Shown here piece by piece: positions 1-64,000 of a stretch of DNA of 64,000 nucleotides (the first letter of the stretch is position 1; every line of letters starts with the position of its first letter). The stretch is from Lachnospiraceae bacterium. GTDB lineage: Bacteria > Bacillota > Clostridia > Lachnospirales > Lachnospiraceae. A program made the position numbers and the translations under genes. A model generated the notes under the pieces. The model made no database searches. It was not told the origin of the DNA and saw only the letters and a program-made list of their open reading frames with translations. The stretch is taken from contig JAEFAR010000002.1 in NCBI GenBank assembly GCA_016287675.1, forward strand, positions 62,001-126,000, given 5' to 3'.

Positions 1-1
1 C

Positions 2-322
2 ACATTTATCTATTCAAAAAGAACAGGAACTCCCGCAGCCAAATTCCCGGATGAAGTGCCCGAGGACGTGGTGAAAGACAGATTTGAAAGGCTTTTGGCA
101 GTTTGCAAAGCCGAATCCGAAAAAGCCGCATCAAAGCTTACGGGGAGGACGGTTGAAGTTCTTGTGGAAGGCAGAGATGAAGCAAATAAGGAAATGATGA
201 CGGGTAGGCTTTCAAACAATCTTCTTGTTCATTTCGAGGGCTGCGACAATCTTATCGGAAAGCTTGTAAATGTCAGGCTGGATGAATGCAAGGGATTTTA
301 TTATTTAGGTTCGCTTGTTTAA
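2..322 (+). CDS. miaB: tRNA-2-methylthio-N6-dimethylallyladenosine synthase, C-terminal part (5' end outside window)
   Basis: About 106 C-terminal residues of a radical-SAM methylthiotransferase; the start and the [4Fe-4S] cysteines lie upstream of the window. Visible are the end of the radical-SAM domain (SKRTGTPAA), a helical linker and a TRAM domain from about GRTVEVLVEG to the C-terminus, which binds tRNA in this family. MiaB adds a methylthio group to i6A37 of tRNAs reading UNN codons. RimO and MtaB share this architecture; MiaB is preferred because of the TRAM sequence and because miaB commonly lies beside rny in Firmicutes. miaA is present separately at 50938-51858. Confidence 0.8.
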   Translation, partial: TFIYSKRTGTPAAKFPDEVPEDVVKDRFERLLAVCKAESEKAASKLTGRTVEVLVEGRDEANKEMMTGRLSNNLLVHFEGCDNLIGKLVNVRLDECKGFYYLGSLV

Positions 323-341
323 TTTTGTTGAAGCCAAGACC

Positions 342-370
342 TTGACAGCAAGCGATAAAATCTATATAAT
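342..370 (+). promoter_or_regulatory. Sigma-A type promoter of rny
   Basis: Consensus -35 TTGACA (342-347) and consensus -10 TATAAT (365-370) with a 17-base spacer, 58 bases upstream of the RNase Y start. A strong AGGAGGT ribosome-binding site (415-421) follows. Confidence 0.85.
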
Positions 371-428
371 TAATTTTGTGTGCGGATTATTTAATCTGTA
401 TACATAATTTCATAGGAGGTGTTCCGCA

Positions 429-1985
429 ATGTTGTATTTTATTGTCGGAGCTGCATCCTTTGTAATTGCGTTTGCTGTTGCTGCTTTTATATTCTGGAAT
501 GCGGGTATCGCAGATCACAAAAAGAAATATGAAAGCAAAGTCGGTTCTGCAGAGGAAAGATCCAAGCAGATCATCGAAGAAGCATTAAAAGAAGCAGAGC
601 AAAAGAAGCGTGAAGCCATCATCGAAGCGAAGGACGAGATCTCAAAGGCCAGAGATGACCTTGAGAAAGAACGCAAAGATCGTATGAGAGAATGCGCTAA
701 CGCTGAAAGACGTGTAATTTCAAAGGAAGACGCAGTAGACAAAAAAGCGGAAGCATTGGAGAAACGGGATCAGAGAATGGCTCAGAAAGAAGCTGAACTT
801 GACCGTATGCGTGCTGAGGTCGCAGCATCGCATCAGAAGCAGCTTGAAGAGCTTGAAAGGATTTCGGGTCTGACCTCCGAACAGGCTAAGGAATATCTGT
901 TAAAGTCAGTGGAAGAAGACGTTAAACATGAAACAGCCGTAATGATCAAGGATCTTGAGACCCAGGCTAAGGATGAAGCCGACAAAAAGGCTAAAGACAT
1001 TATCGTTACAGCTATTCAGCGTTGTGCCGCAGATCATGTGGCAGAATCCACGATATCGGTAGTACAGTTGCCTAACGATGAAATGAAGGGAAGGATAATC
1101 GGAAGAGAAGGACGTAACATTCGTACCTTTGAAACCATGACGGGTATTGAACTCATCATAGATGATACTCCCGAAGCTATTGTCCTTTCGGGATTTGATC
1201 CCATTCGCCGTGAGGTTGCACGTATTACCCTTGAAAGATTGATTGCTGACGGGCGTATCCATCCCGCAAGGATTGAAGAGATGGTAGAGAAGGCCCAAAA
1301 GGAAGTTGAAACTATGATTAGGGAAGAAGGCGAAAATGCCGCTCTGGAGTGCGGTGTTCACGGACTTCATCCCGAACTCATCAAGCTCCTCGGTAGAATG
1401 AAATTCCGTACAAGCTACGGACAGAATGCTTTAAAACATTCCATCGAAGTTGCCAACCTTTCCGGACTTCTGGCTTCGGAAGTCGGTGTTGATGTTAAGA
1501 CGGCAAAGCGTGCCGGACTTCTTCACGATATCGGCAAATCCGTTGACCATGAACAGGAAGGAACTCATGTACAGCTCGGTGCAGATCTTTGCAGAAAATA
1601 CAAGGAAAATGCCACCGTCGTCAATGCTGTTGAAGCACATCACGGCGATGTTGAGCCTCAGTCCCTTGTTGCATGGATCGTGCAGGCGGCAGACACGATT
1701 TCAGCTGCCAGACCGGGAGCCAGAAGAGAAACCTTGGAGGCATATACCCAGCGTCTCAGACAATTGGAAGATATTTCTAACAGCTTCAAAGGAGTTGATA
1801 AGTCCTTTGCAATTCAGGCAGGAAGAGAAGTTCGCGTTATGGTTATCCCTGAACAGATCAACGATGACGAGATGGTTCTCCTCGCAAGAGACCTGTCCAA
1901 GAAGATCGAAGCTGAGCTTGAATATCCTGGTCAGATCAAGATCAATGTTATTCGCGAATCTCGTGCAATCGAGTATGCTAAATGA
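429..1985 (+). CDS. rny: Ribonuclease Y, membrane-anchored endoribonuclease
   Basis: 518 residues, the usual RNase Y length. There is one N-terminal membrane segment (about residues 3-25), a long charged coiled coil (about 30-170), a KH domain with [10 protein letters not shown] (about 220-229) and an HD domain with HDIGKS (about 366-371). RNase Y starts mRNA decay at the inner face of the membrane in Firmicutes; the HD motif binds the catalytic metals. The start follows a strong AGGAGGT. The gene has its own consensus promoter and a terminator at 1994-2023, so it is probably monocistronic. Confidence 0.97.
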
Positions 1986-1993
1986 TCAATTAA

Positions 1994-2023
1994 AGGCAAC
2001 GGTTTCAGCCGTTGTCTTTTTTT
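1994..2023 (+). terminator. Rho-independent terminator of rny
   Basis: Nine-base-pair stem (1994-2002 with 2009-2017, one G-T wobble) with a 6-base loop, followed by a run of seven T. Confidence 0.88.
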
Positions 2024-2088
2024 CGTGTTGTCTGTTATTCATCTTACTTATAAGATTATTAACGAATTTGATTTTTTGGGAAAAATGC

Positions 2089-2117
2089 TTGCTTTTTTGG
2101 GTGAAATAGTCTATATT
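2089..2117 (+). promoter_or_regulatory. Promoter of the aspartate aminotransferase gene
   Basis: TTGCTT (2089-2094), 17-base spacer, TATATT (2112-2117). The predicted start at about 2124 lies at the edge of the palindrome at 2126-2149, suggesting repressor control. Confidence 0.65.
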
Positions 2118-2125
2118 ATGTCGAG

Positions 2126-2149
2126 TGTTTTATTGTATACAATAAAACA
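2126..2149. promoter_or_regulatory. Perfect 24-bp palindrome, probable repressor operator
   Basis: The half-site TGTTTTATTGTA is followed directly by its exact reverse complement. The core ATTGTATACAAT resembles operators of GntR-family (FCD-type) repressors. It sits just downstream of the -10 element, where a bound repressor would block initiation or escape. The regulator is not encoded next to it. The gene-level role is inferred. Confidence 0.7.
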
Positions 2150-2213
2150 ACAAAACAATCATCAAAGAAAATGCCTGTATTCAGCATTTTGAAACTCGTG
2201 AGGAGAGTAAACC

Positions 2214-3413
2214 ATGTCACTTGAATTATCCAGAAAAGCTATGGAAGTTAAACCTTCGTCGACCCTTGCCATTACAGCAAAAGCAAAGAAACTGAAAGCA
2301 GAGGGTAAGGATATTGTGGGATTCGGAGCCGGTGAACCTGACTTCGCAACACCCGAAAACATCTGCCTTGCCGCAAAACGCGCAATTGATGACGGTTTCA
2401 CCAAATACACTCCCGCAGCCGGAACTGTGGAGCTTCGTAAGGCCATTTCCGACAAGTTTAAGAATTTCAATCATCTGGATTATGATATAGATCAGATCGT
2501 TGTAAGTAACGGCGGTAAGCATTCTTTGACCAATGTATTTGAAGCTATCCTGAATCCCGGAGACGAAGTGATCATTCCCGCACCTTTCTGGCTCAGCTAT
2601 CCCGAGATGGTGAAGCTTTGCGGCGGAATCCCCGTGTTTGTTGAGTGTACAGCGGCTCAGAACTACAAGATCACCGCAGAACAGCTGGAAAAGGCTGTTA
2701 CCGATAAGACCAAGGCCCTTGTCCTTAATTCCCCCAACAATCCTACGGGAATGATCTACACAAGAGACGAACTTGAAAAGATCGCAGAAGTGGTTGTAAA
2801 GAAGGACATCTATGTTATCGCCGATGAGATGTACGAGTATCTTGTTTATGACGGTAATGATTTTGTTTCCATCGCTTCTCTTAATGATGAGATTTACAAG
2901 AGAACCATCACCTGTTCAGGACTTTCCAAAAGCTACTCCATGACAGGCTGGAGAATAGGATATGCAGGAGCTTCCAAGGAGATCGCAAAGCTCATGAGTT
3001 CCGTACAGAGCCATCAGGCTTCAAATCCCAACTCCATTGCCCAGGCTGCTGCTGTGGAAGCATTGAACGGTCCTCAGACTGCTCCTGAGATAATGAGACA
3101 GGAATTTGACAAGAGAAGGAAATACATGCATGAGCGTATTTCAAAGATGCCTTATGTATCAGCTTTAAAGCCCCAGGGAGCTTTTTATGTTTTCATTGAT
3201 TTCTCTGAAGTATTCGGAAAGAGCTACAGGGACGAGAAGATCGACGACATCGGTAGAATTGCGCAGATACTGATCGATGACTATCTCACAGCTGTGATCC
3301 CCTGCAAGGATTTCGGAGCTCCCAAAAACATCCGCCTGTCCTATGCCATTTCCATGGAAGACATTGAAAAGGGTCTGGACAGGATCGAGACATTTCTTAA
3401 GGATTTAAAATAA
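2214..3413 (+). CDS. Class I pyridoxal-phosphate aminotransferase, aspartate aminotransferase type
   Basis: 399 residues, full length for fold-type I AspB-like enzymes. Recognisable are the N-terminal FGAGEPDF, the PLP-contact segment NSPNNPTG (about 179-186), the Schiff-base lysine in SGLSKSYSMTGWRIGY (Lys about 239) and the substrate-carboxylate arginine in the C-terminal IRLSYA. Such enzymes exchange amino groups between aspartate and 2-oxoglutarate; exact substrate range cannot be read from sequence. It stands alone between its own promoter/palindrome and a terminator at 3423-3450. Confidence 0.92.
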   Translation: MSLELSRKAMEVKPSSTLAITAKAKKLKAEGKDIVGFGAGEPDFATPENICLAAKRAIDDGFTKYTPAAGTVELRKAISDKFKNFNHLDYDIDQIVVSNGGKHSLTNVFEAILNPGDEVIIPAPFWLSYPEMVKLCGGIPVFVECTAAQNYKITAEQLEKAVTDKTKALVLNSPNNPTGMIYTRDELEKIAEVVVKKDIYVIADEMYEYLVYDGNDFVSIASLNDEIYKRTITCSGLSKSYSMTGWRIGYAGASKEIAKLMSSVQSHQASNPNSIAQAAAVEALNGPQTAPEIMRQEFDKRRKYMHERISKMPYVSALKPQGAFYVFIDFSEVFGKSYRDEKIDDIGRIAQILIDDYLTAVIPCKDFGAPKNIRLSYAISMEDIEKGLDRIETFLKDLK

Positions 3414-3422
3414 TGAGATTTT

Positions 3423-3451
3423 AAAAGCAATCGAAAGGTTGCTTTTTTTTA
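3423..3451 (+). terminator. Rho-independent terminator after the aminotransferase
   Basis: Ten-base-pair stem with a GAAA tetraloop (3423-3432 with 3437-3446) running into eight T. Confidence 0.88.
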
Positions 3452-3493
3452 TGCTCAGGTATAAACAATTTTAACTCTTTATTAAATATTTGT

Positions 3494-3522
3494 TTGATAA
3501 TGATCGTTAAATGCGATAAAAT
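3494..3522 (+). promoter_or_regulatory. Promoter of the proC operon
   Basis: TTGATA (3494-3499), 17-base spacer, TAAAAT (3517-3522), 66 bases before proC. It may drive proC, the NUDIX gene, the phosphorylase and possibly the pilus genes, since no terminator is seen before pilB. Confidence 0.75.
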
Positions 3523-3588
3523 AAAGAATGTGCTTAATTTAAGCCATTATCAGGATTGAACGCATAATTACTGCGTAAAGGAGATATT

Positions 3589-4377
3589 ATGATCGGAATC
3601 ATCGGAACCGGTAACATGGGAAGCGCTTTGATAAACGGCGCCGTAAAAAGCTTCGGAGAAGACAAGGTGGTATTTTTTGATACATCCGAAGAAAGAAGAA
3701 AGATGATCTCAAACGAATACGGGATCACAGCCTGCAAGGATAATGTGGAGCTTGTTAAATGGTGCGATATAGTGGTACTTGCAGTAAAGCCCCAGGTTAT
3801 TTTTAAAGTAATAGAAGAGATCAGACCTTATTTCGGTAAAGAAAACAAAACGGTGATCTCCATCGCGCCGGGGATTACGATCGCTAAACTCAGCGAAGCC
3901 TTTGATAATAACGCACAGATCGTTAGAGTCATGCCCAACACACCTGCAATGGTGGGAGAAGGCATGTCTGCCGTTTCTTTCCCTGATGATTTTAACGGAG
4001 ACAGGGAAAACACTTTAAAGCTTTTTGATTCTGTGGGGCGTGCGGTGGTTCTGCCTGAGAATCTGATGAATGCTGCCGTTGTTGCAAACGGAAGCTCCCC
4101 TGCTTTTGTTTTTGTCTTCATGGAGGCCCTTGCTGACGGAGCGGTCAAATTCGGGATCCCCAGAGACAAGGCTTACGAGATGGTGGCTCAGACCGTTCTC
4201 GGCTCAGCCAGACTGATGCTTGAAACGAAGAAGCATCCCGGAGAACTTAAGGATGCGGTTTGTTCACCCGGCGGAACCACTATCTGCGGAACGGCCGCCC
4301 TGGAAGAATTCGGCCTCAGAAATGCGGTCATAAAGGGCTGTGAAGCTGTTTACGAAAAAACGGCAAAATTTGAATAA
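3589..4377 (+). CDS. proC: Pyrroline-5-carboxylate reductase
   Basis: 262 residues, normal length. An N-terminal Rossmann motif GTGNMG (residues 6-11) binds NAD(P)H, VMPNTPAMVGEG is conserved in the family, and the C-terminal dimerisation domain carries the SPGGTT signature. It performs the last step of proline synthesis in the cytoplasm. The start follows an AAGGAGA ribosome-binding site. The NUDIX gene begins 35 bases downstream. Confidence 0.96.
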   Translation: MIGIIGTGNMGSALINGAVKSFGEDKVVFFDTSEERRKMISNEYGITACKDNVELVKWCDIVVLAVKPQVIFKVIEEIRPYFGKENKTVISIAPGITIAKLSEAFDNNAQIVRVMPNTPAMVGEGMSAVSFPDDFNGDRENTLKLFDSVGRAVVLPENLMNAAVVANGSSPAFVFVFMEALADGAVKFGIPRDKAYEMVAQTVLGSARLMLETKKHPGELKDAVCSPGGTTICGTAALEEFGLRNAVIKGCEAVYEKTAKFE

Positions 4378-4412
4378 AAAGAAAAAAGGATAAGAGAAGG
4401 AAGTTTTTAAAA

Positions 4413-4949
4413 ATGTTAAGACCTGAATGCATTGAAAGCAAGGAACTCTGCAAAGGCAGGATCCTTACTTTCTACAAGAAGACCATGAGATTTGAAAACG
4501 GAGATACGGCTGAATGGGATTTCATCCATCATAACGGAGCGGCGGCTGTCGTTGCAGTTGATGAAGACGGCAAGCTCTTTATGGTAAAGCAGTACAGACC
4601 CGGCTGCGACAGATTTACCCTCGAGATACCTGCAGGCTGCTTAAATCCCGGAGAAGACAGAAAGACCGCAGCGGTACGTGAACTGGAAGAGGAAACAGGC
4701 TACAAATGTGAAAAGGCGGAGCTTTTAAACAAGTATTATCCCGCTTCGGCCTACGATGACGAATACATTGAGATCTATCTTGCCACGGGCTTAAAGAAAA
4801 CAGCTCAGAATCTCGATCCAGATGAGTTTGTGGAAGTTATTAAGATGGACCCCGAAGAACTGGTAAAAATGATCACTGATTGCGAGATCTCGGACGGAAA
4901 GACCATAGCCGGGATCCTCACTTATTATACAAAGATGAACAGGAGGTAA
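4413..4949 (+). CDS. NUDIX hydrolase, ADP-ribose pyrophosphatase type
   Basis: 178 residues. The NUDIX box is complete around residues 76-98 (GCLNPGED, then RELEEETG), providing the metal-binding glutamates. The N-terminal strands (KGRILTFYKKTMRFENGD) and the P(A)GCLNPGE context match the ADP-ribose pyrophosphatase subgroup, which hydrolyses ADP-ribose to AMP and ribose-5-phosphate. The last codons overlap the Shine-Dalgarno sequence of the phosphorylase gene 5 bases on, so the two are co-transcribed and possibly translationally coupled. Confidence 0.88.
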   Translation: MLRPECIESKELCKGRILTFYKKTMRFENGDTAEWDFIHHNGAAAVVAVDEDGKLFMVKQYRPGCDRFTLEIPAGCLNPGEDRKTAAVRELEEETGYKCEKAELLNKYYPASAYDDEYIEIYLATGLKKTAQNLDPDEFVEVIKMDPEELVKMITDCEISDGKTIAGILTYYTKMNRR

Positions 4950-4954
4950 GGCGT

Positions 4955-6280
4955 ATGAGAATGTATGATCTGATCACAAAGAAAAAACACGGAGAAGAAC
5001 TTACCAAAGAAGAGATCGATTTTATCGTGCAGGGATTTACAAAGGGTGACATTCCCGATTATCAGATGTCTGCATTTTTGATGGCTGTTTATTTTCGCGG
5101 GATGAATCTTAGAGAGACCATCGATCTGACTCAGTCCATGATAGATTCCGGAGATCGTTTGGATCTTTCTGCCATCAAAGGTCTGAAAGCGGACAAACAT
5201 TCCACAGGCGGCGTGGGAGACAAGACTACTCTTATCCTGGGTCCCATGGTGGCCTGTCTGGGAGTCCCCGTTGCGAAGATGAGCGGACGCGGCCTCGGAC
5301 ACACCGGCGGAACCATCGACAAACTTGAAAGCTTTAAAGGTTTCTCTGTTTCCTTAACAGACGAAGAATTCATTGATAACGTAAACCGTATCGGTATTGC
5401 GGTCATCGGTCAGACTGCGGATCTTTGCCCTGCGGACAAGAAGATGTACGCTCTTCGTGACGTTACAGCAACCGTTGACAATAAATCCCTCATTGCATCA
5501 AGCATCATGAGTAAGAAGCTTGCTGCGGGCGCTGACTGCATAGTACTGGACGTTAAAGTGGGAAGCGGAGCCTTCATGAAGACTCTTGATGATGCAAAGG
5601 AACTGGCTGAACTCATGGTAAAGATCGGAACAGGCTGCGGCAAGAAAACCTACGCCGTGCTTTCTGACATGTCCCAGCCTCTGGGCTATTGTGTAGGTAA
5701 TTCCCTTGAAGCCTATGAGGCGATACAGGCATTAAAGGGCAACGGACGTCCCGACCTCATGGATGCCTGCTACACATTGGCATCCTACATGCTGATCGGT
5801 GTGGGAAAAGCGAAGGATGTTAACGAAGCTAAGGAAATGCTGAGAGAGACCATAGAGTCCGGAGCAGCCCTTGCTAAGCTGGAAGAATTTGTTGCGGCTC
5901 AGGGCGGAGACATCTCATGCATAGAGAACACAGACAGATTCCAGAGAACCGAATTCAAGGAAGATATTATTGCCACACAGGACGGATACGTTTCGGAGAT
6001 CCTTACGGATGAGATCGGAATGACCAGCCTGCTTCTCGGAGGCGGAAGAGAGACCAAGGACAGCGTAATCGACCTCTCTGTAGGTCTTAAGATAAGAAAG
6101 AAGATCGGCGATTTTGTTTCCAAGGGAGAACCTTACGTTACTCTTTACGCCAATGATATAGACAAACTCAGGGCAGCATCCGCAAGAGTGCGGGAAGCTT
6201 ACAGATTTTCCGCTCAAAAGGTGGAGCCGCCCAAGCATGTCCTTGGCATAGTTACCGCTGATGAGATCAAAATGTTCTGA
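4955..6280 (+). CDS. pdp: Pyrimidine-nucleoside phosphorylase
   Basis: 441 residues, standard for the thymidine/pyrimidine-nucleoside phosphorylase family. KHSTGGVGDK (about 81) is the phosphate-binding signature; MSGRGLGHTGGT and KKMYALRDVTATV are also conserved. It splits uridine, thymidine or deoxyuridine with phosphate. The start at 4955 (MRMYDLITKK) is chosen because AGGAGG lies 8 bases upstream; an in-frame ATG at 4880 would overlap the NUDIX gene. Salvage links it loosely to proC and NUDIX; pilB starts 23 bases downstream. Confidence 0.94.
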   Translation: MRMYDLITKKKHGEELTKEEIDFIVQGFTKGDIPDYQMSAFLMAVYFRGMNLRETIDLTQSMIDSGDRLDLSAIKGLKADKHSTGGVGDKTTLILGPMVACLGVPVAKMSGRGLGHTGGTIDKLESFKGFSVSLTDEEFIDNVNRIGIAVIGQTADLCPADKKMYALRDVTATVDNKSLIASSIMSKKLAAGADCIVLDVKVGSGAFMKTLDDAKELAELMVKIGTGCGKKTYAVLSDMSQPLGYCVGNSLEAYEAIQALKGNGRPDLMDACYTLASYMLIGVGKAKDVNEAKEMLRETIESGAALAKLEEFVAAQGGDISCIENTDRFQRTEFKEDIIATQDGYVSEILTDEIGMTSLLLGGGRETKDSVIDLSVGLKIRKKIGDFVSKGEPYVTLYANDIDKLRAASARVREAYRFSAQKVEPPKHVLGIVTADEIKMF

Positions 6281-6303
6281 TCTGTTGATCATGGGGGTTA
6301 CAA

Positions 6304-7986
6304 ATGGCAATTCAAAAGAAAAGACTGGGCGAGATTTTGATCGATGCCGGCTGTCTTACAACGGAAAAGCTGAATGAAGCTTTGAGACTGCAAAAGGATG
6401 AAGGCGAACGTCTGGGACGTGTGCTGATCAATAACGGCTTTGTTTCCGAAAAAGAAATGCTGGAAGCATTGCACACACAGATGGGCTTTTCCATCGTTGA
6501 TCCCGAAACCATAGAGATCCCGGAAAAGATCATCCAGATGATCCCGTACACGCTGGTAAAGAGATACAATGCGATCCCCGTAAAGCTTGAAAACGGTTAT
6601 CTGACTGTGGTAATGGAGGATCCGCTTAACTTTGTGGCCATCGAGGACATCCACGTTGCCACACAGTGCGAAATCATTCCCGTCATTTCCAGTTACAGGA
6701 GCATAATCAACACCGCAGGCAGACTTTACGGAAACCGTTCCGCGGATAAAGCGGTGCAGGACATTAAGAACGAGTACTCCGAAGCAGTGAGACCCACCAT
6801 CGCAGCGGACAGAGATGCGGTCATAGACAATGCACCCATTGTACGTCTCCTTAACTCGGTCATAGATGTTGCCATCACCGACGGTGCCAGCGACATCCAC
6901 ATTGAACCTCTGATCTCCAGCGTGCGGATCCGTTACAGATTGGACGGCAAATTAAAGATCATCCGTGACGTCCCCAAGGATGCTCTGGGAGCGTTGATCA
7001 CAAGGATCAAGATCCTTTCTGACCTGGACATTGCGGAAAGAAGGCTTCCCCAGGACGGACGTTTCGATTACAGGTTCAGAGATAACATTTACAACATCCG
7101 TGTTTCCATCCTTCCCACCACCAACGGTGAAAAAGCGGTACTTCGTATCCTGGACAAGTACAACTTTAAGATCAGAAAAGAATTCCTCGGATTTACATCC
7201 GATAATTTCCAAAAGTTTGAAAAGCTTCTGACCCTTCCCAACGGCCTTGTTCTTGTAACAGGACCCACCGGAACCGGTAAATCCACAACGCTCTATGCTA
7301 TGCTCACGGAGCTCAACAAGACCTCGGAGAACATCATCACCATCGAAGATCCAGTTGAGTACGTGATAGAAGGGATCTCCCAGGTTCAGGTAAACAATAA
7401 GATCGGTCTGGATTTTGCGGAAGCCTTAAGGACATTCCTCAGGCAGGATCCGGATGTCATCATGGTGGGGGAGATCAGAGACTCGGAAACTGCGGACATC
7501 GCCATCCGAGCAGCAATTACGGGACATCTTGTCCTTTCCACCATGCATACAAATGATGCCGTGTCTGCAATAGCAAGACTGGAAGAGATGGGGATAGCTC
7601 CCTACATCTTGGCTGTTTCCCTCATGGGTGTAATTTCCCAAAGACTGGTGAGAAAGCTTTGCCCCGAGTGCGCCATCGAGTATGATGTTCCGGATTATGA
7701 ACTCAAATTTCTGGGTCTCACAGGACCGCGTAAATTCAGAAAAGCCTGTGGATGCTCAAAGTGTAACGGCATCGGATACAAGGGCAGAATGGCAGTTCAT
7801 GAGGTACTTATGGTGGATTCGGAGATCAGAAACAAGATATCCAAGGGGGCAGATACCAATGAGATAGCTGCTACTGCAGCCAGAAACGGAATGACCAGCT
7901 TGAGAGAAGAATGCATCAGATTGCTTGAAAAAGGCTATACAAGTTTTGAAGAAGTGAGCTACATAACATGCGGAGTTGAATCATGA
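6304..7986 (+). CDS. pilB: Type IV pilus assembly ATPase PilB
   Basis: 560 residues. An N-terminal GspE/MshEN domain (about 1-150) precedes the secretion ATPase core, with Walker A GPTGTGKST (about 319-327), Asp box near TIEDPVEY, Walker B-like VIMVGEIRD, and a zinc-binding tetracysteine element (CPEC about 453, CGCSKC about 477). PilB powers pilin polymerisation from the cytoplasmic face. First gene of the pil set; its end overlaps pilT by four bases (ATGA), indicating translational coupling. Confidence 0.96.
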   Translation: MAIQKKRLGEILIDAGCLTTEKLNEALRLQKDEGERLGRVLINNGFVSEKEMLEALHTQMGFSIVDPETIEIPEKIIQMIPYTLVKRYNAIPVKLENGYLTVVMEDPLNFVAIEDIHVATQCEIIPVISSYRSIINTAGRLYGNRSADKAVQDIKNEYSEAVRPTIAADRDAVIDNAPIVRLLNSVIDVAITDGASDIHIEPLISSVRIRYRLDGKLKIIRDVPKDALGALITRIKILSDLDIAERRLPQDGRFDYRFRDNIYNIRVSILPTTNGEKAVLRILDKYNFKIRKEFLGFTSDNFQKFEKLLTLPNGLVLVTGPTGTGKSTTLYAMLTELNKTSENIITIEDPVEYVIEGISQVQVNNKIGLDFAEALRTFLRQDPDVIMVGEIRDSETADIAIRAAITGHLVLSTMHTNDAVSAIARLEEMGIAPYILAVSLMGVISQRLVRKLCPECAIEYDVPDYELKFLGLTGPRKFRKACGCSKCNGIGYKGRMAVHEVLMVDSEIRNKISKGADTNEIAATAARNGMTSLREECIRLLEKGYTSFEEVSYITCGVES

Positions 7987-9035
7987 CCTATATAGACGAA
8001 GTTTTGTCAAAAGTTGCAACTGAAGAAGGTGTTTCCGATGTTCACGTTACTGTCGGTGTTCCCATCGTTTTAAGAAAACACGGTGAACTTATTTATTTTG
8101 ATGAAAAGAAACTCATGCCCGACGACACCAAGGACATAGTCAAAAGTCTGATGTCGGACATTCAATACAAAGAGTACGAAGAAAAGGGAGAGCTTGACTT
8201 TTCCTACTCGGTTCCCGGAAGTCAGCGCTTCAGGGTGAACGCCTACCATCAAAGAAACACATGCTGTGTGGCACTTAGATGCATTTCTGCCACAGTTCCT
8301 CCCATGGAGACTTTGGGGCTTCCGCCCATCGTTTCGGAACTTGCCAACAGAAATTCAGGGCTTGTGCTTGTCACAGGTCCCACAGGTTCAGGTAAATCCA
8401 CAACCCTTGCAAGCATAGTCGATAAGATCAACAATACTAAAAAGAAGCATATAATCACTCTTGAAGACCCTATCGAGTATCTCTTTAGACACAACATGTC
8501 CATCGTTAATCAGAGGGAGATCGGAAGCGACACAAGAAGCTTTGCAAATGCATTAAGAGCAAGCCTCCGTGAAGACCCCGACGTTATCCTTGTGGGAGAA
8601 ATGAGAGACTACGAGACCATTTCCATAGCGCTAACGGCTGCGGAGACCGGTCACCTTGTTCTTTCAACCCTGCACACCATCGGTGCAGCCGCTACCATCG
8701 ACCGTATCGTGGACATCTTTCCTCCCAGCCAACAGGGACAGATCAAGGTTCAGCTTGCAAGTACCTTGCAGGCGGTTATTTCACAGCAGCTTCTTAAGAG
8801 AGCGGACAAGCCGGGAAGAGTGGTGGCTACGGAAGTCCTTGTTGCCACAAATGCCATCAGAAACCTTATCCGTGAAGGAAAGAATCATCAGATCAATAAC
8901 TCCATAAAGACCGGATCAATGAACGGAATGATGCTGATGGATGATTCCCTTATGAAGCTCTACAAGAACGGAAAGATCACCCAGCAGCAGCTCCTTGAGT
9001 ACTGCGTTGACAGAACGAACATCGCGATCATGTGA
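7983..9035 (+). CDS. pilT: Type IV pilus retraction ATPase PilT
   Basis: 350 residues, standard PilT length. Walker A GPTGSGKSTT (about 131-140), Asp box LEDPIEYLF, Walker B VILVGEMRD and His box AAETGHLVLSTLHT are intact. It lacks the N-terminal MshEN and zinc elements of PilB, so it is the retraction motor. Depolymerisation of the pilus gives twitching motility and DNA uptake in other species. It is coupled to pilB; a structured repeat separates it from pilC. Confidence 0.95.
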   Translation: MTYIDEVLSKVATEEGVSDVHVTVGVPIVLRKHGELIYFDEKKLMPDDTKDIVKSLMSDIQYKEYEEKGELDFSYSVPGSQRFRVNAYHQRNTCCVALRCISATVPPMETLGLPPIVSELANRNSGLVLVTGPTGSGKSTTLASIVDKINNTKKKHIITLEDPIEYLFRHNMSIVNQREIGSDTRSFANALRASLREDPDVILVGEMRDYETISIALTAAETGHLVLSTLHTIGAAATIDRIVDIFPPSQQGQIKVQLASTLQAVISQQLLKRADKPGRVVATEVLVATNAIRNLIREGKNHQINNSIKTGSMNGMMLMDDSLMKLYKNGKITQQQLLEYCVDRTNIAIM

Positions 9036-9218
9036 TAGAATAAACGTATCTGAGACAGTGAAGTGACAAGATGCTTGCATCTTATGTCACTCACTGTCGT
9101 AGATACTAAACGAACACGAGTAAAAAGCAATTTTTTTCGAAGAAAAAAATTAGCGGTTTACGAGTGTTCGCAGGATTGTGAGAGTTGCGAAGCAACGGAA
9201 CAATCCGTGTTTATTCTA
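9036..9218. repeat. Structured intergenic element: outer inverted repeat enclosing three hairpins
   Basis: A perfect 10-bp outer inverted repeat, TAGAATAAAC (9036-9045) and its complement (9209-9218), encloses three hairpins. Hairpin 1 spans 9046-9106 and has three stacked stems (GTATCT/AGATAC, ACAGTG/CACTGT, GTGACAAGATGC with a 2-base bulge). Hairpin 2 spans 9111-9170 (CGACAC-type outer arm CGAACAC/GTGTTCG, and an inner 10-bp AATTTTTTTC/GAAAAAAATT stem). Hairpin 3 spans 9173-9206 (GGATTGT/ACAATCC and GTTGC/GCAAC). It begins at the base after the pilT stop. No transposase is present. It could be a MITE-like or REP-like repeat, or a multi-branched RNA between pilT and pilC; copy number is unknown. 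Confidence 0.75.
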
Positions 9219-9246
9219 AACGGTTTTGTAAAAGGTTAGAAACAAC

Positions 9247-10443
9247 ATGCCAAAATTCACTTACAAAGGAAAAAACATATACGGTGACATTACCGAAGGG
9301 GTTTACGAAGCTCCCTCGGAACAGGGCGTAATGGACATGCTGAAGAGCAGAAACTATTATGTTCTTGAAGTGAAGCCCCTGATCGAAAAAAGGGATCTTC
9401 TTGATTTCGAAGCAAACCGTAAGATCCCCGTAAAGGAACTCATGCTTTTCTGCAAGCATTTTTCTGTGATCCTAAAGGCCGGTATTCCTGTACTCCACGC
9501 ACTTTCCATGGTTGAAACCCAGACTGATTACAAGCCCATGAAAAAAGTGATCGCAGAGATCATGAAGGACATCCAGATGGGTTCCAGCCTCACTCAGGCG
9601 GTTAAGAACCATAACAACAAGCTTCCCATGCTCATGATCTACATGATAGAAGCGGGAGAAGCATCAGGTACTCTGGACCGATCCCTTGATTCTCTGTATC
9701 AGCATTTTGAAAAGAGTTACAATACATCCATGAAGATAAAGTCGGCTTTGAGATACCCGATAATTGTTACGATTGTTGCGATAATTGTTACAATATTCAT
9801 GATGGTGGTGGTGGTTCCTTCCTTTACTTCCCTTTTTGAACAGAATAAAATGGATCTTCCCGGCATAACAAAAGCCCTCATCGCGATCTCTGATTTCTTT
9901 GTTAATTACAGCCTTATAACGGCGTTAATAATTGCTGCACTTATTCTTTTATTCAGACTGTACGCCTCAACGAGTATCGGTTCACTCAGGATTGATGAAT
10001 TAAAGATGAAGCTTCCCATGACTGCAGGTGTCGTTCAAAGAAACACTGCCGCCAGGTTTTCAAGAACCATGGCGACACTCATGGCTGCAGGTGTGGGAAT
10101 CACGGAAAGCATCGACATAACATCGAGAGTAGTAGGAAACCGTTTTGTGGAAGAGGAACTGCAGAACGTCAGAAGACAGGTCATTGCCGGAAAGGGCATG
10201 TTCGGACCTCTTCGGGAAACAAAATGTTTTCCGGAGATCCTCCTTAACATGATCTTTATGGGAGAGGAAGCAGGTACTGTGGAAGCCATGCTTTCCAATG
10301 CCGCAGGGATCTACGAAGAGGAAATTGATGCAAGAACTCAGAAGGTAACGGACATGATCCAGCCTGCCATAATGATCTTCCTTGGATTTCTTATCGGTTT
10401 CATCATTCTGGCGGTGGCTTTGCCATTGTTCTCATTGTACTGA
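9247..10443 (+). CDS. pilC: Type IV pilus inner-membrane platform protein PilC
   Basis: 398 residues. Two repeated GspF domains (about 65-190 and 265-390) and three membrane segments (about 170-190, 215-235, 370-395) match PilC/GspF. HFSVILKAGIPVLHAL and RTMATLMAAGVGITESI are the paired family signatures. PilC anchors the PilB/PilT motors and loads pilins. It follows the structured repeat by 28 bases and has a weak AAAGG-type ribosome-binding site. Confidence 0.94.
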   Translation: MPKFTYKGKNIYGDITEGVYEAPSEQGVMDMLKSRNYYVLEVKPLIEKRDLLDFEANRKIPVKELMLFCKHFSVILKAGIPVLHALSMVETQTDYKPMKKVIAEIMKDIQMGSSLTQAVKNHNNKLPMLMIYMIEAGEASGTLDRSLDSLYQHFEKSYNTSMKIKSALRYPIIVTIVAIIVTIFMMVVVVPSFTSLFEQNKMDLPGITKALIAISDFFVNYSLITALIIAALILLFRLYASTSIGSLRIDELKMKLPMTAGVVQRNTAARFSRTMATLMAAGVGITESIDITSRVVGNRFVEEELQNVRRQVIAGKGMFGPLRETKCFPEILLNMIFMGEEAGTVEAMLSNAAGIYEEEIDARTQKVTDMIQPAIMIFLGFLIGFIILAVALPLFSLY

Positions 10444-10512
10444 TTGTTTAAACTTTTTTATTAATTTCTACATTATTTTTTTAAAATTGGATGTTTCATT
10501 TTTGTTTTTATG

Positions 10513-10521
10513 TGCTATAAT
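10513..10521 (+). promoter_or_regulatory. Extended -10 promoter of the major pilin gene
   Basis: TGC followed by consensus TATAAT (10516-10521), an extended -10. The best -35 candidate, TTTCAT (10494-10499), is weak. Together with the terminator at 11033-11060 it would make pilA a separate, strongly expressed transcript. Confidence 0.65.
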
Positions 10522-10584
10522 CTCATCATTGGGTTTCTAATTTCTACGAACAAAAAATTTGAGAAAAGGAAGAGGAAAAAAAGG

Positions 10585-11019
10585 ATGAAAAAGTTTTTCA
10601 AAGAAAACCGCAAAGGTTTCACACTCATTGAACTGCTGGTAGTTATCGCTATCCTTGCAGTTCTTGCCACACTTTATGTACCCAGGATCATTTCCAGCAC
10701 AAACACTGCAAAAGAGACTGTTGATATTTCTAATGCAAGAACACTTGCTTCTGAAATTACAATGATCAACACTCAGAGAAGTGTAAAAGGCGAAACATTA
10801 TTCAAGGGCGATGGCGCATTACCTGAAGGATTTACGCAAGCTAATAAAACAAAGTATGCTACATATAAGGTTGTAGACGAAGATGATATTACAGGATCTA
10901 CTATTACTGAGATCAAGATACTTCTCGATGGAAGAACATTCCCTAGTTCTGCTGTTATTCTTTCAGCACCTGATGGTAGTTGCATTGTTGTTAAGGCAAA
11001 TGGAGATGCTCTTAACTAA
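10585..11019 (+). CDS. pilA: Type IV major pilin (prepilin)
   Basis: 144 residues from the ATG at 10585. The start is chosen because AAAAAGG precedes it and it gives a normal 11-residue basic leader MKKFFKENRKG. The prepilin motif G/FTLIELLVVIAI follows, with the conserved Glu at position +5 of the mature protein, then a hydrophobic alpha1 helix and a small polar globular domain. Prepilin peptidase cuts after the Gly. The gene is bracketed by its own promoter and terminator, as suits the most abundant subunit. An upstream in-frame ATG (10510) lies within the -10 region and is unlikely. Confidence 0.9.
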   Translation: MKKFFKENRKGFTLIELLVVIAILAVLATLYVPRIISSTNTAKETVDISNARTLASEITMINTQRSVKGETLFKGDGALPEGFTQANKTKYATYKVVDEDDITGSTITEIKILLDGRTFPSSAVILSAPDGSCIVVKANGDALN

Positions 11020-11032
11020 AAAGTCTTTTCCT

Positions 11033-11060
11033 GCCTCTCTCTAACGAGAGAGGCTTTTTT
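11033..11060 (+). terminator. Strong terminator between pilA and pilD
   Basis: Perfect 9-bp stem GCCTCTCTC/GAGAGAGGC (11033-11041 with 11046-11054), TAAC loop, then six T. Expected to hold back read-through from the pilin gene. A TTGACA at 11074-11079 lacks a well-spaced -10, so a pilD promoter is uncertain. Confidence 0.92.
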
Positions 11061-11123
11061 AGATTTATCTTACTTGACAGTTTTTTTTGGTCTTAAATCT
11101 TTTGCAGATCGCGAGGTTTTGTC

Positions 11124-11939
11124 ATGTCTTTTTGCCCATCTGAGATCTTCGGTTTTGTTATTGTTATAATCGCATTATTGGGGCTTTGTGTAGGCTCTTT
11201 TCTTAATGTGTGCATATACAGGGTTCCGAGACATGAGTCCGTTGTTTTCCCGGCCTCTCATTGTCCCGGATGCGGAACAAAGATCAAGTGGTATGACAAT
11301 ATTCCCATACTTAGTTTCATACTTTTAAGAGGAAAATGCAGACATTGTAATGAAAAGATCTCCCTACGTTACCCTTTGGTGGAAGGACTTAACTTATTTT
11401 TCTGGCTGTTGGTCTTCCTGACCGCCGGAAGCTTTGTTCAGTGTTTCTTCGGCTGTCTTTTTTCGTCACTGTTGATCTGCATTTCAGCTGCGGATCTTGA
11501 CAGCATGGAGATACCGGATGCTTTTAATCTGGCTGTTCTTGTTCTTGCAGTGATGAAATTCGGAGTATATCTTTTGGACGGCGTCAGTCTTAAAGCACTG
11601 TTAATTGACTTCTTTGCAGGAGCATTGTCCGGAAGTCTTTTGCTTTTCTGCCTCTATCTTCTTGTACTTAAGGTCCTGAAAAAAGAAGGGCTCGGCGGAG
11701 GAGATGTAAAGCTCACCTTTGCCTGTGGGGCATTTCTCGGATGGAAGCAGGTGCTTTTCGGTATCGGGCTTTCTGCCTATGTTGGTTTAATTGTTGTAAT
11801 AATACATGCACTTGTGAAAAGAAAGAGTTTAAAGGACAGTTTCCCCTACGGACCTTTTCTATCGACAGGATTTTTCATTTCTTATCTGTTTTTTGATAAG
11901 ATCTTTGATTGGTATGTGAATTTAATGTTTAGGGTATGA
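11124..11939 (+). CDS. pilD: Prepilin peptidase / N-methyltransferase
   Basis: 271 residues, polytopic. The N-terminal A24 domain includes a zinc-type pair of motifs (CPGC and CRHC, about residues 49-75) as in full bifunctional enzymes. The aspartyl protease residues are present in AADLDSMEIPD and GLGGGDVKL. It removes prepilin leaders and methylates the new N-terminal residue at the membrane. It ends with a 4-base overlap with the next gene. Confidence 0.94.
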   Translation: MSFCPSEIFGFVIVIIALLGLCVGSFLNVCIYRVPRHESVVFPASHCPGCGTKIKWYDNIPILSFILLRGKCRHCNEKISLRYPLVEGLNLFFWLLVFLTAGSFVQCFFGCLFSSLLICISAADLDSMEIPDAFNLAVLVLAVMKFGVYLLDGVSLKALLIDFFAGALSGSLLLFCLYLLVLKVLKKEGLGGGDVKLTFACGAFLGWKQVLFGIGLSAYVGLIVVIIHALVKRKSLKDSFPYGPFLSTGFFISYLFFDKIFDWYVNLMFRV

Positions 11940-14095
11940 TCTTAAAAAAGGTATTTAAAAATAATACAAATGAAAAGGGAATGAGTCTGCTCATCGTAAT
12001 GATGATCATAGCTGTGTTTTCTGTGCTCATTCTTGGGACTTACACCATACTTAACCGTCACATCATAAGGACTACCGAGACCAAGGACGGGCAGGGGGCT
12101 TACTATGCTGCGGAAGGAGTTTTACGGCTGATCTCCACGGACATCGATAAAAGAGCGGAAGCCATTGCGATCGCAGCAAACGAAGCAAACGAAGATCTGT
12201 CTGCGGAAGAGTTTACCACGAGACTTAACGCATCACTTGCCACATGGACTGACACGGAGATAAAGAATCTTGCAAGGTCTGCCTATTCATTTAGTGAAGT
12301 CGTGTCGGCATCAATTGCTCCCGTAAGCGTTACTACCGAGAATTACACCTGCTGTTACAAGCTCACTGCTGTCATGGATTGCAATGACAATGTAAGGAAA
12401 AAGGTTTCGGGGATCTACGGAGTTGTTTTTCTTTCTTCAAGCAGTGAGATCGCGTCTTACAACAAGATGATCATCGATGAGAATTCCCCCATGCTTGTGG
12501 CACTTGAAGATGTGGATGCGGACAGTGTTTCATCACTTAACGGAAAAGTGGAACTCAGAGGAAGCTTTTCTTATCCGGATCATTACCCCTATCTGGATAA
12601 TCCGGAAATGTATATAAATGAAGATATTGTTTATAAAGTTGACAATACTTCTCTTGCGGGAGCCAACGTAAGGATCCCCAACATCCCTCAGCCTCCCACG
12701 TCCGAGATCTACACGGAGCCTCAGTGGCATGTAAGGACACCCACGGAACTTCTGGACACCAGCATCTTTTCGCAAAACACCACCATAGAAGTGCCTTACA
12801 ATCCGAATCTCTGGACAACCCGGAAGTACAGGGAATACAGTAAGATCAACATCCGTAACTTTGCATCGGGTATTAACAACGGAAAACTTACGGTAAACAT
12901 TAATCAGGACGATTGCTACATTTTGACCCGCGACATGGAGTGGGATAACGATGTTACCCTGAACGTAAACGGAAAAAACTTTGTCTTTTACATAGACAGA
13001 GAACTCAACATGCAAAACGGTGCCAAGCTTCATGTGAATCTGAACGACAATGATGTTTTCATCGTTATAAACAGCTATGTTTCGTCCACATCCTCATTGG
13101 GCATGTACACTCCCAATCAGATACAGGTGACTACCACGGGAACAGGCACTCTTTACATTTTTATAAAAGAGTATGAGCAATACAATCTGAATTCCTTTAC
13201 AGCCGATTTTACGAATGAGAGTAATGTTTCCGTTGTTTTTCTTTGTGATTTCTACACAGGAACACAATACAAGGAAGTTATCTTTAATGCAAACACACCT
13301 TCCGGGAAAAAAAAGGCCGGAGATCTAAATGTTTTTGTTTCCGATGACGATGCAGAATCACATTTCACAGTTAACAGGAACAGTAAACTCAGGTTCAACA
13401 CTGCGGAAGGAACAAAACTCAGCGTTATAGCGGATCATGTGAACATTTTGGGGCAGATGGAGATCGGGGGAAATGCCACTTTGAACCTTTATGCCCGAAA
13501 AGACTGTACTGTCAGCGGAGATCCTTCCAATCCGAACAACAACCTGTCAAACTTCACATTCAACGATGCGGGAATGACGGACGAAGAGAAGGCAAAGAAG
13601 ATCGTAGATACGAAATTCAACATCTATTATTACGGTACGGAACCTTTTTCCGTATCCGATTACAAATGCTGTTCCAACTTTTATATGGCTGATTTTGCAG
13701 ACATAAACATTACAAACACCACGTTTTACGGTAACATCTATTCGGCGGCGAGAGATCCCGAAAACGGAGAGACCAGAAAGAAGATCTCCTTTACGGATTC
13801 CTATCTTTCCTGCGGTGCGATCTACGCGCCGAGGATGGACATAGATCTTTACGGAGACGGAAGCAAGAGATACGCGGATAAATTCCAGACAAACGATGGG
13901 CGTTACGCTGCCTGTGTTTTTGCTTGCATTACGGGAACAAATGTCTCTTTTACCGATAATGTTATCGTAAAGACATCCACAGTTACTTCCGAAAATCTGG
14001 AACTGGAGATCGAAATGGAATACACATCGGGAGTGGTCTCTGACGGAAGCAGTTTTGAAAAGAGCCATTTTTACAGAGGTTTTAAAGAAGAATGA
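11936..14095 (+). CDS. Large PilX-like pilus-associated surface protein
   Basis: 719 residues. After a short basic N-terminus (NEKG) comes one hydrophobic helix (about 17-38) and then an acidic, Asn/Thr-rich region of some 650 residues with many beta-strand-like segments (for example INITNTTFYGNIYSAA and VNGKNFVFYID). The N-terminus resembles PilX-type minor pilins but lacks the Glu at +5 (KG/MSLLIVMM). Overlaps pilD and the next pilin gene by four bases each, so it belongs to the pilus operon. It could be a tip adhesin or minor-pilin scaffold; the family of the C-terminal part was not recognised. Confidence 0.75.
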   Translation: MILKKVFKNNTNEKGMSLLIVMMIIAVFSVLILGTYTILNRHIIRTTETKDGQGAYYAAEGVLRLISTDIDKRAEAIAIAANEANEDLSAEEFTTRLNASLATWTDTEIKNLARSAYSFSEVVSASIAPVSVTTENYTCCYKLTAVMDCNDNVRKKVSGIYGVVFLSSSSEIASYNKMIIDENSPMLVALEDVDADSVSSLNGKVELRGSFSYPDHYPYLDNPEMYINEDIVYKVDNTSLAGANVRIPNIPQPPTSEIYTEPQWHVRTPTELLDTSIFSQNTTIEVPYNPNLWTTRKYREYSKINIRNFASGINNGKLTVNINQDDCYILTRDMEWDNDVTLNVNGKNFVFYIDRELNMQNGAKLHVNLNDNDVFIVINSYVSSTSSLGMYTPNQIQVTTTGTGTLYIFIKEYEQYNLNSFTADFTNESNVSVVFLCDFYTGTQYKEVIFNANTPSGKKKAGDLNVFVSDDDAESHFTVNRNSKLRFNTAEGTKLSVIADHVNILGQMEIGGNATLNLYARKDCTVSGDPSNPNNNLSNFTFNDAGMTDEEKAKKIVDTKFNIYYYGTEPFSVSDYKCCSNFYMADFADINITNTTFYGNIYSAARDPENGETRKKISFTDSYLSCGAIYAPRMDIDLYGDGSKRYADKFQTNDGRYAACVFACITGTNVSFTDNVIVKTSTVTSENLELEIEMEYTSGVVSDGSSFEKSHFYRGFKEE

Positions 14096-14535
14096 AAAAG
14101 CTTTTAAAAAACAGAAAAGGTGAAAGCTTAATAGAAATACTTCTTTCCGTGATGCTGCTCAGCATAATCGCGGCTGCGTTTTTGCGCTCCGTTACCTCAC
14201 TTGTAAAGGTGAATCTCGAAAATGACAACAGGCTTGACGGTACTTATATGGCCGAGAGATACATGGAGTACGTCACCGCTTCGGAAGGCATAACTCTGAA
14301 CGAATTTGCCGGAAGGCTTAGCAGGGAGACTGGATTTTCTTCAGAACAGCTGACTGCATCAACACCCTACAGGTTCAAGATCACCGAGAGTCGTTATCCC
14401 GGACTTTATTGTGTCATTTCCATAGATTACAAATACTTCGGAGACAAAGGAAATCTGAGCCGAGTCCGGGTCATGGTCTATGACAATAACGATCTGTTGC
14501 AATGCACATTGGAAAATGCTGTCTATTGGGTTTAA
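14092..14535 (+). CDS. Prepilin-like protein (minor pilin, PilV/PilI type)
   Basis: 147 residues. The leader MKKLLKNRKG is followed by ESLIEILLSVMLLS, a prepilin-type hydrophobic helix with Glu at +5 (counting E1, S, L, I, E). The residue after the Gly is Glu rather than Phe. A small globular domain follows. It sits in a tightly packed set of three atypical pilin-like genes, which commonly form the priming tip complex of type IV pili; that role is inferred. Confidence 0.8.
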   Translation: MKKLLKNRKGESLIEILLSVMLLSIIAAAFLRSVTSLVKVNLENDNRLDGTYMAERYMEYVTASEGITLNEFAGRLSRETGFSSEQLTASTPYRFKITESRYPGLYCVISIDYKYFGDKGNLSRVRVMVYDNNDLLQCTLENAVYWV

Positions 14536-14538
14536 AAT

Positions 14539-14997
14539 ATGAAGAATAACAAAGGATTTACGTATATAGAGCTTATAATAGCGGTGGGACTTCTGGCGAT
14601 CGTCGTATTTGCGCTTCTCGGACTTTATGACTTCGGAAACAGGACATTTGTTCAGCAGAGCTCGGAGATAGTTACTGAGACGGAAGTCAGGGATGCAATG
14701 GAACTCATGCTGACCGAGTGCAGAAAAGCCTCCGTTTATAATGCGACGGACGACACCATAAGAGTCGGAAATAATATTATAAGCTTTAAAGAAAAAGACA
14801 AACAGCTTATAATGACAAAAAGAGATCTTGTAACTAATACAATTTCCGAAACTGTTTTGTGTTACAACATTTCTTCTGTTACATTTGATGTAAAAAATGA
14901 TAAAATAGATCTGGGGATCTATGCAGAAACGAAAAACTCTAAAAATGACAACATCAGTCTTGAAAGTGTTTACAACATCAGGAAAGATTATGACTAA
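14539..14997 (+). CDS. Prepilin-like protein (minor pilin, PilW/PilJ type)
   Basis: 152 residues. The very short leader MKNNKG precedes FTYIELIIAVGLLAIVVFAL, a canonical type IV prepilin helix with Glu at +5. The remaining 120 residues form a mixed polar domain. Starts 3 bases after the previous gene; pilM begins 12 bases further on. Confidence 0.85.
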   Translation: MKNNKGFTYIELIIAVGLLAIVVFALLGLYDFGNRTFVQQSSEIVTETEVRDAMELMLTECRKASVYNATDDTIRVGNNIISFKEKDKQLIMTKRDLVTNTISETVLCYNISSVTFDVKNDKIDLGIYAETKNSKNDNISLESVYNIRKDYD

Positions 14998-15009
14998 AGG
15001 ATTGACGCA

Positions 15010-16776
15010 ATGAAGATAAGTAAAGCCGGCAAAAAAGATAATTCCCTTTTTAAAAGATCCAGGATAGTCAGCATCCTGCCTCAGAAAAAGACAATGGGAA
15101 TAGACATAGGTTCAAGGAACATCAAGCTCGCAGTGGTTAAAGGTGATAAGATCCTGGGAGCCGTTTCCGAACAGATAGCAAACGGGGTGGTGGTGGACGG
15201 CGTTATCGAAGCACCGGACATCCTTGTAAAGTCCTTAAGAAGTGCCAGAAGGCATCTGAAGGTTAAAGCCGTAAGGGCTACCCTCTGTCTTTCGGGAAAA
15301 GACGTCATCATGAGAGAGATAACCCTGCCTCAGATGAAGGAAGACCAGGTCCTTACCAACATTAAGAATGAGCTTTCAAACATATACCTCCTTGCTTCCG
15401 GGGATTACACCATCGATTACAGGATACTTTCCTATTACAACAATGAGGAAACGGGAGAAAGGACAATGAGAGTCCTTGTAGTTTCTGCGCCCAAGTCTTT
15501 AATTGCTGACTATATAAAGGTCTGCAAAAGGGCAGGAATACGTCTTAACCGTATAGATGTACTTCCCAATGCTCACACAAAGCTTATCCGTAAGATCATT
15601 AAAGATCAGGAGAAAAAAGAATCCGGGGTTGAGGATGAGGAGAACAGCCTTAAAACAAAAAAGACCGGAAAACTCCGGAAAATGAAAAACAACTGCGCCG
15701 AGAAAAAGGCCGCAAAGTCAGCAAGGCGTGAAGCTAAGAAGCTTGCAAAGCTTGAAGAAAAGCAGATCGCAAAGGAAGAAAAGATAGAAGCCATCAGAGT
15801 GGCGGAAGAAGCGAAAGCCGCAAGACTTCAGGCTGAAAAGGCCGCAGAAGAAGCTCTTAAGAAAAAATTAAAAGAGGAAGAAGAAAGAAGAGAAAGAAAA
15901 AAAGCGGAAGGCAAGGAGATCAGCTGGTATTTCGGAAGACAGCTGAACGACCTGGGTGAAAATCTTTATGAAACAAATGATAAAGAATCCGATGCATTTG
16001 ATATGCCTGATACATCTGATACTCCTGATACTCCTGATACTCCTGATACTCCTGTGATCCATAATGAACAGACAAAGGCTGTTTCGGAAGATATCAGAGA
16101 TGATTTTAATTTCGTTCTTCCCATTTCAACCGAGGAACAAAATGCAGAAGCGACAGCAGAAGTTACGGAAGAAGAAAAAAGAGATACCTGTCTTTCCGAC
16201 GAAGACGCTTACGCCATTCTGGACGATCTTGTAAACAACAGGCTGGGAGATAGTGAAGGAAGCAGCGAAGATGCCAAGAACATCCTTGAAAACGTGTGCC
16301 TTATAGACATTGGATTTTCCATGTCCAATGTAACCTTCATCCGTAACGGTTCCTACTCAATGCACAAGAACATCCGTTACGGTGGTGAATACATCAACGA
16401 AGCCATTTCCGAAAAAATGGATCTGGACATGACATCCGCAGAAAGCTTCAAGCTCTCAAAGAACAACGATACCGAAGGAACTCTCTACGAGTACTACGAT
16501 TCCATTATTTCCGAGCTTGACAATACCATGTACTATTATAAGACCAACAACAACCAGAACGGTGTTGACTGCATCGTGATCGCCGGCGGTTCCAGCAGAC
16601 TGGGAGGCATCAGGGAGTATTTCAGCGAGCAGCTGGGTGTTCCTGTTTACATGCTTTCCGAGATCGCAGATTTTAAGATATCGCCGAAGCTGATCAAACG
16701 CCGCAAAGGTCAGACCCTGCACTTTGAAGACTATCTTGGTGCGGTTTCCATCACATTAAAGGAGGAATGGGTATAA
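15010..16776 (+). CDS. pilM: PilM-like actin-fold pilus assembly protein with a large central insertion
   Basis: 588 residues against about 350 for typical PilM. The actin-like phosphate-1 motif MGIDIGSRNIKLAV is at about residue 28, phosphate-2 LIDIGFSMSNVTF at about 432 and the adenosine-type motif VIAGGSSRLGG at about 523. Between about 200 and 420 lies an insertion: a Lys/Glu/Ala-rich coiled coil (about 200-300), then an acidic stretch with repeated Asp-Thr-Pro. PilM recruits PilN at the cytoplasmic membrane. The last base overlaps the pilN start. Confidence 0.85.
   Translation: MKISKAGKKDNSLFKRSRIVSILPQKKTMGIDIGSRNIKLAVVKGDKILGAVSEQIANGVVVDGVIEAPDILVKSLRSARRHLKVKAVRATLCLSGKDVIMREITLPQMKEDQVLTNIKNELSNIYLLASGDYTIDYRILSYYNNEETGERTMRVLVVSAPKSLIADYIKVCKRAGIRLNRIDVLPNAHTKLIRKIIKDQEKKESGVEDEENSLKTKKTGKLRKMKNNCAEKKAAKSARREAKKLAKLEEKQIAKEEKIEAIRVAEEAKAARLQAEKAAEEALKKKLKEEEERRERKKAEGKEISWYFGRQLNDLGENLYETNDKESDAFDMPDTSDTPDTPDTPDTPVIHNEQTKAVSEDIRDDFNFVLPISTEEQNAEATAEVTEEEKRDTCLSDEDAYAILDDLVNNRLGDSEGSSEDAKNILENVCLIDIGFSMSNVTFIRNGSYSMHKNIRYGGEYINEAISEKMDLDMTSAESFKLSKNNDTEGTLYEYYDSIISELDNTMYYYKTNNNQNGVDCIVIAGGSSRLGGIREYFSEQLGVPVYMLSEIADFKISPKLIKRRKGQTLHFEDYLGAVSITLKEEWV
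16000..16053 (+). repeat. 9-bp tandem repeat inside pilM
   Basis: Four identical units of GATACTCCT (16018-16053) preceded by two diverged units (16000-16017). They encode Asp-Thr-Pro repeats in frame, so slippage would change linker length without breaking the gene. Confidence 0.9.
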
Positions 16777-17396
16777 TGCTTTACAATGATATAAACCTGA
16801 TTCCTTCCAAAAGATCCGGAACAACTCCTGCCAGAGTGGTGATCGGACTCTTGTCCGTGATCCTTGTCTTAAGCCTTGTGAATGTTTTTCTTGTATACGA
16901 GCCTTTAAAAGAAAAACGATTGAAAGAAGACAGACTTAACAGTCTGAACAGCGTGGTGGCAGGTTACGGAGACATTGCGACGGAATACATGAACGCCAGG
17001 GACGAATACGAAAGATACACCGCCAAAACAGCGAATCTTAAAGCCATCCTTAAAGAGGATTTTTCCGCTACAGATGAGATCCAGGCATTTGCGCTTGTCT
17101 GTCCCGAGGGTCTTAAGATAAGAAGTTACGCAATGACTGACGGAAACCTTACCATAGGCTGTTATGCTGATACTTATGAGATCATCGGTCATTACATCGA
17201 CATTTTGAAAGAAGTGGACTACTTTGAAGACATCGCCTATTCAACCATCATTCATGTTACGGAAATGGTGGAAGATCCCGAGGGAGAGCCTGTTGTAAGG
17301 ACAACGGAAAGCGGGGAAGAGATCTCCGAGATCCCTCTTATTGAAAAAGAGGGCTATACATTTACACTTAATGTCAAGGTAAAGAAAAAGCTATGA
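16776..17396 (+). CDS. pilN: PilN-like pilus assembly protein
   Basis: 206 residues from the ATG at 16776, which overlaps the pilM stop (TAATG) and has GGAGG 10 bases upstream. An ATG at 16767 is only 1 base from that site and is rejected. The N-terminal INLIPSK matches the PilN segment that binds PilM, followed by one membrane helix (about 20-42), a short coiled coil and a ferredoxin-like periplasmic-type domain. Acts with PilM and PilO as the alignment complex. Confidence 0.82.
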   Translation: MLYNDINLIPSKRSGTTPARVVIGLLSVILVLSLVNVFLVYEPLKEKRLKEDRLNSLNSVVAGYGDIATEYMNARDEYERYTAKTANLKAILKEDFSATDEIQAFALVCPEGLKIRSYAMTDGNLTIGCYADTYEIIGHYIDILKEVDYFEDIAYSTIIHVTEMVEDPEGEPVVRTTESGEEISEIPLIEKEGYTFTLNVKVKKKL

Positions 17397-17929
17397 AAAA
17401 GATCACTTTAAGAGAAAAGATAATAATGGTGGTGGCTTTTGTTTTCATAGCCATTGTACTTTTTGAAAATCTGTTCGTAAATCCTTTGAGAACGGAAATG
17501 AAGGAACTGGCAAACGACATAGCCCTTAAGGAAGAGATCATTGCAGGACTTGCCGCCCGGCAGACAGGTTACGAATCCATCACGGAAGACCTTGAGAGGT
17601 CCAGAGATGAATACATTAAGACCGTAGGTCTTTTCCCTTCCCAATGGGATGACTCCGAAATGCTTAACTTCATAGAAGAGACAATAGGCGACGGTTTCGT
17701 AAAGAAGAGCCTCACATTTAACGGACTTGAGAAAAAGGGTAACTATGCCATCGGGTCCTTTAGTGTTACGGTAAACGGATCCCTGGATGATTTTAACGAG
17801 CTTCTTTTTAAGTTTGAAAACGCAAAGTATTATTGCACCATCCCGGAAGTCCGGGTGGCGGATTATGATTTTGAAAAAGAAGCGGTGGATGAGACTTTTA
17901 TCCTGAATTTTTACGTGCTTACGGAATGA
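17393..17929 (+). CDS. pilO: PilO-like pilus assembly protein
   Basis: 178 residues. Short basic N-terminus, one membrane helix (about 10-30), a coiled-coil segment (about 35-70) and a C-terminal ferredoxin-like domain, the layout of PilO. Overlaps pilN by four bases. No PilP or secretin PilQ follows, as expected without an outer membrane. Primary sequence is divergent, so the call rests on architecture and position. Confidence 0.78.
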   Translation: MKKITLREKIIMVVAFVFIAIVLFENLFVNPLRTEMKELANDIALKEEIIAGLAARQTGYESITEDLERSRDEYIKTVGLFPSQWDDSEMLNFIEETIGDGFVKKSLTFNGLEKKGNYAIGSFSVTVNGSLDDFNELLFKFENAKYYCTIPEVRVADYDFEKEAVDETFILNFYVLTE

Positions 17930-17936
17930 GGAAACA

Positions 17937-18737
17937 ATGACGCCTTTACAGATCTTTTGCCTGATACTCGCATTATTATTGCTTTATGCATGCTATGAGT
18001 TCTATGAATTAAAATGCAGGAAGTTTGTGACTTACGACATCGATCTCGGATTAAAGGAGACTTTTGTTGCTGTTACCGACCTGCATAACAAAACATTATC
18101 AAAGAAGGATCTAAAAAGGATCAGGGAGGCAAAGCCTTCCTGTATTTTTGCTGCGGGAGATCTTCTGACAGCGGGAGACCCGGACACAAAAAAGGCTCTT
18201 ATGGCTTTAAAAGAGCTTTCTGATATCTCAGATGTGTATTATTCCCTCGGAAACCATGAACTTCGTTTCAGAGATGAACATAAGGAAATATGGGAAGCAT
18301 TTTTAAAGGATGTGCCTGCACACTGTCATGTCCTTGACGACGAACACATGAGTATTTCCGAAAAGGCAGAAGTCTACGGGATCTCCTTAAAAAGACGGAA
18401 TTACAAAAAGGGCAGAGCCTTTGACATGAGTAAGGAAGACACCGGTGTATTTAAAGATGTTCCCGAAAACAAAGTAAACATCCTTCTTGCCCACAATCCG
18501 GATTTTATCGACTACTACGACAGGGTATTACCTTCCGATCTTATAATATCCGGACATCTTCACGGGGGATTCATGAGACTTCCTTTTGTAGGGGGATTAG
18601 TGTACTCGACTCATGGCATAAAGCACAGAGACAGAGGAGTCTACAACGGTCGTCACATTGTTTCTTCAGGAGCGGGAGAGCATCTTTTACCTTTGAGATT
18701 TTTTAACCGCTGTGAAGTTGTCATCATACGAAGTTAA
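17937..18737 (+). CDS. Membrane-anchored metallophosphoesterase (YkuE-like)
   Basis: 266 residues. An N-terminal membrane helix (about 4-20) leads into a calcineurin-like phosphoesterase domain with all metal motifs: TDLHN, GDLLTAGD, GNHE, LAHNPDF and SGHLHGG. Family members cleave phosphomonoesters or diesters, sometimes of lipids or wall precursors; the substrate here is unknown. It starts 7 bases after pilO and probably ends the pil transcript. Confidence 0.85.
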   Translation: MTPLQIFCLILALLLLYACYEFYELKCRKFVTYDIDLGLKETFVAVTDLHNKTLSKKDLKRIREAKPSCIFAAGDLLTAGDPDTKKALMALKELSDISDVYYSLGNHELRFRDEHKEIWEAFLKDVPAHCHVLDDEHMSISEKAEVYGISLKRRNYKKGRAFDMSKEDTGVFKDVPENKVNILLAHNPDFIDYYDRVLPSDLIISGHLHGGFMRLPFVGGLVYSTHGIKHRDRGVYNGRHIVSSGAGEHLLPLRFFNRCEVVIIRS

Positions 18738-18778
18738 TTTAATTCTAAATTTTTTGTAATCTTTCTTCACAAACATTC

Positions 18779-18807
18779 TTCTTTTTTCGCTTTTTTTGTG
18801 TTATAAT
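18779..18807 (+). promoter_or_regulatory. Promoter of scpAB
   Basis: Consensus TATAAT (18802-18807) with an upstream TGT extension; the -35 candidate TTCTTT (18779-18784) is weak, 17-base spacer. 40 bases before scpA. Confidence 0.65.
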
Positions 18808-18847
18808 ATTTCAGTTAAAAATTTTTCGAAAAAGGATCTTCGATCTT

Positions 18848-19636
18848 ATGTCAATCCCGATAAAACTTGATGCATTTGAAGGACCTCTGGACCTTCTTTT
18901 GCATCTTATAGATATTAACAAAATAAACATCTATGACATCCCGATAGCTTTGATCACCGATCAGTATCTGGATGCCATCAGGGGTATCGAGGAACAGGAT
19001 CTGGATTCCATGAGCGAATTTCTTTTGATGGCCAGTACGTTGCTCAGGATCAAGTCCAAAATGCTTCTTCCTAAGGAAGTTGATGAGGAAACCGGAGAAG
19101 AGATCGATCCCAGAGCAGAGCTGGTGGAAAGACTCCTGGAATACAAGATGTACAAGTACACATCTCTGGAACTTAAGGACATGGCTGTGGATGCGGACAG
19201 AGTCTTCTTTAAAAAGAGCAATCTTCCTCCCGAGATCCTTAATTACCATGAGACGGTTCCCGTCAGTGAACTGCTGAATGACATTACATTATCCAAATTA
19301 AACGATATTTTTGAAAGTGTCATGAAACGCCGTGAGGACAAGATCGATCCCGTCCGTTCAAAATTCGGAAAGATCGAAAAAGAAGAGGTGAGCCTTACGA
19401 AAAAGATGTATTCCGTTCAGGAATACGGACTTTTGAACAGGCATTTCTCTTTCAAAAAACTTCTTGAAGGCGGCAGTGACAAAATGGATGTCATAGTGAC
19501 CTTCCTTTGCGTTCTGGAACTCATGAAGATGGGAAGGATGAACGTGGTTCAGAACGATATTTTTGATGATATAGAGATCGAATACACAGCTGATGACATC
19601 GTTGATTTCGACGAGAATAACGGCTTTGGATTATAA
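18848..19636 (+). CDS. scpA: Segregation and condensation protein A (kleisin)
   Basis: 262 residues. The N-terminal signature FEGPLDLLLHLIDINKINIYDIPI is diagnostic, with ESLLMAS-type helix EFLLMASTLLRIKSKMLLP following, and a C-terminal winged-helix domain. ScpA is the kleisin that bridges SMC heads with ScpB for chromosome organisation. scpB starts 10 bases downstream. Confidence 0.96.
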   Translation: MSIPIKLDAFEGPLDLLLHLIDINKINIYDIPIALITDQYLDAIRGIEEQDLDSMSEFLLMASTLLRIKSKMLLPKEVDEETGEEIDPRAELVERLLEYKMYKYTSLELKDMAVDADRVFFKKSNLPPEILNYHETVPVSELLNDITLSKLNDIFESVMKRREDKIDPVRSKFGKIEKEEVSLTKKMYSVQEYGLLNRHFSFKKLLEGGSDKMDVIVTFLCVLELMKMGRMNVVQNDIFDDIEIEYTADDIVDFDENNGFGL

Positions 19637-19646
19637 AGGTGATCAA

Positions 19647-20225
19647 ATGGACAATATTAAAGATCTTGAAGCAAAAATCGAGGCTATTCTTTTTACCATG
19701 GGCGAAGCTGTTGAAGCAGACAGGATCGCGATAGCTCTGGAACAGGATGTAACCGTTGTAAGAAACATTTTAAGAAATATGATGATAGAGTACAAGGAAA
19801 GTAACAGAGGGATCCAGATCATTGAGCTGAACGATTCCTTCCAGCTTTGTACCAAGCCGGATATGTACGAATGCATCATCAAAGTGGCTCATGCACCCAG
19901 AAAACACGTTCTGACGGATGCTCTTCTGGAAACACTTTCCATCATTGCCTACAAACAGCCAATTACAAGAAACGAGGTGGCAGCCATCAGAGGTGTGAAC
20001 TGCGATCACGCAGTAAGCAAGCTGGTGGAGTACAATCTCGTTTGTGAGCTGGGTAGGATCGAAGCTCCCGGCCGCCCCATTGCCTTCGGAACGACAGAAG
20101 AATTTTTAAGGAATTTCGGACTTTCCTCACTTTCGGATCTTCCTATCGTAAATCCCGAAAAACTTGAAGATTTCAAGATCGAGGTTCAGGAAGAACTTCA
20201 ATTATCCTTTGACTTCGGCACATAA
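19647..20225 (+). CDS. scpB: Segregation and condensation protein B
   Basis: 192 residues from ATG 19647, chosen because AAAGGTG precedes it; the in-frame ATG at 19593 would overlap scpA by 44 bases. Two winged-helix domains; IEAILFTMGEAV, LETLSIIAYKQPITR and ELGRIEAPGRP are family signatures. ScpB binds the ScpA kleisin and regulates SMC loading. Confidence 0.95.
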   Translation: MDNIKDLEAKIEAILFTMGEAVEADRIAIALEQDVTVVRNILRNMMIEYKESNRGIQIIELNDSFQLCTKPDMYECIIKVAHAPRKHVLTDALLETLSIIAYKQPITRNEVAAIRGVNCDHAVSKLVEYNLVCELGRIEAPGRPIAFGTTEEFLRNFGLSSLSDLPIVNPEKLEDFKIEVQEELQLSFDFGT

Positions 20226-20267
20226 TGCTCCGCTTTTTCGTTTAACATTCTATTCAAGGGGAACAAG

Positions 20268-23200
20268 ATGATTCATTTAACCAAGCAAAAGATCAGAAAT
20301 CTGGCGCCCGATGAAGGCACCTATCTGCGCGGTGTCACTTACTACAAGAACGGACACATTCAAAACGCGTCTTACTCAAAACAGAACAAGAAATACAAAT
20401 TTATAATCAAAGGAAGCAGCAGCTACACCGTACTCATTAACGAACTTGAGGACGGTATGTTTGATTACTCCTGTTCCTGTCCCGGAAGCATATTGGGGCA
20501 CGGCGCATGTAAGCATGTCATATGCGCGCTTTGCATGCTTTACAAGCATCAGGAAAAAGCAGAGGGGAATCTGCCCAAAACAGCGGAAGAGAAAAGGATC
20601 TACAATGTCCTGGATTATTTTGACAACATGTCATCTCTTTCAAAGACGGGAGATGTTTTCCATATAGAGCCTGTTATTTCTCTGGGTACCATGCTAAAAA
20701 ATAATTCCGGAAAAGCGGCTGTCTCGATAAAGGTGGGAAGCAACCGCCTGTACAAGGTCCAGAACCTTAAAAAATTCCTTGAATCCTTTGTAAGACAGGA
20801 CCCTATAGTTTTGGGAAAGGATTTTCATTTTATCTACAACGAGAGCGCTTTTGACAGGGATTCGAAAGCATTTCTTGATTTCCTTCTGGGGATCTACGAT
20901 GTTGCTGAACTGACGGCAGGAAAAGAAGGAAGTGAACTCTTTGTAAAATCCCAGCTTGTGATCTCAAAGTTCCTTTTCATAAAGCTCTTAAAACAAATGG
21001 GAAATCTTTCCTGTTCTTTGGAATTGTACGGAAATCAATACTTTGATGTGCATGTGGTGCCTTCAAATCCCAACATAGAATTTGAACTCATCAATATGGA
21101 GGATGAGATCATCCTGGATTACAAGGACAAAGAGCCTGTGATCCCCATCACAGAAAACGGTGAAGTGCTCTACAGGGATGGATTCCTCTATACCCCTGAC
21201 AAGGCTTTCCTTCATAATTTCCTTCCCTTTTTCAATAATCTCGGGGGAGACAGGACACCTCTTGTTTTTGAAGGCAAGTACAAGCAGCGTTTCCTTGAAT
21301 TTGTTCTTCCGAAACTCCATGATACCATGGAATTCGAGATACCGGAGGAACTTTCCGACAAGTATATAACTCCCGATTTCAGGGCTGAGATCTATTTTGA
21401 CAGATACAATTCCTACATCAAAGCGGAGATCATCTACACCTACGGTGAGTATCGTTTTAATTCCTTTGAAAGCCCCAAGAGTGAGCCCTACATCATCCTG
21501 CGTAACAAGACTGAGGAAAAGAACATCTGCAATATCCTTGAATCCAACGGATTTGAAGCATATTCCGGATTTTATCTCCTTAAGGCGGACAGCGGGATCT
21601 ATGATTTCATCTCAACAGGTGTGGAGACTTTAAAGGAACATGCAGATCTTTTCTATTCCGAGGATTTCAAAAAGCTCAAGTCCTCAAGGAGCAGAAAATT
21701 TTCCATCGGATTAAGCGTTTCCGGAGAAAGCGATCTTTTGGAACTGAACCTTACCTACGGAGATGTGACCAAGGAAGAGTTGAAATCTCTTTTCCGTGCA
21801 TACAGGCTCAAAAAGAAGTTTTTCCGTCTGTCGGACGGATCCTTTATCGATCTTGAATCAGATGAACTGAATGAACTGAACGGCATTCTTGATGATCTGA
21901 ACATTTCCGCAAAGGAGATAGAGAAGAAAGACGTACTTCAGGTGTCAAAGGGGCTGGCACTCTTTGCCGACAGGATCTTTGACGAAGGACGCTTCACCGT
22001 CATTAAAAACGAGGAATTCAAAAGCCTTGTAGACAATGTACTGAATGCTTCAAAACAGGAATATGAAGTCCCTTCCGAGATCAACGCGGATCTTCGTCCT
22101 TACCAGATCGTTGGTTACAAATGGCTCATGAATCTTGCTGCCAACGGACTCGGCGGTATTCTTGCAGATGATATGGGTCTTGGAAAAACCCTTCAGGCCA
22201 TTGTGTACATTACAGAAATGAAGAAAATGAATCCGGGTTCACAGTTCCTGGTAGTTTGTCCCACATCCGTCGTTTACAACTGGTTCGATGAGTTTGAGAC
22301 TTTCTCGCCCACACTTAAGTGCCGTATTATCGAAGGCGTTCCTCAGGACAGGGAAGAAGCCATTAAAAACAGTGATGATTATGATGTACTCATCACTTCC
22401 TATCCCCTTATCAGAAGGGACATCGGAGCTTACGACAATAAGAGGTTCAATTCCGTATTTTTGGACGAAGCCCAGTTCATTAAAAACGCGGCTTCAGTAA
22501 ATGCCAAGTCTGTAAAGAGTCTTCAGGCGGAGCACAGATTTGCACTTACGGGAACTCCCATCGAAAATTCCCTTTCCGAGCTTTGGTCCATTTTTGACTA
22601 TATCATGCCTTTTTATCTGCTTTCTTATACGAAATTCATTACCAAGTACGAGAAGCCCATATCAAAGGGAGATGAGGGGGTAAAAGCAACACTTAACAAG
22701 CGCATCCTTCCCTTCGTAATGAGAAGGATGAAAAAGGATGTTCTTACGGAGCTGCCTGACAAGATCGAAGAGAAGATGATCGCAGAGCTTAATTTTGAGC
22801 AGAAGAACCTCTATCTTTCCTATCTTGAAAGTGTCAAGGGCGATCTGCGTCAGGAACTTCTGAACGAGGGCATAAATGCCAGCCGTTTTCAGATCCTGGC
22901 TGCACTTACAAGACTTCGTCAGATCTGCTGTCATCCTTCCACTTTCCTCGAAAATTACGAAGGGGGAAGCGGAAAGCTGGATCTCTTTAAGGAAGTGGTT
23001 CCCAACCTTATTGAAAACGGACACAGGATACTTGTTTTCTCGCAGTTCACATCCATGCTGGAGCTGATCATGAAAGCGCTGGATGAAATGGGATACAGCT
23101 ATTTCTACCTTGACGGAGGAACGAAGAAGAGCGACCGCGTGGACTACGTGAAAGCCTTCAACTCCGGAGAAAAGCAGCTGTTCCTGATCTCCCTTAAAGC

Positions 23201-23483
23201 GGGAGGCACAGGCCTCAATCTTACCGGAGCCGATACCGTCATTCATTTCGATCCCTGGTGGAATCCCGCTGTTGAAGACCAGGCTACGGACAGAGCACAC
23301 AGGATCGGTCAAAAGAATGTGGTAGAGGTCATTAAACTGATCACCAAGGGAACGATAGAAGAGAAGATCTACAAATTACAGAATAAGAAGAAAGAACTCT
23401 CGGAATCCATTATTTCCACGAAAGAAGTCTTTATAAATTCTCTTTCAAAGGAAGAACTCATGGAACTGTTCTCACTGGATTAA
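20268..23483 (+). CDS. SWIM zinc-finger SNF2-family helicase
   Basis: 1071 residues. A SWIM zinc finger lies at about 67-85 (CSCPGSILGHGACKH), then a bacterial SNF2-associated region, then the SNF2 ATPase: Walker A DDMGLGKT (about 632), DEAQ box (VFLDEAQ), ALTGTPIEN, and motif VI DRAHRIGQ. Such proteins are ATP-driven double-stranded-DNA translocases; the bacterial role is poorly known. It follows scpB by 42 bases without a terminator, so it may be co-expressed with the condensin subunits. Confidence 0.92.
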   Translation: MIHLTKQKIRNLAPDEGTYLRGVTYYKNGHIQNASYSKQNKKYKFIIKGSSSYTVLINELEDGMFDYSCSCPGSILGHGACKHVICALCMLYKHQEKAEGNLPKTAEEKRIYNVLDYFDNMSSLSKTGDVFHIEPVISLGTMLKNNSGKAAVSIKVGSNRLYKVQNLKKFLESFVRQDPIVLGKDFHFIYNESAFDRDSKAFLDFLLGIYDVAELTAGKEGSELFVKSQLVISKFLFIKLLKQMGNLSCSLELYGNQYFDVHVVPSNPNIEFELINMEDEIILDYKDKEPVIPITENGEVLYRDGFLYTPDKAFLHNFLPFFNNLGGDRTPLVFEGKYKQRFLEFVLPKLHDTMEFEIPEELSDKYITPDFRAEIYFDRYNSYIKAEIIYTYGEYRFNSFESPKSEPYIILRNKTEEKNICNILESNGFEAYSGFYLLKADSGIYDFISTGVETLKEHADLFYSEDFKKLKSSRSRKFSIGLSVSGESDLLELNLTYGDVTKEELKSLFRAYRLKKKFFRLSDGSFIDLESDELNELNGILDDLNISAKEIEKKDVLQVSKGLALFADRIFDEGRFTVIKNEEFKSLVDNVLNASKQEYEVPSEINADLRPYQIVGYKWLMNLAANGLGGILADDMGLGKTLQAIVYITEMKKMNPGSQFLVVCPTSVVYNWFDEFETFSPTLKCRIIEGVPQDREEAIKNSDDYDVLITSYPLIRRDIGAYDNKRFNSVFLDEAQFIKNAASVNAKSVKSLQAEHRFALTGTPIENSLSELWSIFDYIMPFYLLSYTKFITKYEKPISKGDEGVKATLNKRILPFVMRRMKKDVLTELPDKIEEKMIAELNFEQKNLYLSYLESVKGDLRQELLNEGINASRFQILAALTRLRQICCHPSTFLENYEGGSGKLDLFKEVVPNLIENGHRILVFSQFTSMLELIMKALDEMGYSYFYLDGGTKKSDRVDYVKAFNSGEKQLFLISLKAGGTGLNLTGADTVIHFDPWWNPAVEDQATDRAHRIGQKNVVEVIKLITKGTIEEKIYKLQNKKKELSESIISTKEVFINSLSKEELMELFSLD

Positions 23484-23484
23484 A

Positions 23485-23515
23485 AAGATCCGCCCGGAAT
23501 CGGGCGGATCTTTGC
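23485..23515. terminator. Bidirectional terminator between convergent genes
   Basis: Twelve-base-pair perfect stem (23485-23496 with 23501-23512) with a GAAT loop. A-run on the left and T-run on the right serve the helicase gene (+) and, less strongly, the zinc-ribbon gene (-). Confidence 0.9.
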
Positions 23516-23524
23516 CTTTTCAGA

Positions 23525-24361
23525 TCAGTCATTATAAAGCTCTGAAAGGAAATCGTCGGTTAAAATGTCGTAATACTCATCGTTTAATCCGGGGAATTCC
23601 TTTAAAAGAGCATCTTTAACGTAATCACCCTGCTTAAGATACAGGAGCTCGGGAGTTGATTCGTCGTCATTTAAAGCATCAAGGATCTCTTTTGTGATGT
23701 TTTCTTTTAAGAAGTTTTTGATCCTTTCTTCGTTTTCGTTTTCTGTTTCCACCTCATCCTTTAAGGCATTACCTTTCTTACGGTAAAGAGTACCGCTTAC
23801 AAGAGAGGCCACTGCGATCAGTCCCATAAGGATCAGGGTGACGGTTCCCTGTAAGAAGGGAATAAAACCGGCAACGCTTAAACCGATAACCACGATGAGA
23901 AGCACGCCGAGGGCAATGAAAAGATCTCCTGAACCAAGATAGTTTCCGCTTTTTTCACTTGCTCTTACAAAGCCTTTATTTTCCGTTAAATTCTGCAGTT
24001 CCTCAGCAGCCTTTCGGGCTTCCTCCATTACTTTCTCGGGATCTTCCTCCAGCATCTTTTCGGATTCGACTTTAACGATGGTTGCGATCACATTAACACT
24101 TTCGTTTGCCTTTGATTCCGGAACGGAGATCACAAACTGAACGTCGTCCTCGTTGAAATCATCGATCTCACACCTGTTTGGGATGTTCAGATGATCAAGA
24201 TACTTAACGATCTTGTCTTTTATAACTTCGTCTTTTACTCCCGCAACTTTTACGAAGTTAGTCTCGGCTTGCGATTCAAGTTCCTCGATAAGGGGAATGT
24301 TACATTCCGGACAAACTGTAATTCCGGGTCTGAATTCATTTTGACAGTTGGGACACCACAT
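23525..24361 (-). CDS. Zinc-ribbon membrane protein of unknown function
   Basis: 278 residues. N-terminal zinc ribbon CPNC...CPEC (about 3-21), a small ferredoxin-like region that resembles DUF2007-type sequences (about 33-95), an acidic linker, two membrane helices (about 146-166 and 169-190), and an acidic C-terminal helical tail ending DDFLSELYND. The only minus-strand gene in the first 34 kb. It has a clear promoter. No enzymatic motif was found; function unknown. Confidence 0.75.
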   Translation of the reverse strand: MWCPNCQNEFRPGITVCPECNIPLIEELESQAETNFVKVAGVKDEVIKDKIVKYLDHLNIPNRCEIDDFNEDDVQFVISVPESKANESVNVIATIVKVESEKMLEEDPEKVMEEARKAAEELQNLTENKGFVRASEKSGNYLGSGDLFIALGVLLIVVIGLSVAGFIPFLQGTVTLILMGLIAVASLVSGTLYRKKGNALKDEVETENENEERIKNFLKENITKEILDALNDDESTPELLYLKQGDYVKDALLKEFPGLNDEYYDILTDDFLSELYND

Positions 24362-24394
24362 AAAGGACCTCCGAATGATTTTTAACTGATTTTA

Positions 24395-24423
24395 ATTATA
24401 GTTTTTAAGTTAATTATTTTCAA
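24395..24423 (-). promoter_or_regulatory. Promoter of the zinc-ribbon membrane protein gene
   Basis: On the minus strand: TTGAAA (24423-24418), 17-base spacer, consensus TATAAT (24400-24395), then GGAGGT before the ATG at 24361. Confidence 0.8.
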
Positions 24424-24531
24424 GGAAAACATTTGATATTAAGCGAAAATTTCGCGGTTTTATTGCTGTTTACAACTATGCAGCCCCGGGGCAGGATACG
24501 TTTTTTTGTATTCCCTTTTTATATCGGATCA

Positions 24532-24560
24532 TTGTATCGGATAAGCTTTTGTGATAAAAT
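24532..24560 (+). promoter_or_regulatory. Promoter of the radical-SAM/RNase G operon
   Basis: TTGTAT (24532-24537), 17-base spacer, TAAAAT (24555-24560), 50 bases before the radical-SAM gene. Confidence 0.7.
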
Positions 24561-24610
24561 AATTAATTAGCTGTCAACAGTTAATCTGGTTTCTTTTAAG
24601 AGGATTTTTC

Positions 24611-26491
24611 ATGCAGAAACTTGCACTTTCAGATGAGATCTTAATGAATATAGAAAAGCCCGTCCGCTACATCGGAGGGGAAGTAAACAGCATCAAAAAG
24701 TCAAAGGACGAGGTTGATGTTCGTTTTTGTATGTGTTTTCCCGATGTCTATGAGATCGGGATGAGTCATTTGGGCATACAGATCCTCTACGACATGTTCA
24801 ATAAATTTGACGGTGTTTGGTGCGAAAGAGTCTATTCTCCCTGGCCCGATCTGGACAAGATCATGAGGGAGAAGCACATTCCTCTTTTTGCCCTTGAATC
24901 CCAGGATCCCATCAAGGATTTTGATTTCCTGGGGATCACCCTGCAATATGAGATGTGCTATACAAATATATTACAGATCCTGGATCTTTCGGGCATTCCG
25001 CTTTCGGCAGCCGAAAGAACGGAAGATGATCCCATCGTCATAGGAGGCGGTCCCTGTTCTTACAATCCCGAACCTATAGCGGATTTCTTTGATTTCTTTT
25101 ACATCGGGGAAGGGGAAACGGTCTACGAGGACATTATAAACCTTTACAGGAAAAACCGCGAAAACGGCGGCTCAAGACGTGACTTCCTTGAAATGGTGGC
25201 AGATGTTGAGGGAATGTATGTCCCCATGTTTTATGATGTGGAATACAACGAAGATCAGACTATTAAAAGCTTTGAGCCCAACAATCCCCATGCAAAAAGG
25301 ACCATCAGAAAACAGGTGGAGATGAAGCTTTCCGACACCTATTATCCCGACAAACCTGTGGTTCCTTTTCTTCAGGTGGTACAGGATAAGGTGACCCTTG
25401 AGATACAGAGAGGCTGTATCAGAGGTTGTCGTTTCTGTCAGGCGGGAATGCTCTACAGACCCATCAGGGAAAGGGATGTGAATTTCCTTAAGGAACAGGC
25501 CGTAAAAATGATAAAAAATACAGGCCATGAAGAAATCACGCTTTCCTCCTTAAGTTCAAGCGATTACAAGGCTTTACCCGAATTGGTCTACTTTTTGATC
25601 GACTACTTTAAAAAATTGCAGGTGAACATTTCCCTTCCTTCACTTCGAATCGATGCCTTTGCTCTTGATGTTATGAGCAAGGTTCAGGATATTAAAAAGT
25701 CCTCCTTGACTTTTGCTCCGGAAGCGGGATCCCAGAGACTCCGTAATGTCATCAACAAAGGACTTACGGAAGAAAACATACTTAACGGTTCCATGGATGC
25801 TTTCAGAGGCGGATGGAACAACGTAAAGCTTTATTTCATGCTGGGACTTCCCACGGAAACGGAGGAAGACATAGAACAGATCGCAGTACTTGCGGACAAG
25901 ATCGCCAGAGAGTACTACGAGATCCCCAAGGATCAGAGAAACGGCAGAGTTCAGATCACACCAAGTACCAGCTTTTTTGTACCGAAGCCCTTTACGCCTT
26001 TTCAGTGGGTTTCCATGAACCGCGAAGAACAGTTCAGGGCGAAAGCACGCTTTTTAAAGCAAAAGGTAACGGAACAGCTAAATGCCCGCAGCATCCACTA
26101 CAAGTGGCATGACAGTGATCTGACCATACTTGAAGGCATATTTGCCCGGGGAGACAGGAGGCTTTCAAAGCTTCTCTTGAACGTTTACAAAAAAGGAGCC
26201 ATCTTTGATGCCTGGACTGATCAGTTTAAAAAGGATCTGTGGGACAAGGCGATGGAAGAAGAAAAGACGGATCTCGAGTTTTACGTATTCCGTGAAAGGG
26301 AAAAGGACGAGCTCTTCCCCTGGGACTTCATCAACGCCGGTATCACAAAAGAATTTTTGTGGAGAGAGTACCAAACAGGTCTCAATGAAAAAGTTACACC
26401 CAACTGCAGAAAGGGCTGCGCAAGATGCGGAGCTTTTGAATTCCACGGCGGCATCTGCTACGAGGTTAGGGAAAAGGAAGAAGCTAAATGA
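24611..26491 (+). CDS. B12-binding-domain radical SAM protein (TIGR03960 type)
   Basis: 626 residues. A cobalamin-binding-like N-terminal domain (about 30-190, with IVIGGGPCSYNPEP) precedes a radical-SAM core with the cluster motif CIRGCRFC (about 272-279), and a Cys-rich C-terminus (CRKGCARCGAF). The TIGR03960 family always pairs with a TIGR03936 protein, fused or adjacent, and sits next to RNase G, rplU and rpmA in clostridia. A role in RNA or ribosome modification has been suggested from context; substrate unknown. Overlaps the partner gene by four bases. Confidence 0.88.
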   Translation: MQKLALSDEILMNIEKPVRYIGGEVNSIKKSKDEVDVRFCMCFPDVYEIGMSHLGIQILYDMFNKFDGVWCERVYSPWPDLDKIMREKHIPLFALESQDPIKDFDFLGITLQYEMCYTNILQILDLSGIPLSAAERTEDDPIVIGGGPCSYNPEPIADFFDFFYIGEGETVYEDIINLYRKNRENGGSRRDFLEMVADVEGMYVPMFYDVEYNEDQTIKSFEPNNPHAKRTIRKQVEMKLSDTYYPDKPVVPFLQVVQDKVTLEIQRGCIRGCRFCQAGMLYRPIRERDVNFLKEQAVKMIKNTGHEEITLSSLSSSDYKALPELVYFLIDYFKKLQVNISLPSLRIDAFALDVMSKVQDIKKSSLTFAPEAGSQRLRNVINKGLTEENILNGSMDAFRGGWNNVKLYFMLGLPTETEEDIEQIAVLADKIAREYYEIPKDQRNGRVQITPSTSFFVPKPFTPFQWVSMNREEQFRAKARFLKQKVTEQLNARSIHYKWHDSDLTILEGIFARGDRRLSKLLLNVYKKGAIFDAWTDQFKKDLWDKAMEEEKTDLEFYVFREREKDELFPWDFINAGITKEFLWREYQTGLNEKVTPNCRKGCARCGAFEFHGGICYEVREKEEAK

Positions 26492-27231
26492 CTTTAAGGA
26501 TCAAATTTGCAAAATACGGAAATCTCAAGTTTTTGTCGCATCTTGATGTAATGCGTTTCTTTCAGAAAGCCATCAGGCGGGCTGAGATCGACGTCAAATA
26601 CTCGGAAGGTTATCATCCCCACCAATTAATGTCTTTTGCGGCGCCACTGGGCGTTGGCCAGACAAGTGAAGGTGAATACTTTGATCTGGAAATCAATTCG
26701 ATGGAGAGCACTCAGGATGTACTTGAGCGCCTTAACGCTCAGATGCCGGAAGGCTTTAAGATCATCCATGTTTCACTCCTTCCTCCCACACCGCCTCAGA
26801 CGAAAAAGGAATCTCTGATGGCTCTGGTAAAGGCTTCGGATTATTTGGTACTTCGCAAGGGTTTGGCGGATTTGCCCTTGACAAATCAGGAATTTTTAGG
26901 TAAATTTAGTGAGTTTGTTAAAGAGCCTGAAATTCTTGCGATCAAAACGACAAAGGTAGGAGATACCGAGATAAACCTTGCCCCTTTCATCTATGATGTA
27001 AGGTTCGATGTTCAGCCCACAGAGCTGACACCGAAATATGAAAACGGCTTGTGCCTGTATTTAAAACTCTGTGCCGGAAATGAAAACCACATTCGTCCGG
27101 AATTGCTGATGAAAGCCTTCCATGCCTATGCCGGAATGGAGTACGATCAGTATGAGTTTCAGGTACACAGACTGGAAGCATATGCCCGCAGGGAAAATGA
27201 ACTTGTTCCGATCTGTAATTATCATGACTAA
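26488..27231 (+). CDS. TIGR03936/DUF2344 radical-SAM partner protein
   Basis: 247 residues. FLSHLDVMRFFQKAIRRA and YSEGYHPHQLMSFAAPLGVG are the family signatures. It has no cluster-binding cysteines and acts as the partner of the upstream radical-SAM protein, to which it is fused in some bacteria. Starts inside the upstream stop codon region (ATGA overlap), and RNase G begins 18 bases later. Confidence 0.88.
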   Translation: MTLRIKFAKYGNLKFLSHLDVMRFFQKAIRRAEIDVKYSEGYHPHQLMSFAAPLGVGQTSEGEYFDLEINSMESTQDVLERLNAQMPEGFKIIHVSLLPPTPPQTKKESLMALVKASDYLVLRKGLADLPLTNQEFLGKFSEFVKEPEILAIKTTKVGDTEINLAPFIYDVRFDVQPTELTPKYENGLCLYLKLCAGNENHIRPELLMKAFHAYAGMEYDQYEFQVHRLEAYARRENELVPICNYHD

Positions 27232-27249
27232 AAGGATATATCACTCATA

Positions 27250-28443
27250 ATGAATGAATTAGTTATTACAAACTATAACGGAAAAAGGATCAGTGCTGTC
27301 TACAATGACGGACGCATGACGAACATTTCCGTGATACCTCCCAAGACCGGTTTTGAGATCGGTAACATTTATGTGGGACGTGTTGATAATATTGTAAAGA
27401 ATATAAATGCAGCTTTTGTTAACATTTCCGATTCCTGCTCCTGCTATCTTGATCTTAATTCCGATGACAAGCCGCTGTTTGTAAAACGCCAGTCGGATAA
27501 GAAGGTCTGCATAGGAGATGAGATCATCGTTCAGCTGGTAAAAGAGAGCATTAAAACAAAGGCTCCCGTTGTTACCACAAGTTTTTCTCTTGCGGGAAGA
27601 TTTGTTTCCTTAGTAAAGAACGGATCCGGAGCACAGGTTTCAAAGAAGATCACCAACAAGCAGATGAAACAGCATCTTAAGGAACTCCTTTCCGAGTTTT
27701 CCGGAGATGATTATTGCATCATCGCAAGGACAAATTCCGTGCATGCTACCGATGAACAGATCATCAAGGAAGCAAAGGAACTTGGTGAGAAGTACAGGAC
27801 AATCTGTGATTACGCCGTACATTCTTCAAAGTACACAGTCATTCATAAGGAACTGCCTGCTTACCTCATTCAGCTTAGAGACACCAGCAATTTCCTTTAT
27901 GACAGGATCGTTACCGACATTCCGGAAGTCTACGATGAGATAGATGACTATTTAAAGTGTTTCCCCACGGTAAATGAGAGCGGAGAAGAGACTCAGGTGC
28001 TTTTCACTGACGATCCGAACCGCCTGAACATCCTTTACAAGATCGATAAGAACATGGACGGGGCCTTGAGACGTGTGATCAACCTCAAATCCGGCGCCTC
28101 CATCATCATCGACCAGACCGAGGCACTCACTGCCATCGACGTTAACACGAGTAAGGCCATCTCCGGAAAGAGAGCTACGGAACAGACGTTTTTCGAGATA
28201 AACTGCGAAGCGGCAAAGGAGATCGCCTACCAGTTAAAGCTCAGAAACATTTCGGGTATCATCGTCATCGACTTCATCAATCAGCATGATGAAAACCTGA
28301 GGGAGCAGCTTCTGGATCATTTCAAAAACGAATTCAAGAATGACAGCATACAGACTGAACTGGTGGACATTACTAAACTTGGACTTGTGGAAGTTACAAG
28401 AAAGAAGGTTCACAAGTGCATCGCAGAGCAGCTTAAGAGCTGA
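27250..28443 (+). CDS. rng: Ribonuclease E/G family protein, short form
   Basis: 397 residues, shorter than E. coli RNase G (489). The S1-like N-terminal region, an RNase H-like region and the catalytic DNase I-like domain with two aspartates (LTAIDVN about 296 and IVIDFIN about 341) are present. The protein stops just after TRKKVHKCIAEQ, where the CPxC zinc-link and small domain normally begin, so the motif that staples the tetramer in RNase E is absent. It should process rRNA or mRNA. A terminator follows 34 bases downstream. Confidence 0.9.
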   Translation: MNELVITNYNGKRISAVYNDGRMTNISVIPPKTGFEIGNIYVGRVDNIVKNINAAFVNISDSCSCYLDLNSDDKPLFVKRQSDKKVCIGDEIIVQLVKESIKTKAPVVTTSFSLAGRFVSLVKNGSGAQVSKKITNKQMKQHLKELLSEFSGDDYCIIARTNSVHATDEQIIKEAKELGEKYRTICDYAVHSSKYTVIHKELPAYLIQLRDTSNFLYDRIVTDIPEVYDEIDDYLKCFPTVNESGEETQVLFTDDPNRLNILYKIDKNMDGALRRVINLKSGASIIIDQTEALTAIDVNTSKAISGKRATEQTFFEINCEAAKEIAYQLKLRNISGIIVIDFINQHDENLREQLLDHFKNEFKNDSIQTELVDITKLGLVEVTRKKVHKCIAEQLKS

Positions 28444-28476
28444 AAGATGAATTTTGTCAATTTTTTGAAAAATTTA

Positions 28477-28506
28477 AAAAACCACTTGACATCCAAGTGG
28501 TTTTTT
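28477..28506 (+). terminator. Terminator of rng, overlapping the rplU promoter
   Basis: Twelve-base-pair stem (28477-28488 with 28494-28505), ACATC loop, T-run of six. The -35 of the rplU promoter lies across its loop. Confidence 0.9.
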
Positions 28507-28514
28507 GTTATAAA
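28486..28514 (+). promoter_or_regulatory. Promoter of rplU-prp-rpmA, with -35 in the terminator loop
   Basis: Consensus TTGACA (28486-28491), exact 17-base spacer, TATAAA (28509-28514). The -35 spans the left arm and loop of the preceding terminator, so the two signals share DNA. Confidence 0.82.
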
Positions 28515-28522
28515 TATTCAGT

Positions 28523-28590
28523 ATGCCGCACAACGAGGTAGAAGTCTGTCCATCAAAGGGGCAGCACCACAGTTGGCGAGTAATGATAAT
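28523..28590 (+). ncRNA. Ribosomal protein L21 leader RNA
   Basis: The 5' untranslated region contains the conserved segments CGCACAACGAGGTAGAAG, CCATCAAAGGGGCAGCACC and CAGTTGGCGAG that mark the L21 leader of Firmicutes. It lies directly between the promoter and the rplU ribosome-binding site AGGAGGTG. It is thought to bind L21 for autogenous control; the mechanism is not shown here. Boundaries are approximate. Confidence 0.82.
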
Positions 28591-28603
28591 AGGAGGTGCC
28601 AGT

Positions 28604-28912
28604 ATGTACGCTATTATTGCAACAGGCGGAAAGCAGTACAAGGTAGCAGAAGGCGATATCATTAATGTAGAAAAGCTCGGCGTTGAAGCAGGAGCAAATT
28701 ACACATTCGATCAGGTTCTCGCAGTTAACGACGGATCGATGAAGATCGGTAATCCCACTGTTTCCGGTGCTACCGTAACAGCATCCATCGTTGGTGATGT
28801 TAAGGGTAACAAGGTTATTGTTTACAAGTATAAGAGAAAATCCGGCTATCACAAGAAGAACGGCCACAGACAGAATTATACCCGTATCAAGATTGAAAAG
28901 ATCAACGCTTAA
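28604..28912 (+). CDS. rplU: 50S ribosomal protein L21
   Basis: 102 residues, normal length, beginning [14 protein letters not shown]. The C-terminal [17 protein letters not shown] is the L21 signature that contacts 23S rRNA. The start at 28604 is fixed by AGGAGGTG and by the known L21 N-terminus; an in-frame ATG at 28523 lies inside the leader RNA. First gene of rplU-prp-rpmA. Confidence 0.98.
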
Positions 28913-28917
28913 TCGCC

Positions 28918-29235
28918 ATGATTAAAGTAACATCGATCCATAACGAAAAAGACGAGGTTTGCGGCTTTCGTGTGGAAGGCCACGCGGGATATGCAAAGAA
29001 AGGGCAGGACATTATCTGTTCAGCTGTTTCGGTCCTGGCGACCAATACGGTGAATTCCGTAGAGGCTCTCACCAATGACAAATTTTCCTGTAAGCAGACC
29101 GAGGACGGTTTCCTCGAACTGATCCTTGTTGAAGATGTATCCAAAGAAAGCAGATTGCTTCTGGATTCGTTTTTCCTTGGGATCGAGGCGATCGTACAGG
29201 AGTACGGAAATAAGTTCGTAAACTTACTAAAATAG
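28918..29235 (+). CDS. prp: Ribosomal-processing cysteine protease Prp
   Basis: 105 residues. Catalytic His22 (GHAGYA) and Cys34 (DIICSAVS) are intact. Prp removes the N-terminal extension of L27 in Firmicutes, and the L27 encoded next carries that extension. Located between rplU and rpmA, the conserved position. Confidence 0.95.
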   Translation: MIKVTSIHNEKDEVCGFRVEGHAGYAKKGQDIICSAVSVLATNTVNSVEALTNDKFSCKQTEDGFLELILVEDVSKESRLLLDSFFLGIEAIVQEYGNKFVNLLK

Positions 29236-29247
29236 GAGGTAAGCACA

Positions 29248-29535
29248 ATGTTAAAGATGAACCTTCAATTGTTTGCTCACAAAAAGGGCGTTGGTTCTAC
29301 TAAGAACGGCAGAGACTCCGAGTCCAAGAGACTTGGTGCTAAGCGTGCCGACGGTCAGTTCGTATTGGCCGGAAACATCCTTTACAGACAGCGTGGAACA
29401 AAGATTCATCCCGGCGTTAATGTTGGACGTGGCGGCGATGACACCTTATTCGCACTTAAGGATGGCGTTTTGAGATTCGAGAGATTGGGAAGAGATAAGA
29501 AGCAGGCTTCTGTTTATCCCGTTGAATCCAAGTAG
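29248..29535 (+). CDS. rpmA: 50S ribosomal protein L27 with Prp-cleaved extension
   Basis: 95 residues. The N-terminal MLKMNLQLF precedes [15 protein letters not shown]; Prp is expected to cut after the Phe to expose the Ala-His N-terminus that reaches the peptidyl-transferase centre. AGGAGGT lies 7 bases before the ATG. A terminator-like hairpin follows. Confidence 0.98.
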
Positions 29536-29545
29536 AGATGATTTA

Positions 29546-29586
29546 TTAAGCCCCGAGGGATAATGCTTCGGGGCTTAAATTTTCTG
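29546..29586 (+). terminator. Terminator-like hairpin between rpmA and obgE
   Basis: Eleven-base-pair stem around GCCCCGA (29546-29556 with 29568-29578), 11-base loop, short imperfect T-tract. Probably reduces rather than abolishes read-through, as no clear promoter was found before obgE. Confidence 0.7.
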
Positions 29587-29591
29587 TTTGA

Positions 29592-30908
<1,317 letters not shown>

Positions 30909-30923
30909 TGAGCAGGAGATAAT

Positions 30924-31223
30924 ATGATCACAACAAAACAGAGAGCGTATTTAAGAGGTTTAGGCCAAAAACTGGATCCGATCTTCCAGATCGGCAAGAA
31001 CAGCCTGACTCCCGAATTTACCGAAGCTATAATCGAAAATCTTGAAAAGAACGAGCTCATTAAGATCTCCGTTCTCAAAAACTGCGATGATGAGCCCAAG
31101 GAGCTTGCGGGCATTCTTGCAGACAGAACTCATTCCGAGGTGGTTTCGGTCACCGGCAGAAAGATCGTTATCTACAAACAGGCTAAAGAGAAGGAAAAGA
31201 GAAAAATAGAACTTCCGAGGTAG
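30924..31223 (+). CDS. yhbY: YhbY-type CRM-domain RNA-binding protein
   Basis: 99 residues, a single CRS1/YhbY (CRM) domain. LRGLGQKLDPIFQIGKNSLT carries the conserved GxxG-type loop region, and TGRKIVIYK is the C-terminal signature. The family associates with pre-50S particles. Three bases separate it from nadD-yqeK. Confidence 0.93.
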   Translation: MITTKQRAYLRGLGQKLDPIFQIGKNSLTPEFTEAIIENLEKNELIKISVLKNCDDEPKELAGILADRTHSEVVSVTGRKIVIYKQAKEKEKRKIELPR

Positions 31224-31226
31224 GAT

Positions 31227-32465
31227 ATGAGAACAGGTATCTTGGGAGGTACATTTAATCCCATACACAATGCTCACCTTTCTCTCGGAAAGGCGGCAAA
31301 AGAACAATTCGGCCTTGACAAACTGGTGTTTATGCCTGCTGCAAGACCTGCCTACAAGGATCCGAGACAGCTGGTTTCCTTTGAAGACAGAATGGAAATG
31401 ACCAAACTTGCGGTTTCGGAAGTACTGGGCGGAGAAAAAAACGGGTATTTTATATCCGACCTTGAATTCAAACGCCCCGGAAACACCTACACCTGTGACA
31501 CTTTAGCTTATCTTACGGAAACAGAGCCCGATACCGAATTCTTTTTCATAATAGGCGGAGATTCCCTTATGTGGATCGACGAATGGAAGGATCCGGCAAA
31601 CATCGTAAACAAGTGTACATTGCTCGTTGCTGAGCGCGGAGATACGAGCCTTAAGATACTTAAAGAAAAGGCAGAAGGCCTGAAAAAAACAATTAACGCA
31701 AAGATAGAGTTCATTGATTATCCCTGCAATTTTGTTTCTTCATCAGGCATACGCAGAAAGATCAAGGCAGGCAATGCCAAGCCTTCCGATCTGCCAATGT
31801 CTGTCATCGATTACATCGATAAAAAGGAACTCTACGGATGCTGCAAGGACGGAAGCTACTTTACGTCGGATCAGATCACTTCCTTTACGAAGGACATGGA
31901 AAACACTTTGAGTCCCTTCAGGTTTCAGCATTCATTGGGTGTGGCCTACACATCGGCAGCTCTTGCCATGGTTTACGGCGTTGCGGTGGACAAAGCCACA
32001 GCAGCGGGGCTTCTGCACGACAGTGCCAAGGAGATTCCTCATGATGAGCAGGAGAAGCTTTGCGATGAAATGGGCATATGCCTTACGGACACGGAACGTC
32101 GCTTAAAGCAGCTGATACACGGAAAGCTTGCCGCAGGACTTTTACAAAGAAAATACGGCATTAAGGACGAAGATTTTCTTAATTCCATAAGAAATCATGT
32201 TGTAGGACGGCCTGCCATGACCAGACTTGAACAGATCGTATTCTGTGCGGATTTTCTCGAACCTCAGAGAGATTTCGTAATGGATCCGCCTTTAAAAGAT
32301 GTAAGGTCATTGGTGTTCAGGGACATAGACAAGGCAACTGCCATGATACTTAAGGCCACGATGGATTTCCTTAAGGAAAAAGGCAGGGAGATCGATACAT
32401 CAATGATGACCACCTTTGATTATTACAAAGTTTTCCTTGATAACGAAGAAACGGTTAATCCTTGA
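31227..32465 (+). CDS. NadD-YqeK fusion: nicotinate-nucleotide adenylyltransferase plus HD phosphohydrolase
   Basis: 412 residues made of two enzymes usually encoded by adjacent genes. Residues 1-200 are NadD (GGTFNPIHNAHL nucleotide-binding motif, SSSGIRRKI adenylyl-transfer motif), which makes deamido-NAD. Residues about 210-400 are YqeK (HSLGVAYTS, LLHDSAKE, IRNHVVGRPAMT), an HD enzyme that symmetrically cleaves Ap4A. No stop codon or start site lies between them. Seated in the ribosome-assembly block before rsfS, the usual place for nadD and yqeK. Confidence 0.93.
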   Translation: MRTGILGGTFNPIHNAHLSLGKAAKEQFGLDKLVFMPAARPAYKDPRQLVSFEDRMEMTKLAVSEVLGGEKNGYFISDLEFKRPGNTYTCDTLAYLTETEPDTEFFFIIGGDSLMWIDEWKDPANIVNKCTLLVAERGDTSLKILKEKAEGLKKTINAKIEFIDYPCNFVSSSGIRRKIKAGNAKPSDLPMSVIDYIDKKELYGCCKDGSYFTSDQITSFTKDMENTLSPFRFQHSLGVAYTSAALAMVYGVAVDKATAAGLLHDSAKEIPHDEQEKLCDEMGICLTDTERRLKQLIHGKLAAGLLQRKYGIKDEDFLNSIRNHVVGRPAMTRLEQIVFCADFLEPQRDFVMDPPLKDVRSLVFRDIDKATAMILKATMDFLKEKGREIDTSMMTTFDYYKVFLDNEETVNP

Positions 32466-32492
32466 ATTTTCATCAGAAACGGAGAAAAGCAA

Positions 32493-32837
32493 ATGACAGA
32501 TAAAGACCGTGAAATTTTGAACGGATTATACAAAGCACTTGATGACAAAAAGGCTGAGGCCATAAAGATCATTGATATCGGTAACATTTCCGTTATGACG
32601 GATTACTTTGTCATCACAAACGGAAACAATCAGCCTCAGGTTGATGCACTGGTGGATGCGGCTGAAGAAGCTTTGCTTGAGGCCGGCGTAAAGGATGTAA
32701 AGATCGAAGGCGGAAGAAACAACGGATGGACTTTGATCGACGCCGGAAACATCATCATCCACATTTTTACAAAAGAAAACAGAGATTTTTACGACCTGGA
32801 ACGCATATGGTCAGACGGTAAGATCGTAGAATTATAA
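32493..32837 (+). CDS. rsfS: Ribosome silencing factor RsfS
   Basis: 114 residues, normal length. DYFVITNGNNQPQVDALVDAAEE and GWTLIDAGNIIIHIF match the RsfS/Iojap fold. It binds L14 and blocks subunit joining when nutrients are short. Follows nadD-yqeK by 27 bases with a GGAGAA ribosome-binding site. Confidence 0.95.
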   Translation: MTDKDREILNGLYKALDDKKAEAIKIIDIGNISVMTDYFVITNGNNQPQVDALVDAAEEALLEAGVKDVKIEGGRNNGWTLIDAGNIIIHIFTKENRDFYDLERIWSDGKIVEL

Positions 32838-32864
32838 AAATCAACTTCTAAGAAGGACTTGAAA

Positions 32865-33044
32865 ATGCTGAACGATAAATACTATGTAGAAACATGTTTT
32901 TCACAGAACACCGTATCAAAGCTTGTTGAACAGGCTAAAAAGCAAAAGCAGATCAAATACAAATGGTGTATCAAACAGGAAGCCTTTGCACAGAAACGTG
33001 TTGACGAACTTGTGAGGATGTATCGGGTAGCCCCGACGGTATAA
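32865..33044 (+). CDS. Small basic protein, unrecognised
   Basis: 59 residues from ATG 32865, with AGAAGGA 7 bases upstream; a TTG at 32859 is the alternative. Lys/Gln-rich, predicted largely helical, two cysteines, net positive. Lies 27 bases after rsfS and just before a terminator, so it would be the last gene of the ribosome-assembly transcript. No family recognised; it could bind nucleic acid, but nothing in the sequence proves it. Confidence 0.55.
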   Translation: MLNDKYYVETCFSQNTVSKLVEQAKKQKQIKYKWCIKQEAFAQKRVDELVRMYRVAPTV

Positions 33045-33055
33045 ACAGCTTTAAA

Positions 33056-33100
33056 ACCGCTCATTGGCGCTTGACAAAGCGTTAAAAGAGCGGTATTATT
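33056..33100 (+). terminator. Terminator hairpin overlapping the recombinase promoter
   Basis: Outer arms ACCGCTC/GAGCGGT (33056-33062 with 33088-33094) enclose an inner stem GCGCTT/AAGCGT (33067-33072 with 33077-33082). A T-rich tail follows. The -35 of the next promoter lies in the inner stem and loop. Confidence 0.7.
33071..33099 (+). promoter_or_regulatory. Promoter of the XerS-like recombinase gene
   Basis: Consensus TTGACA (33071-33076), 17-base spacer, TATTAT (33094-33099). The elements sit inside the preceding terminator hairpin. The predicted transcript starts a few bases before the dif-like dyad. Confidence 0.75.
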
Positions 33101-33112
33101 TTCATAGATATT

Positions 33113-33140
33113 ATTTCGCCAAACGCGAGTTTAACGAAAT
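33113..33140. other. 28-bp dif-like imperfect dyad (candidate Xer recombination site)
   Basis: Two 11-base arms, ATTTCGCCAAA (33113-33123) and TTTAACGAAAT (33130-33140), are inverted repeats with 9 of 11 matches around a 6-base centre CGCGAG. The 11-6-11 layout equals that of dif sites, and symmetry extends two bases outward on each side. It is 35 bases upstream of a XerS-like recombinase, the position difSL has relative to xerS in streptococci. The arms do not match the classical XerC/XerD half-sites. It could instead be an operator or a 5'-UTR hairpin. Confidence 0.5.
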
Positions 33141-33175
33141 AAGTATATCAAAAAGAACGGTTTTAAGAGGTATAT

Positions 33176-34231
33176 ATGAAAGAAATCAATTACCACGAAA
33201 AACAAAATATGAAAAACATCAACAAACTGCGGGAACTTGAAGCTGTTTTACCTGCCTTCGTAAAAACTTTTTTCCGTGGCATTGAACAGATAACCCAGCC
33301 CAGAACAAGGATCGCTTACGCTGAGGATTTAAAAGTTTTCTTTGATTACATCAAAGAATCAAATCCTGAGTTCAAAGGAAAAGCTTTAAATGAAATGAAG
33401 GATCCTTCCGTTCTGGAAAGATTTACCGCCGAAGACATTGAGGAGTATCTGGATTATCTTAAACTATACGAAAATCCCGAAGGAAAAACCTTTACAAATT
33501 CTGAAGCCGGAATAAAAAGAAAAATCTCTTCTTTGAGAGCCATGTACAATTATTATCATACCCACAAGGTGATCAACGAAAATCCCACATTACAGGTCAG
33601 AGTGCCCAGGATCCACGAGAAAAACATCATCAGAATGGATCCGGATGAGGTGGTTGAGTTCCTTGATACGGTTGAAAACGGGAAAAATCTGTCCAAACAA
33701 TCCATGGCATTTCACGAAAAAAACAAGGTCAGAGATCTTGCCCTTACTACCCTTTTACTTGGCACCGGTATCCGTGTTTCGGAGCTTGTGGGGCTGGATC
33801 TTAAAGATCTTGACATGGAAAACGATCGTATAAACATCATCCGAAAAGGCGGAAACGAATCATTTGTTTATTTTGGTGATGAAGTACACGCTGCGCTTAA
33901 AGACTATCTTGAAGAAAGAAAAAAGATCATTCCGGAATCAGGCAGCGAAAATGCTTTGTTTTTATCATCAAGAAGGCAAAGAATGTGCGTGAGGAATGTG
34001 GAGTTCATGGTTAAAAAATACGCCAAACTCTCCGTTTCTTCCAAAAAGATCACTCCCCACAAATTAAGAAGTACTTACGGTACACAGCTTTACACGGAAA
34101 CCGGAGACATTTATCTTGTGGCTGAAGTTCTGGGCCATAAGGATGTCAACACCACAAAACGTCATTATGCGGCCATCGATGAAGAAAGACGCCGTTCCGC
34201 AAAAGATGCGGTGAAATTACGTGAGAAATAA
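33176..34231 (+). CDS. XerS-like tyrosine recombinase
   Basis: 351 residues. N-terminal SAM-like core-binding domain (about 25-150) and a C-terminal catalytic domain with all six residues: Arg200 (GTGIRVSEL), Lys224 (IRKGGN), His295 and Arg298 (TPHKLRST), His321 (LGHKDV) and nucleophile Tyr331. Length and segments such as FHEKNKVRDLALTTLLLGTGIRVSE resemble streptococcal XerS, the single-recombinase chromosome-dimer resolvase, more than XerC or XerD (about 300 residues). Ribosome-binding site AAGAGG. No phage or transposon genes flank it. An integrase of a lost element cannot be excluded. Confidence 0.8.
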   Translation: MKEINYHEKQNMKNINKLRELEAVLPAFVKTFFRGIEQITQPRTRIAYAEDLKVFFDYIKESNPEFKGKALNEMKDPSVLERFTAEDIEEYLDYLKLYENPEGKTFTNSEAGIKRKISSLRAMYNYYHTHKVINENPTLQVRVPRIHEKNIIRMDPDEVVEFLDTVENGKNLSKQSMAFHEKNKVRDLALTTLLLGTGIRVSELVGLDLKDLDMENDRINIIRKGGNESFVYFGDEVHAALKDYLEERKKIIPESGSENALFLSSRRQRMCVRNVEFMVKKYAKLSVSSKKITPHKLRSTYGTQLYTETGDIYLVAEVLGHKDVNTTKRHYAAIDEERRRSAKDAVKLREK

Positions 34232-34267
34232 AAAAAACGAGCTTCCAATCACAGGAAGCTCAATTTT
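34232..34267. terminator. Bidirectional terminator between the recombinase and blaI-like genes
   Basis: Eight-base-pair stem GAGCTTCC/GGAAGCTC (34239-34246 with 34254-34261), 7-base loop, A-run on the left and T-run on the right, serving both converging genes. It marks the point where gene direction reverses for the rest of the window. Confidence 0.88.
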
Positions 34268-34645
34268 TTATAATTTAAATCTTTTCTGTTCGCCCAGAAC
34301 ACTTTCAAGTTCTACGATCTCTGCGGGAGTAAGATCAACGTGTCTCAGATACTCATTAAAGAAATTGCTGATCTCGCCGCCGAAAACCTTATTCAGTAAA
34401 GCACGGGTTTCGATCTCCTGAACCTTTTCCTTTGTTATCAAAGCTCTGCAAATGAATCCGGGATCTTCTCGACTGACTGCCCCTTTGTCTATCAAGCGAT
34501 TGATTACCGTGTAGGTTGTATTTTTTTCCCAACCGATGTAATTTTTAATGATGTTAGAAATATCTTTGGCTGCTATTTCGTCGTTTGCCCAAAGCAGCTC
34601 CATTACATTTAATTCACCCTCATGTAAACGTATTTCCTCACCCAT
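34268..34645 (-). CDS. BlaI/MecI/CopY-family transcriptional repressor
   Basis: 125 residues. Winged-helix DNA-binding domain (about 5-75, HEGELNVMELLWAND and TTYTVINRLIDKGAV) followed by a dimerisation tail, as in BlaI. The usual partner, a BlaR1/MecR1 sensor protease, is absent nearby, and no beta-lactamase gene is adjacent. The start overlaps the stop of a short leader ORF (TAATG). A small dyad CTAC-N4-GTAG at 34674-34685 could be an operator. Target genes unknown. Confidence 0.88.
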   Translation of the reverse strand: MGEEIRLHEGELNVMELLWANDEIAAKDISNIIKNYIGWEKNTTYTVINRLIDKGAVSREDPGFICRALITKEKVQEIETRALLNKVFGGEISNFFNEYLRHVDLTPAEIVELESVLGEQKRFKL

Positions 34646-34710
34646 TAATATAAAACCATCCTTCCGAGTGTATCTACTGCGGTAGTGCTTTTATAAAAAG
34701 CGTTCTTCAT
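34645..34710 (-). CDS. 21-residue leader ORF upstream of the BlaI-like gene
   Basis: Starts at ATG 34710 after a strong AAGAGGAGAG and ends with TAA at 34647-34645, sharing its last base with the ATG of the repressor gene. It begins MKNAFYKSTTAVD. The overlap suggests translational coupling. Too short to assign a function; it could be a leader peptide or simply a coupling cistron. Confidence 0.55.
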   Translation of the reverse strand: MKNAFYKSTTAVDTLGRMVLY

Positions 34711-34738
34711 AACTCTCCTCTTAAAAACCGCAAGCATA

Positions 34739-34768
34739 ATTCTACCACCATAGAAATTGTTTTGTCAA
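34739..34768 (-). promoter_or_regulatory. Promoter of the leader ORF and BlaI-like gene
   Basis: Minus strand: consensus TTGACA (34768-34763), 18-base spacer, TAGAAT (34744-34739). It lies just past the stop of the ATPase gene, so the repressor has its own transcript. Confidence 0.75.
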
Positions 34769-34771
34769 GGT

Positions 34772-35995
34772 TTAAACAAGGACTTTCAAAAGTTTTTCGA
34801 TATAAAAAACAGAATAAACGGGGATCGTCACCGAATTGCCTTCATCTACAAAATTAGAATCAGATATTTTAAGGGCTTTCGGGTTCCCGAATTTGTTTTG
34901 ATAGGACAAGATACTTTTGGAAACCTTCCTGTTTTCTCCGTGATAATCCACAGGTATGTCAGAGTCTATCACAAAAGGCAGTTCAGCCCTGTTCCCCGAC
35001 TCCCAGAACTTAACTTCTATGCCTTTTTGGACAAAGGTCTGCAACAGGTAGTTTTCTTCCCGAAGGAGAAATTCTACATCTGTAATTTCATCAAAGTTTT
35101 CCGTAGTATTAAAGGAAAATTCGGGATAAAACAGCTTGAATTTCCGTTCGTCGGACCGTTCATTTATCCTTAAACATAAGCTTCTGTCAGTCAGAGTGTC
35201 CAGCGCTCCCGAATACATCTGATAGGTAACACCGTTTCTTATCTGGTTGAACATGAATTTCTTGTTGGATTTTTTAAGCTGAGCATCCAAAGTGTCCAGG
35301 ATCTGAACACATTTGTTCCTGAGTGAAAGATCCCCGATCCCCGATACAGAGCTGTAGACCGGCAGTTTCGCATCCATCTGCCTTGAACGGATGTTCAGAC
35401 GGTCTTCTTTTATGTAATCCTTAACAACTTCAGGCATACCGCCTGTCCACATGTACTCTTCAAATGTGGAGATCAGGTTGTTGTGGACGATGTCCGGAAG
35501 CTTTTCTTTTCTTTTTAAAGTTTCGCTTATGGAACTCACGTACCAGTCATTGTAACCCAGATTGGTCAGGAATTCGTCAAACTGAAGGGGAAACATCTGA
35601 AGCTTAAAGACATCTGTTTCAGCGGTATTCTTAAGGTAATCATGATCGGAAATAAAGATCCATTTGTATCTTCCGGACAGAGCTTTTTTCATTAATTCCA
35701 TAAAAAAAGCCTCATTCTTTTCCGTTTCATTAAGTATCAGAAACTCCGAAGCCAGGACATCAGTGCTTAGTCCGAAGTGTTCCGCCACATGCTCTAAAGG
35801 ATCCGGTATCTCAGAACTTAAAGAAAGCTCCGGCTCATAATAGAGAAAGCTTTCACGAAAGTTTTTCGCGTATTCCCTGCATATAAATGCTTTACCCACT
35901 CCCTTAAGACCGTAAAGGAACAATGGGCCTGCCTGTTCTTCGTCCCAGTTCTTAATGCTTTCGATTATATTTCTTTTTAGAATGATCTTTTCCAT
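34772..35995 (-). CDS. AAA-type ATPase with DUF4143-like C-terminus, apparently degenerate
   Basis: 407 residues. Layout matches the AAA_14/DUF4143 family: N-terminal P-loop domain (about 1-180), a winged-helix-like middle and a C-terminal nuclease-like fold (FWESGNRAELPFVI, about 315-328). Key motifs are altered: Walker A reads GLKGVGKAF with Ala where Ser/Thr is expected, the Walker B region reads WIFISDHD, and the nuclease-like Glu-x-Asp is Glu-Leu-Pro. It may have lost ATPase activity. Nine bases downstream of rluD, probably co-transcribed. Function unknown. Confidence 0.75.
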   Translation of the reverse strand: MEKIILKRNIIESIKNWDEEQAGPLFLYGLKGVGKAFICREYAKNFRESFLYYEPELSLSSEIPDPLEHVAEHFGLSTDVLASEFLILNETEKNEAFFMELMKKALSGRYKWIFISDHDYLKNTAETDVFKLQMFPLQFDEFLTNLGYNDWYVSSISETLKRKEKLPDIVHNNLISTFEEYMWTGGMPEVVKDYIKEDRLNIRSRQMDAKLPVYSSVSGIGDLSLRNKCVQILDTLDAQLKKSNKKFMFNQIRNGVTYQMYSGALDTLTDRSLCLRINERSDERKFKLFYPEFSFNTTENFDEITDVEFLLREENYLLQTFVQKGIEVKFWESGNRAELPFVIDSDIPVDYHGENRKVSKSILSYQNKFGNPKALKISDSNFVDEGNSVTIPVYSVFYIEKLLKVLV

Positions 35996-36004
35996 AACAA
36001 TCCT

Positions 36005-36922
36005 TTAAACAGAAAGCTTTTTAAGAAGTGCAACAAAATAATCCGGTAAGGGAGCTTCAAATTCCACATACTCATGAGATGTGGGATGGATAAAACCTAT
36101 GGTCTTTGCATGAAGGCATTGTCCCTGAAGCTTAAATCTCTTTTCTTCCGGCCCGTAGACTTCATCTCCCAGAAGCGGATGATGAAGAGATGCCATATGC
36201 ACGCGGATCTGATGAGTTCTTCCGGTTTCAAGCCTGCATTCTATGTGGGAGTATTTACCGCCGAGATTTGCAATGACTTTGTAATTTGTGACGGCATTTT
36301 TGCCGGTCTTGTAATTGATTGCCATTTTTTTACGGTCTACGGGATCACGGCCTATGGGGGCTTCGACTCTCCCACTTTCTTCCTTAAAACAGCCGTTTGT
36401 TATGGCCTCATACACTCGGGTGATCGAATGAACCTTAAGCTGCTCGGAAAGGCTCTGATGAGCGACGTCGTTCTTGCAGACCACCAAAGTTCCGGTAGTG
36501 TCTTTGTCGATACGGTGAACTATGCCCGGACGCATAATGCCGTTGATGCCGGAAAGAGAATCTCCGCAATGATAAAGAAGGGCGTTTACCAAAGTACCGG
36601 AGTAATGCCCTGCAGCGGGATGAACCACCATATCCTTTGGCTTGTTCACAATGATGATGTCATTATCTTCATAGATTATGTCCAGAGGGATGTTTTCAGG
36701 CTTAATATCAGGCTTTTGACTTTCCGGGAAAGTTATTTCAACAACATCCCCTTCTGCTGCCTTGTAGCTGGCTTTTACCTGTTTACCTGACACCAAAACA
36801 AAACCGCCATCAATTAATCGTTGAATAGCGGTTCTGGACATTTCATCGGTCTGTGAAGCGATCAGCTTGTCGATCCTGAGATCAGCTGTCTCTTCGTCAA
36901 TTGTCAGTATCAGTTTCTCCAT
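36005..36922 (-). CDS. rluD: RluD-type 23S rRNA pseudouridine synthase
   Basis: 305 residues. N-terminal S4 domain (about 14-75) and the RluA catalytic domain with HRIDKDTTG (catalytic Asp) and GRTHQIRVHMA. In Firmicutes the homologue next to lspA is RluD/YlyB. The reading frame overlaps the end of lspA by 26 bases, so translation is coupled. Confidence 0.92.
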   Translation of the reverse strand: MEKLILTIDEETADLRIDKLIASQTDEMSRTAIQRLIDGGFVLVSGKQVKASYKAAEGDVVEITFPESQKPDIKPENIPLDIIYEDNDIIIVNKPKDMVVHPAAGHYSGTLVNALLYHCGDSLSGINGIMRPGIVHRIDKDTTGTLVVCKNDVAHQSLSEQLKVHSITRVYEAITNGCFKEESGRVEAPIGRDPVDRKKMAINYKTGKNAVTNYKVIANLGGKYSHIECRLETGRTHQIRVHMASLHHPLLGDEVYGPEEKRFKLQGQCLHAKTIGFIHPTSHEYVEFEAPLPDYFVALLKKLSV

Positions 36923-37448
36923 TTTCCTTTATCTCATTTTTCTTCTTAAAAGAAAAAAATGAAAAATTGTCTTCCTTATATTTGGTTAGGATCAATACTA
37001 TGGTCAGTACGGCTGCAATGGTGATACAGCAATCCGCAAAATTAAAGATGGGGAAATTAATGATCTCAACATAGATGAAATCGGTCACGTAACCAAATAC
37101 GATCCTGTCTATGGTGTTTCCTACGGCTCCCGCGATCATGAACACATCGATCCAGAGCAAAGGAAGATACTTGTTTTCCTTGGGAAGCTTTAAGTAAACG
37201 TAGGTCAATACCGCAAACAACAAAAGCGATACGATGAGAAGGAAATTGATCCTTCCCTGCAGGATCCCCCACACAGATCCTCTGTTTTCAAGATAATGAA
37301 AGCAAAGCACCTTTTTGATCAGATAGACACTTCTGCCGTTTGCAAGATGTTCTCTTGCAAGGATCTTTGTCACCTGATCGATCACCAGAAGAACAACAAA
37401 AACGATAGCCTGAAATAAATAGTTTAACTTAGTGAATTTCTTTTCCAT
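36897..37448 (-). CDS. lspA: Lipoprotein signal peptidase (signal peptidase II)
   Basis: 183 residues with four membrane segments. The catalytic aspartates are present in GNTIDRIVFGYVTDFI. It removes signal peptides from diacylated prolipoproteins at the membrane. The C-terminal cytoplasmic tail is Lys/Glu-rich and overlaps rluD. divIVA ends 1 base upstream of it. Confidence 0.95.
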   Translation of the reverse strand: MEKKFTKLNYLFQAIVFVVLLVIDQVTKILAREHLANGRSVYLIKKVLCFHYLENRGSVWGILQGRINFLLIVSLLLFAVLTYVYLKLPKENKYLPLLWIDVFMIAGAVGNTIDRIVFGYVTDFIYVEIINFPIFNFADCCITIAAVLTIVLILTKYKEDNFSFFSFKKKNEIKENGETDTDN

Positions 37449-37449
37449 T

Positions 37450-38040
37450 TTACTTGTCTGTCTCGCCGCCTATAAACTCGATGTCTTCATCGGCCTTTTT
37501 ATCCTTTTTGGCAGCATTGGCATTTCTTTCTTCTTTTTTATCGTAGAATCTCTTGGGAACCGCGATCCCGTCCGCATTCAAAAGGCTTGCGGAAATGTTG
37601 AAGCTTTCGGAATTGATGAGTTCGATCTGAGCATTTGCAAGGTTCTTGAAATTGATCTTGTAGGTCTCAAAGGTCTGATTCATGTTGATGATCTGCTGAT
37701 TGATCTTTTCAAGCTCACGACGTGCATCGCTTAAAATGATCTGAGACTTGGTTACCGCATCATTTTCTATCTGTCTTGCGTTCTCGATGGCATTTGCCTT
37801 GGTCTCTTCCGCTGTCTTTTCGGCAAGGATCAAAGCCTTCTGCATGGTCTTTTCAATGGCCCTGTAATGATTTAAAGCTTCCTCGAGTTCGCTGACCTTG
37901 TCTTCAAGCTCGACCTTATCCCTGTAAACTTCCTCGTAACTGTCGACCACATCTTCCAAAAATGAATCGACATCCTTTTTATCATAGCCTAATCCTAAGG
38001 CTTTAAATGCCTTATTTTGGATCTCTACCGGTGTAAGCAT
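37450..38040 (-). CDS. divIVA: DivIVA-domain septum/pole protein
   Basis: 196 residues. The N-terminal membrane-curvature domain (LTPVEIQNKAF...GYDKKDVDSFL, about 2-35) is followed by coiled coil (about 40-150) and a charged tail. DivIVA marks curved membranes at septa and poles. Between sepF and lspA, the standard Firmicutes order. Confidence 0.93.
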   Translation of the reverse strand: MLTPVEIQNKAFKALGLGYDKKDVDSFLEDVVDSYEEVYRDKVELEDKVSELEEALNHYRAIEKTMQKALILAEKTAEETKANAIENARQIENDAVTKSQIILSDARRELEKINQQIINMNQTFETYKINFKNLANAQIELINSESFNISASLLNADGIAVPKRFYDKKEERNANAAKKDKKADEDIEFIGGETDK

Positions 38041-38059
38041 TATTTAGTCCTCCAAAGCT

Positions 38060-38746
38060 TCAGTATTTCGAAAAAGTGGGAAAATCGTTGCCTGCAGATG
38101 TGATCTGGGCAAGAATGTCTCCTTCGATGTCCGTGTCTCCCGGTGCAGCAATAAAATTGTAACCGGAAATCTGATAGATCTGACCGTTGACAGCGTAAAC
38201 AGCTCCGCCGGCAAAATCCATCAGTCTTTGTGCGAGTTCGTACTTAACACCTTCAAAATTCATGAAAATAACGCCGCCCGCTTTAATGGTGTCACAGACT
38301 TCCCTTGCATCCTCAAAGGATTTGGGATTCAAAACGTAGATCCGTCTGTCGGAAAGGGATGATCTTAAGGGAACCGCAGTCTTGGTCTGGGGCTGAGACG
38401 CAGTTCTCTGAGTCTGAAATGTCCTTTGTGCTCCGGGCTGACTTTGTCCGAAATGATAACCTCCCGCAGGCTGGGAAGGACGGGCCGAAACTCCGGCAGA
38501 TGACCCGGTATTGAATGTCCTTCTTTGTGCCAGAGGTTCATCATCCTCTTCTTCTTCGACTTCCTCTTCTTCAGGATCGGCATTATTCTGTTCTTCGTAT
38601 TTTCTTAAGGGCGGATTTTCTCTTTTGGGCACAACTTCACGTTTACGGTTGTTGTCCATAACTATATCAAAATCCTCGTCCTCGTATTCATCATCTTCAT
38701 CAGTAAGCTTTAACGAATCCAAAAGGCTTCGAATCAATCTTCCCAT
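38060..38746 (-). CDS. sepF: Cell division protein SepF
   Basis: 228 residues, longer than typical (about 150) because of an acidic and Gln/Pro/Arg-rich linker (about 20-125). The C-terminal SepF fold (about 130-215) has RRIYVLNPKSFEDAREVCD and VIFMNFEGV. The N-terminus MGRLIRSLLDSLKL is an amphipathic membrane anchor. SepF tethers FtsZ to the membrane. First gene of sepF-divIVA-lspA-rluD. Confidence 0.93.
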   Translation of the reverse strand: MGRLIRSLLDSLKLTDEDDEYEDEDFDIVMDNNRKREVVPKRENPPLRKYEEQNNADPEEEEVEEEEDDEPLAQRRTFNTGSSAGVSARPSQPAGGYHFGQSQPGAQRTFQTQRTASQPQTKTAVPLRSSLSDRRIYVLNPKSFEDAREVCDTIKAGGVIFMNFEGVKYELAQRLMDFAGGAVYAVNGQIYQISGYNFIAAPGDTDIEGDILAQITSAGNDFPTFSKY

Positions 38747-38796
38747 AAAGAGTTCTCCTCTGTCTTCATAATCTTTTGGTGCCCATACACTGCTAT

Positions 38797-38825
38797 ATTA
38801 TCCGAGATTTTAATCTCACTGTCAA
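38797..38825 (-). promoter_or_regulatory. Promoter of the sepF operon with a dyad in the spacer
   Basis: Minus strand: consensus TTGACA (38825-38820), 17-base spacer, GATAAT (38802-38797). The spacer holds a dyad GAGATT-AA-AATCTC (38817-38804) that could be a repressor or activator site. Confidence 0.75.
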
Positions 38826-38831
38826 TACTTT

Positions 38832-40217
38832 TTAATAGATGACAGCTCCTTCAACCACGTTACCCGCATTAAGGGCAATGTGGTCATAGGCTGCAAGTCC
38901 GGATACAGTGTTTTTCTTAGCAAGCACGTATTCATTTCCCGTCTCGAGACGCTCGACCCTTTTAAAGACTGCATATCCGTTGTTAATGTTGTAAGCTCCT
39001 TCCAGCTTTACAATGAAAAGATAAAGCATGGAACTCTCGGATCTGTCAGGCTTTGAAATGTATTCGCCGGATGAGATCAGATCCGTACTCACATAATTGT
39101 ATCCCTGATCTGTCCAGAAGATCTTTGTTTCAAAAAACCCGTAATTCTTTTCACCCGATCTTTCATCGGTTCTTTCTATCATAAGTCCTGTCTTTACGGT
39201 TCCGTCCTCGTTCTTATAGGTCATAAAATAGGAAGACGGTATCCTGTAGTAATCCTTGTAAGCAAGAGCCGAAACAGGAATCTTAAGGCCTGTATTTTCT
39301 TCGGTATCAAAGGAGATCTTTACAAACCTTTCACCGATGTAATTTGCCACATAATGATTCATGGAGATCACGGCATAATAAACATTACCCGCTTTCATGA
39401 AACTGACCGGCGCAGTAAGGTTTTGGGAGGAATCGATGGTAAAGCTCACCCTGGTCTTACCCTGTAATTTGGAGTACATCTCATCGCTGAGCTTTACGAT
39501 GATATTCCATTCATCGGAAGTGATCAGCTTGTAGACCGCACTTCCGGCTTCAAACATGTCGGTCTTATAAGTGTATTCCGAGGCATATTTATCCTCAAAC
39601 ATGGAATTATTGAAATTGGTAGTGTTTACATTTGAATAATTGTCAATGTGGTAGGAAATGATCCCGGATCTTTCGGAATCCACAATGCTGAAGCCTGCAT
39701 TTAAGCCTGTTCCCGCAATGATCTCGTTTAGCTTTATCATTACCTTGTTGTCCATGGTTCTACGGTAATACTGAAGGATCTCGTCGTGAACCACCGAATA
39801 GTCTTTAAAGTCGGAGGCTTTGGAGTAGGTCTCGTTAATGTAGTCCTTAAGCTCTGCAGTTTCTTCGGCGGAAAGCTTTATCCCTGTCTTTTCGGAATTC
39901 AGTCTCTCGTAAACTGTCTTGTCCGTTCCCACGGAATAGACGCTTTCATTCTTGCAGATCTTATCGCCTTCTTTAAAGTAGTAATTAATGTAGCCTGAGG
40001 ATGGTGTCCTGTAGACGCTTTCCTCTCTCACTATCAGCCCTTTAAAGCTATCCTTTGTGTATAATCTGCCGGGCGGGACCTCGTAAATCGAAATCTCGGT
40101 CTTGCTCAAAGGAACGTAGACATTGATCACCAGATAAACAAGGACAAATAAAAAAATAACAACCCCAATGTTAATTTCCCTGCGTTGTTTGATTTTCGTC
40201 GTTTTTTGCCTTGCCAA
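38832..40217 (-). CDS. HlyD-like membrane-anchored protein of unknown function
   Basis: 461 residues. One N-terminal membrane helix (about 16-36), then an extracytoplasmic region with a lipoyl/biotinyl-like barrel segment (GLIVREESVYRTPSSGYINYY) and a C-terminal beta region (ISFDTEENTGLKIPVSALAYK). This resembles HlyD/MacA adaptor proteins, but no transporter is adjacent. Homologues in clostridia lie beside sepF. Start is TTG at 40217 with AGGTAG upstream. A role in envelope or division is inferred from context only. Confidence 0.7.
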   Translation of the reverse strand: MARQKTTKIKQRREINIGVVIFLFVLVYLVINVYVPLSKTEISIYEVPPGRLYTKDSFKGLIVREESVYRTPSSGYINYYFKEGDKICKNESVYSVGTDKTVYERLNSEKTGIKLSAEETAELKDYINETYSKASDFKDYSVVHDEILQYYRRTMDNKVMIKLNEIIAGTGLNAGFSIVDSERSGIISYHIDNYSNVNTTNFNNSMFEDKYASEYTYKTDMFEAGSAVYKLITSDEWNIIVKLSDEMYSKLQGKTRVSFTIDSSQNLTAPVSFMKAGNVYYAVISMNHYVANYIGERFVKISFDTEENTGLKIPVSALAYKDYYRIPSSYFMTYKNEDGTVKTGLMIERTDERSGEKNYGFFETKIFWTDQGYNYVSTDLISSGEYISKPDRSESSMLYLFIVKLEGAYNINNGYAVFKRVERLETGNEYVLAKKNTVSGLAAYDHIALNAGNVVEGAVIY

Positions 40218-40259
40218 ACGTAATCTACCTGCTTTCGTATAAAAGCTTATTTAAAAGAT

Positions 40260-40289
40260 ACGCACAAGGCAGTTGCCTGCCTTGTGCGT
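40260..40289 (-). terminator. Terminator at the end of the mreB-to-P-loop operon
   Basis: Perfect 12-bp stem ACGCACAAGGCA/TGCCTTGTGCGT (40260-40271 with 40278-40289), extendable by one pair, then TATCTTTT on the minus strand. A TTGTGC in its promoter-distal arm with TTTTAT 17 bases on could be a promoter for the HlyD-like gene, but this is weak. Confidence 0.85.
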
Positions 40290-40310
40290 GTTGAATATGA
40301 TAACAGACTT

Positions 40311-40730
40311 TTATAAAGCTACAACTACATTCTGCCTAACTTTTTCACTTAATGCCGAAGCGTTGGAGGATACACTGAGGATGAAATCAACCTTAAAAGC
40401 GCTCGAGAGAACTTCAAGTTTGTCGATTATGCTGTCCATATCTTTTGCTTCGATGCCTGCAACCGTTAAAAAGCTGTCAAGATAGATATTGGAAATGTCA
40501 TAGTTCTGAGAAATGATACCGCTGACGAAACCGATGAACTCTTCAGCATCATTGATGAAATAATTCTTGGCATTGATCAAACGTATTTTGTTGTTCAGTT
40601 CGTACATATGCTTTGAATTCTTGTCGATGTAGATAATGCTGCCCTTTGAGTTCAACACATCAGCGTTGGCTCTGTCGAGAATTATCTTGGTCTTACCCTT
40701 ACCCTTTTCACCTGCAATAATCTGTATCAT
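40311..40730 (-). CDS. Small P-loop NTPase-like protein, unrecognised
   Basis: 139 residues. Walker A GEKGKGKTKI is at about residues 7-16; NISNIYLDSFLTVAG may act as a Walker B-type strand. It is about the size of one minimal P-loop domain, without other catalytic motifs. Last gene of the shape/division operon, 53 bases after mgsA, with a good GAGGATG ribosome-binding site. It may be an accessory ATPase for Min or Mre proteins, but this is only context. Confidence 0.7.
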   Translation of the reverse strand: MIQIIAGEKGKGKTKIILDRANADVLNSKGSIIYIDKNSKHMYELNNKIRLINAKNYFINDAEEFIGFVSGIISQNYDISNIYLDSFLTVAGIEAKDMDSIIDKLEVLSSAFKVDFILSVSSNASALSEKVRQNVVVAL

Positions 40731-40783
40731 AATTTCATCCTCCTGGAAAATGATATTTATAATGAATTTTATTCATTATCTGA

Positions 40784-41182
40784 TTAAGATTTATAAAGCT
40801 CTCTCCAGTCAAGGTCACCTCTGTCAAGGGCCTTAACAAGAAGTTCGGCCGTCGCAATGTTGGTTGCGAAGGGAATGTTGTGTGTATCGCAAAGACTTAT
40901 GATATCAAAAACATTTGGTTCATGAGACTTGGGATTTGAAGGATCTCTCAAGTAAATGACCATATCCATTTCGTTGTTTTCTATTTGTGCGCCCATCTGC
41001 TGCTGTCCGCCGAGATGTCCGGCGAGATACTTGTGAACAGTAAGACCCGTGCCGTCTTCTATCATCCTTCCGGTAGTTCCCGTAGCAAAAAGGTCATGTT
41101 TTGCAAGAATACCTTTATATGCAATGCAGAAACTCTGCAGAAGCTTCTTTTTGGCATCATGTGCTATTAAGCCTATGTTCAT
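40784..41182 (-). CDS. mgsA: Methylglyoxal synthase homologue with altered active site
   Basis: 132 residues, normal length. MNIGLIAHDAKKK, LFATGTTGRMIE and HEPNVFD align throughout with MgsA. The signature GPxGGDQQxGA reads GHLGGQQQMGA here: the Asp that is the catalytic base in E. coli (Asp71) is Gln, and the position of Asp101 is Asn. The equivalents of Asp20 and Asp91 and the active-site His98 are kept. It may be inactive or do something else. Overlaps rodA by four bases. Confidence 0.82.
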   Translation of the reverse strand: MNIGLIAHDAKKKLLQSFCIAYKGILAKHDLFATGTTGRMIEDGTGLTVHKYLAGHLGGQQQMGAQIENNEMDMVIYLRDPSNPKSHEPNVFDIISLCDTHNIPFATNIATAELLVKALDRGDLDWRELYKS

Positions 41183-42354
41183 TTGATATATTCCTCGCTT
41201 TCCTTTTTAAGGGCAACATCATGATTGACAGAAATATTCTGTACAATACCGAGCATAATATAACTGCTCATTACAGAACTAAGTCCGTTACTTACAAAAG
41301 GCAACGGAATTCCCGTATTCGGAAGAAGCAGTGTCACTACACCGATATTTACAAACATCTGTGAAGTAAAGACGCAGGCACAACCAACGGCGATCAGTCT
41401 TCCCAAAAGGTCAGTTGAATTGTATGCTATCTTGACGATGATAAGTGCCATTATCAGGAAAAGAAGGATAACGAGCACTGCACCAAGGAAACCGAACTCT
41501 TCGCATATGCCTGTGAAGATGAAGTCGCTTTCCTTTACGGGAACGTAAGCAGTTCCTCTTGGTCCTGTGTTATTGGTCAATTGCTTTCCCAAAAGTCCGC
41601 CGGAACTGATGGCGGAGATGGAATTCATTTGCTGATAGATCACATCCGGATAATCTTCCGGATGAAGATAAGCCAGAATTCGGGTCTGCTGATTGTGTGT
41701 AATGAACATGGGATCCGGCTGCTGAACGTACCAGAAGCCGAAAATTATGATGGGAACAGCCAAAACTCCAAGGCTCAGAATGACCTTAAGGTTGTATCCC
41801 GATGCAAAGAGCATTATCACAAACAGCAGTGCAAACACGATACTGGTAGAAAGGTCGGGTTCTATAAGTATCAGGACCCACTGAACACCGAATATCGCAC
41901 CCATGATCAGTAATATGTAAAACTTTTTTAGCCTTGGTTCAAGGATCTGATAAAGCTTTGCCATTACAATGATCATAATGACCTTTGACAGCTCGGAGGG
42001 CTGAAAGGCGAAAAGATCATTGTATCCCAGCCATCTTTTTGCACCGTATATGGTAACACCGAAACGTGTAAACTTGACAGCCGCAAGGAGAACAAGATTC
42101 AAAAGGTACATGGGTACGAAAAACTTTGCCAGAAAACGGTAATCAAAAACCGATACGAACATGGCAAGAAACATACCGCCCGCCACACCGATGAGCTGCT
42201 TGATATAAAGCTTCTCGGAAACTCCCGGCATGACATAAAGCGTATATGCACCTATAACTCCGAGGAGTGCGGCGATGATCATGATCGCCAGATTGTAGTT
42301 CCTCAGGTTGTAACTTAAGATTTTGTCTCGTAATAATTTGATCAGATTAAGCAT
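41179..42354 (-). CDS. rodA: SEDS-family peptidoglycan glycosyltransferase RodA
   Basis: 391 residues with about ten membrane helices. FQPSELSKVIMI and GICEEFGFLGA are SEDS signatures, and the C-terminal LPNTGIPLPFVSNGLSS is typical. RodA polymerises glycan during elongation with PBP2. It lies 5 bases after minE and in the same transcript as mrdA, mreB, mreC and mreD, so RodA rather than FtsW is favoured. Confidence 0.92.
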   Translation of the reverse strand: MLNLIKLLRDKILSYNLRNYNLAIMIIAALLGVIGAYTLYVMPGVSEKLYIKQLIGVAGGMFLAMFVSVFDYRFLAKFFVPMYLLNLVLLAAVKFTRFGVTIYGAKRWLGYNDLFAFQPSELSKVIMIIVMAKLYQILEPRLKKFYILLIMGAIFGVQWVLILIEPDLSTSIVFALLFVIMLFASGYNLKVILSLGVLAVPIIIFGFWYVQQPDPMFITHNQQTRILAYLHPEDYPDVIYQQMNSISAISSGGLLGKQLTNNTGPRGTAYVPVKESDFIFTGICEEFGFLGAVLVILLFLIMALIIVKIAYNSTDLLGRLIAVGCACVFTSQMFVNIGVVTLLLPNTGIPLPFVSNGLSSVMSSYIMLGIVQNISVNHDVALKKESEEYIK

Positions 42355-42359
42355 TTGGA

Positions 42360-42635
42360 TCAGATCCGTTTGATCTTCTTCTCACGGATCGGAATGTTAG
42401 CCTGTAATGCAGGACCGTTGCTTCCGGCAAGTTTTCCGTCCGGAGAGATCTTAATGTCAAAATTCTCGATGTCAACATCAACGTACTTTGAGATGACAGA
42501 TATGATGTCGGTTTTGATCTGCTCGATAGTCTCGGGCGGAAGTCCCTGATGCTCTGAATAAAGCACGAGCTTCAGTCTGCTCTTAGCATCAAAACCGGAT
42601 TTTTTTTGTTTGTTATTCCTGTTGAAAAAGCCCAT
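42360..42635 (-). CDS. minE: Cell division topological factor MinE
   Basis: 91 residues. Short N-terminal membrane/MinD-binding part (MGFFNRNNK), then SRLKLVLYSEHQGLPPETIEQIKTD and the dimerisation domain. MinE drives MinD off the membrane, giving pole-to-pole oscillation. 20 bases after minD. Confidence 0.93.
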   Translation of the reverse strand: MGFFNRNNKQKKSGFDAKSRLKLVLYSEHQGLPPETIEQIKTDIISVISKYVDVDIENFDIKISPDGKLAGSNGPALQANIPIREKKIKRI

Positions 42636-42655
42636 TTTCTTTACTCCTCCTACGA

Positions 42656-43438
42656 CTATTTCTTACCAAAGATCTTGGAGAAGAATCCTCCCTTCTTGTT
42701 CAGATCAAGGAAAGGAACCTCTTCACCGATGACTCTGTGACAGATGTTCATAAATGCCTTACCTGCCAGAGAATCAGATCCTACGAGAGGAGTACCGGTG
42801 TTGGTGGAAACAACGATGTTTTCGTCATCGGGTACGATACCGATAAGGTTGATGGAAAGTACTTCAAGTACATCCTCGGCAGACATCATTTCACCGCGCT
42901 TCACCATGTCCATACGAAGTCTGTTAACGATGAGATCGTATTGTTTTACTTCATTTGCATCAAGAAGTCCGATGATCCTGTCCGCATCACGTACTGCCGA
43001 AACTTCGGGCGTTGTAACGATGAGTGCCCTGTCAGCTCCCGCAATGGCGTTTCTGAAGCCCTGCTCGATACCTGCGGGGCAATCAAGGATAACATAATCA
43101 AATTCTTTCTTTAAAGTATCGGTAAGTGTCTTCATCTGCTCGGGAGATACGGATGTCTTGTCACGTGTCTGCGCGCAGGGAAGAAGATAGAAATTCGAAT
43201 AACCCTTAACCTTTATGAAAGCCTGATTGATCTTGCACTTTTGTTCGATAACGTCAACCAGGTTATAGACGATCCTGTTCTCCAAGCCCATTACTACATC
43301 GAGGTTTCTGAGTCCGATGTCCATGTCGATCAAAACCACTTTCTTGTCGAGCTTTGCGAGTCCGGTTCCGACATTGGCGGTAGTTGTTGTCTTACCAACT
43401 CCACCTTTTCCGGATGTTACAACTATAACCTCACCCAT
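42656..43438 (-). CDS. minD: Septum site-determining ATPase MinD
   Basis: 260 residues. Deviant Walker A SGKGGVGKTTTTANVG (about 8-23), IDMDIGLRNLDVVMG, and a C-terminal amphipathic membrane-targeting helix GGFFSKIFGKK. MinD carries MinC on the membrane. Sits between minC and minE. Confidence 0.97.
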   Translation of the reverse strand: MGEVIVVTSGKGGVGKTTTTANVGTGLAKLDKKVVLIDMDIGLRNLDVVMGLENRIVYNLVDVIEQKCKINQAFIKVKGYSNFYLLPCAQTRDKTSVSPEQMKTLTDTLKKEFDYVILDCPAGIEQGFRNAIAGADRALIVTTPEVSAVRDADRIIGLLDANEVKQYDLIVNRLRMDMVKRGEMMSAEDVLEVLSINLIGIVPDDENIVVSTNTGTPLVGSDSLAGKAFMNICHRVIGEEVPFLDLNKKGGFFSKIFGKK

Positions 43439-43456
43439 TTTAAAAATTCCTCCGAA

Positions 43457-44251
43457 TTAAAGTATTATATCATTAAGAACCGTTCTTGAAACGAGCTCGA
43501 TAGCAATGGCGTTGTCTTTAACCAGCGCAATCTTCGGTTCATGCTCATCATTTTCCGCGCTTTTTTTGCTGTCCGAATCGGATGCACGGCCGATCTTGTC
43601 GGCTATCCTGATCTGGATCGGATCCATGTTAAGGGCAAATACAAAAGCATTGGAATTTCCGTTTATGCCTGCGAAAGCCTTACCCTTAAGGCTTCCGAGA
43701 ATGATAATGCTGCCTGCGGAATAGATCTCTCCGCCGGGATTGATGTCTCCCAGGATCACAAGACTGCTCTCCTCATTGATGATCATTCCGCTTCTGACGT
43801 TTCCTTTGTAGAAACGGGCGATCTTCGAAACATCACCGTTTTCGGCAAAATCAACTTTTTCCTTTTCTTCCGCTTCAGCCGCTTCTTCGCTCTGGGCTGC
43901 CTGTGCTTCGGCTCTCAAAGCATTTTTCATTAGCGTCTCGGATATAAAATCGGGCATATCGTACTTCTGCACAGCTCTTCTGAATCTCTCTTCCGTTCCG
44001 GAATTGAAATCCATTATGCAGAGGATGTCCAGTGTGCAATTCTGCTTGATAATGTCTACAAGTTCGTCTCTTTCGGCCACACTCAAAGGTTTTCCTTCGA
44101 AGCCTATGGCGATCTTTTCTTTGCCGAAAAGCTTGGATGCATGTTTAAAATATTCTGCCGTTTCGGCTTTTATTTCTTCAAAGGATGCGCTCAGTCCGAT
44201 GTTAACGGAAAGTCCGTATTTATTCCCCTTTAATGAAATTATACCGCTCAT
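43457..44251 (-). CDS. minC: Septum site-determining protein MinC
   Basis: 264 residues. N-terminal FtsZ-inhibiting domain (about 1-105), an Ala/Glu-rich linker (about 115-140) and a C-terminal beta-helix (GMIINEESSLVILGDINPGGEI, GSIIILGSLKGKAFAG). Starts 11 bases after mrdA on the same strand. Confidence 0.93.
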   Translation of the reverse strand: MSGIISLKGNKYGLSVNIGLSASFEEIKAETAEYFKHASKLFGKEKIAIGFEGKPLSVAERDELVDIIKQNCTLDILCIMDFNSGTEERFRRAVQKYDMPDFISETLMKNALRAEAQAAQSEEAAEAEEKEKVDFAENGDVSKIARFYKGNVRSGMIINEESSLVILGDINPGGEIYSAGSIIILGSLKGKAFAGINGNSNAFVFALNMDPIQIRIADKIGRASDSDSKKSAENDEHEPKIALVKDNAIAIELVSRTVLNDIIL

Positions 44252-44262
44252 TTAACCTCCTG

Positions 44263-47085
44263 TCAGTCTCCGATGAATTCGATTTCTCCAAGATCAGTAT
44301 CATCAACGATGTGATAATAATCCTTGTATATGTCACTGGCAAGAATTGCGGCGTTGGTTCCGGAATAACCGTTGGTGATAACGGCGACAACACTCGTCTC
44401 CGGATCGTTACTCGGAGCGAAGCTGACTGTAAGCGCATGTGCGGCGTTATTGTCCGAAACTTCCGCAGTACCTGTTTTGGCGGCAACTGTATAAGGAATC
44501 TTCGAAAAGGCTTTTTTAAGCGTATTCGAAGAACTGATAACCATTTCCATTCCGTTATGTATAGCAGACCAGTCGTTGTCGGAAAGTCCTTCGATCTTTC
44601 TTGAGATCTCCGGAATACTTGCATAAAGTATATTACCGTCTTTGTCGGTGATCTTCGATACCATCGTGAGCTTGTAAACATTACCGGAAGTAGCTATGGC
44701 AGTAGCGTATCTGGAAAGCTGGGTAACCGTGAATTTGTGTCCGTATCCGATGGATGAACGTACAGCATCGGAATCTGAAAATGCAGGTTCAGCTTCACTG
44801 ATCTCCACGCCGGAGTTTTCCGTAAGTCCGAATAAAGTGCCGGTTTCGTTGAGTAATGCGATACCCTGTGAATCCGAGTATTTTTCAAGGCCTTTTGTTG
44901 CAAGCCTGTAACCCACTTCGTAGAAATAATAGTTACAGGAGTTTCGGATGGCAGTGTCCAGAGTCTGGAAACCGTGACCTCTTGTATACCAGCAACTGGG
45001 GCTGGGGTCTATCTTGGTAAAAATAATATCATCATGAATTTTTTCCGTGGATGTGAGCACATCATTAAGAATACCCGCAACAGCAACCAGGGGTTTAATG
45101 GTTGAACCCGTGGGGATCCTCATCTGTGTCGCACGGTTGTAAAGAGGATTACTTGCATCTGAAAGAAGTTGGGAATAATAATCCCAATCAATCTTATTTG
45201 CCAGCAGATTGTTGTCATAGCTGGGATAAGTGGCCATGGCAATGACCTCTCCGGTCTTGCAGTCTGTCTGTACCACAGCTCCGTTGTAAGGCTCTATGGC
45301 AAGCATAGCGGGAGTGATCTTGACCTTCTTGATCTTGTCTATGAAAAAATCGTAAGGCGCGATCTCAAAATTTATAAGCTTTCGATAATCCTCTTCATTA
45401 TATTCTATCACATTTTGGTCAAATAATAAAAGACAAATTTCTCTTCCGGTCAAATTATATGAAAAAATAAGATCATGGAAGATCATGAGGCTGAAACTCT
45501 CACTGTCGGAAATGGCATCAAAGGTCATATCCATAAGGGTTTCGTAAACTTCCTCCGTTGTGTAGTACTTGCCTTCGATACCGAGAGCTTTAAGATCCAC
45601 CCATTCTTTGTTGATGCAGTGCTCGATATACTCATAAAAACTGATCTGATCGTAGTCGTAGGCAACATACACCGGATCCGTGGTGTCTATCTTTGAAGCC
45701 GTGATGAATTCATGCTCTTTCATCTCGGAATAAAGATAAGCGAGGTATTTTTGAACATTATCGGACAATGTGGATGAAAGCCTTGTGTTTCCGTATTTTG
45801 TGTAAACTCTGAGGGCTTCCGTCATTGATTCCCTGAAGGAATTGTAAAGAGCGTTCACCTGTTTCTCATTTAATGAAACATCCTCTTCCGACAGCTTGTC
45901 GATGTCGATGACGTGATTTGAAAACAGAGCGTAGTAACACTCGTAGATCGGGATGTTGATATCATCGGAGCTTTCGCCCTTTGTACCGTAATCAAGTGTC
46001 TTTACGACGTTTGATGCCAAAACGGAAGCTATGTTCTTTTCAAGAAGATAAAAGTAGTCCTTCTGTTTTTCGGCATCCAAAGACAGGTAAACATTCTGCC
46101 CCGGTACCGGTTCCGAGAGAATTTCCGTTCCTATGATCCTTCCGGAACGGTTCAGAGTCACCTTTTCCACTCCTTTTGTTCCCGACAGGATGTTCTCATA
46201 GGCTGCTTCCATGCCTGTTTTACCGATGTAATCGGTGGATGAGTAGACAGGATCCTTGGAATCGCTGTTCAGCTTTTCAAGCTCTTCTTCGTTGATCAGT
46301 CCCGTGTAGCCGATTATATGGGCAAAATACTTGCTGTAATAATAAAGTCTTTTTGTCTGGCGCTCCACAGAAACCCCGGGAAGTTCTCCGGAAGCCTCCA
46401 TCAGTGCGGCGATGGTCTCGGAATCTATGTTTGTTGCAACAGTGTATCTGGTGGAATTGTCGGGGGTGGTAAAGTAGGCATATCTCACTGCCGCTATATC
46501 AAGTCTTTCCCGCATGGAGAGATCGTCAGATATACCGAACATGGCAGATGTCTTGTCACCGTGGCAAAGGAAATCAAATACCTCTTCTGCCGTTGCATTC
46601 TTCTGATTTTCGGAAAGATTGTTTACGGATCTGAGTCCGTAGGCATTTTTCTTAAATCTGAGTTCCGCGTTTCCCGTAACATTAAAGCTTAAATTGCCGT
46701 TTTCATCCGCTTCGATGTAAAAAGCAAATTCAGGAGTAACTCCGTGATCTCTTAATATGTTACAGAGCTTTAAGATCATTTCGTTCTTTTGAGCATTTCC
46801 GGAAAGAGTGGCGGACTGCTCGAGAAAAACGGAATAGGAAAGCTCATTACCCGCAAGGAGGACTCCGTTCTTGTCATAGATCAGGCCTCTCGTGGCGGGG
46901 ATGTATCTGTATTTTACGGTGTAGTACTCTTCGCTTCCCTTTTTTGTAACGCCTTTAACGATCTGAAGGTTGTAAAGTCTTACGATCAATACGACAGAAA
47001 GAATGAAAAAAGCAAGAGAAACATAAAACAGCCTTGAAGTAAAAACTTCCTTTATTCTGTTCAAAAAATTATCTTCATTCATCAA
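44263..47085 (-). CDS. mrdA: Penicillin-binding protein 2, elongasome transpeptidase, with long insertion
   Basis: 940 residues against about 600-720 for common PBP2. N-terminal membrane helix (about 20-38), dimerisation/pedestal domain (about 60-345) and transpeptidase domain (about 600-930) with SxxK in PTGSTIKPL (Ser about 660), SCN (about 713) and KTGTA (about 868). Between about 360 and 600 lies an acidic, Tyr-rich insertion of roughly 240 residues without recognised motif. It cross-links peptidoglycan with RodA. Overlaps mreD by 11 bases. Confidence 0.92.
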   Translation of the reverse strand: MMNEDNFLNRIKEVFTSRLFYVSLAFFILSVVLIVRLYNLQIVKGVTKKGSEEYYTVKYRYIPATRGLIYDKNGVLLAGNELSYSVFLEQSATLSGNAQKNEMILKLCNILRDHGVTPEFAFYIEADENGNLSFNVTGNAELRFKKNAYGLRSVNNLSENQKNATAEEVFDFLCHGDKTSAMFGISDDLSMRERLDIAAVRYAYFTTPDNSTRYTVATNIDSETIAALMEASGELPGVSVERQTKRLYYYSKYFAHIIGYTGLINEEELEKLNSDSKDPVYSSTDYIGKTGMEAAYENILSGTKGVEKVTLNRSGRIIGTEILSEPVPGQNVYLSLDAEKQKDYFYLLEKNIASVLASNVVKTLDYGTKGESSDDINIPIYECYYALFSNHVIDIDKLSEEDVSLNEKQVNALYNSFRESMTEALRVYTKYGNTRLSSTLSDNVQKYLAYLYSEMKEHEFITASKIDTTDPVYVAYDYDQISFYEYIEHCINKEWVDLKALGIEGKYYTTEEVYETLMDMTFDAISDSESFSLMIFHDLIFSYNLTGREICLLLFDQNVIEYNEEDYRKLINFEIAPYDFFIDKIKKVKITPAMLAIEPYNGAVVQTDCKTGEVIAMATYPSYDNNLLANKIDWDYYSQLLSDASNPLYNRATQMRIPTGSTIKPLVAVAGILNDVLTSTEKIHDDIIFTKIDPSPSCWYTRGHGFQTLDTAIRNSCNYYFYEVGYRLATKGLEKYSDSQGIALLNETGTLFGLTENSGVEISEAEPAFSDSDAVRSSIGYGHKFTVTQLSRYATAIATSGNVYKLTMVSKITDKDGNILYASIPEISRKIEGLSDNDWSAIHNGMEMVISSSNTLKKAFSKIPYTVAAKTGTAEVSDNNAAHALTVSFAPSNDPETSVVAVITNGYSGTNAAILASDIYKDYYHIVDDTDLGEIEFIGD

Positions 47086-47584
47086 GGATGCCTTCCGATC
47101 TCAAAAGCAGTCTGTTTATCAATAAGAACAGAGGATAAAGGAAAACCGCTACGATCAAAGTGTACAAAGCTCTCGGAAAGATGGTGTTTACGATGTAAGA
47201 GCCGAAAGATGTTTTTCCCATGAGGAAAAAGCCCGTAATGTAATAACCCACCGAGTAAAACAGTTCTCCGGAAAAGATCATTACAGCGGGAAGCCAGATG
47301 TTTTTTGGATCAAAAACCCGGTTGGAGTATCCCGCCAGAAAGCCCGTAAACATGTAGATCAAAGCACAGACCCCGATGGTCTCTGAAAAAAGCAGATCCA
47401 GAAGAAGTCCCGAAAAGAATCCGGTGGCTATGGCCTGATTGGGGCCTTTGGTATATGCGATCACAATGATCAGAATCAAAAGGCAGTCGGGAACAACACC
47501 GGACACTCTGAAGTAGGAAAACACCGATGTCTGTAACAAATAACACAATATGATCTCTGCAAAATAGACAATATATCGGATCAT
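47075..47584 (-). CDS. mreD: Rod shape-determining protein MreD
   Basis: 169 residues, about five to six membrane helices, ETIGVCALIYMFTGFLAGY is the family region. Integral-membrane partner of MreC. Overlaps mreC by four bases and mrdA by eleven. Confidence 0.9.
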   Translation of the reverse strand: MIRYIVYFAEIILCYLLQTSVFSYFRVSGVVPDCLLILIIVIAYTKGPNQAIATGFFSGLLLDLLFSETIGVCALIYMFTGFLAGYSNRVFDPKNIWLPAVMIFSGELFYSVGYYITGFFLMGKTSFGSYIVNTIFPRALYTLIVAVFLYPLFLLINRLLLRSEGILDE

Positions 47585-48480
47585 AGATCTTCTTTTTCCT
47601 TTAATACCGTGATTATAAGGACTTCGTCCAGCTTCTGAAAATCCACTGCCGGAACCAGAACAGCTTCCTTGGTCATGTTACTCGAATCCGGCCTAATGTC
47701 TTTTATGTAACCGATGAGAATACCGGAAAGATAGCGATCGCTGATGTGTGATGTGACCACTTCCTCATTCTCGATGGTCTTTGATTCCTTCGGGAGCATT
47801 GAGATCTCGATGGTTCCGTTTTTTCTGAGAGTGCTCATGTTTCCGCTCACCATGCAGGTGTCACCCGAAGATGATATCATGGCGGAAACATTTGAATTGT
47901 CGTCGATAATGGATTTTACAACCGCTGTATTCTTGCGCACGTCCGTAACTATGCCCACAAGGCCGTTACCGGCTATAACGTTCATGTCCTTGACTATTCC
48001 GTCTTCACTTCCCTTATCCACAGTAAAGATGTCGTACCAGCCGTTACTCTCACGGGCAATGATCCTGGCTGCCACCTTGGGAAGGTCCGGATACTTGCTG
48101 TCAAGTTCGTAAAGCTTTCTGAGAGCGTCCAGTTCGTACTTGTCCTGACTTGCAAGTCTGGCTTTGGATGTGGTCTCTTCAAGCAAAGCTTTGAGCTCGG
48201 CATTTTCTGCCTGCAATTCTTCATAGCTCTCATGCCTTTTAATCCTTGCAGCGATCCCGGTACCCACATGATTGATGCCTTCCTGCATGGGACTGACAAC
48301 AGCGTCCACCGCATTTTTCAAAGGTCTTACGATATCCGGGAATCTGTAGGATACAAACATGATAACAAAGCATATGAAACTCAGAATAAAAAGGATATGC
48401 TTCGGAAGTAAAACTATTCTGTTCTCACCTGAGTTGTGTCTGCGTCTTGCAGCCAACCTCTTCCTTCTTCCGTTGTCCAT
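47581..48480 (-). CDS. mreC: Rod shape-determining protein MreC
   Basis: 299 residues. Basic N-terminus, one membrane helix (about 28-48), coiled coil (about 75-115) and the two-barrel MreC domain (IARESNGWYDIFTVDKGSEDGI, NGLVGIVTDV). MreC links MreB with PBP2 outside the membrane. 10 bases after mreB. Confidence 0.93.
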   Translation of the reverse strand: MDNGRRKRLAARRRHNSGENRIVLLPKHILFILSFICFVIMFVSYRFPDIVRPLKNAVDAVVSPMQEGINHVGTGIAARIKRHESYEELQAENAELKALLEETTSKARLASQDKYELDALRKLYELDSKYPDLPKVAARIIARESNGWYDIFTVDKGSEDGIVKDMNVIAGNGLVGIVTDVRKNTAVVKSIIDDNSNVSAMISSSGDTCMVSGNMSTLRKNGTIEISMLPKESKTIENEEVVTSHISDRYLSGILIGYIKDIRPDSSNMTKEAVLVPAVDFQKLDEVLIITVLKEKEDL

Positions 48481-48490
48481 TCTTGTAAAA

Positions 48491-49516
48491 TCAACCTATA
48501 TGAGCGATCTGATTAGCCGCAAATGCAATACTGCTGTAACGCCCGCCCTCTTCGATGATGATACCGAGACCGTTGACCACGTTATCGGCAGGATCGTCGC
48601 AGATGTGGATGTCCAGCTCTGTTTCCTGATGAAAAAGCTTGTCCAGTTTTCTGATCTTTGCAGAACCTCCGGAAATGAAAACTCCGGAGTCGATAATGTC
48701 TGCGGAAAGTTCCGGTGAAACCTTTTCAAGAAGGGATTTTACGTTATCCACAAGAGAATGAAGGCTTTCCGTGATGGTCTCTGTCACAAATTCCGAATCG
48801 ATCTCCATGTCGATGGGAAGTCCCGAGATAACATCCTTACCGAAGATCTTTGCGGTAAGATGTTCCGGTTCCATGGCAAAAGCCAGTTCTTTCTTAAGGT
48901 ACTCAGCTGTGGCATTACCGATGATCAGATTGTATTTCTTTCTTACGTTATTGATGATCGCTTCATCAAAGTTGTTTCCGCCCACAGGGACCAGTTTGCT
49001 GGAAACTATTCCTCCGATGGACATGATGGAGATCTCGGTGGTATTTGCACCGATGTCCACAACCATTGCTCCGCTGGCATTCATTATCTCTATGCCTGTT
49101 CCGATGGCGCATGCCACGGGCTTTTGAACGATCCTTACCTTTTTGGGCTTTGCGATGCAGTTTGAAGCAAGATCGAAGTAGGCTCTCTGCTCAACTTCAG
49201 TGATGTCTGTGGGAGTTGCCACGATGATCTCCGATCCGGTGATCTTTCCGTACTTCTTCTCGATCTTTGCAAAGGCTTCATTAAGTAACAAAAGCATATT
49301 CTTAATGTCTGCGATCACTCCGTTCTTTACGGGATAGGTGATGGTGTAATTGTCGGGAGCCTTTCCCAGCATGTTGAATGCTTCGTCTCCTATGGCTACC
49401 GGCTGTCCGTTATATATAGCGATCAGGTTTTTCTCATCAAAGATAACGCCTTCGTTTTTCTTGTAGATCTTTATGGAGCTGGTTCCGAAGTCGATACCGA
49501 ATACTCTTGATGCCAT
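48491..49516 (-). CDS. mreB: MreB-family actin-like shape protein
   Basis: 341 residues. Actin-fold motifs: phosphate-1 FGIDFGTSSIKIY (about 6-18), phosphate-2 VVDIGANTTEISIMSIGG (about 152-169) and adenosine VFISGGSAKI (about 276). MreB filaments guide elongation. Sequence is somewhat diverged from classical MreB (for example FGTSSIKIY rather than LGTANT), so Mbl or Mrl types remain possible. First gene of the morphogenesis operon, with its own promoter. Confidence 0.9.
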   Translation of the reverse strand: MASRVFGIDFGTSSIKIYKKNEGVIFDEKNLIAIYNGQPVAIGDEAFNMLGKAPDNYTITYPVKNGVIADIKNMLLLLNEAFAKIEKKYGKITGSEIIVATPTDITEVEQRAYFDLASNCIAKPKKVRIVQKPVACAIGTGIEIMNASGAMVVDIGANTTEISIMSIGGIVSSKLVPVGGNNFDEAIINNVRKKYNLIIGNATAEYLKKELAFAMEPEHLTAKIFGKDVISGLPIDMEIDSEFVTETITESLHSLVDNVKSLLEKVSPELSADIIDSGVFISGGSAKIRKLDKLFHQETELDIHICDDPADNVVNGLGIIIEEGGRYSSIAFAANQIAHIG

Positions 49517-49562
49517 TTAAAATGCCCTCCTTGATGTCATGTGTAACACGTTCATTACACGG

Positions 49563-49591
49563 ATTTTACCATTTTACCCCATTGTTTTCAA
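49563..49591 (-). promoter_or_regulatory. Promoter of the mreB operon
   Basis: Minus strand: TTGAAA (49591-49586), 17-base spacer, TAAAAT (49568-49563). A dyad GTGTAA-N8-TTACAC (49541-49560) overlaps the predicted start and may be an operator or 5' hairpin. GGAGGG precedes the mreB ATG. Confidence 0.72.
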
Positions 49592-49641
49592 CCTTTCGAA
49601 AGTTTTTAAATGAGGCATATTTATGTCAAAAGTTACGCTGT

Positions 49642-50919
49642 TTACAGTTTTATAAGTCCGGCATTCACCATTTCCTGGAAGGACTTCATTATGCCCAGCT
49701 TTGCATGATACCAGGTAAGTCCCCCCTGAAAATACACTGCATAAGGGGGATACAGAGGCCCGTCAGCGGATAATTCGATGGAAGAACCCTGAATAAATGC
49801 ACCTGCCGCCATGATAACGTCGGAATGGTAGCCGGGCATGGGCCAGGGTTCGGGAGTTACATAGCTGTCAACGGGAGCAGCGGCCTGTATGCCTTTGCAG
49901 AAGGCGATAAGTCCTTCGGGGCTTCCCAGCTTGACGGCCTGAATGATATCGTAACGTTCTTCAGTAGCATCGGGAACACACTGAAAGCCCTGCTTCTCGT
50001 AAAGATTTGCGGCAAAGATCGCACCCTTTAAGGCTCCGGCTGTAACTACGGGAGCAAGGAAAAGTCCCTGGAAGAAGGATCTGTTGAGTCCGAGAGTTGC
50101 GCCCACTTCCTTACCCAGGCCGGGAGCAGTGAGGCGAAATGCACAGTTTTCAATAAGATCGGCTCTTCCAACGATGTAGCCTCCGATGGGAGCAAGTCCG
50201 CCGCCGGGATTCTTGATAAGGGAACCGACACAAAGATCCGCACCCACATCAGTAGGCTCGATGGTCTCCACAAATTCACCGTAACAGTTGTCCACCATAC
50301 AGATGACTTCCGGTTTAACAGATTTTATAAATGAAACCAGTTCTCCGATCCTTTCCACGGAAAGGGTTTTTCTGGGTTCATAACCCTTTGAGCGCTGGAT
50401 CGTGACCAGTTTTGTCTTTTCGTTTATGGCTTTTTTGATCCCTTCAAGATCAAAATCACCGTTGGGAAGAAGGTCAACCTGGGAATAAGAAACACCGTAT
50501 TCCGCAAGACTTCCCTTCTGAGGTCTGATGCCGATAACACCTTCCAGTGTATCGTAAGGCTTTCCCACAGGCGAAAGGATCTCGTCACCGGGACGGACAT
50601 TTGCGGAAAGGGCTATGGTGAGTGCATGAGTTCCGCAGGTAAGTGTGGGACGTACAAGAGCATCCTCCGCATGAAAAATGTCGGCATAGACTTTTTCAAG
50701 AGTTTCACGTCCCGCATCATCGTAGCCGTATCCGGTGGAACTTTCAAAATGCTCTGCAGCAAGTTTGTTTTTCTGCATAGCATTGATGACTTTTAACTGA
50801 TTGATCTCCGCAGTCTCGTCGATCTTTTCAAATCTTTCTTTTAATCCTTTGAGGATCTCATCCGAAAGCTCCAATACCTTTTTTGAAATACCAAGTTCTT
50901 CGTAAATCTTATCTTTCAT
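49642..50919 (-). CDS. Methionine gamma-lyase family protein (aluminium-resistance/YnbB type)
   Basis: 425 residues, PLP fold-type I. The Lys of QRSKGYEPRKTLS is the probable Schiff-base residue; TLTCGTHALTIALSANVRPGDE and CMVDNCYGEFVE are family signatures. Annotated in other species as aluminium-resistance protein or methionine gamma-lyase-like; actual substrate not established. Follows miaA on the same strand. YnbB lies near miaA-hfq-glnR in Bacillus, so the position is conserved. Confidence 0.85.
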   Translation of the reverse strand: MKDKIYEELGISKKVLELSDEILKGLKERFEKIDETAEINQLKVINAMQKNKLAAEHFESSTGYGYDDAGRETLEKVYADIFHAEDALVRPTLTCGTHALTIALSANVRPGDEILSPVGKPYDTLEGVIGIRPQKGSLAEYGVSYSQVDLLPNGDFDLEGIKKAINEKTKLVTIQRSKGYEPRKTLSVERIGELVSFIKSVKPEVICMVDNCYGEFVETIEPTDVGADLCVGSLIKNPGGGLAPIGGYIVGRADLIENCAFRLTAPGLGKEVGATLGLNRSFFQGLFLAPVVTAGALKGAIFAANLYEKQGFQCVPDATEERYDIIQAVKLGSPEGLIAFCKGIQAAAPVDSYVTPEPWPMPGYHSDVIMAAGAFIQGSSIELSADGPLYPPYAVYFQGGLTWYHAKLGIMKSFQEMVNAGLIKL

Positions 50920-50937
50920 TTTGTTACTCCGACAGTC

Positions 50938-51858
50938 TTATATCAGACTTATCATCTTTCTTAAAATTTCTTCGTCCGACATTTTGCTCTTGTCGAACCA
51001 TATAACATCCGGCTCTCTTTTGAGCCAGGTTATCTGCCTTTTTGCAAAGTGTCTTGTGTCCCTCTTAAGGATGTAAACTGCTTCTTCAAAAGTGATCTCA
51101 TTCATGAGCCATGCTGCGATCTCCTTGTAACCCAGTCCCTGCATGGACACATTTGTCCTTTCGACGCCTTCATCAAGAAGTCTTTTTACTTCATCCGCAA
51201 GGCCCTGCTCCAGCATCAGATCTATCCTTTTTTCTATCCTGTCATAGATCGCGCTTCTTTCATCCGTCAATGCAAAATAGCGATGATCGTAAGGGGATGA
51301 TTTTGAACGCTGTTCTTTGTTATGGTCCGAAATTTTACCTTTGCTCTTCTCGTAAAATTCCAGAGCACGTATCACTCTCTTTACATTGTTCGGATGAATG
51401 CTGTCCGCTGCTTCGGGATCCACTTCCTTTAACCTGCTGTGTAATGCCTCGGGGCCTTTAATTTCAGCTTCTTTTTCCAAAGCATGTCTGAAACTCATGT
51501 CATTATCATTTTCGGTAAAATCGATGTCGTAAAGCAAAGACTGGATGTAAAAGCCTGTTCCTCCCACAAGGATGGGGATCTTGTCCCTGCTTTGTATGTC
51601 TTTTACTGCCTCTTTCGATCTTTTGGCAAATTCCACCACATTGAAATCTTCATGAGGATCAAGGATATCGATCAGATAATGGGGGATACCTTGCATTTCC
51701 TCTTTTGTGATCTTAGCGGTCCCTATGTCCATACCTTTATAGACCTGCATGGAGTCAGCAGATATGATCTCACCGTTTATTCTTTTTGCAAGCTCTATGG
51801 AAATCCTGGTTTTTCCCACTGCAGTCGGTCCTGCAATGATCACGAGTTTATTGTTCAT
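50938..51858 (-). CDS. miaA: tRNA dimethylallyltransferase
   Basis: 306 residues from ATG 51858, which shares a base with the mutL stop (TAATG). An upstream in-frame start at 51933 lies inside mutL and is rejected. P-loop GPTAVGKTRISIELA (about 9-23), DSMQVYKGMDIGTAK and GGTGFYIQSLL are signatures. MiaA adds the isopentenyl group to A37 of tRNA, the substrate for MiaB at the window's left end. Confidence 0.96.
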   Translation of the reverse strand: MNNKLVIIAGPTAVGKTRISIELAKRINGEIISADSMQVYKGMDIGTAKITKEEMQGIPHYLIDILDPHEDFNVVEFAKRSKEAVKDIQSRDKIPILVGGTGFYIQSLLYDIDFTENDNDMSFRHALEKEAEIKGPEALHSRLKEVDPEAADSIHPNNVKRVIRALEFYEKSKGKISDHNKEQRSKSSPYDHRYFALTDERSAIYDRIEKRIDLMLEQGLADEVKRLLDEGVERTNVSMQGLGYKEIAAWLMNEITFEEAVYILKRDTRHFAKRQITWLKREPDVIWFDKSKMSDEEILRKMISLI

Positions 51859-53828
51859 TAAAGTACTCTCTTGAATTTCTTTTCCAGATCTCCTTTTGTC
51901 ATGGAGATGGTTGTGGGTCTGCCGTGAGGACAATGATAAGGATCTTCCAGTTCGAACATATCCTGTATCAATTGCTCTGCTTCTTCAAAGGAAATGTAAT
52001 TATTTCCCTTTATTGCGGCTTTACAGGAGATGGTAGCCACTCTGTCCAGCATGGTCTCCGGACTCCCTGCTTCTCTTCCGCTAAGGAGATTATCAAGTAT
52101 CTCCTTAAACAATACTTCATAATCAATGTCCACCAGTTCTGCGGGAACTCCCGTTACCTTGAATTCTCTGGGGCCGAACTCTTCCAGTCTGAAACCCAGT
52201 TTTTCAAAAAGGTCGATGTTTCTTAAAAGGCATTCCGCTTCACGCATGGAAAGAGAAATAACAGCAGGGGGAAGAATGCCCTGAGAAAGGAATTCCTCCT
52301 TCGCTCTGATCTTCTTCATTGTTTTTTCAAACAGCACTTTTTCGTGGGCTGCATGCTGATCTATCATGAACATAGTATCGTTCATTTCAATGATCCAATA
52401 AGTTTTAAAGACCTGTCCCACAAGGCGGAATTCGGCCTTTCTGTCCTTGTACAGATCCAGCGGCAGCTCTGTCTGGACCGCATCCGTGATCTGTTCTTCA
52501 AAGATCGGTGGCTTTACTTCCGTAATTATCGTTGTCTCTTCCGCAGATTCTTTTAAAACAGGAGTTTCAGGGGTTATGACATTTTGCTCCTGAGGCTCTG
52601 TTTTTTCTTTAGTAAGGCAGGCTGAATACTCTTTAACTATCTCGGGCTTCTTGATCTCAGCCCCTTTTTCTTCAGATGTTTTTGAAGGTGCCGCAACAGA
52701 TACGGGGATAACCTCCTTTGGCGGCTTGTTTTCAAAAGGCTCCGGGATGTGTACCGAATTAAGGGCTTCAATTTTTTCCTTTTTTTCGGTCACTACATCC
52801 TTTTCATCCTTAAGGATGTTGCTTACTATCATGTTTTTACCGGTCAAAGCATCTTTCACTGCCTTATAGACCAGTTTGTAAATGGCTTCGTTATCGGAAA
52901 ACCTGATCTCGAGCTTTGAAGGATGAACATTTACATCCACAAACTCCGTAGGAACATCGATGTAGATTGCTGCAACGGGATAACTGTGTCCCATCATGTA
53001 GCCTTTATAGGCATCCTCAAGAGCATTGGCGATGACCTTTGACTTAATAAACCTTCCGTTTACAAAGAAGGCCTCCAATTCGCGGTTGCCTCTGGAAATG
53101 TAGGGCTTTGCGGTAACTCCTCTAACCTTAATGCCAAGATCTTCATTTTCTTCAGAGATCGTAAGAAGTGCCTTTGCAATGTCGAGGCCGTAAAGCTCCA
53201 GAAAATCATCCTGTATCTTTCCTTTTCCCGTAGTATGCAGGATGACTCTTCCGTTTCCGATGAGCTTAAAGGAAATGTCCGTGTGACTTAAAGCCAGTTT
53301 TTCCACAGTCTCGCAGATGTATCCCGCTTCTGTGGAAGCTGATTTCAGGAATTTCCTTCTTACGGGGGTGTTAAAGAATATATCCTTTACGAGAAATGTG
53401 GTGCCGTCGGGGCATCCCGCTTCTTCAAGAGCTTTTTCTTCTCCGCCTTCTATCACATATCTTGTTCCCGTAAAAGCATCCGCAGTCTTGGTGAGGACTT
53501 CAACTTTTGCTATGCTTGCGATACTGGAAAGAGCTTCACCTCTGAATCCGAGGCTTGTAAGCTTCATGAGATCCGAAGCGTTTCTGATCTTACTGGTGGC
53601 ATGCCTTAAAAATGCGGTCCTGACCTCGGATGCATTGATGCCGCATCCGTTGTCCGTTATCCTGATAAGGGAAAGTCCACCTTCCTTGATCTCAATGGTT
53701 ACTGCGGTGGCCCCTGCATCAAGAGCATTTTCAGTCAGCTCTTTCACCACGGAAGCAGGTCTTTCTATCACTTCTCCCGCAGCGATCTGGTCAATGGTGA
53801 TTTTGTCAAGTACTGTGATCATCTGCAT
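51858..53828 (-). CDS. mutL: DNA mismatch repair protein MutL
   Basis: 656 residues. GHKL ATPase (ELTENALDAGA, ITDNGCGI, TSKI, GFRGEAL), a variable acidic linker (about 350-450), and a C-terminal endonuclease domain with DQHAAHEKVLFE and CPHGRPT, so this is a nicking-type MutL. Works after MutS mismatch binding. Overlaps mutS by 10 bases and miaA by one. Confidence 0.97.
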   Translation of the reverse strand: MQMITVLDKITIDQIAAGEVIERPASVVKELTENALDAGATAVTIEIKEGGLSLIRITDNGCGINASEVRTAFLRHATSKIRNASDLMKLTSLGFRGEALSSIASIAKVEVLTKTADAFTGTRYVIEGGEEKALEEAGCPDGTTFLVKDIFFNTPVRRKFLKSASTEAGYICETVEKLALSHTDISFKLIGNGRVILHTTGKGKIQDDFLELYGLDIAKALLTISEENEDLGIKVRGVTAKPYISRGNRELEAFFVNGRFIKSKVIANALEDAYKGYMMGHSYPVAAIYIDVPTEFVDVNVHPSKLEIRFSDNEAIYKLVYKAVKDALTGKNMIVSNILKDEKDVVTEKKEKIEALNSVHIPEPFENKPPKEVIPVSVAAPSKTSEEKGAEIKKPEIVKEYSACLTKEKTEPQEQNVITPETPVLKESAEETTIITEVKPPIFEEQITDAVQTELPLDLYKDRKAEFRLVGQVFKTYWIIEMNDTMFMIDQHAAHEKVLFEKTMKKIRAKEEFLSQGILPPAVISLSMREAECLLRNIDLFEKLGFRLEEFGPREFKVTGVPAELVDIDYEVLFKEILDNLLSGREAGSPETMLDRVATISCKAAIKGNNYISFEEAEQLIQDMFELEDPYHCPHGRPTTISMTKGDLEKKFKRVL

Positions 53829-56512
53829 TTTTCCTTAAGTCTGTAAAGCACGTTCAAAGCGTCAAGAGGAGTCATGGTCTGGACGTTAAGTGCCAGCAGC
53901 TCATCAATGACGTTTTTGTATTTACCCGAAAACACAGGTTCGGCAACCGGTGCCGGCTTGTCTTCCGGAGGCTCTTCGAAGAAAGAAAGCTGACCGTCCA
54001 TGTGATCGTCGTTCTTTTCTTTCTTCTTTTGTTTCCTTTCGGCGTGAAGCGCTTCGTCAAAGATCTCCTCGGAAATAATGTCATTCTTAACAAGTTCCTC
54101 CGAGATCTCAGAAGCACGCTTAAGGACTTCTTCGGGAAGTCCCGCAAGTCTTGCCACCTGAATACCGTAGCTCTTGTCGGCTCCTCCCTTTATGATCTTT
54201 CTTAAGAAGATGATGCTGTCGCCCTGTTCTTTAACAGCTATACAGTAATTGTTGACTCCCTTTAATCTGCCTTCAAGCTCTGTCAGCTCATGATAATGAG
54301 TTGCAAACAATGCTTTGGCTCCCAGCTTTTTCGTGTCTGCTATATGTTCTACAACTGCCCATGCGATGCTGAGTCCGTCATAGGTGCTGGTTCCTCTTCC
54401 GATCTCATCAAGGATCAGAAGGCTCTTTTTTGTGGCATTTTTAAGGATGTTCGCCACTTCGTTCATTTCCACCATAAAGGTTGACTGCCCCGAAGCAAGG
54501 TCATCCGATGCCCCCACTCTGGTAAAGATCCTGTCGCAGATACCGATCTTTGCGGCTGTTGCGGGAACAAAGGATCCAAGTTGCGCCATCAGTACGATGA
54601 GGGCCGTCTGTCTCATGTAGGTGGATTTACCTGCCATATTGGGACCTGTGATAATGGAGATCCTGTGCTCATTGTTGTCAAGGAAGGTATCATTGTCAAT
54701 GAACATGTCATTCACAAGCATCTGCTCCACAACGGGATGTCTGCCGCCCTTGATCTGTATGGTTCCGTCATCCGCGATCTCCGGACGTACATAACCGTGG
54801 GCGGAAGCAACCTTTGAAAGGGAACAGATCACGTCGATGTAAGCAACGGCTCTGGCAGATCTTTGGATCCTTAAGACCTCGGCTGCCACCTTGTCTCTGA
54901 GTTCATCAAAAAGGTTGTATTCAAGGGAAAAGAGCTTATCCTCGGCTCCAAGAATGTCTTCTTCAACCTTTTTAAGTTCTTCGTTCGTGTATCTTTCGGC
55001 TCCCGCAAGGGTCTGTTTCCTGATCCAGTCCGGCGGTACCTGATCCTTAAAGGAATTTGTCACTTCGAAGTAGTAACCGAAAACCCGGTTGTATTTGATT
55101 CTGAGATTTTTTATTCCCGTGGCTTCCTTTGCTTCTGTTTCAAGCTGCATGAGCCAGCCTTTTCCGTCTGTCTTTGCTCTTCTTAAACGGTCAACTTCTT
55201 CGTTGTAGCCGGTTTTGATGATGCCCCCTTCTTTGATCTGTAAAGGAGGCTCCTCAGCAATGCAGGAATCTATCAGATCCGCAAGATCTTTCAGTTCATC
55301 TATCTCTTGGGTCTGAGCCTTCCAGAAGGATGATGTAAATTCGTTCGTAATGGCTTTTATGTAAGGAAGCATTTTTAAGGATGAGCACAGAGCGATCATA
55401 TCCCTGGGATTTGCGGATCTGTAGGAAACTTTGCTCATCAGTCTTTCAAGATCGTAAATTGCGTCCAGATACTCAATGAGTTCTTCTCTGCCGATGGCAT
55501 TGTCATTAAGCTCCGCCACCGCATCCAGACGTTCGTTGATCTCATTTTTCTTGATCAGTGGCTGTTCGATAAAATTCTTTAACAGTCTTCCTCCCATGGC
55601 GGTCTTTGTCTTGTCCAGGATACCGAACAGGGAACCGCGCTTGTTCTTGTCCCTCATGGTTTCCGTGAGTTCAAGATTACGTCTGGTGGAATTGTCGATT
55701 ATCATGTATCTGCCGACAAAATACTGTTCAAGTCTCGTAATGTGAAGCAGCGAATTCTTCTGAGTTTCAAAGAGGTAACTCAAAAGCCCGCCGGCAGCAA
55801 GCTTTCCGATGGGGATCCCCGTAACCGAAGCATTGGGACTGTCTTTACCGAAATGCTTTGTCATGGCTTTTTCGCTCTCTTCCTCACTGAAAACGAAATC
55901 ATCGAGAAAAGAAACGAAAATGTTCATCCTGGTTTTAAGACTGTCAAGATCCAGTCCCGAAACAATACAGGAAGAATTGCATATGATCTCCGAAGGAGAA
56001 AACCTTGTGATCTCGTCCAGTGCTTCGGAAACTCCCGAAACTTCCGTAACCAGAAAATCTCCGGTGGAAACATCCACGGTGGAAAGTCCGAAGGCTCCGT
56101 CCACGTAAACTATGCTCATCAGATAGTTGTGGGATGCATCGTTTACTTCCGTTACCTTAAGATTTGTACCCGGCGTGACTATACGGGTAACTTCTCTTTT
56201 CACAAGACCTTTCGCCTGCTTGGGATCTTCCGTCTGCTCACAGATGGCAACTTTGTAGCCTTTTTCCACCAGCTTGTCCAGATAGAGGTCCACAGCATGA
56301 TGCGGTATCCCGCACATGGGAGCTCTTTCTTCAAGACCGCAGGCTTTTCCCGTGAGGGTGAGTTCAAGTTCTCTTGATGCAGTCAGCGCATCATCGAAGA
56401 ACATTTCGTAAAAATCCCCCAGACGGTAAAAAAGTATGCAATCCTTGTATAAAGCCTTGGTTTCAAGATACTTCGCCATCATGGGCGAAACATCTGCCTG
56501 ATTGATATCCAT
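53819..56512 (-). CDS. mutS: DNA mismatch repair protein MutS
   Basis: 897 residues from ATG 56512, which overlaps the stop of the upstream MutS-like gene (TAATG); the longer frame to 56542 lies within that gene. Mismatch-binding Phe-x-Glu is in GDFYEMF (about 34), Walker A GPNMAGKSTYMRQ (about 620), and DEIGRGTSTYDG follows. The N-terminal domain distinguishes it from MutS2. C-terminal beta-clamp and tetramer region present. Confidence 0.97.
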   Translation of the reverse strand: MDINQADVSPMMAKYLETKALYKDCILFYRLGDFYEMFFDDALTASRELELTLTGKACGLEERAPMCGIPHHAVDLYLDKLVEKGYKVAICEQTEDPKQAKGLVKREVTRIVTPGTNLKVTEVNDASHNYLMSIVYVDGAFGLSTVDVSTGDFLVTEVSGVSEALDEITRFSPSEIICNSSCIVSGLDLDSLKTRMNIFVSFLDDFVFSEEESEKAMTKHFGKDSPNASVTGIPIGKLAAGGLLSYLFETQKNSLLHITRLEQYFVGRYMIIDNSTRRNLELTETMRDKNKRGSLFGILDKTKTAMGGRLLKNFIEQPLIKKNEINERLDAVAELNDNAIGREELIEYLDAIYDLERLMSKVSYRSANPRDMIALCSSLKMLPYIKAITNEFTSSFWKAQTQEIDELKDLADLIDSCIAEEPPLQIKEGGIIKTGYNEEVDRLRRAKTDGKGWLMQLETEAKEATGIKNLRIKYNRVFGYYFEVTNSFKDQVPPDWIRKQTLAGAERYTNEELKKVEEDILGAEDKLFSLEYNLFDELRDKVAAEVLRIQRSARAVAYIDVICSLSKVASAHGYVRPEIADDGTIQIKGGRHPVVEQMLVNDMFIDNDTFLDNNEHRISIITGPNMAGKSTYMRQTALIVLMAQLGSFVPATAAKIGICDRIFTRVGASDDLASGQSTFMVEMNEVANILKNATKKSLLILDEIGRGTSTYDGLSIAWAVVEHIADTKKLGAKALFATHYHELTELEGRLKGVNNYCIAVKEQGDSIIFLRKIIKGGADKSYGIQVARLAGLPEEVLKRASEISEELVKNDIISEEIFDEALHAERKQKKKEKNDDHMDGQLSFFEEPPEDKPAPVAEPVFSGKYKNVIDELLALNVQTMTPLDALNVLYRLKEKCR

Positions 56513-58206
56513 TAACCTTTTGCCTCCAAAGGATTGATCCATGCACCGTTCTTTACGAAATCCTCAGCAAGAGCCGATGCATTTTCTATAATACTGCTGT
56601 CGTAGCCATATGCCTTTAACATTAGGATGGCATTTCTGGTTTCCGACGGCCCTGATTTAAGCATATAATCAAAGCATACATCTCCTTCTTCGTCCAGGCT
56701 TTCTTCAAAATGGTAATTTGAGTATTCCTCTTTAAGAAGAGACGTGAGCTCGATGTCATGAGTCGCAGCAAAGACAAGTTTGTTCTGCTTTGCAAGATAA
56801 CTTAAGGATGCGGTGGATGCAGCGATCCTTTCGATGGTATTCGTTCCTCTGAGAACTTCATCCACAAAGCAAAGAACGGGAGTTTCGCTCTCATCATCCA
56901 TGATACGCTTAAGTGAACGGATCTCTGTGATGTAGTAGCTTTCACCCGCTATTATGTTATCAGAGAGTGACATACCGGTGATGACCTTGAAAAACGAGCC
57001 GTTATATTTCGCCGCAAAGCAGGTGTGGATAGTCTGGGCAAAAATGGCATTTAAAGCAACCGTCTTTAAGAACGTGGATTTGCCGGAAGCATTGGAACCT
57101 GTGATAAGGACATGCTTTTCGGTATCAAGGTCCGCGGGCACCGGATCCTTAAGGAGCAGGTGATAGGCTCCGCTAAAGGATAAGAAAGGCTTTTTATCTT
57201 TTGTAAGTTCCGGAACACACCATTTCTTTGAGAATGTCCTGAGACTTCCGATGTTTATGAGAGAATCGATGTATCCGATGTTCCTGTAAAGGGTCAATAT
57301 GCTTTCTGTTTCCACGGCAGCGCATTTGATGGCCTTATTTAATGAGATCAGGTCAAAATGAAAGACCATGTTGGCATAATCAAGAAGGATGGAAGCCAGA
57401 TCTCCGGATACGGTGGTCTTGATGGCCCATGAAGACTTCTTAAGGCTTTTTAGTTTTGAAAGAGCCTTTTGTATATCATCCTTCTCCTTGTCAAATTCCT
57501 CAGAATGTACTTTAAGAATACGATTGCCGGCTTCGATGAGTCCGATTATATTCTTGATCCCGTACATGTACCTGTCGATCTTGGATTTTGCGATGTAATA
57601 GGTCACGATGTTGTAGACCACCGCCATGATGGGAAACAAAAGCGAGGCGGAAGTGTTTACAACTATCGCAAAAATGATCGCAGCTATGGGTAACAATACA
57701 TGAAAATACTGAATTACAGGGTTGTCAAACCTGTTGTTTGCAAATGCTTCAAGAATGGCGTGCACGTGAAAGCCCGGCTTTTTCGACATGCTCGAAACCG
57801 CGATCTGAAGATCCGTTCTCGCTTTCTTGTCGGAAAGAAGGAAATTAACAAGTTTCTCTCTTCTTGCCAGCTCATTTTCATCAAAACAGGGAGTTCTCAG
57901 CATGGAATAATACACGCAGGAACCTGCCGCGGATCTTGATCTGTCCGTCAGAAGATAGATGTAATCCAGAGAAAGATCGTTTGCTGTGATGTCATCGATA
58001 AAAAAACCGCCATTTATCTTATTCTCTTCATGAAAATAAGCTGCAGCGTCCTCCGCAAGCATGATATTAAAGTCATCTTCCTCATTCAGACTTCCGAATT
58101 CCCGTTCGATCTTCTCACGTATCCTCTTTTTGTTCCTAAAGGAATCATAGATCCCTTTCGCGATCAGAAAAACAACCGCAGCCCCTATAAAATAAATGAT
58201 TTCCAA
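56512..58206 (-). CDS. Membrane-anchored MutS-family ATPase of unknown function
   Basis: 564 residues from TTG 58206, chosen because GGAGGAG (58221-58215) lies 8 bases upstream. A longer frame to ATG 58245 would translate through that ribosome-binding site. N-terminal membrane helix (about 3-20), two more helices (about 185-230), a MutS core helical region and a MutS ATPase (Walker A GSNASGKSTF, DEVLRGTNTIER). No mismatch-recognition domain and no Smr domain. Directly coupled to mutS. Such proteins occur in Firmicutes and Bacteroidetes without a known role. Confidence 0.8.
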   Translation of the reverse strand: MEIIYFIGAAVVFLIAKGIYDSFRNKKRIREKIEREFGSLNEEDDFNIMLAEDAAAYFHEENKINGGFFIDDITANDLSLDYIYLLTDRSRSAAGSCVYYSMLRTPCFDENELARREKLVNFLLSDKKARTDLQIAVSSMSKKPGFHVHAILEAFANNRFDNPVIQYFHVLLPIAAIIFAIVVNTSASLLFPIMAVVYNIVTYYIAKSKIDRYMYGIKNIIGLIEAGNRILKVHSEEFDKEKDDIQKALSKLKSLKKSSWAIKTTVSGDLASILLDYANMVFHFDLISLNKAIKCAAVETESILTLYRNIGYIDSLINIGSLRTFSKKWCVPELTKDKKPFLSFSGAYHLLLKDPVPADLDTEKHVLITGSNASGKSTFLKTVALNAIFAQTIHTCFAAKYNGSFFKVITGMSLSDNIIAGESYYITEIRSLKRIMDDESETPVLCFVDEVLRGTNTIERIAASTASLSYLAKQNKLVFAATHDIELTSLLKEEYSNYHFEESLDEEGDVCFDYMLKSGPSETRNAILMLKAYGYDSSIIENASALAEDFVKNGAWINPLEAKG

Positions 58207-58352
58207 TTGATCCTCTCCTCCGTAACCCTTAATCCGATACAACATGTGTTTCGTTTACCGCAGAAGATCGGCATTTTCGATTTCAAGCTTCCGCATGAAA
58301 GAAAAAGCCGATCCCCGGGTGAAAATCTTTTTAAAAGATCATGGCCTTTTCT

Positions 58353-59483
58353 TTAATGCTTTAATTCAAATTTCATCAAAACAGGCTCATGGTCTGAATA
58401 AAGGTAACCTGAATTCAGGTTCTCATAGCTTAATACGGAAACATTGTCCGAAACGATGAATCCGTCTACGATAAATTCATTTGTATGTCCCTTTGCGTAA
58501 GGCTCATCACAATCACGACAGGTCATTTCAAGTGTGTGTTTATAATCCTCTCCGAAGAGATCCATGGCAAGACTGAAATGCTCAGGTATGGAACTTCTCG
58601 GAAATGCACATGCCCATGTGGAGTAGCCTTCTTCACCTTCTTCGAGCTTCAGATCGTGATTAAAATCTCCTCCGCAGATGACATAGTTTCCTGCTTCATA
58701 TTCTTCTGCCATGTCACCGAACAGCATGCCGATCTGTCCCTGTCTTACGGAATCATCGGAACCGTAGGCGGAAAGGTGGACATTAAAAAGTACGAGATAT
58801 TTACCGTTATCCATGGGAACTCTTGATATCGAGTAACATCTGTCGAGATCAAGAACCTTGGAAACACTGTCACTGATGGGAAGGCTTCTTCTTAATCCGC
58901 TTTCGATCCCGTATTTTGAATAGGTCGCAATACCCGAAGTGATCGTTCCGTGGGGATGTAAAAAGGGATAGATAATAAAGGATGACTTAAAGTAATTGTA
59001 TGCGTAAGTATAGGCATATTCTTTAAGTATCAGGTTAACAAATTCCAGTTCGTTTACATGATAACTTCTGGTGGAATCTTCATCCACTTCCTGAAGCATG
59101 ATGAAATCAGGATCTTCCGCTGTCAGCTTCTTTAACGCTCCGTTCAGGTTTTCAAAGACCGCATCCTTGGAAAATGCCCAGGAATGAGTTCCTCCGTCCA
59201 TAAAGAAATCAAAATCATAGGAGTAGGCACCGAAGCCCACATTATTTGACATTATGGAGTAGGTGTTCTTATCGCTTAAGCTGAGATTCCGGTCATAATC
59301 TGTATTGTAACGCACGGAAAGCTCAAAATTATCCGAAAGTCTTCCGTAGCTCAAAAAGAAATAAGCCACATAAGCTGCCGCCGCAATAAGAATGATCCCA
59401 AGAACTATGCAAAGGATCTTTAAAACTGTTTTGGCCGGGTTTCTTCTGTTCAATTTTATCATAGCTTTTTCTTTTGCTTTCAT
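58353..59483 (-). CDS. Membrane-anchored endonuclease/exonuclease/phosphatase family protein
   Basis: 376 residues. N-terminal membrane helix (about 20-45), then an EEP domain with SNNVGFG, MLQEVDEDS (metal Glu), GGDFNHD and the C-terminal YSDHEPV His. The fold hydrolyses phosphodiesters of nucleic acids, lipids or inositol phosphates; outside the membrane, the substrate is not clear. Starts 27 bases after gpsA. The 146 bases before the next gene hold no clear promoter or terminator. Confidence 0.85.
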   Translation of the reverse strand: MKAKEKAMIKLNRRNPAKTVLKILCIVLGIILIAAAAYVAYFFLSYGRLSDNFELSVRYNTDYDRNLSLSDKNTYSIMSNNVGFGAYSYDFDFFMDGGTHSWAFSKDAVFENLNGALKKLTAEDPDFIMLQEVDEDSTRSYHVNELEFVNLILKEYAYTYAYNYFKSSFIIYPFLHPHGTITSGIATYSKYGIESGLRRSLPISDSVSKVLDLDRCYSISRVPMDNGKYLVLFNVHLSAYGSDDSVRQGQIGMLFGDMAEEYEAGNYVICGGDFNHDLKLEEGEEGYSTWACAFPRSSIPEHFSLAMDLFGEDYKHTLEMTCRDCDEPYAKGHTNEFIVDGFIVSDNVSVLSYENLNSGYLYSDHEPVLMKFELKH

Positions 59484-59510
59484 CCCAATACTCTCCTCCC
59501 AAACATCAAT

Positions 59511-60518
59511 CTACCAGGAAAGAACGTTATACTCGGCTTTTTTGTCTCTGGTAAAAAGATCATGAACCGCTTCCACAGCCGGTTTGTCTTCAAAAAGCAC
59601 CATGCAGACCTGCTCAACTATGGGCATGCTCACATCGTATTTTTTGGAAAGTGCAAGTGCTGCCTTGGCACAATAAACGCCTTCTACAGTCTGTCCCACA
59701 AGGTTCATCGCAGCTTCGCAGGATTTACCCTGTCCCATAAAGTAACCTGCGTTCCTGTTTCTTGAATGATTGCTGGTACAGGTGACCATCAGATCTCCCA
59801 TACCGGAAAGCCCCGAAAAAGTCTCGGGACATCCGCCCATTTTGGTTCCCAGCCTTGAGATCTCTGCGATACCTCTGGTCATAAGTGCTGCTTTTGTATT
59901 GTCGCCGTAACCCAGACCGTCGGCAATTCCGGCAGCAAGTGCGATAACATTTTTTAAAGAGCCTCCAAGTTCGATACCGAGTACATCGGGACTTGTGTAG
60001 ACTCTGAAATAATCATTCATAAAGGCATCCTGGATCTTTTCTGCAGCTTCTTTTTTGTGAGAACCTGCAACGATGGTGGATGGAATGTGTACGGAAACCT
60101 CTTCCGCATGAGTGGGTCCCGAAAGGACACAGACTTCAGCCTGAGGGATCTCCTCCGAGATTATTTCCGTAAGCGTTTTAAGGCTTGTTTCTTCGATACC
60201 CTTTGCCACATTGACAATGATCTGACCTTCTTTAACAAGAGGCGCCAGCATCCGGGCTGTTTTTCTTACAAATATTGATGCCACAGCCATTACGATGATG
60301 TCGGGATCATCAGAAAGGGCCTCATTGATATCCGTTGTTAGTCTGACTCCTTCAGGCATTACAGCACCGGGCAGATTTCTGATCCTGGTCCTGTCTGCCG
60401 CCATGGAATTGATCTCTTTTTCAACCGCACTCCACAGCGTCACTTTATGCTTGTTGGAATCCAGCAGGATGGCAAGGGCTGTTCCCCAGGTTCCCGCTCC
60501 GAGTATGGTGATGTTCAT
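59511..60518 (-). CDS. gpsA: Glycerol-3-phosphate dehydrogenase [NAD(P)+]
   Basis: 335 residues. Rossmann motif GAGTWGTAL (about 7-15), VAKGIEE, SGPTHAEEV, catalytic Lys in GGSLKNVIALAAGIADGLGYG and GLSGMGDL. Makes sn-glycerol-3-phosphate for phospholipids. Start shares a base with the plsY stop (TAATG), coupling it to the acyltransferase that uses its product. Confidence 0.97.
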   Translation of the reverse strand: MNITILGAGTWGTALAILLDSNKHKVTLWSAVEKEINSMAADRTRIRNLPGAVMPEGVRLTTDINEALSDDPDIIVMAVASIFVRKTARMLAPLVKEGQIIVNVAKGIEETSLKTLTEIISEEIPQAEVCVLSGPTHAEEVSVHIPSTIVAGSHKKEAAEKIQDAFMNDYFRVYTSPDVLGIELGGSLKNVIALAAGIADGLGYGDNTKAALMTRGIAEISRLGTKMGGCPETFSGLSGMGDLMVTCTSNHSRNRNAGYFMGQGKSCEAAMNLVGQTVEGVYCAKAALALSKKYDVSMPIVEQVCMVLFEDKPAVEAVHDLFTRDKKAEYNVLSW

Positions 60519-61177
60519 TATTCGTTCTTCTCCTTCTTTTTAACCGTAAGCTTGTTTTCATTGTGATTCATGAGTCTTACAATGTTTGCTCTGTGATTAA
60601 AGAAAGCAGAGACGGTGAAAAGCAGTGTAACAATGATCATATGCAGGTTTCCGTGAGAACTGATCCCAACAAAAACGGGAAAAAGTACGGAAGCCGTAAG
60701 AGATGCCAGTGACATGTATCTTGTTATCACAAGGATGGAAATAAAGATAACAAGTCCGATGGCAGCCAGTCTCCAGTCATAGATCAGCATGCATGCGCCC
60801 ATACATGCGATTCCCTTTCCTCCCCTGAATTTGAGATAGAAAGGATAGAGATGACCGCAAACAGCACCAAGGGCGGTGTAAAGTACAAGAAGCTGGCTCA
60901 TGTCCGAGAAGGGTGCATATTGAGTGAAAAGCAGGTATCTTGTAAGCATCATGGGAATGATGGTCTTTCCGAGATCGATAACAAGAGTGATGATACCGGC
61001 TTTAAGTCCCACAACCCTCAAAACATTGGTTGTTCCGAGATTGCCGCTTCCCTTTGATTTAACGTCTACATGATAGATCTTTCCGATAAAATAACCGGAA
61101 GAAAAGATCCCGAACACATAACCCATGATAATGCAAAAAATGATCTGAAGTACAAAATAATCCTTAAAAATCTCCAT
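60518..61177 (-). CDS. plsY: Acyl-phosphate glycerol-3-phosphate acyltransferase
   Basis: 219 residues, about five to six membrane helices. SGNLGTTNVLRVVG, GHLYPFYLKFRGGKGIA are the active-site signatures. Catalyses the first acylation in phospholipid synthesis. 12 bases after der and coupled to gpsA, the common der-plsY-gpsA order. Confidence 0.96.
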   Translation of the reverse strand: MEIFKDYFVLQIIFCIIMGYVFGIFSSGYFIGKIYHVDVKSKGSGNLGTTNVLRVVGLKAGIITLVIDLGKTIIPMMLTRYLLFTQYAPFSDMSQLLVLYTALGAVCGHLYPFYLKFRGGKGIACMGACMLIYDWRLAAIGLVIFISILVITRYMSLASLTASVLFPVFVGISSHGNLHMIIVTLLFTVSAFFNHRANIVRLMNHNENKLTVKKKEKNE

Positions 61178-61189
61178 GTCCCCTACCTC

Positions 61190-62524
61190 TTATTCCGTTT
61201 CTTTTTCGCCGCGTTCTCTGATGATGAATTTAAGTGATGTGCCGGCAAAGCCAAAGGCTTCACGGATCTTGTTCTCAATGTATCTTGTATATGAGAAATG
61301 CATAAGCTTTTTGTCATTTACAAAGATGACAAAAGCCGGAGGTTTGACAGCCACCTGTGTGATGTAGAAGAGCTTGAGTCTTCTGCCCTTGTCCGAAGGG
61401 GGCTGCTGCAATGAAACAGCCTGCATCATGATCTCGTTGAGGACACCTGTTCCGATCCTTAAGTTCTGGTTCTGGATGATGGCATCGATGTGTTCAAAGA
61501 GCTTGTTCATTCTCTGACCTGTCTTTGCGGAAATAAAAACGATGTCCGCATAAGGAATGAAGGAAAGTACCTGCTTGATCTTTTCCGTCATCTTGTAAAT
61601 GGTCTTGTCATCCTTGTCTTCAACAGCATCCCATTTGTTGACAGCAATAAGGATGCCCTTACCCGCATCGTGAGCGATACCTGCGATCTTTGCATCCTGC
61701 TCGGTAACGCCTTCCTGAGCGTTGATAACCACCACAACCACATCGGCTCTTTCAACTGCCGCTACGGTCCTGACCATCATGAAATGTTCAATGTCTTCCT
61801 TGATCTTTGCATGTCTTCTGAGACCTGCGGTATCGATGAAAACATATTCTTCGTTATTGTGTTTAACCACTGTGTCGATAGCGTCTCTGGTTGTTCCCGC
61901 AATATCCGAAACAATGACTCTCTCAGCTCCGATCAGCTTGTTGATGATGGAGCTCTTGCCCACGTTGGGCTTTCCTACGATAGCGATCCTGGGGCGGTCA
62001 TCTTCCGTTTCTTCCGCTGTTCTTTCACCAACGGCCTGGATGACTGCATCAAGAAGTTCTCCGAAACCGAGACGGTTTACGGAAGAAACCGGGATGGGGT
62101 CACCTATGCCCAGATTGTAGAACTCGTAGGTGTCATTCATGAATTTATTAAAATCATCCACCTTGTTAACGCAAAGGATAACGGATTTGCCGGCTTTTCT
62201 CAAAATGTCGGCAACATTGTAATCCGCATCAACAAGACCTGTTTTAACATCGACAACAAAAATTACTGCGTCAGCAGTCTCTATTGCAACCTGTGCCTGC
62301 TCACGCATATAAGTCAGCATCATATCCCCGTTTTCCGGTTCGATTCCGCCTGTATCTATTAAAGTAAACTGCCTGTCAAGCCATGTAATGTCGGCATAGA
62401 TCCTGTCTCTGGTGACACCGGGAGTGTCCTTTACGATAGAGATCCTTTCACCGGCAAGAGCGTTGAAAAGCGTTGATTTTCCCACATTGGGACGCCCAAT
62501 AACAGCGATTATGGGTTTAGACAT
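61190..62524 (-). CDS. der: Ribosome-assembly GTPase Der (EngA)
   Basis: 444 residues. Two tandem GTPase domains, [14 protein letters not shown] (about 8-21) and GKPNVGKSSIINKL (about 185-198), and a C-terminal KH-like domain. Required for 50S assembly. Overlaps the upstream DUF512 gene by 8 bases. Confidence 0.97.
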   Translation of the reverse strand: MSKPIIAVIGRPNVGKSTLFNALAGERISIVKDTPGVTRDRIYADITWLDRQFTLIDTGGIEPENGDMMLTYMREQAQVAIETADAVIFVVDVKTGLVDADYNVADILRKAGKSVILCVNKVDDFNKFMNDTYEFYNLGIGDPIPVSSVNRLGFGELLDAVIQAVGERTAEETEDDRPRIAIVGKPNVGKSSIINKLIGAERVIVSDIAGTTRDAIDTVVKHNNEEYVFIDTAGLRRHAKIKEDIEHFMMVRTVAAVERADVVVVVINAQEGVTEQDAKIAGIAHDAGKGILIAVNKWDAVEDKDDKTIYKMTEKIKQVLSFIPYADIVFISAKTGQRMNKLFEHIDAIIQNQNLRIGTGVLNEIMMQAVSLQQPPSDKGRRLKLFYITQVAVKPPAFVIFVNDKKLMHFSYTRYIENKIREAFGFAGTSLKFIIRERGEKETE

Positions 62525-63836
62525 TTATTATTTCCTCCACTAAAGAGCTACCTTCAGATTTTACTATACTAACCCGTATTTGTAAAGATTTTTCGATGTC
62601 TCCGACGGTCATGTCATCCAGCAGAACATCCTCTCCGGTCTTAAGGAGAACGCAGGGAAGAAGCAGCTTTTCACCCAGTTCCCGTCCCGTCAGCTGGGCG
62701 ATAATGTCCTGGCCGGTGAGAAGCCCGGCAACAGTTATGGTATCACCGAAAAAGTTGTTGATGACCTCGTAGACATTCACCTTGATATTGGGGAACTTTT
62801 CATTGATCTTCTTCACCTGATCGCAAAGAATGGGATAAGCAAGAGTCCCCGTGGCAAGGGAAACCGTGTGACATCTGTCATCTCCTGCCAGTTCTTCGAG
62901 GCACTCATCAACTTCGTAATTTAATAGCCTCACCATACCCACACCGTTTCCGATCTGGGGGTACTCCTCGTAGCTTTCCGCTTCCGGGATGGGAAGCTCC
63001 GCCTTCAGGTACCATTCGTCACTGGCATAGACGAACCGTGTGCCGAAAGCAGCCATGAACTTTTTCTGATACTTTTCGATCTGCCGTACTACAGCGATAG
63101 ACTCCTCTTTATTAAAGGGTTCCAGAGGTGTGAGCCTGTTTCTGAATTTGGTGATCCCCACCGGTACAACGGATAAAGATTTCATATGCCCGATGTACAT
63201 TGACAGGTCGTTTATCGTTCTGTCAAGTTCCACTCCGTCGTTCCATCCCTTGCAAAGTACCACCTGGCCGTTCATGTCTATGCCTGCCTGATAGAGCTTT
63301 GTCATATGGTCCATTACAGTCCCCGCAAAACGGTTGTGGAGCATCTTGCAGCGAAGTTCCGGGTTTGTGGTGTGAACGGAAACATTGATGGGAGAAAGAT
63401 TGTAAGATATGAGCCTGTCTATGTCCTCATCTTTCATATTGGTAAGTGTTACATAGCTTCCCGACAAAAAGGAAAGTCTTGTGTCATCGTCTTTAAAGTA
63501 GATGGTTTCACGCATTCCCGGAGGGTTCTGATCGATAAAGCAGAAAATACACTTGTTCCTGCATGAAGAATAGTTGTCCATGATGCCGTCTTCAAAGATC
63601 AGACCCAGTTCTTCCGAAGGATCCTTTTCGATCTCCAGCTCCCATTCTTCACCGTCCTGCTTTCGTACTACAACTGTAAGATTTTCATTTGCGCACAAAA
63701 ATTCGAAGTCAAAGATATCGATGACTTCTTTACCGTTAATGGAGACCAGTTCATCGCCGGGTTCTATTTCCATTTCTTCCGCGATGGATCCCTCAACTAT
63801 GCTTTTGATGATCTGTTTCTTACGCTGTGAATGCAT
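62517..63836 (-). CDS. PDZ/radical-SAM DUF512-family protein
   Basis: 439 residues. N-terminal PDZ-like region (GDELVSINGKEVIDIFDFEF), a radical-SAM-like core with CRNKCIFCFID (about 92-102), then DUF512. Family members are always next to der in Firmicutes. Substrate unknown; a ribosome-linked role is inferred from that linkage. Overlaps the yraN-like gene by 17 bases. Confidence 0.9.
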   Translation of the reverse strand: MHSQRKKQIIKSIVEGSIAEEMEIEPGDELVSINGKEVIDIFDFEFLCANENLTVVVRKQDGEEWELEIEKDPSEELGLIFEDGIMDNYSSCRNKCIFCFIDQNPPGMRETIYFKDDDTRLSFLSGSYVTLTNMKDEDIDRLISYNLSPINVSVHTTNPELRCKMLHNRFAGTVMDHMTKLYQAGIDMNGQVVLCKGWNDGVELDRTINDLSMYIGHMKSLSVVPVGITKFRNRLTPLEPFNKEESIAVVRQIEKYQKKFMAAFGTRFVYASDEWYLKAELPIPEAESYEEYPQIGNGVGMVRLLNYEVDECLEELAGDDRCHTVSLATGTLAYPILCDQVKKINEKFPNIKVNVYEVINNFFGDTITVAGLLTGQDIIAQLTGRELGEKLLLPCVLLKTGEDVLLDDMTVGDIEKSLQIRVSIVKSEGSSLVEEIINV

Positions 63837-64000
63837 TTTTTATCCATTTAACCTCGTCCCCAAGGATCGACATTACGTCAAATCTGATGGGCTGTTCAAA
63901 GGAAAGTCCTTTATATTTTAAATAGGTCATTGCGCCTTTGATGATCTTTTTCTGCTTGGAAAGAACCACCGCTTCCTCAGGATAACCCGCATCGGTGTTT
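63820..64000 (-). CDS. YraN/UPF0102-family nuclease-fold protein, C-terminal part
   Basis: 59 C-terminal residues; the start lies beyond the right edge. SKQKKIIKGAMTYLKYK and the terminal RFDVMSILGDE...WIKNAF are the YraN signature, including the Arg-Phe-Asp-Val strand. The family has a Holliday-junction-resolvase-like fold; function is poorly known. Stop is TAA at 63822-63820. Confidence 0.85.
   Translation of the reverse strand, partial: NTDAGYPEEAVVLSKQKKIIKGAMTYLKYKGLSFEQPIRFDVMSILGDEVKWIKNAFTA

Follow-up and report, generated by a model that had tools for sequence, protein, structure and literature searches.

We found that a Lachnospiraceae chromosome carries, at its replication terminus, a single Xer-type recombinase gene (hereafter xer) next to a dif-like site, and that the two very probably make up a one-recombinase Xer/dif module for the resolution of chromosome dimers. 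Both lie in a 64,000-nucleotide stretch of contig JAEFAR010000002.1 (assembly GCA_016287675.1), called here the window, whose coordinates we use unless another contig is named. A one-enzyme dimer-resolution system had been proposed in an earlier note on this DNA. This reading is supported by the occurrence of only one PF00589 (Phage_integrase) gene, by the conservation of the site and by the position of both at the terminus. The features of the region are as follows:

28598-32837, + strand: left flank, rplU, a small ORF, rpmA, obgE, yhbY, nadD-yqeK and rsfS, heading toward the site
33071-33099, + strand: predicted sigma-70 promoter of xer (TTGACA-17-TATTAT, 11 of 12 positions; consensus match only)
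33111-33142, + strand: dif-like recombination site (arms 33111-33123 and 33130-33142; centre 33124-33129, CGCGAG; 28-bp core 33113-33140)
33176-34231, + strand: single Xer-type tyrosine recombinase, XerS-like, 351 aa, the only PF00589 match in the genome
34239-34261, no strand: hairpin resembling a bidirectional terminator, between xer and the gene that converges on it (consensus match only)
34268-40217, - strand: right flank, BlaI/MecI-like regulator, 407-aa ATPase-like ORF, rluD-like pseudouridine synthase, lspA, divIVA-like, sepF and HlyD-like genes, heading toward the site

The names of the flanking genes are those that we take to apply, from their sequence and general knowledge.

The module would work in a few steps. 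Recombination between sister chromosomes would produce a dimer, whose two copies of the 32-bp site would be brought to the division septum. FtsK would pump DNA toward the terminus, thereby aligning the two copies, and would activate Xer at the septum. Four copies of the single Xer protein, two per site, would bind both arms, and strands would be cut and exchanged over the 6-bp centre to restore two monomers. The genome encodes an FtsK with the gamma domain (PF09397, E 3.1e-27), and we infer that the Xer protein binds the arms, exchanges strands and depends on FtsK.

A recombinase related to XerS

The open reading frame of xer starts with ATG and is intact. The earlier note had described a 351-residue tyrosine recombinase with a complete R-K-H-R-H-Y set, and this description holds: R200, K224, H295, R298, H321 and Y331 are invariant in an alignment of 30 orthologues. 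The best NCBIfam model is that of XerS (NF003462), matched over its full length with 204.8 bits, which is below the curated equivalog cut-off of 267. XerC (170 bits), XerA (156.9 bits) and XerD (153.7 bits) score lower, and the cut-offs for XerC (335) and XerD (329.6) are both missed. All 30 aligned orthologues match these same models, that of XerS with a best E of 9.1e-66. Similarity to the solved XerH structure is confined to the catalytic domain (residues 178-342, E 1.6e-11).

In a tree rooted on XerC/XerD only, and built from sequences other than XerH and chromosomal streptococcal XerS, a branch with 100/100 support joins the clade of the window protein and the XerS of Bacilli plasmids, apart from XerC/XerD. 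The clade is a separate sister of these plasmid proteins, with long branches flagged, and the nearest kin of the window protein are L065 and L064. Because its score is under the XerS cut-off, the protein is best regarded, from its sequence, as XerS-like, belonging to a sister group and not to XerS proper. The likeness to streptococcal XerS put forward in the earlier note thus stands for the nearest model, but not for membership of the family.

A conserved dif-like site

The 28-bp dyad reported earlier, ATTTCGCCAAA-CGCGAG-TTTAACGAAAT, was confirmed at 33113-33140 with its 11-6-11 layout and 9 of 11 complementary arm positions. It extends to a 13-6-13 form, TTATTTCGCCAAA-CGCGAG-TTTAACGAAATAA, in which 11 of 13 arm positions match, and lies 33-35 bp from the start codon of xer. 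The full site pattern occurs once in the window, where none is expected, and once in the whole 2.66-Mb genome, the assembly of which is 95% complete.

With a threshold of E 1e-20, 56 of 61 relatives had an orthologue of xer, most with 48-62% identity and a few with distant matches only. Class-wide, 66 of 291 genomes had a match at E 1e-40, and in about 45 of these it is a clear orthologue. One member of the same GTDB genus (G005) has no detected orthologue and carries a different gene after rsfS, which could reflect loss, replacement or an assembly gap; two other genomes (G004 and G006), at about 80% completeness, are uninformative.

The site follows the gene. Its 32 bp are identical in four species of the genus, while their leaders have diverged in the 3' part. 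In a scan drawing on 80 named Lachnospirales loci and allowing up to 2 mismatches, a related site was present upstream of the orthologue at 39 of 74 loci within 1 kb and at 45 of 63 within 3 kb (18 of the 63 had none in this range). Downstream, the corresponding counts were 2 of 77 and 4 of 75, and shuffled sequence gave 0-1. Conservation of the dyad upstream of orthologues, which the earlier note had put forward as a check, is therefore borne out. In a separate mismatch-tolerant scan of relatives, controls gave about as many hits as matches at 1 mismatch, and only 0-mismatch sites near xer were usable.

Across 53 sites, the inner AAA and TTT and one G never change, while the 6-bp centre drifts. 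The common form in the family is ACTATTCGYRAAA-N6-TTTAACGAATAGT, with a variant in Blautia, Dorea and Mediterraneibacter (TCTATACGACAAA-N6-TTTTTCMAAWAGA). The outer arm of the window site, TTATTTCG, is partly common to L065, L064 and L142. The arms were initially taken to be a new sequence. They do differ from those of known sites, but are a local variant of the family-wide one, and the system is consequently far wider than one genome.

Position at the replication terminus

The cumulative GC skew of the 185,663-bp contig peaks at contig position 96,010 (34,010 in the window), and the dyad lies about 0.9 kb away. The mean skew goes from +0.070 before the switch to -0.070 after it, and long ORFs from 58 forward and 10 reverse to 6 forward and 47 reverse. 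Since GC skew and coding strand both switch there, the module marks the replication terminus. The association extends to seven other genomes with the orthologue at the skew switch. The complete chromosome of a member of another family (G057) has the site at 2,281,643 and the skew maximum at 2,281,484, 159 bp apart. In six more genomes, four of them single-contig, xer is always at the switch, and in five the site is 61-338 bp upstream of xer and 0.03-2.6 kb from the skew maximum; in the sixth (G127) no site was recognised upstream of xer. The window site thus has the traits by which dif sites are known: one copy per chromosome, an intergenic location, palindromic arms, a centre of 6-8 bp and a place at the GC-skew switch.

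Two candidate guide words for FtsK were set aside, GAAGAG (206 toward the site and 38 away on contig C12) and the Lactococcus word GAAGAAG (104 toward and 31 away). They are not used as evidence because genes point one way on either side of the site and every purine-rich word is polarised accordingly.

Filamentous phages at the site

Zot is the assembly ATPase of filamentous phages. We found the family site in 51 viral contigs of IMG/VR and window-type arms in 17, where reversed-pattern controls gave 0 and 0. Several site-bearing contigs carry Zot, and three contain phage-like genes, the site and a host xer together. The contigs with a Lachnospiraceae dif-like site include L203, L211, L215, L218, L220, L224, L232 and L233. 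In two others, L256 and L264, the arms are of the window type (ATTTCG) and are accompanied by Zot-like genes and by a tyrosine recombinase that shares about 29% identity with that of the window; L264 contains a pair of sites separated by about 5.8 kb.

The most informative case is contig 1 of Lachnoclostridium sp. An14 (L124/L276), where sites at 127702 and 135311, 7.6 kb apart and just upstream of xer, enclose a filamentous prophage with Zot and a Viral_Rep gene. Among the proteins examined between the two sites there was no integrase. The outer of the two sites matches that of an Enterocloster bolteae MAG without a difference over 35 bp. An inovirus lodged between two copies of the site is a natural experiment that supports recombination at the site. 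This inovirus seems to borrow the host Xer, which would perform the reaction. Inoviruses of Enterocloster, also Lachnospiraceae, were previously reported as filamentous prophages that carry pI/Zot, measure 6.5-8.5 kb and lie between direct repeats, with dif and Xer unnamed (PMC10061712); the An14 prophage is of the same kind, but its flanks are the xer-linked site. If true, this explains where integrase-less gut inoviruses insert. We found no description of a single-recombinase Xer system hosting inovirus integration in the open-access literature.

A record labelled 'Bacteriophage sp.' (MT835478.1, L162), with a 56% identical xer, was considered as a phage-borne copy and rejected because it also carries sepF, lspA and rluD, which are of host type. 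It is probably bacterial or contains host DNA.

Operator or recombination site

The dyad might be a mere operator through which xer represses itself, chromosome dimers being dealt with otherwise. The arrangement in this genus lends itself to such a role: the dyad starts 12 bp past a good predicted promoter, whose -10 region is unchanged in four species, and would fall within the leader of the xer mRNA. A bound recombinase may therefore repress its own gene in this genus. Yet this cannot be general, because in many relatives 0.8-6 kb separate the site from xer, in some cases with an intervening gene. Nor would an operator be expected to mark the skew switch, to be carried by phages and to flank an inovirus. 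We thus regard an exclusively regulatory dyad as very unlikely, although autorepression could be an added role of the recombination site.

One recombinase or two

Less likely still is a conventional XerC/XerD system with one partner absent from the draft assembly. The 95% completeness of the assembly leaves room for a second Xer in the remainder, and about 24 of the 61 relatives have an additional XerD-type gene (17 above cut-off), which implies that the XerS-like system is not the sole Xer everywhere. However, a search of this genome with the XerD model returned only xer, none of the four genus members carrying the orthologue has a XerD above cut-off, and XerC above cut-off was found in none of the 61 relatives. 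In six relatives the xer orthologue is the only match to the XerC and XerD models. The separation of the gene family from XerC/XerD has full support in the tree rooted on them. Finally, a scan with what we take to be the Bacillus dif consensus found no such site in ten genomes, including those with XerD-type genes. The earlier note had held that separate xerC and xerD genes with a canonical dif elsewhere would speak against a one-enzyme system; the genome shows neither the pair nor a Bacillus-type dif. In relatives such as G031, G034, G042, G052 and G056, a lone XerD-type gene accompanies the XerS-like one, and XerC is not found above cut-off.

A stable gene between converging operons

Tyrosine recombinases are commonly integrases of mobile elements, and distant relatives of the window protein (about 30-35% identity) occur on some plasmids and phage-like contigs. 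The gene might accordingly be an integrase and the dyad its attachment site. We consider this extremely improbable, because xer is near-universal in the order, occurs in single copy and keeps its place at the terminus, flanked by the same housekeeping operons, and because no mobile-element genes adjoin it in the window. Mobility between strains, raised in the earlier note, is contradicted by this pattern, which is that of a vertically inherited Lachnospirales gene. The two operons conserved in relatives are rplU-rpmA-obgE-yhbY-nadD-yqeK-rsfS and rluD-lspA-sepF. In the named loci their genes converge on xer in 316 of 316 placements, which are not independent, given the operon structure of these genes and the kinship of the species. 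The orientation of xer relative to these operons varies (L064-L143), with the gene facing either the rsfS side or the rluD-lspA side, and both operons always converge. The module seems to have been flipped many times at a fixed terminus.

The dyad by itself is weak evidence, barely over chance: the window has 31 dyads of 11-6-11 layout in which 9 or more positions match, where Markov controls give 5-17, and about 5% of random intergenic stretches of equal length would contain one. The site stands above chance by the uniqueness of its full pattern in window and genome, together with its conservation and position. A chance dyad next to an unrelated recombinase, which the 31 dyads of equal quality might suggest, is refuted by the conservation of sequence and place and by the single copy, and can be practically dismissed.

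Comparison with known Xer systems

The dif surveys considered here deal with XerC/XerD systems, with XerS in lactic bacteria and with XerH in epsilon-proteobacteria, and that of Kono et al. 2011 was confined to holders of XerCD (PMC3025954). In the open-access literature, subscription papers being outside our scope, we found no single-Xer/dif system in Lachnospiraceae or Clostridia.

The closest parallel is XerS/difSL of Streptococcus and Lactococcus, which also has one recombinase of about 350 aa, the site beside the gene and the module at the GC-skew switch, and whose XerS gives the best full-length NCBIfam match. In contrast, the window protein scores under the XerS cut-off and falls in a separate clade. 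The sites differ as well: difSL is 31 bp long, with uneven arms around an 11-bp centre (PMC5357621), whereas the window site has 32 bp, near-symmetrical 13-bp arms with other letters, and a 6-bp centre. For these reasons, we file the module as one that works like XerS/difSL yet forms a separate clostridial branch.

XerH/difH of Helicobacter and Campylobacter (PMC2731167, PMC5357621) shares with it one recombinase of similar length, a 6-bp centre and a site that is often gene-linked and close to the terminus, but the protein similarity is weak and restricted to the catalytic domain, and the difH arms (TGAAAAC/TTTTCAAA) differ from those of the window. XerC/XerD with classical dif has the 11-6-11 layout, terminus position and catalytic residues in common, and differs by using two proteins instead of one and another arm sequence. 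The archaeal XerA/dif also combines one recombinase with a 28-bp 11-6-11 site; the window protein, however, is below the XerA cut-off of 220 bits and belongs to a bacterium with FtsK-gamma.

It is reasonably likely, if less firmly grounded than the function of the module itself, that in Lachnospirales and some neighbouring clostridial groups a distinct clade of one-enzyme Xer replaces XerC/XerD, with its own symmetrical dif, an order-wide fixed neighbourhood at the terminus and filamentous phages that integrate by borrowing the enzyme. Until now, one-enzyme unlinking has been known chiefly in streptococci and in bacteria of the Helicobacter type; Lachnospiraceae rank among the most common bacteria of the human gut. 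A readable site provides a precise marker of the terminus in draft genomes, and the module is a simple system to study the successive action of one enzyme on two half-sites.

Second XerS-like genes are found near the terminus in two genomes (G009:C2:103222-104235 and G059:C23:126044-127039). The copy in G059 is accompanied by a dif-like site of its own at 127126, about 0.1 kb from the gene, and is closest in the tree to a Paenibacillus plasmid recombinase.
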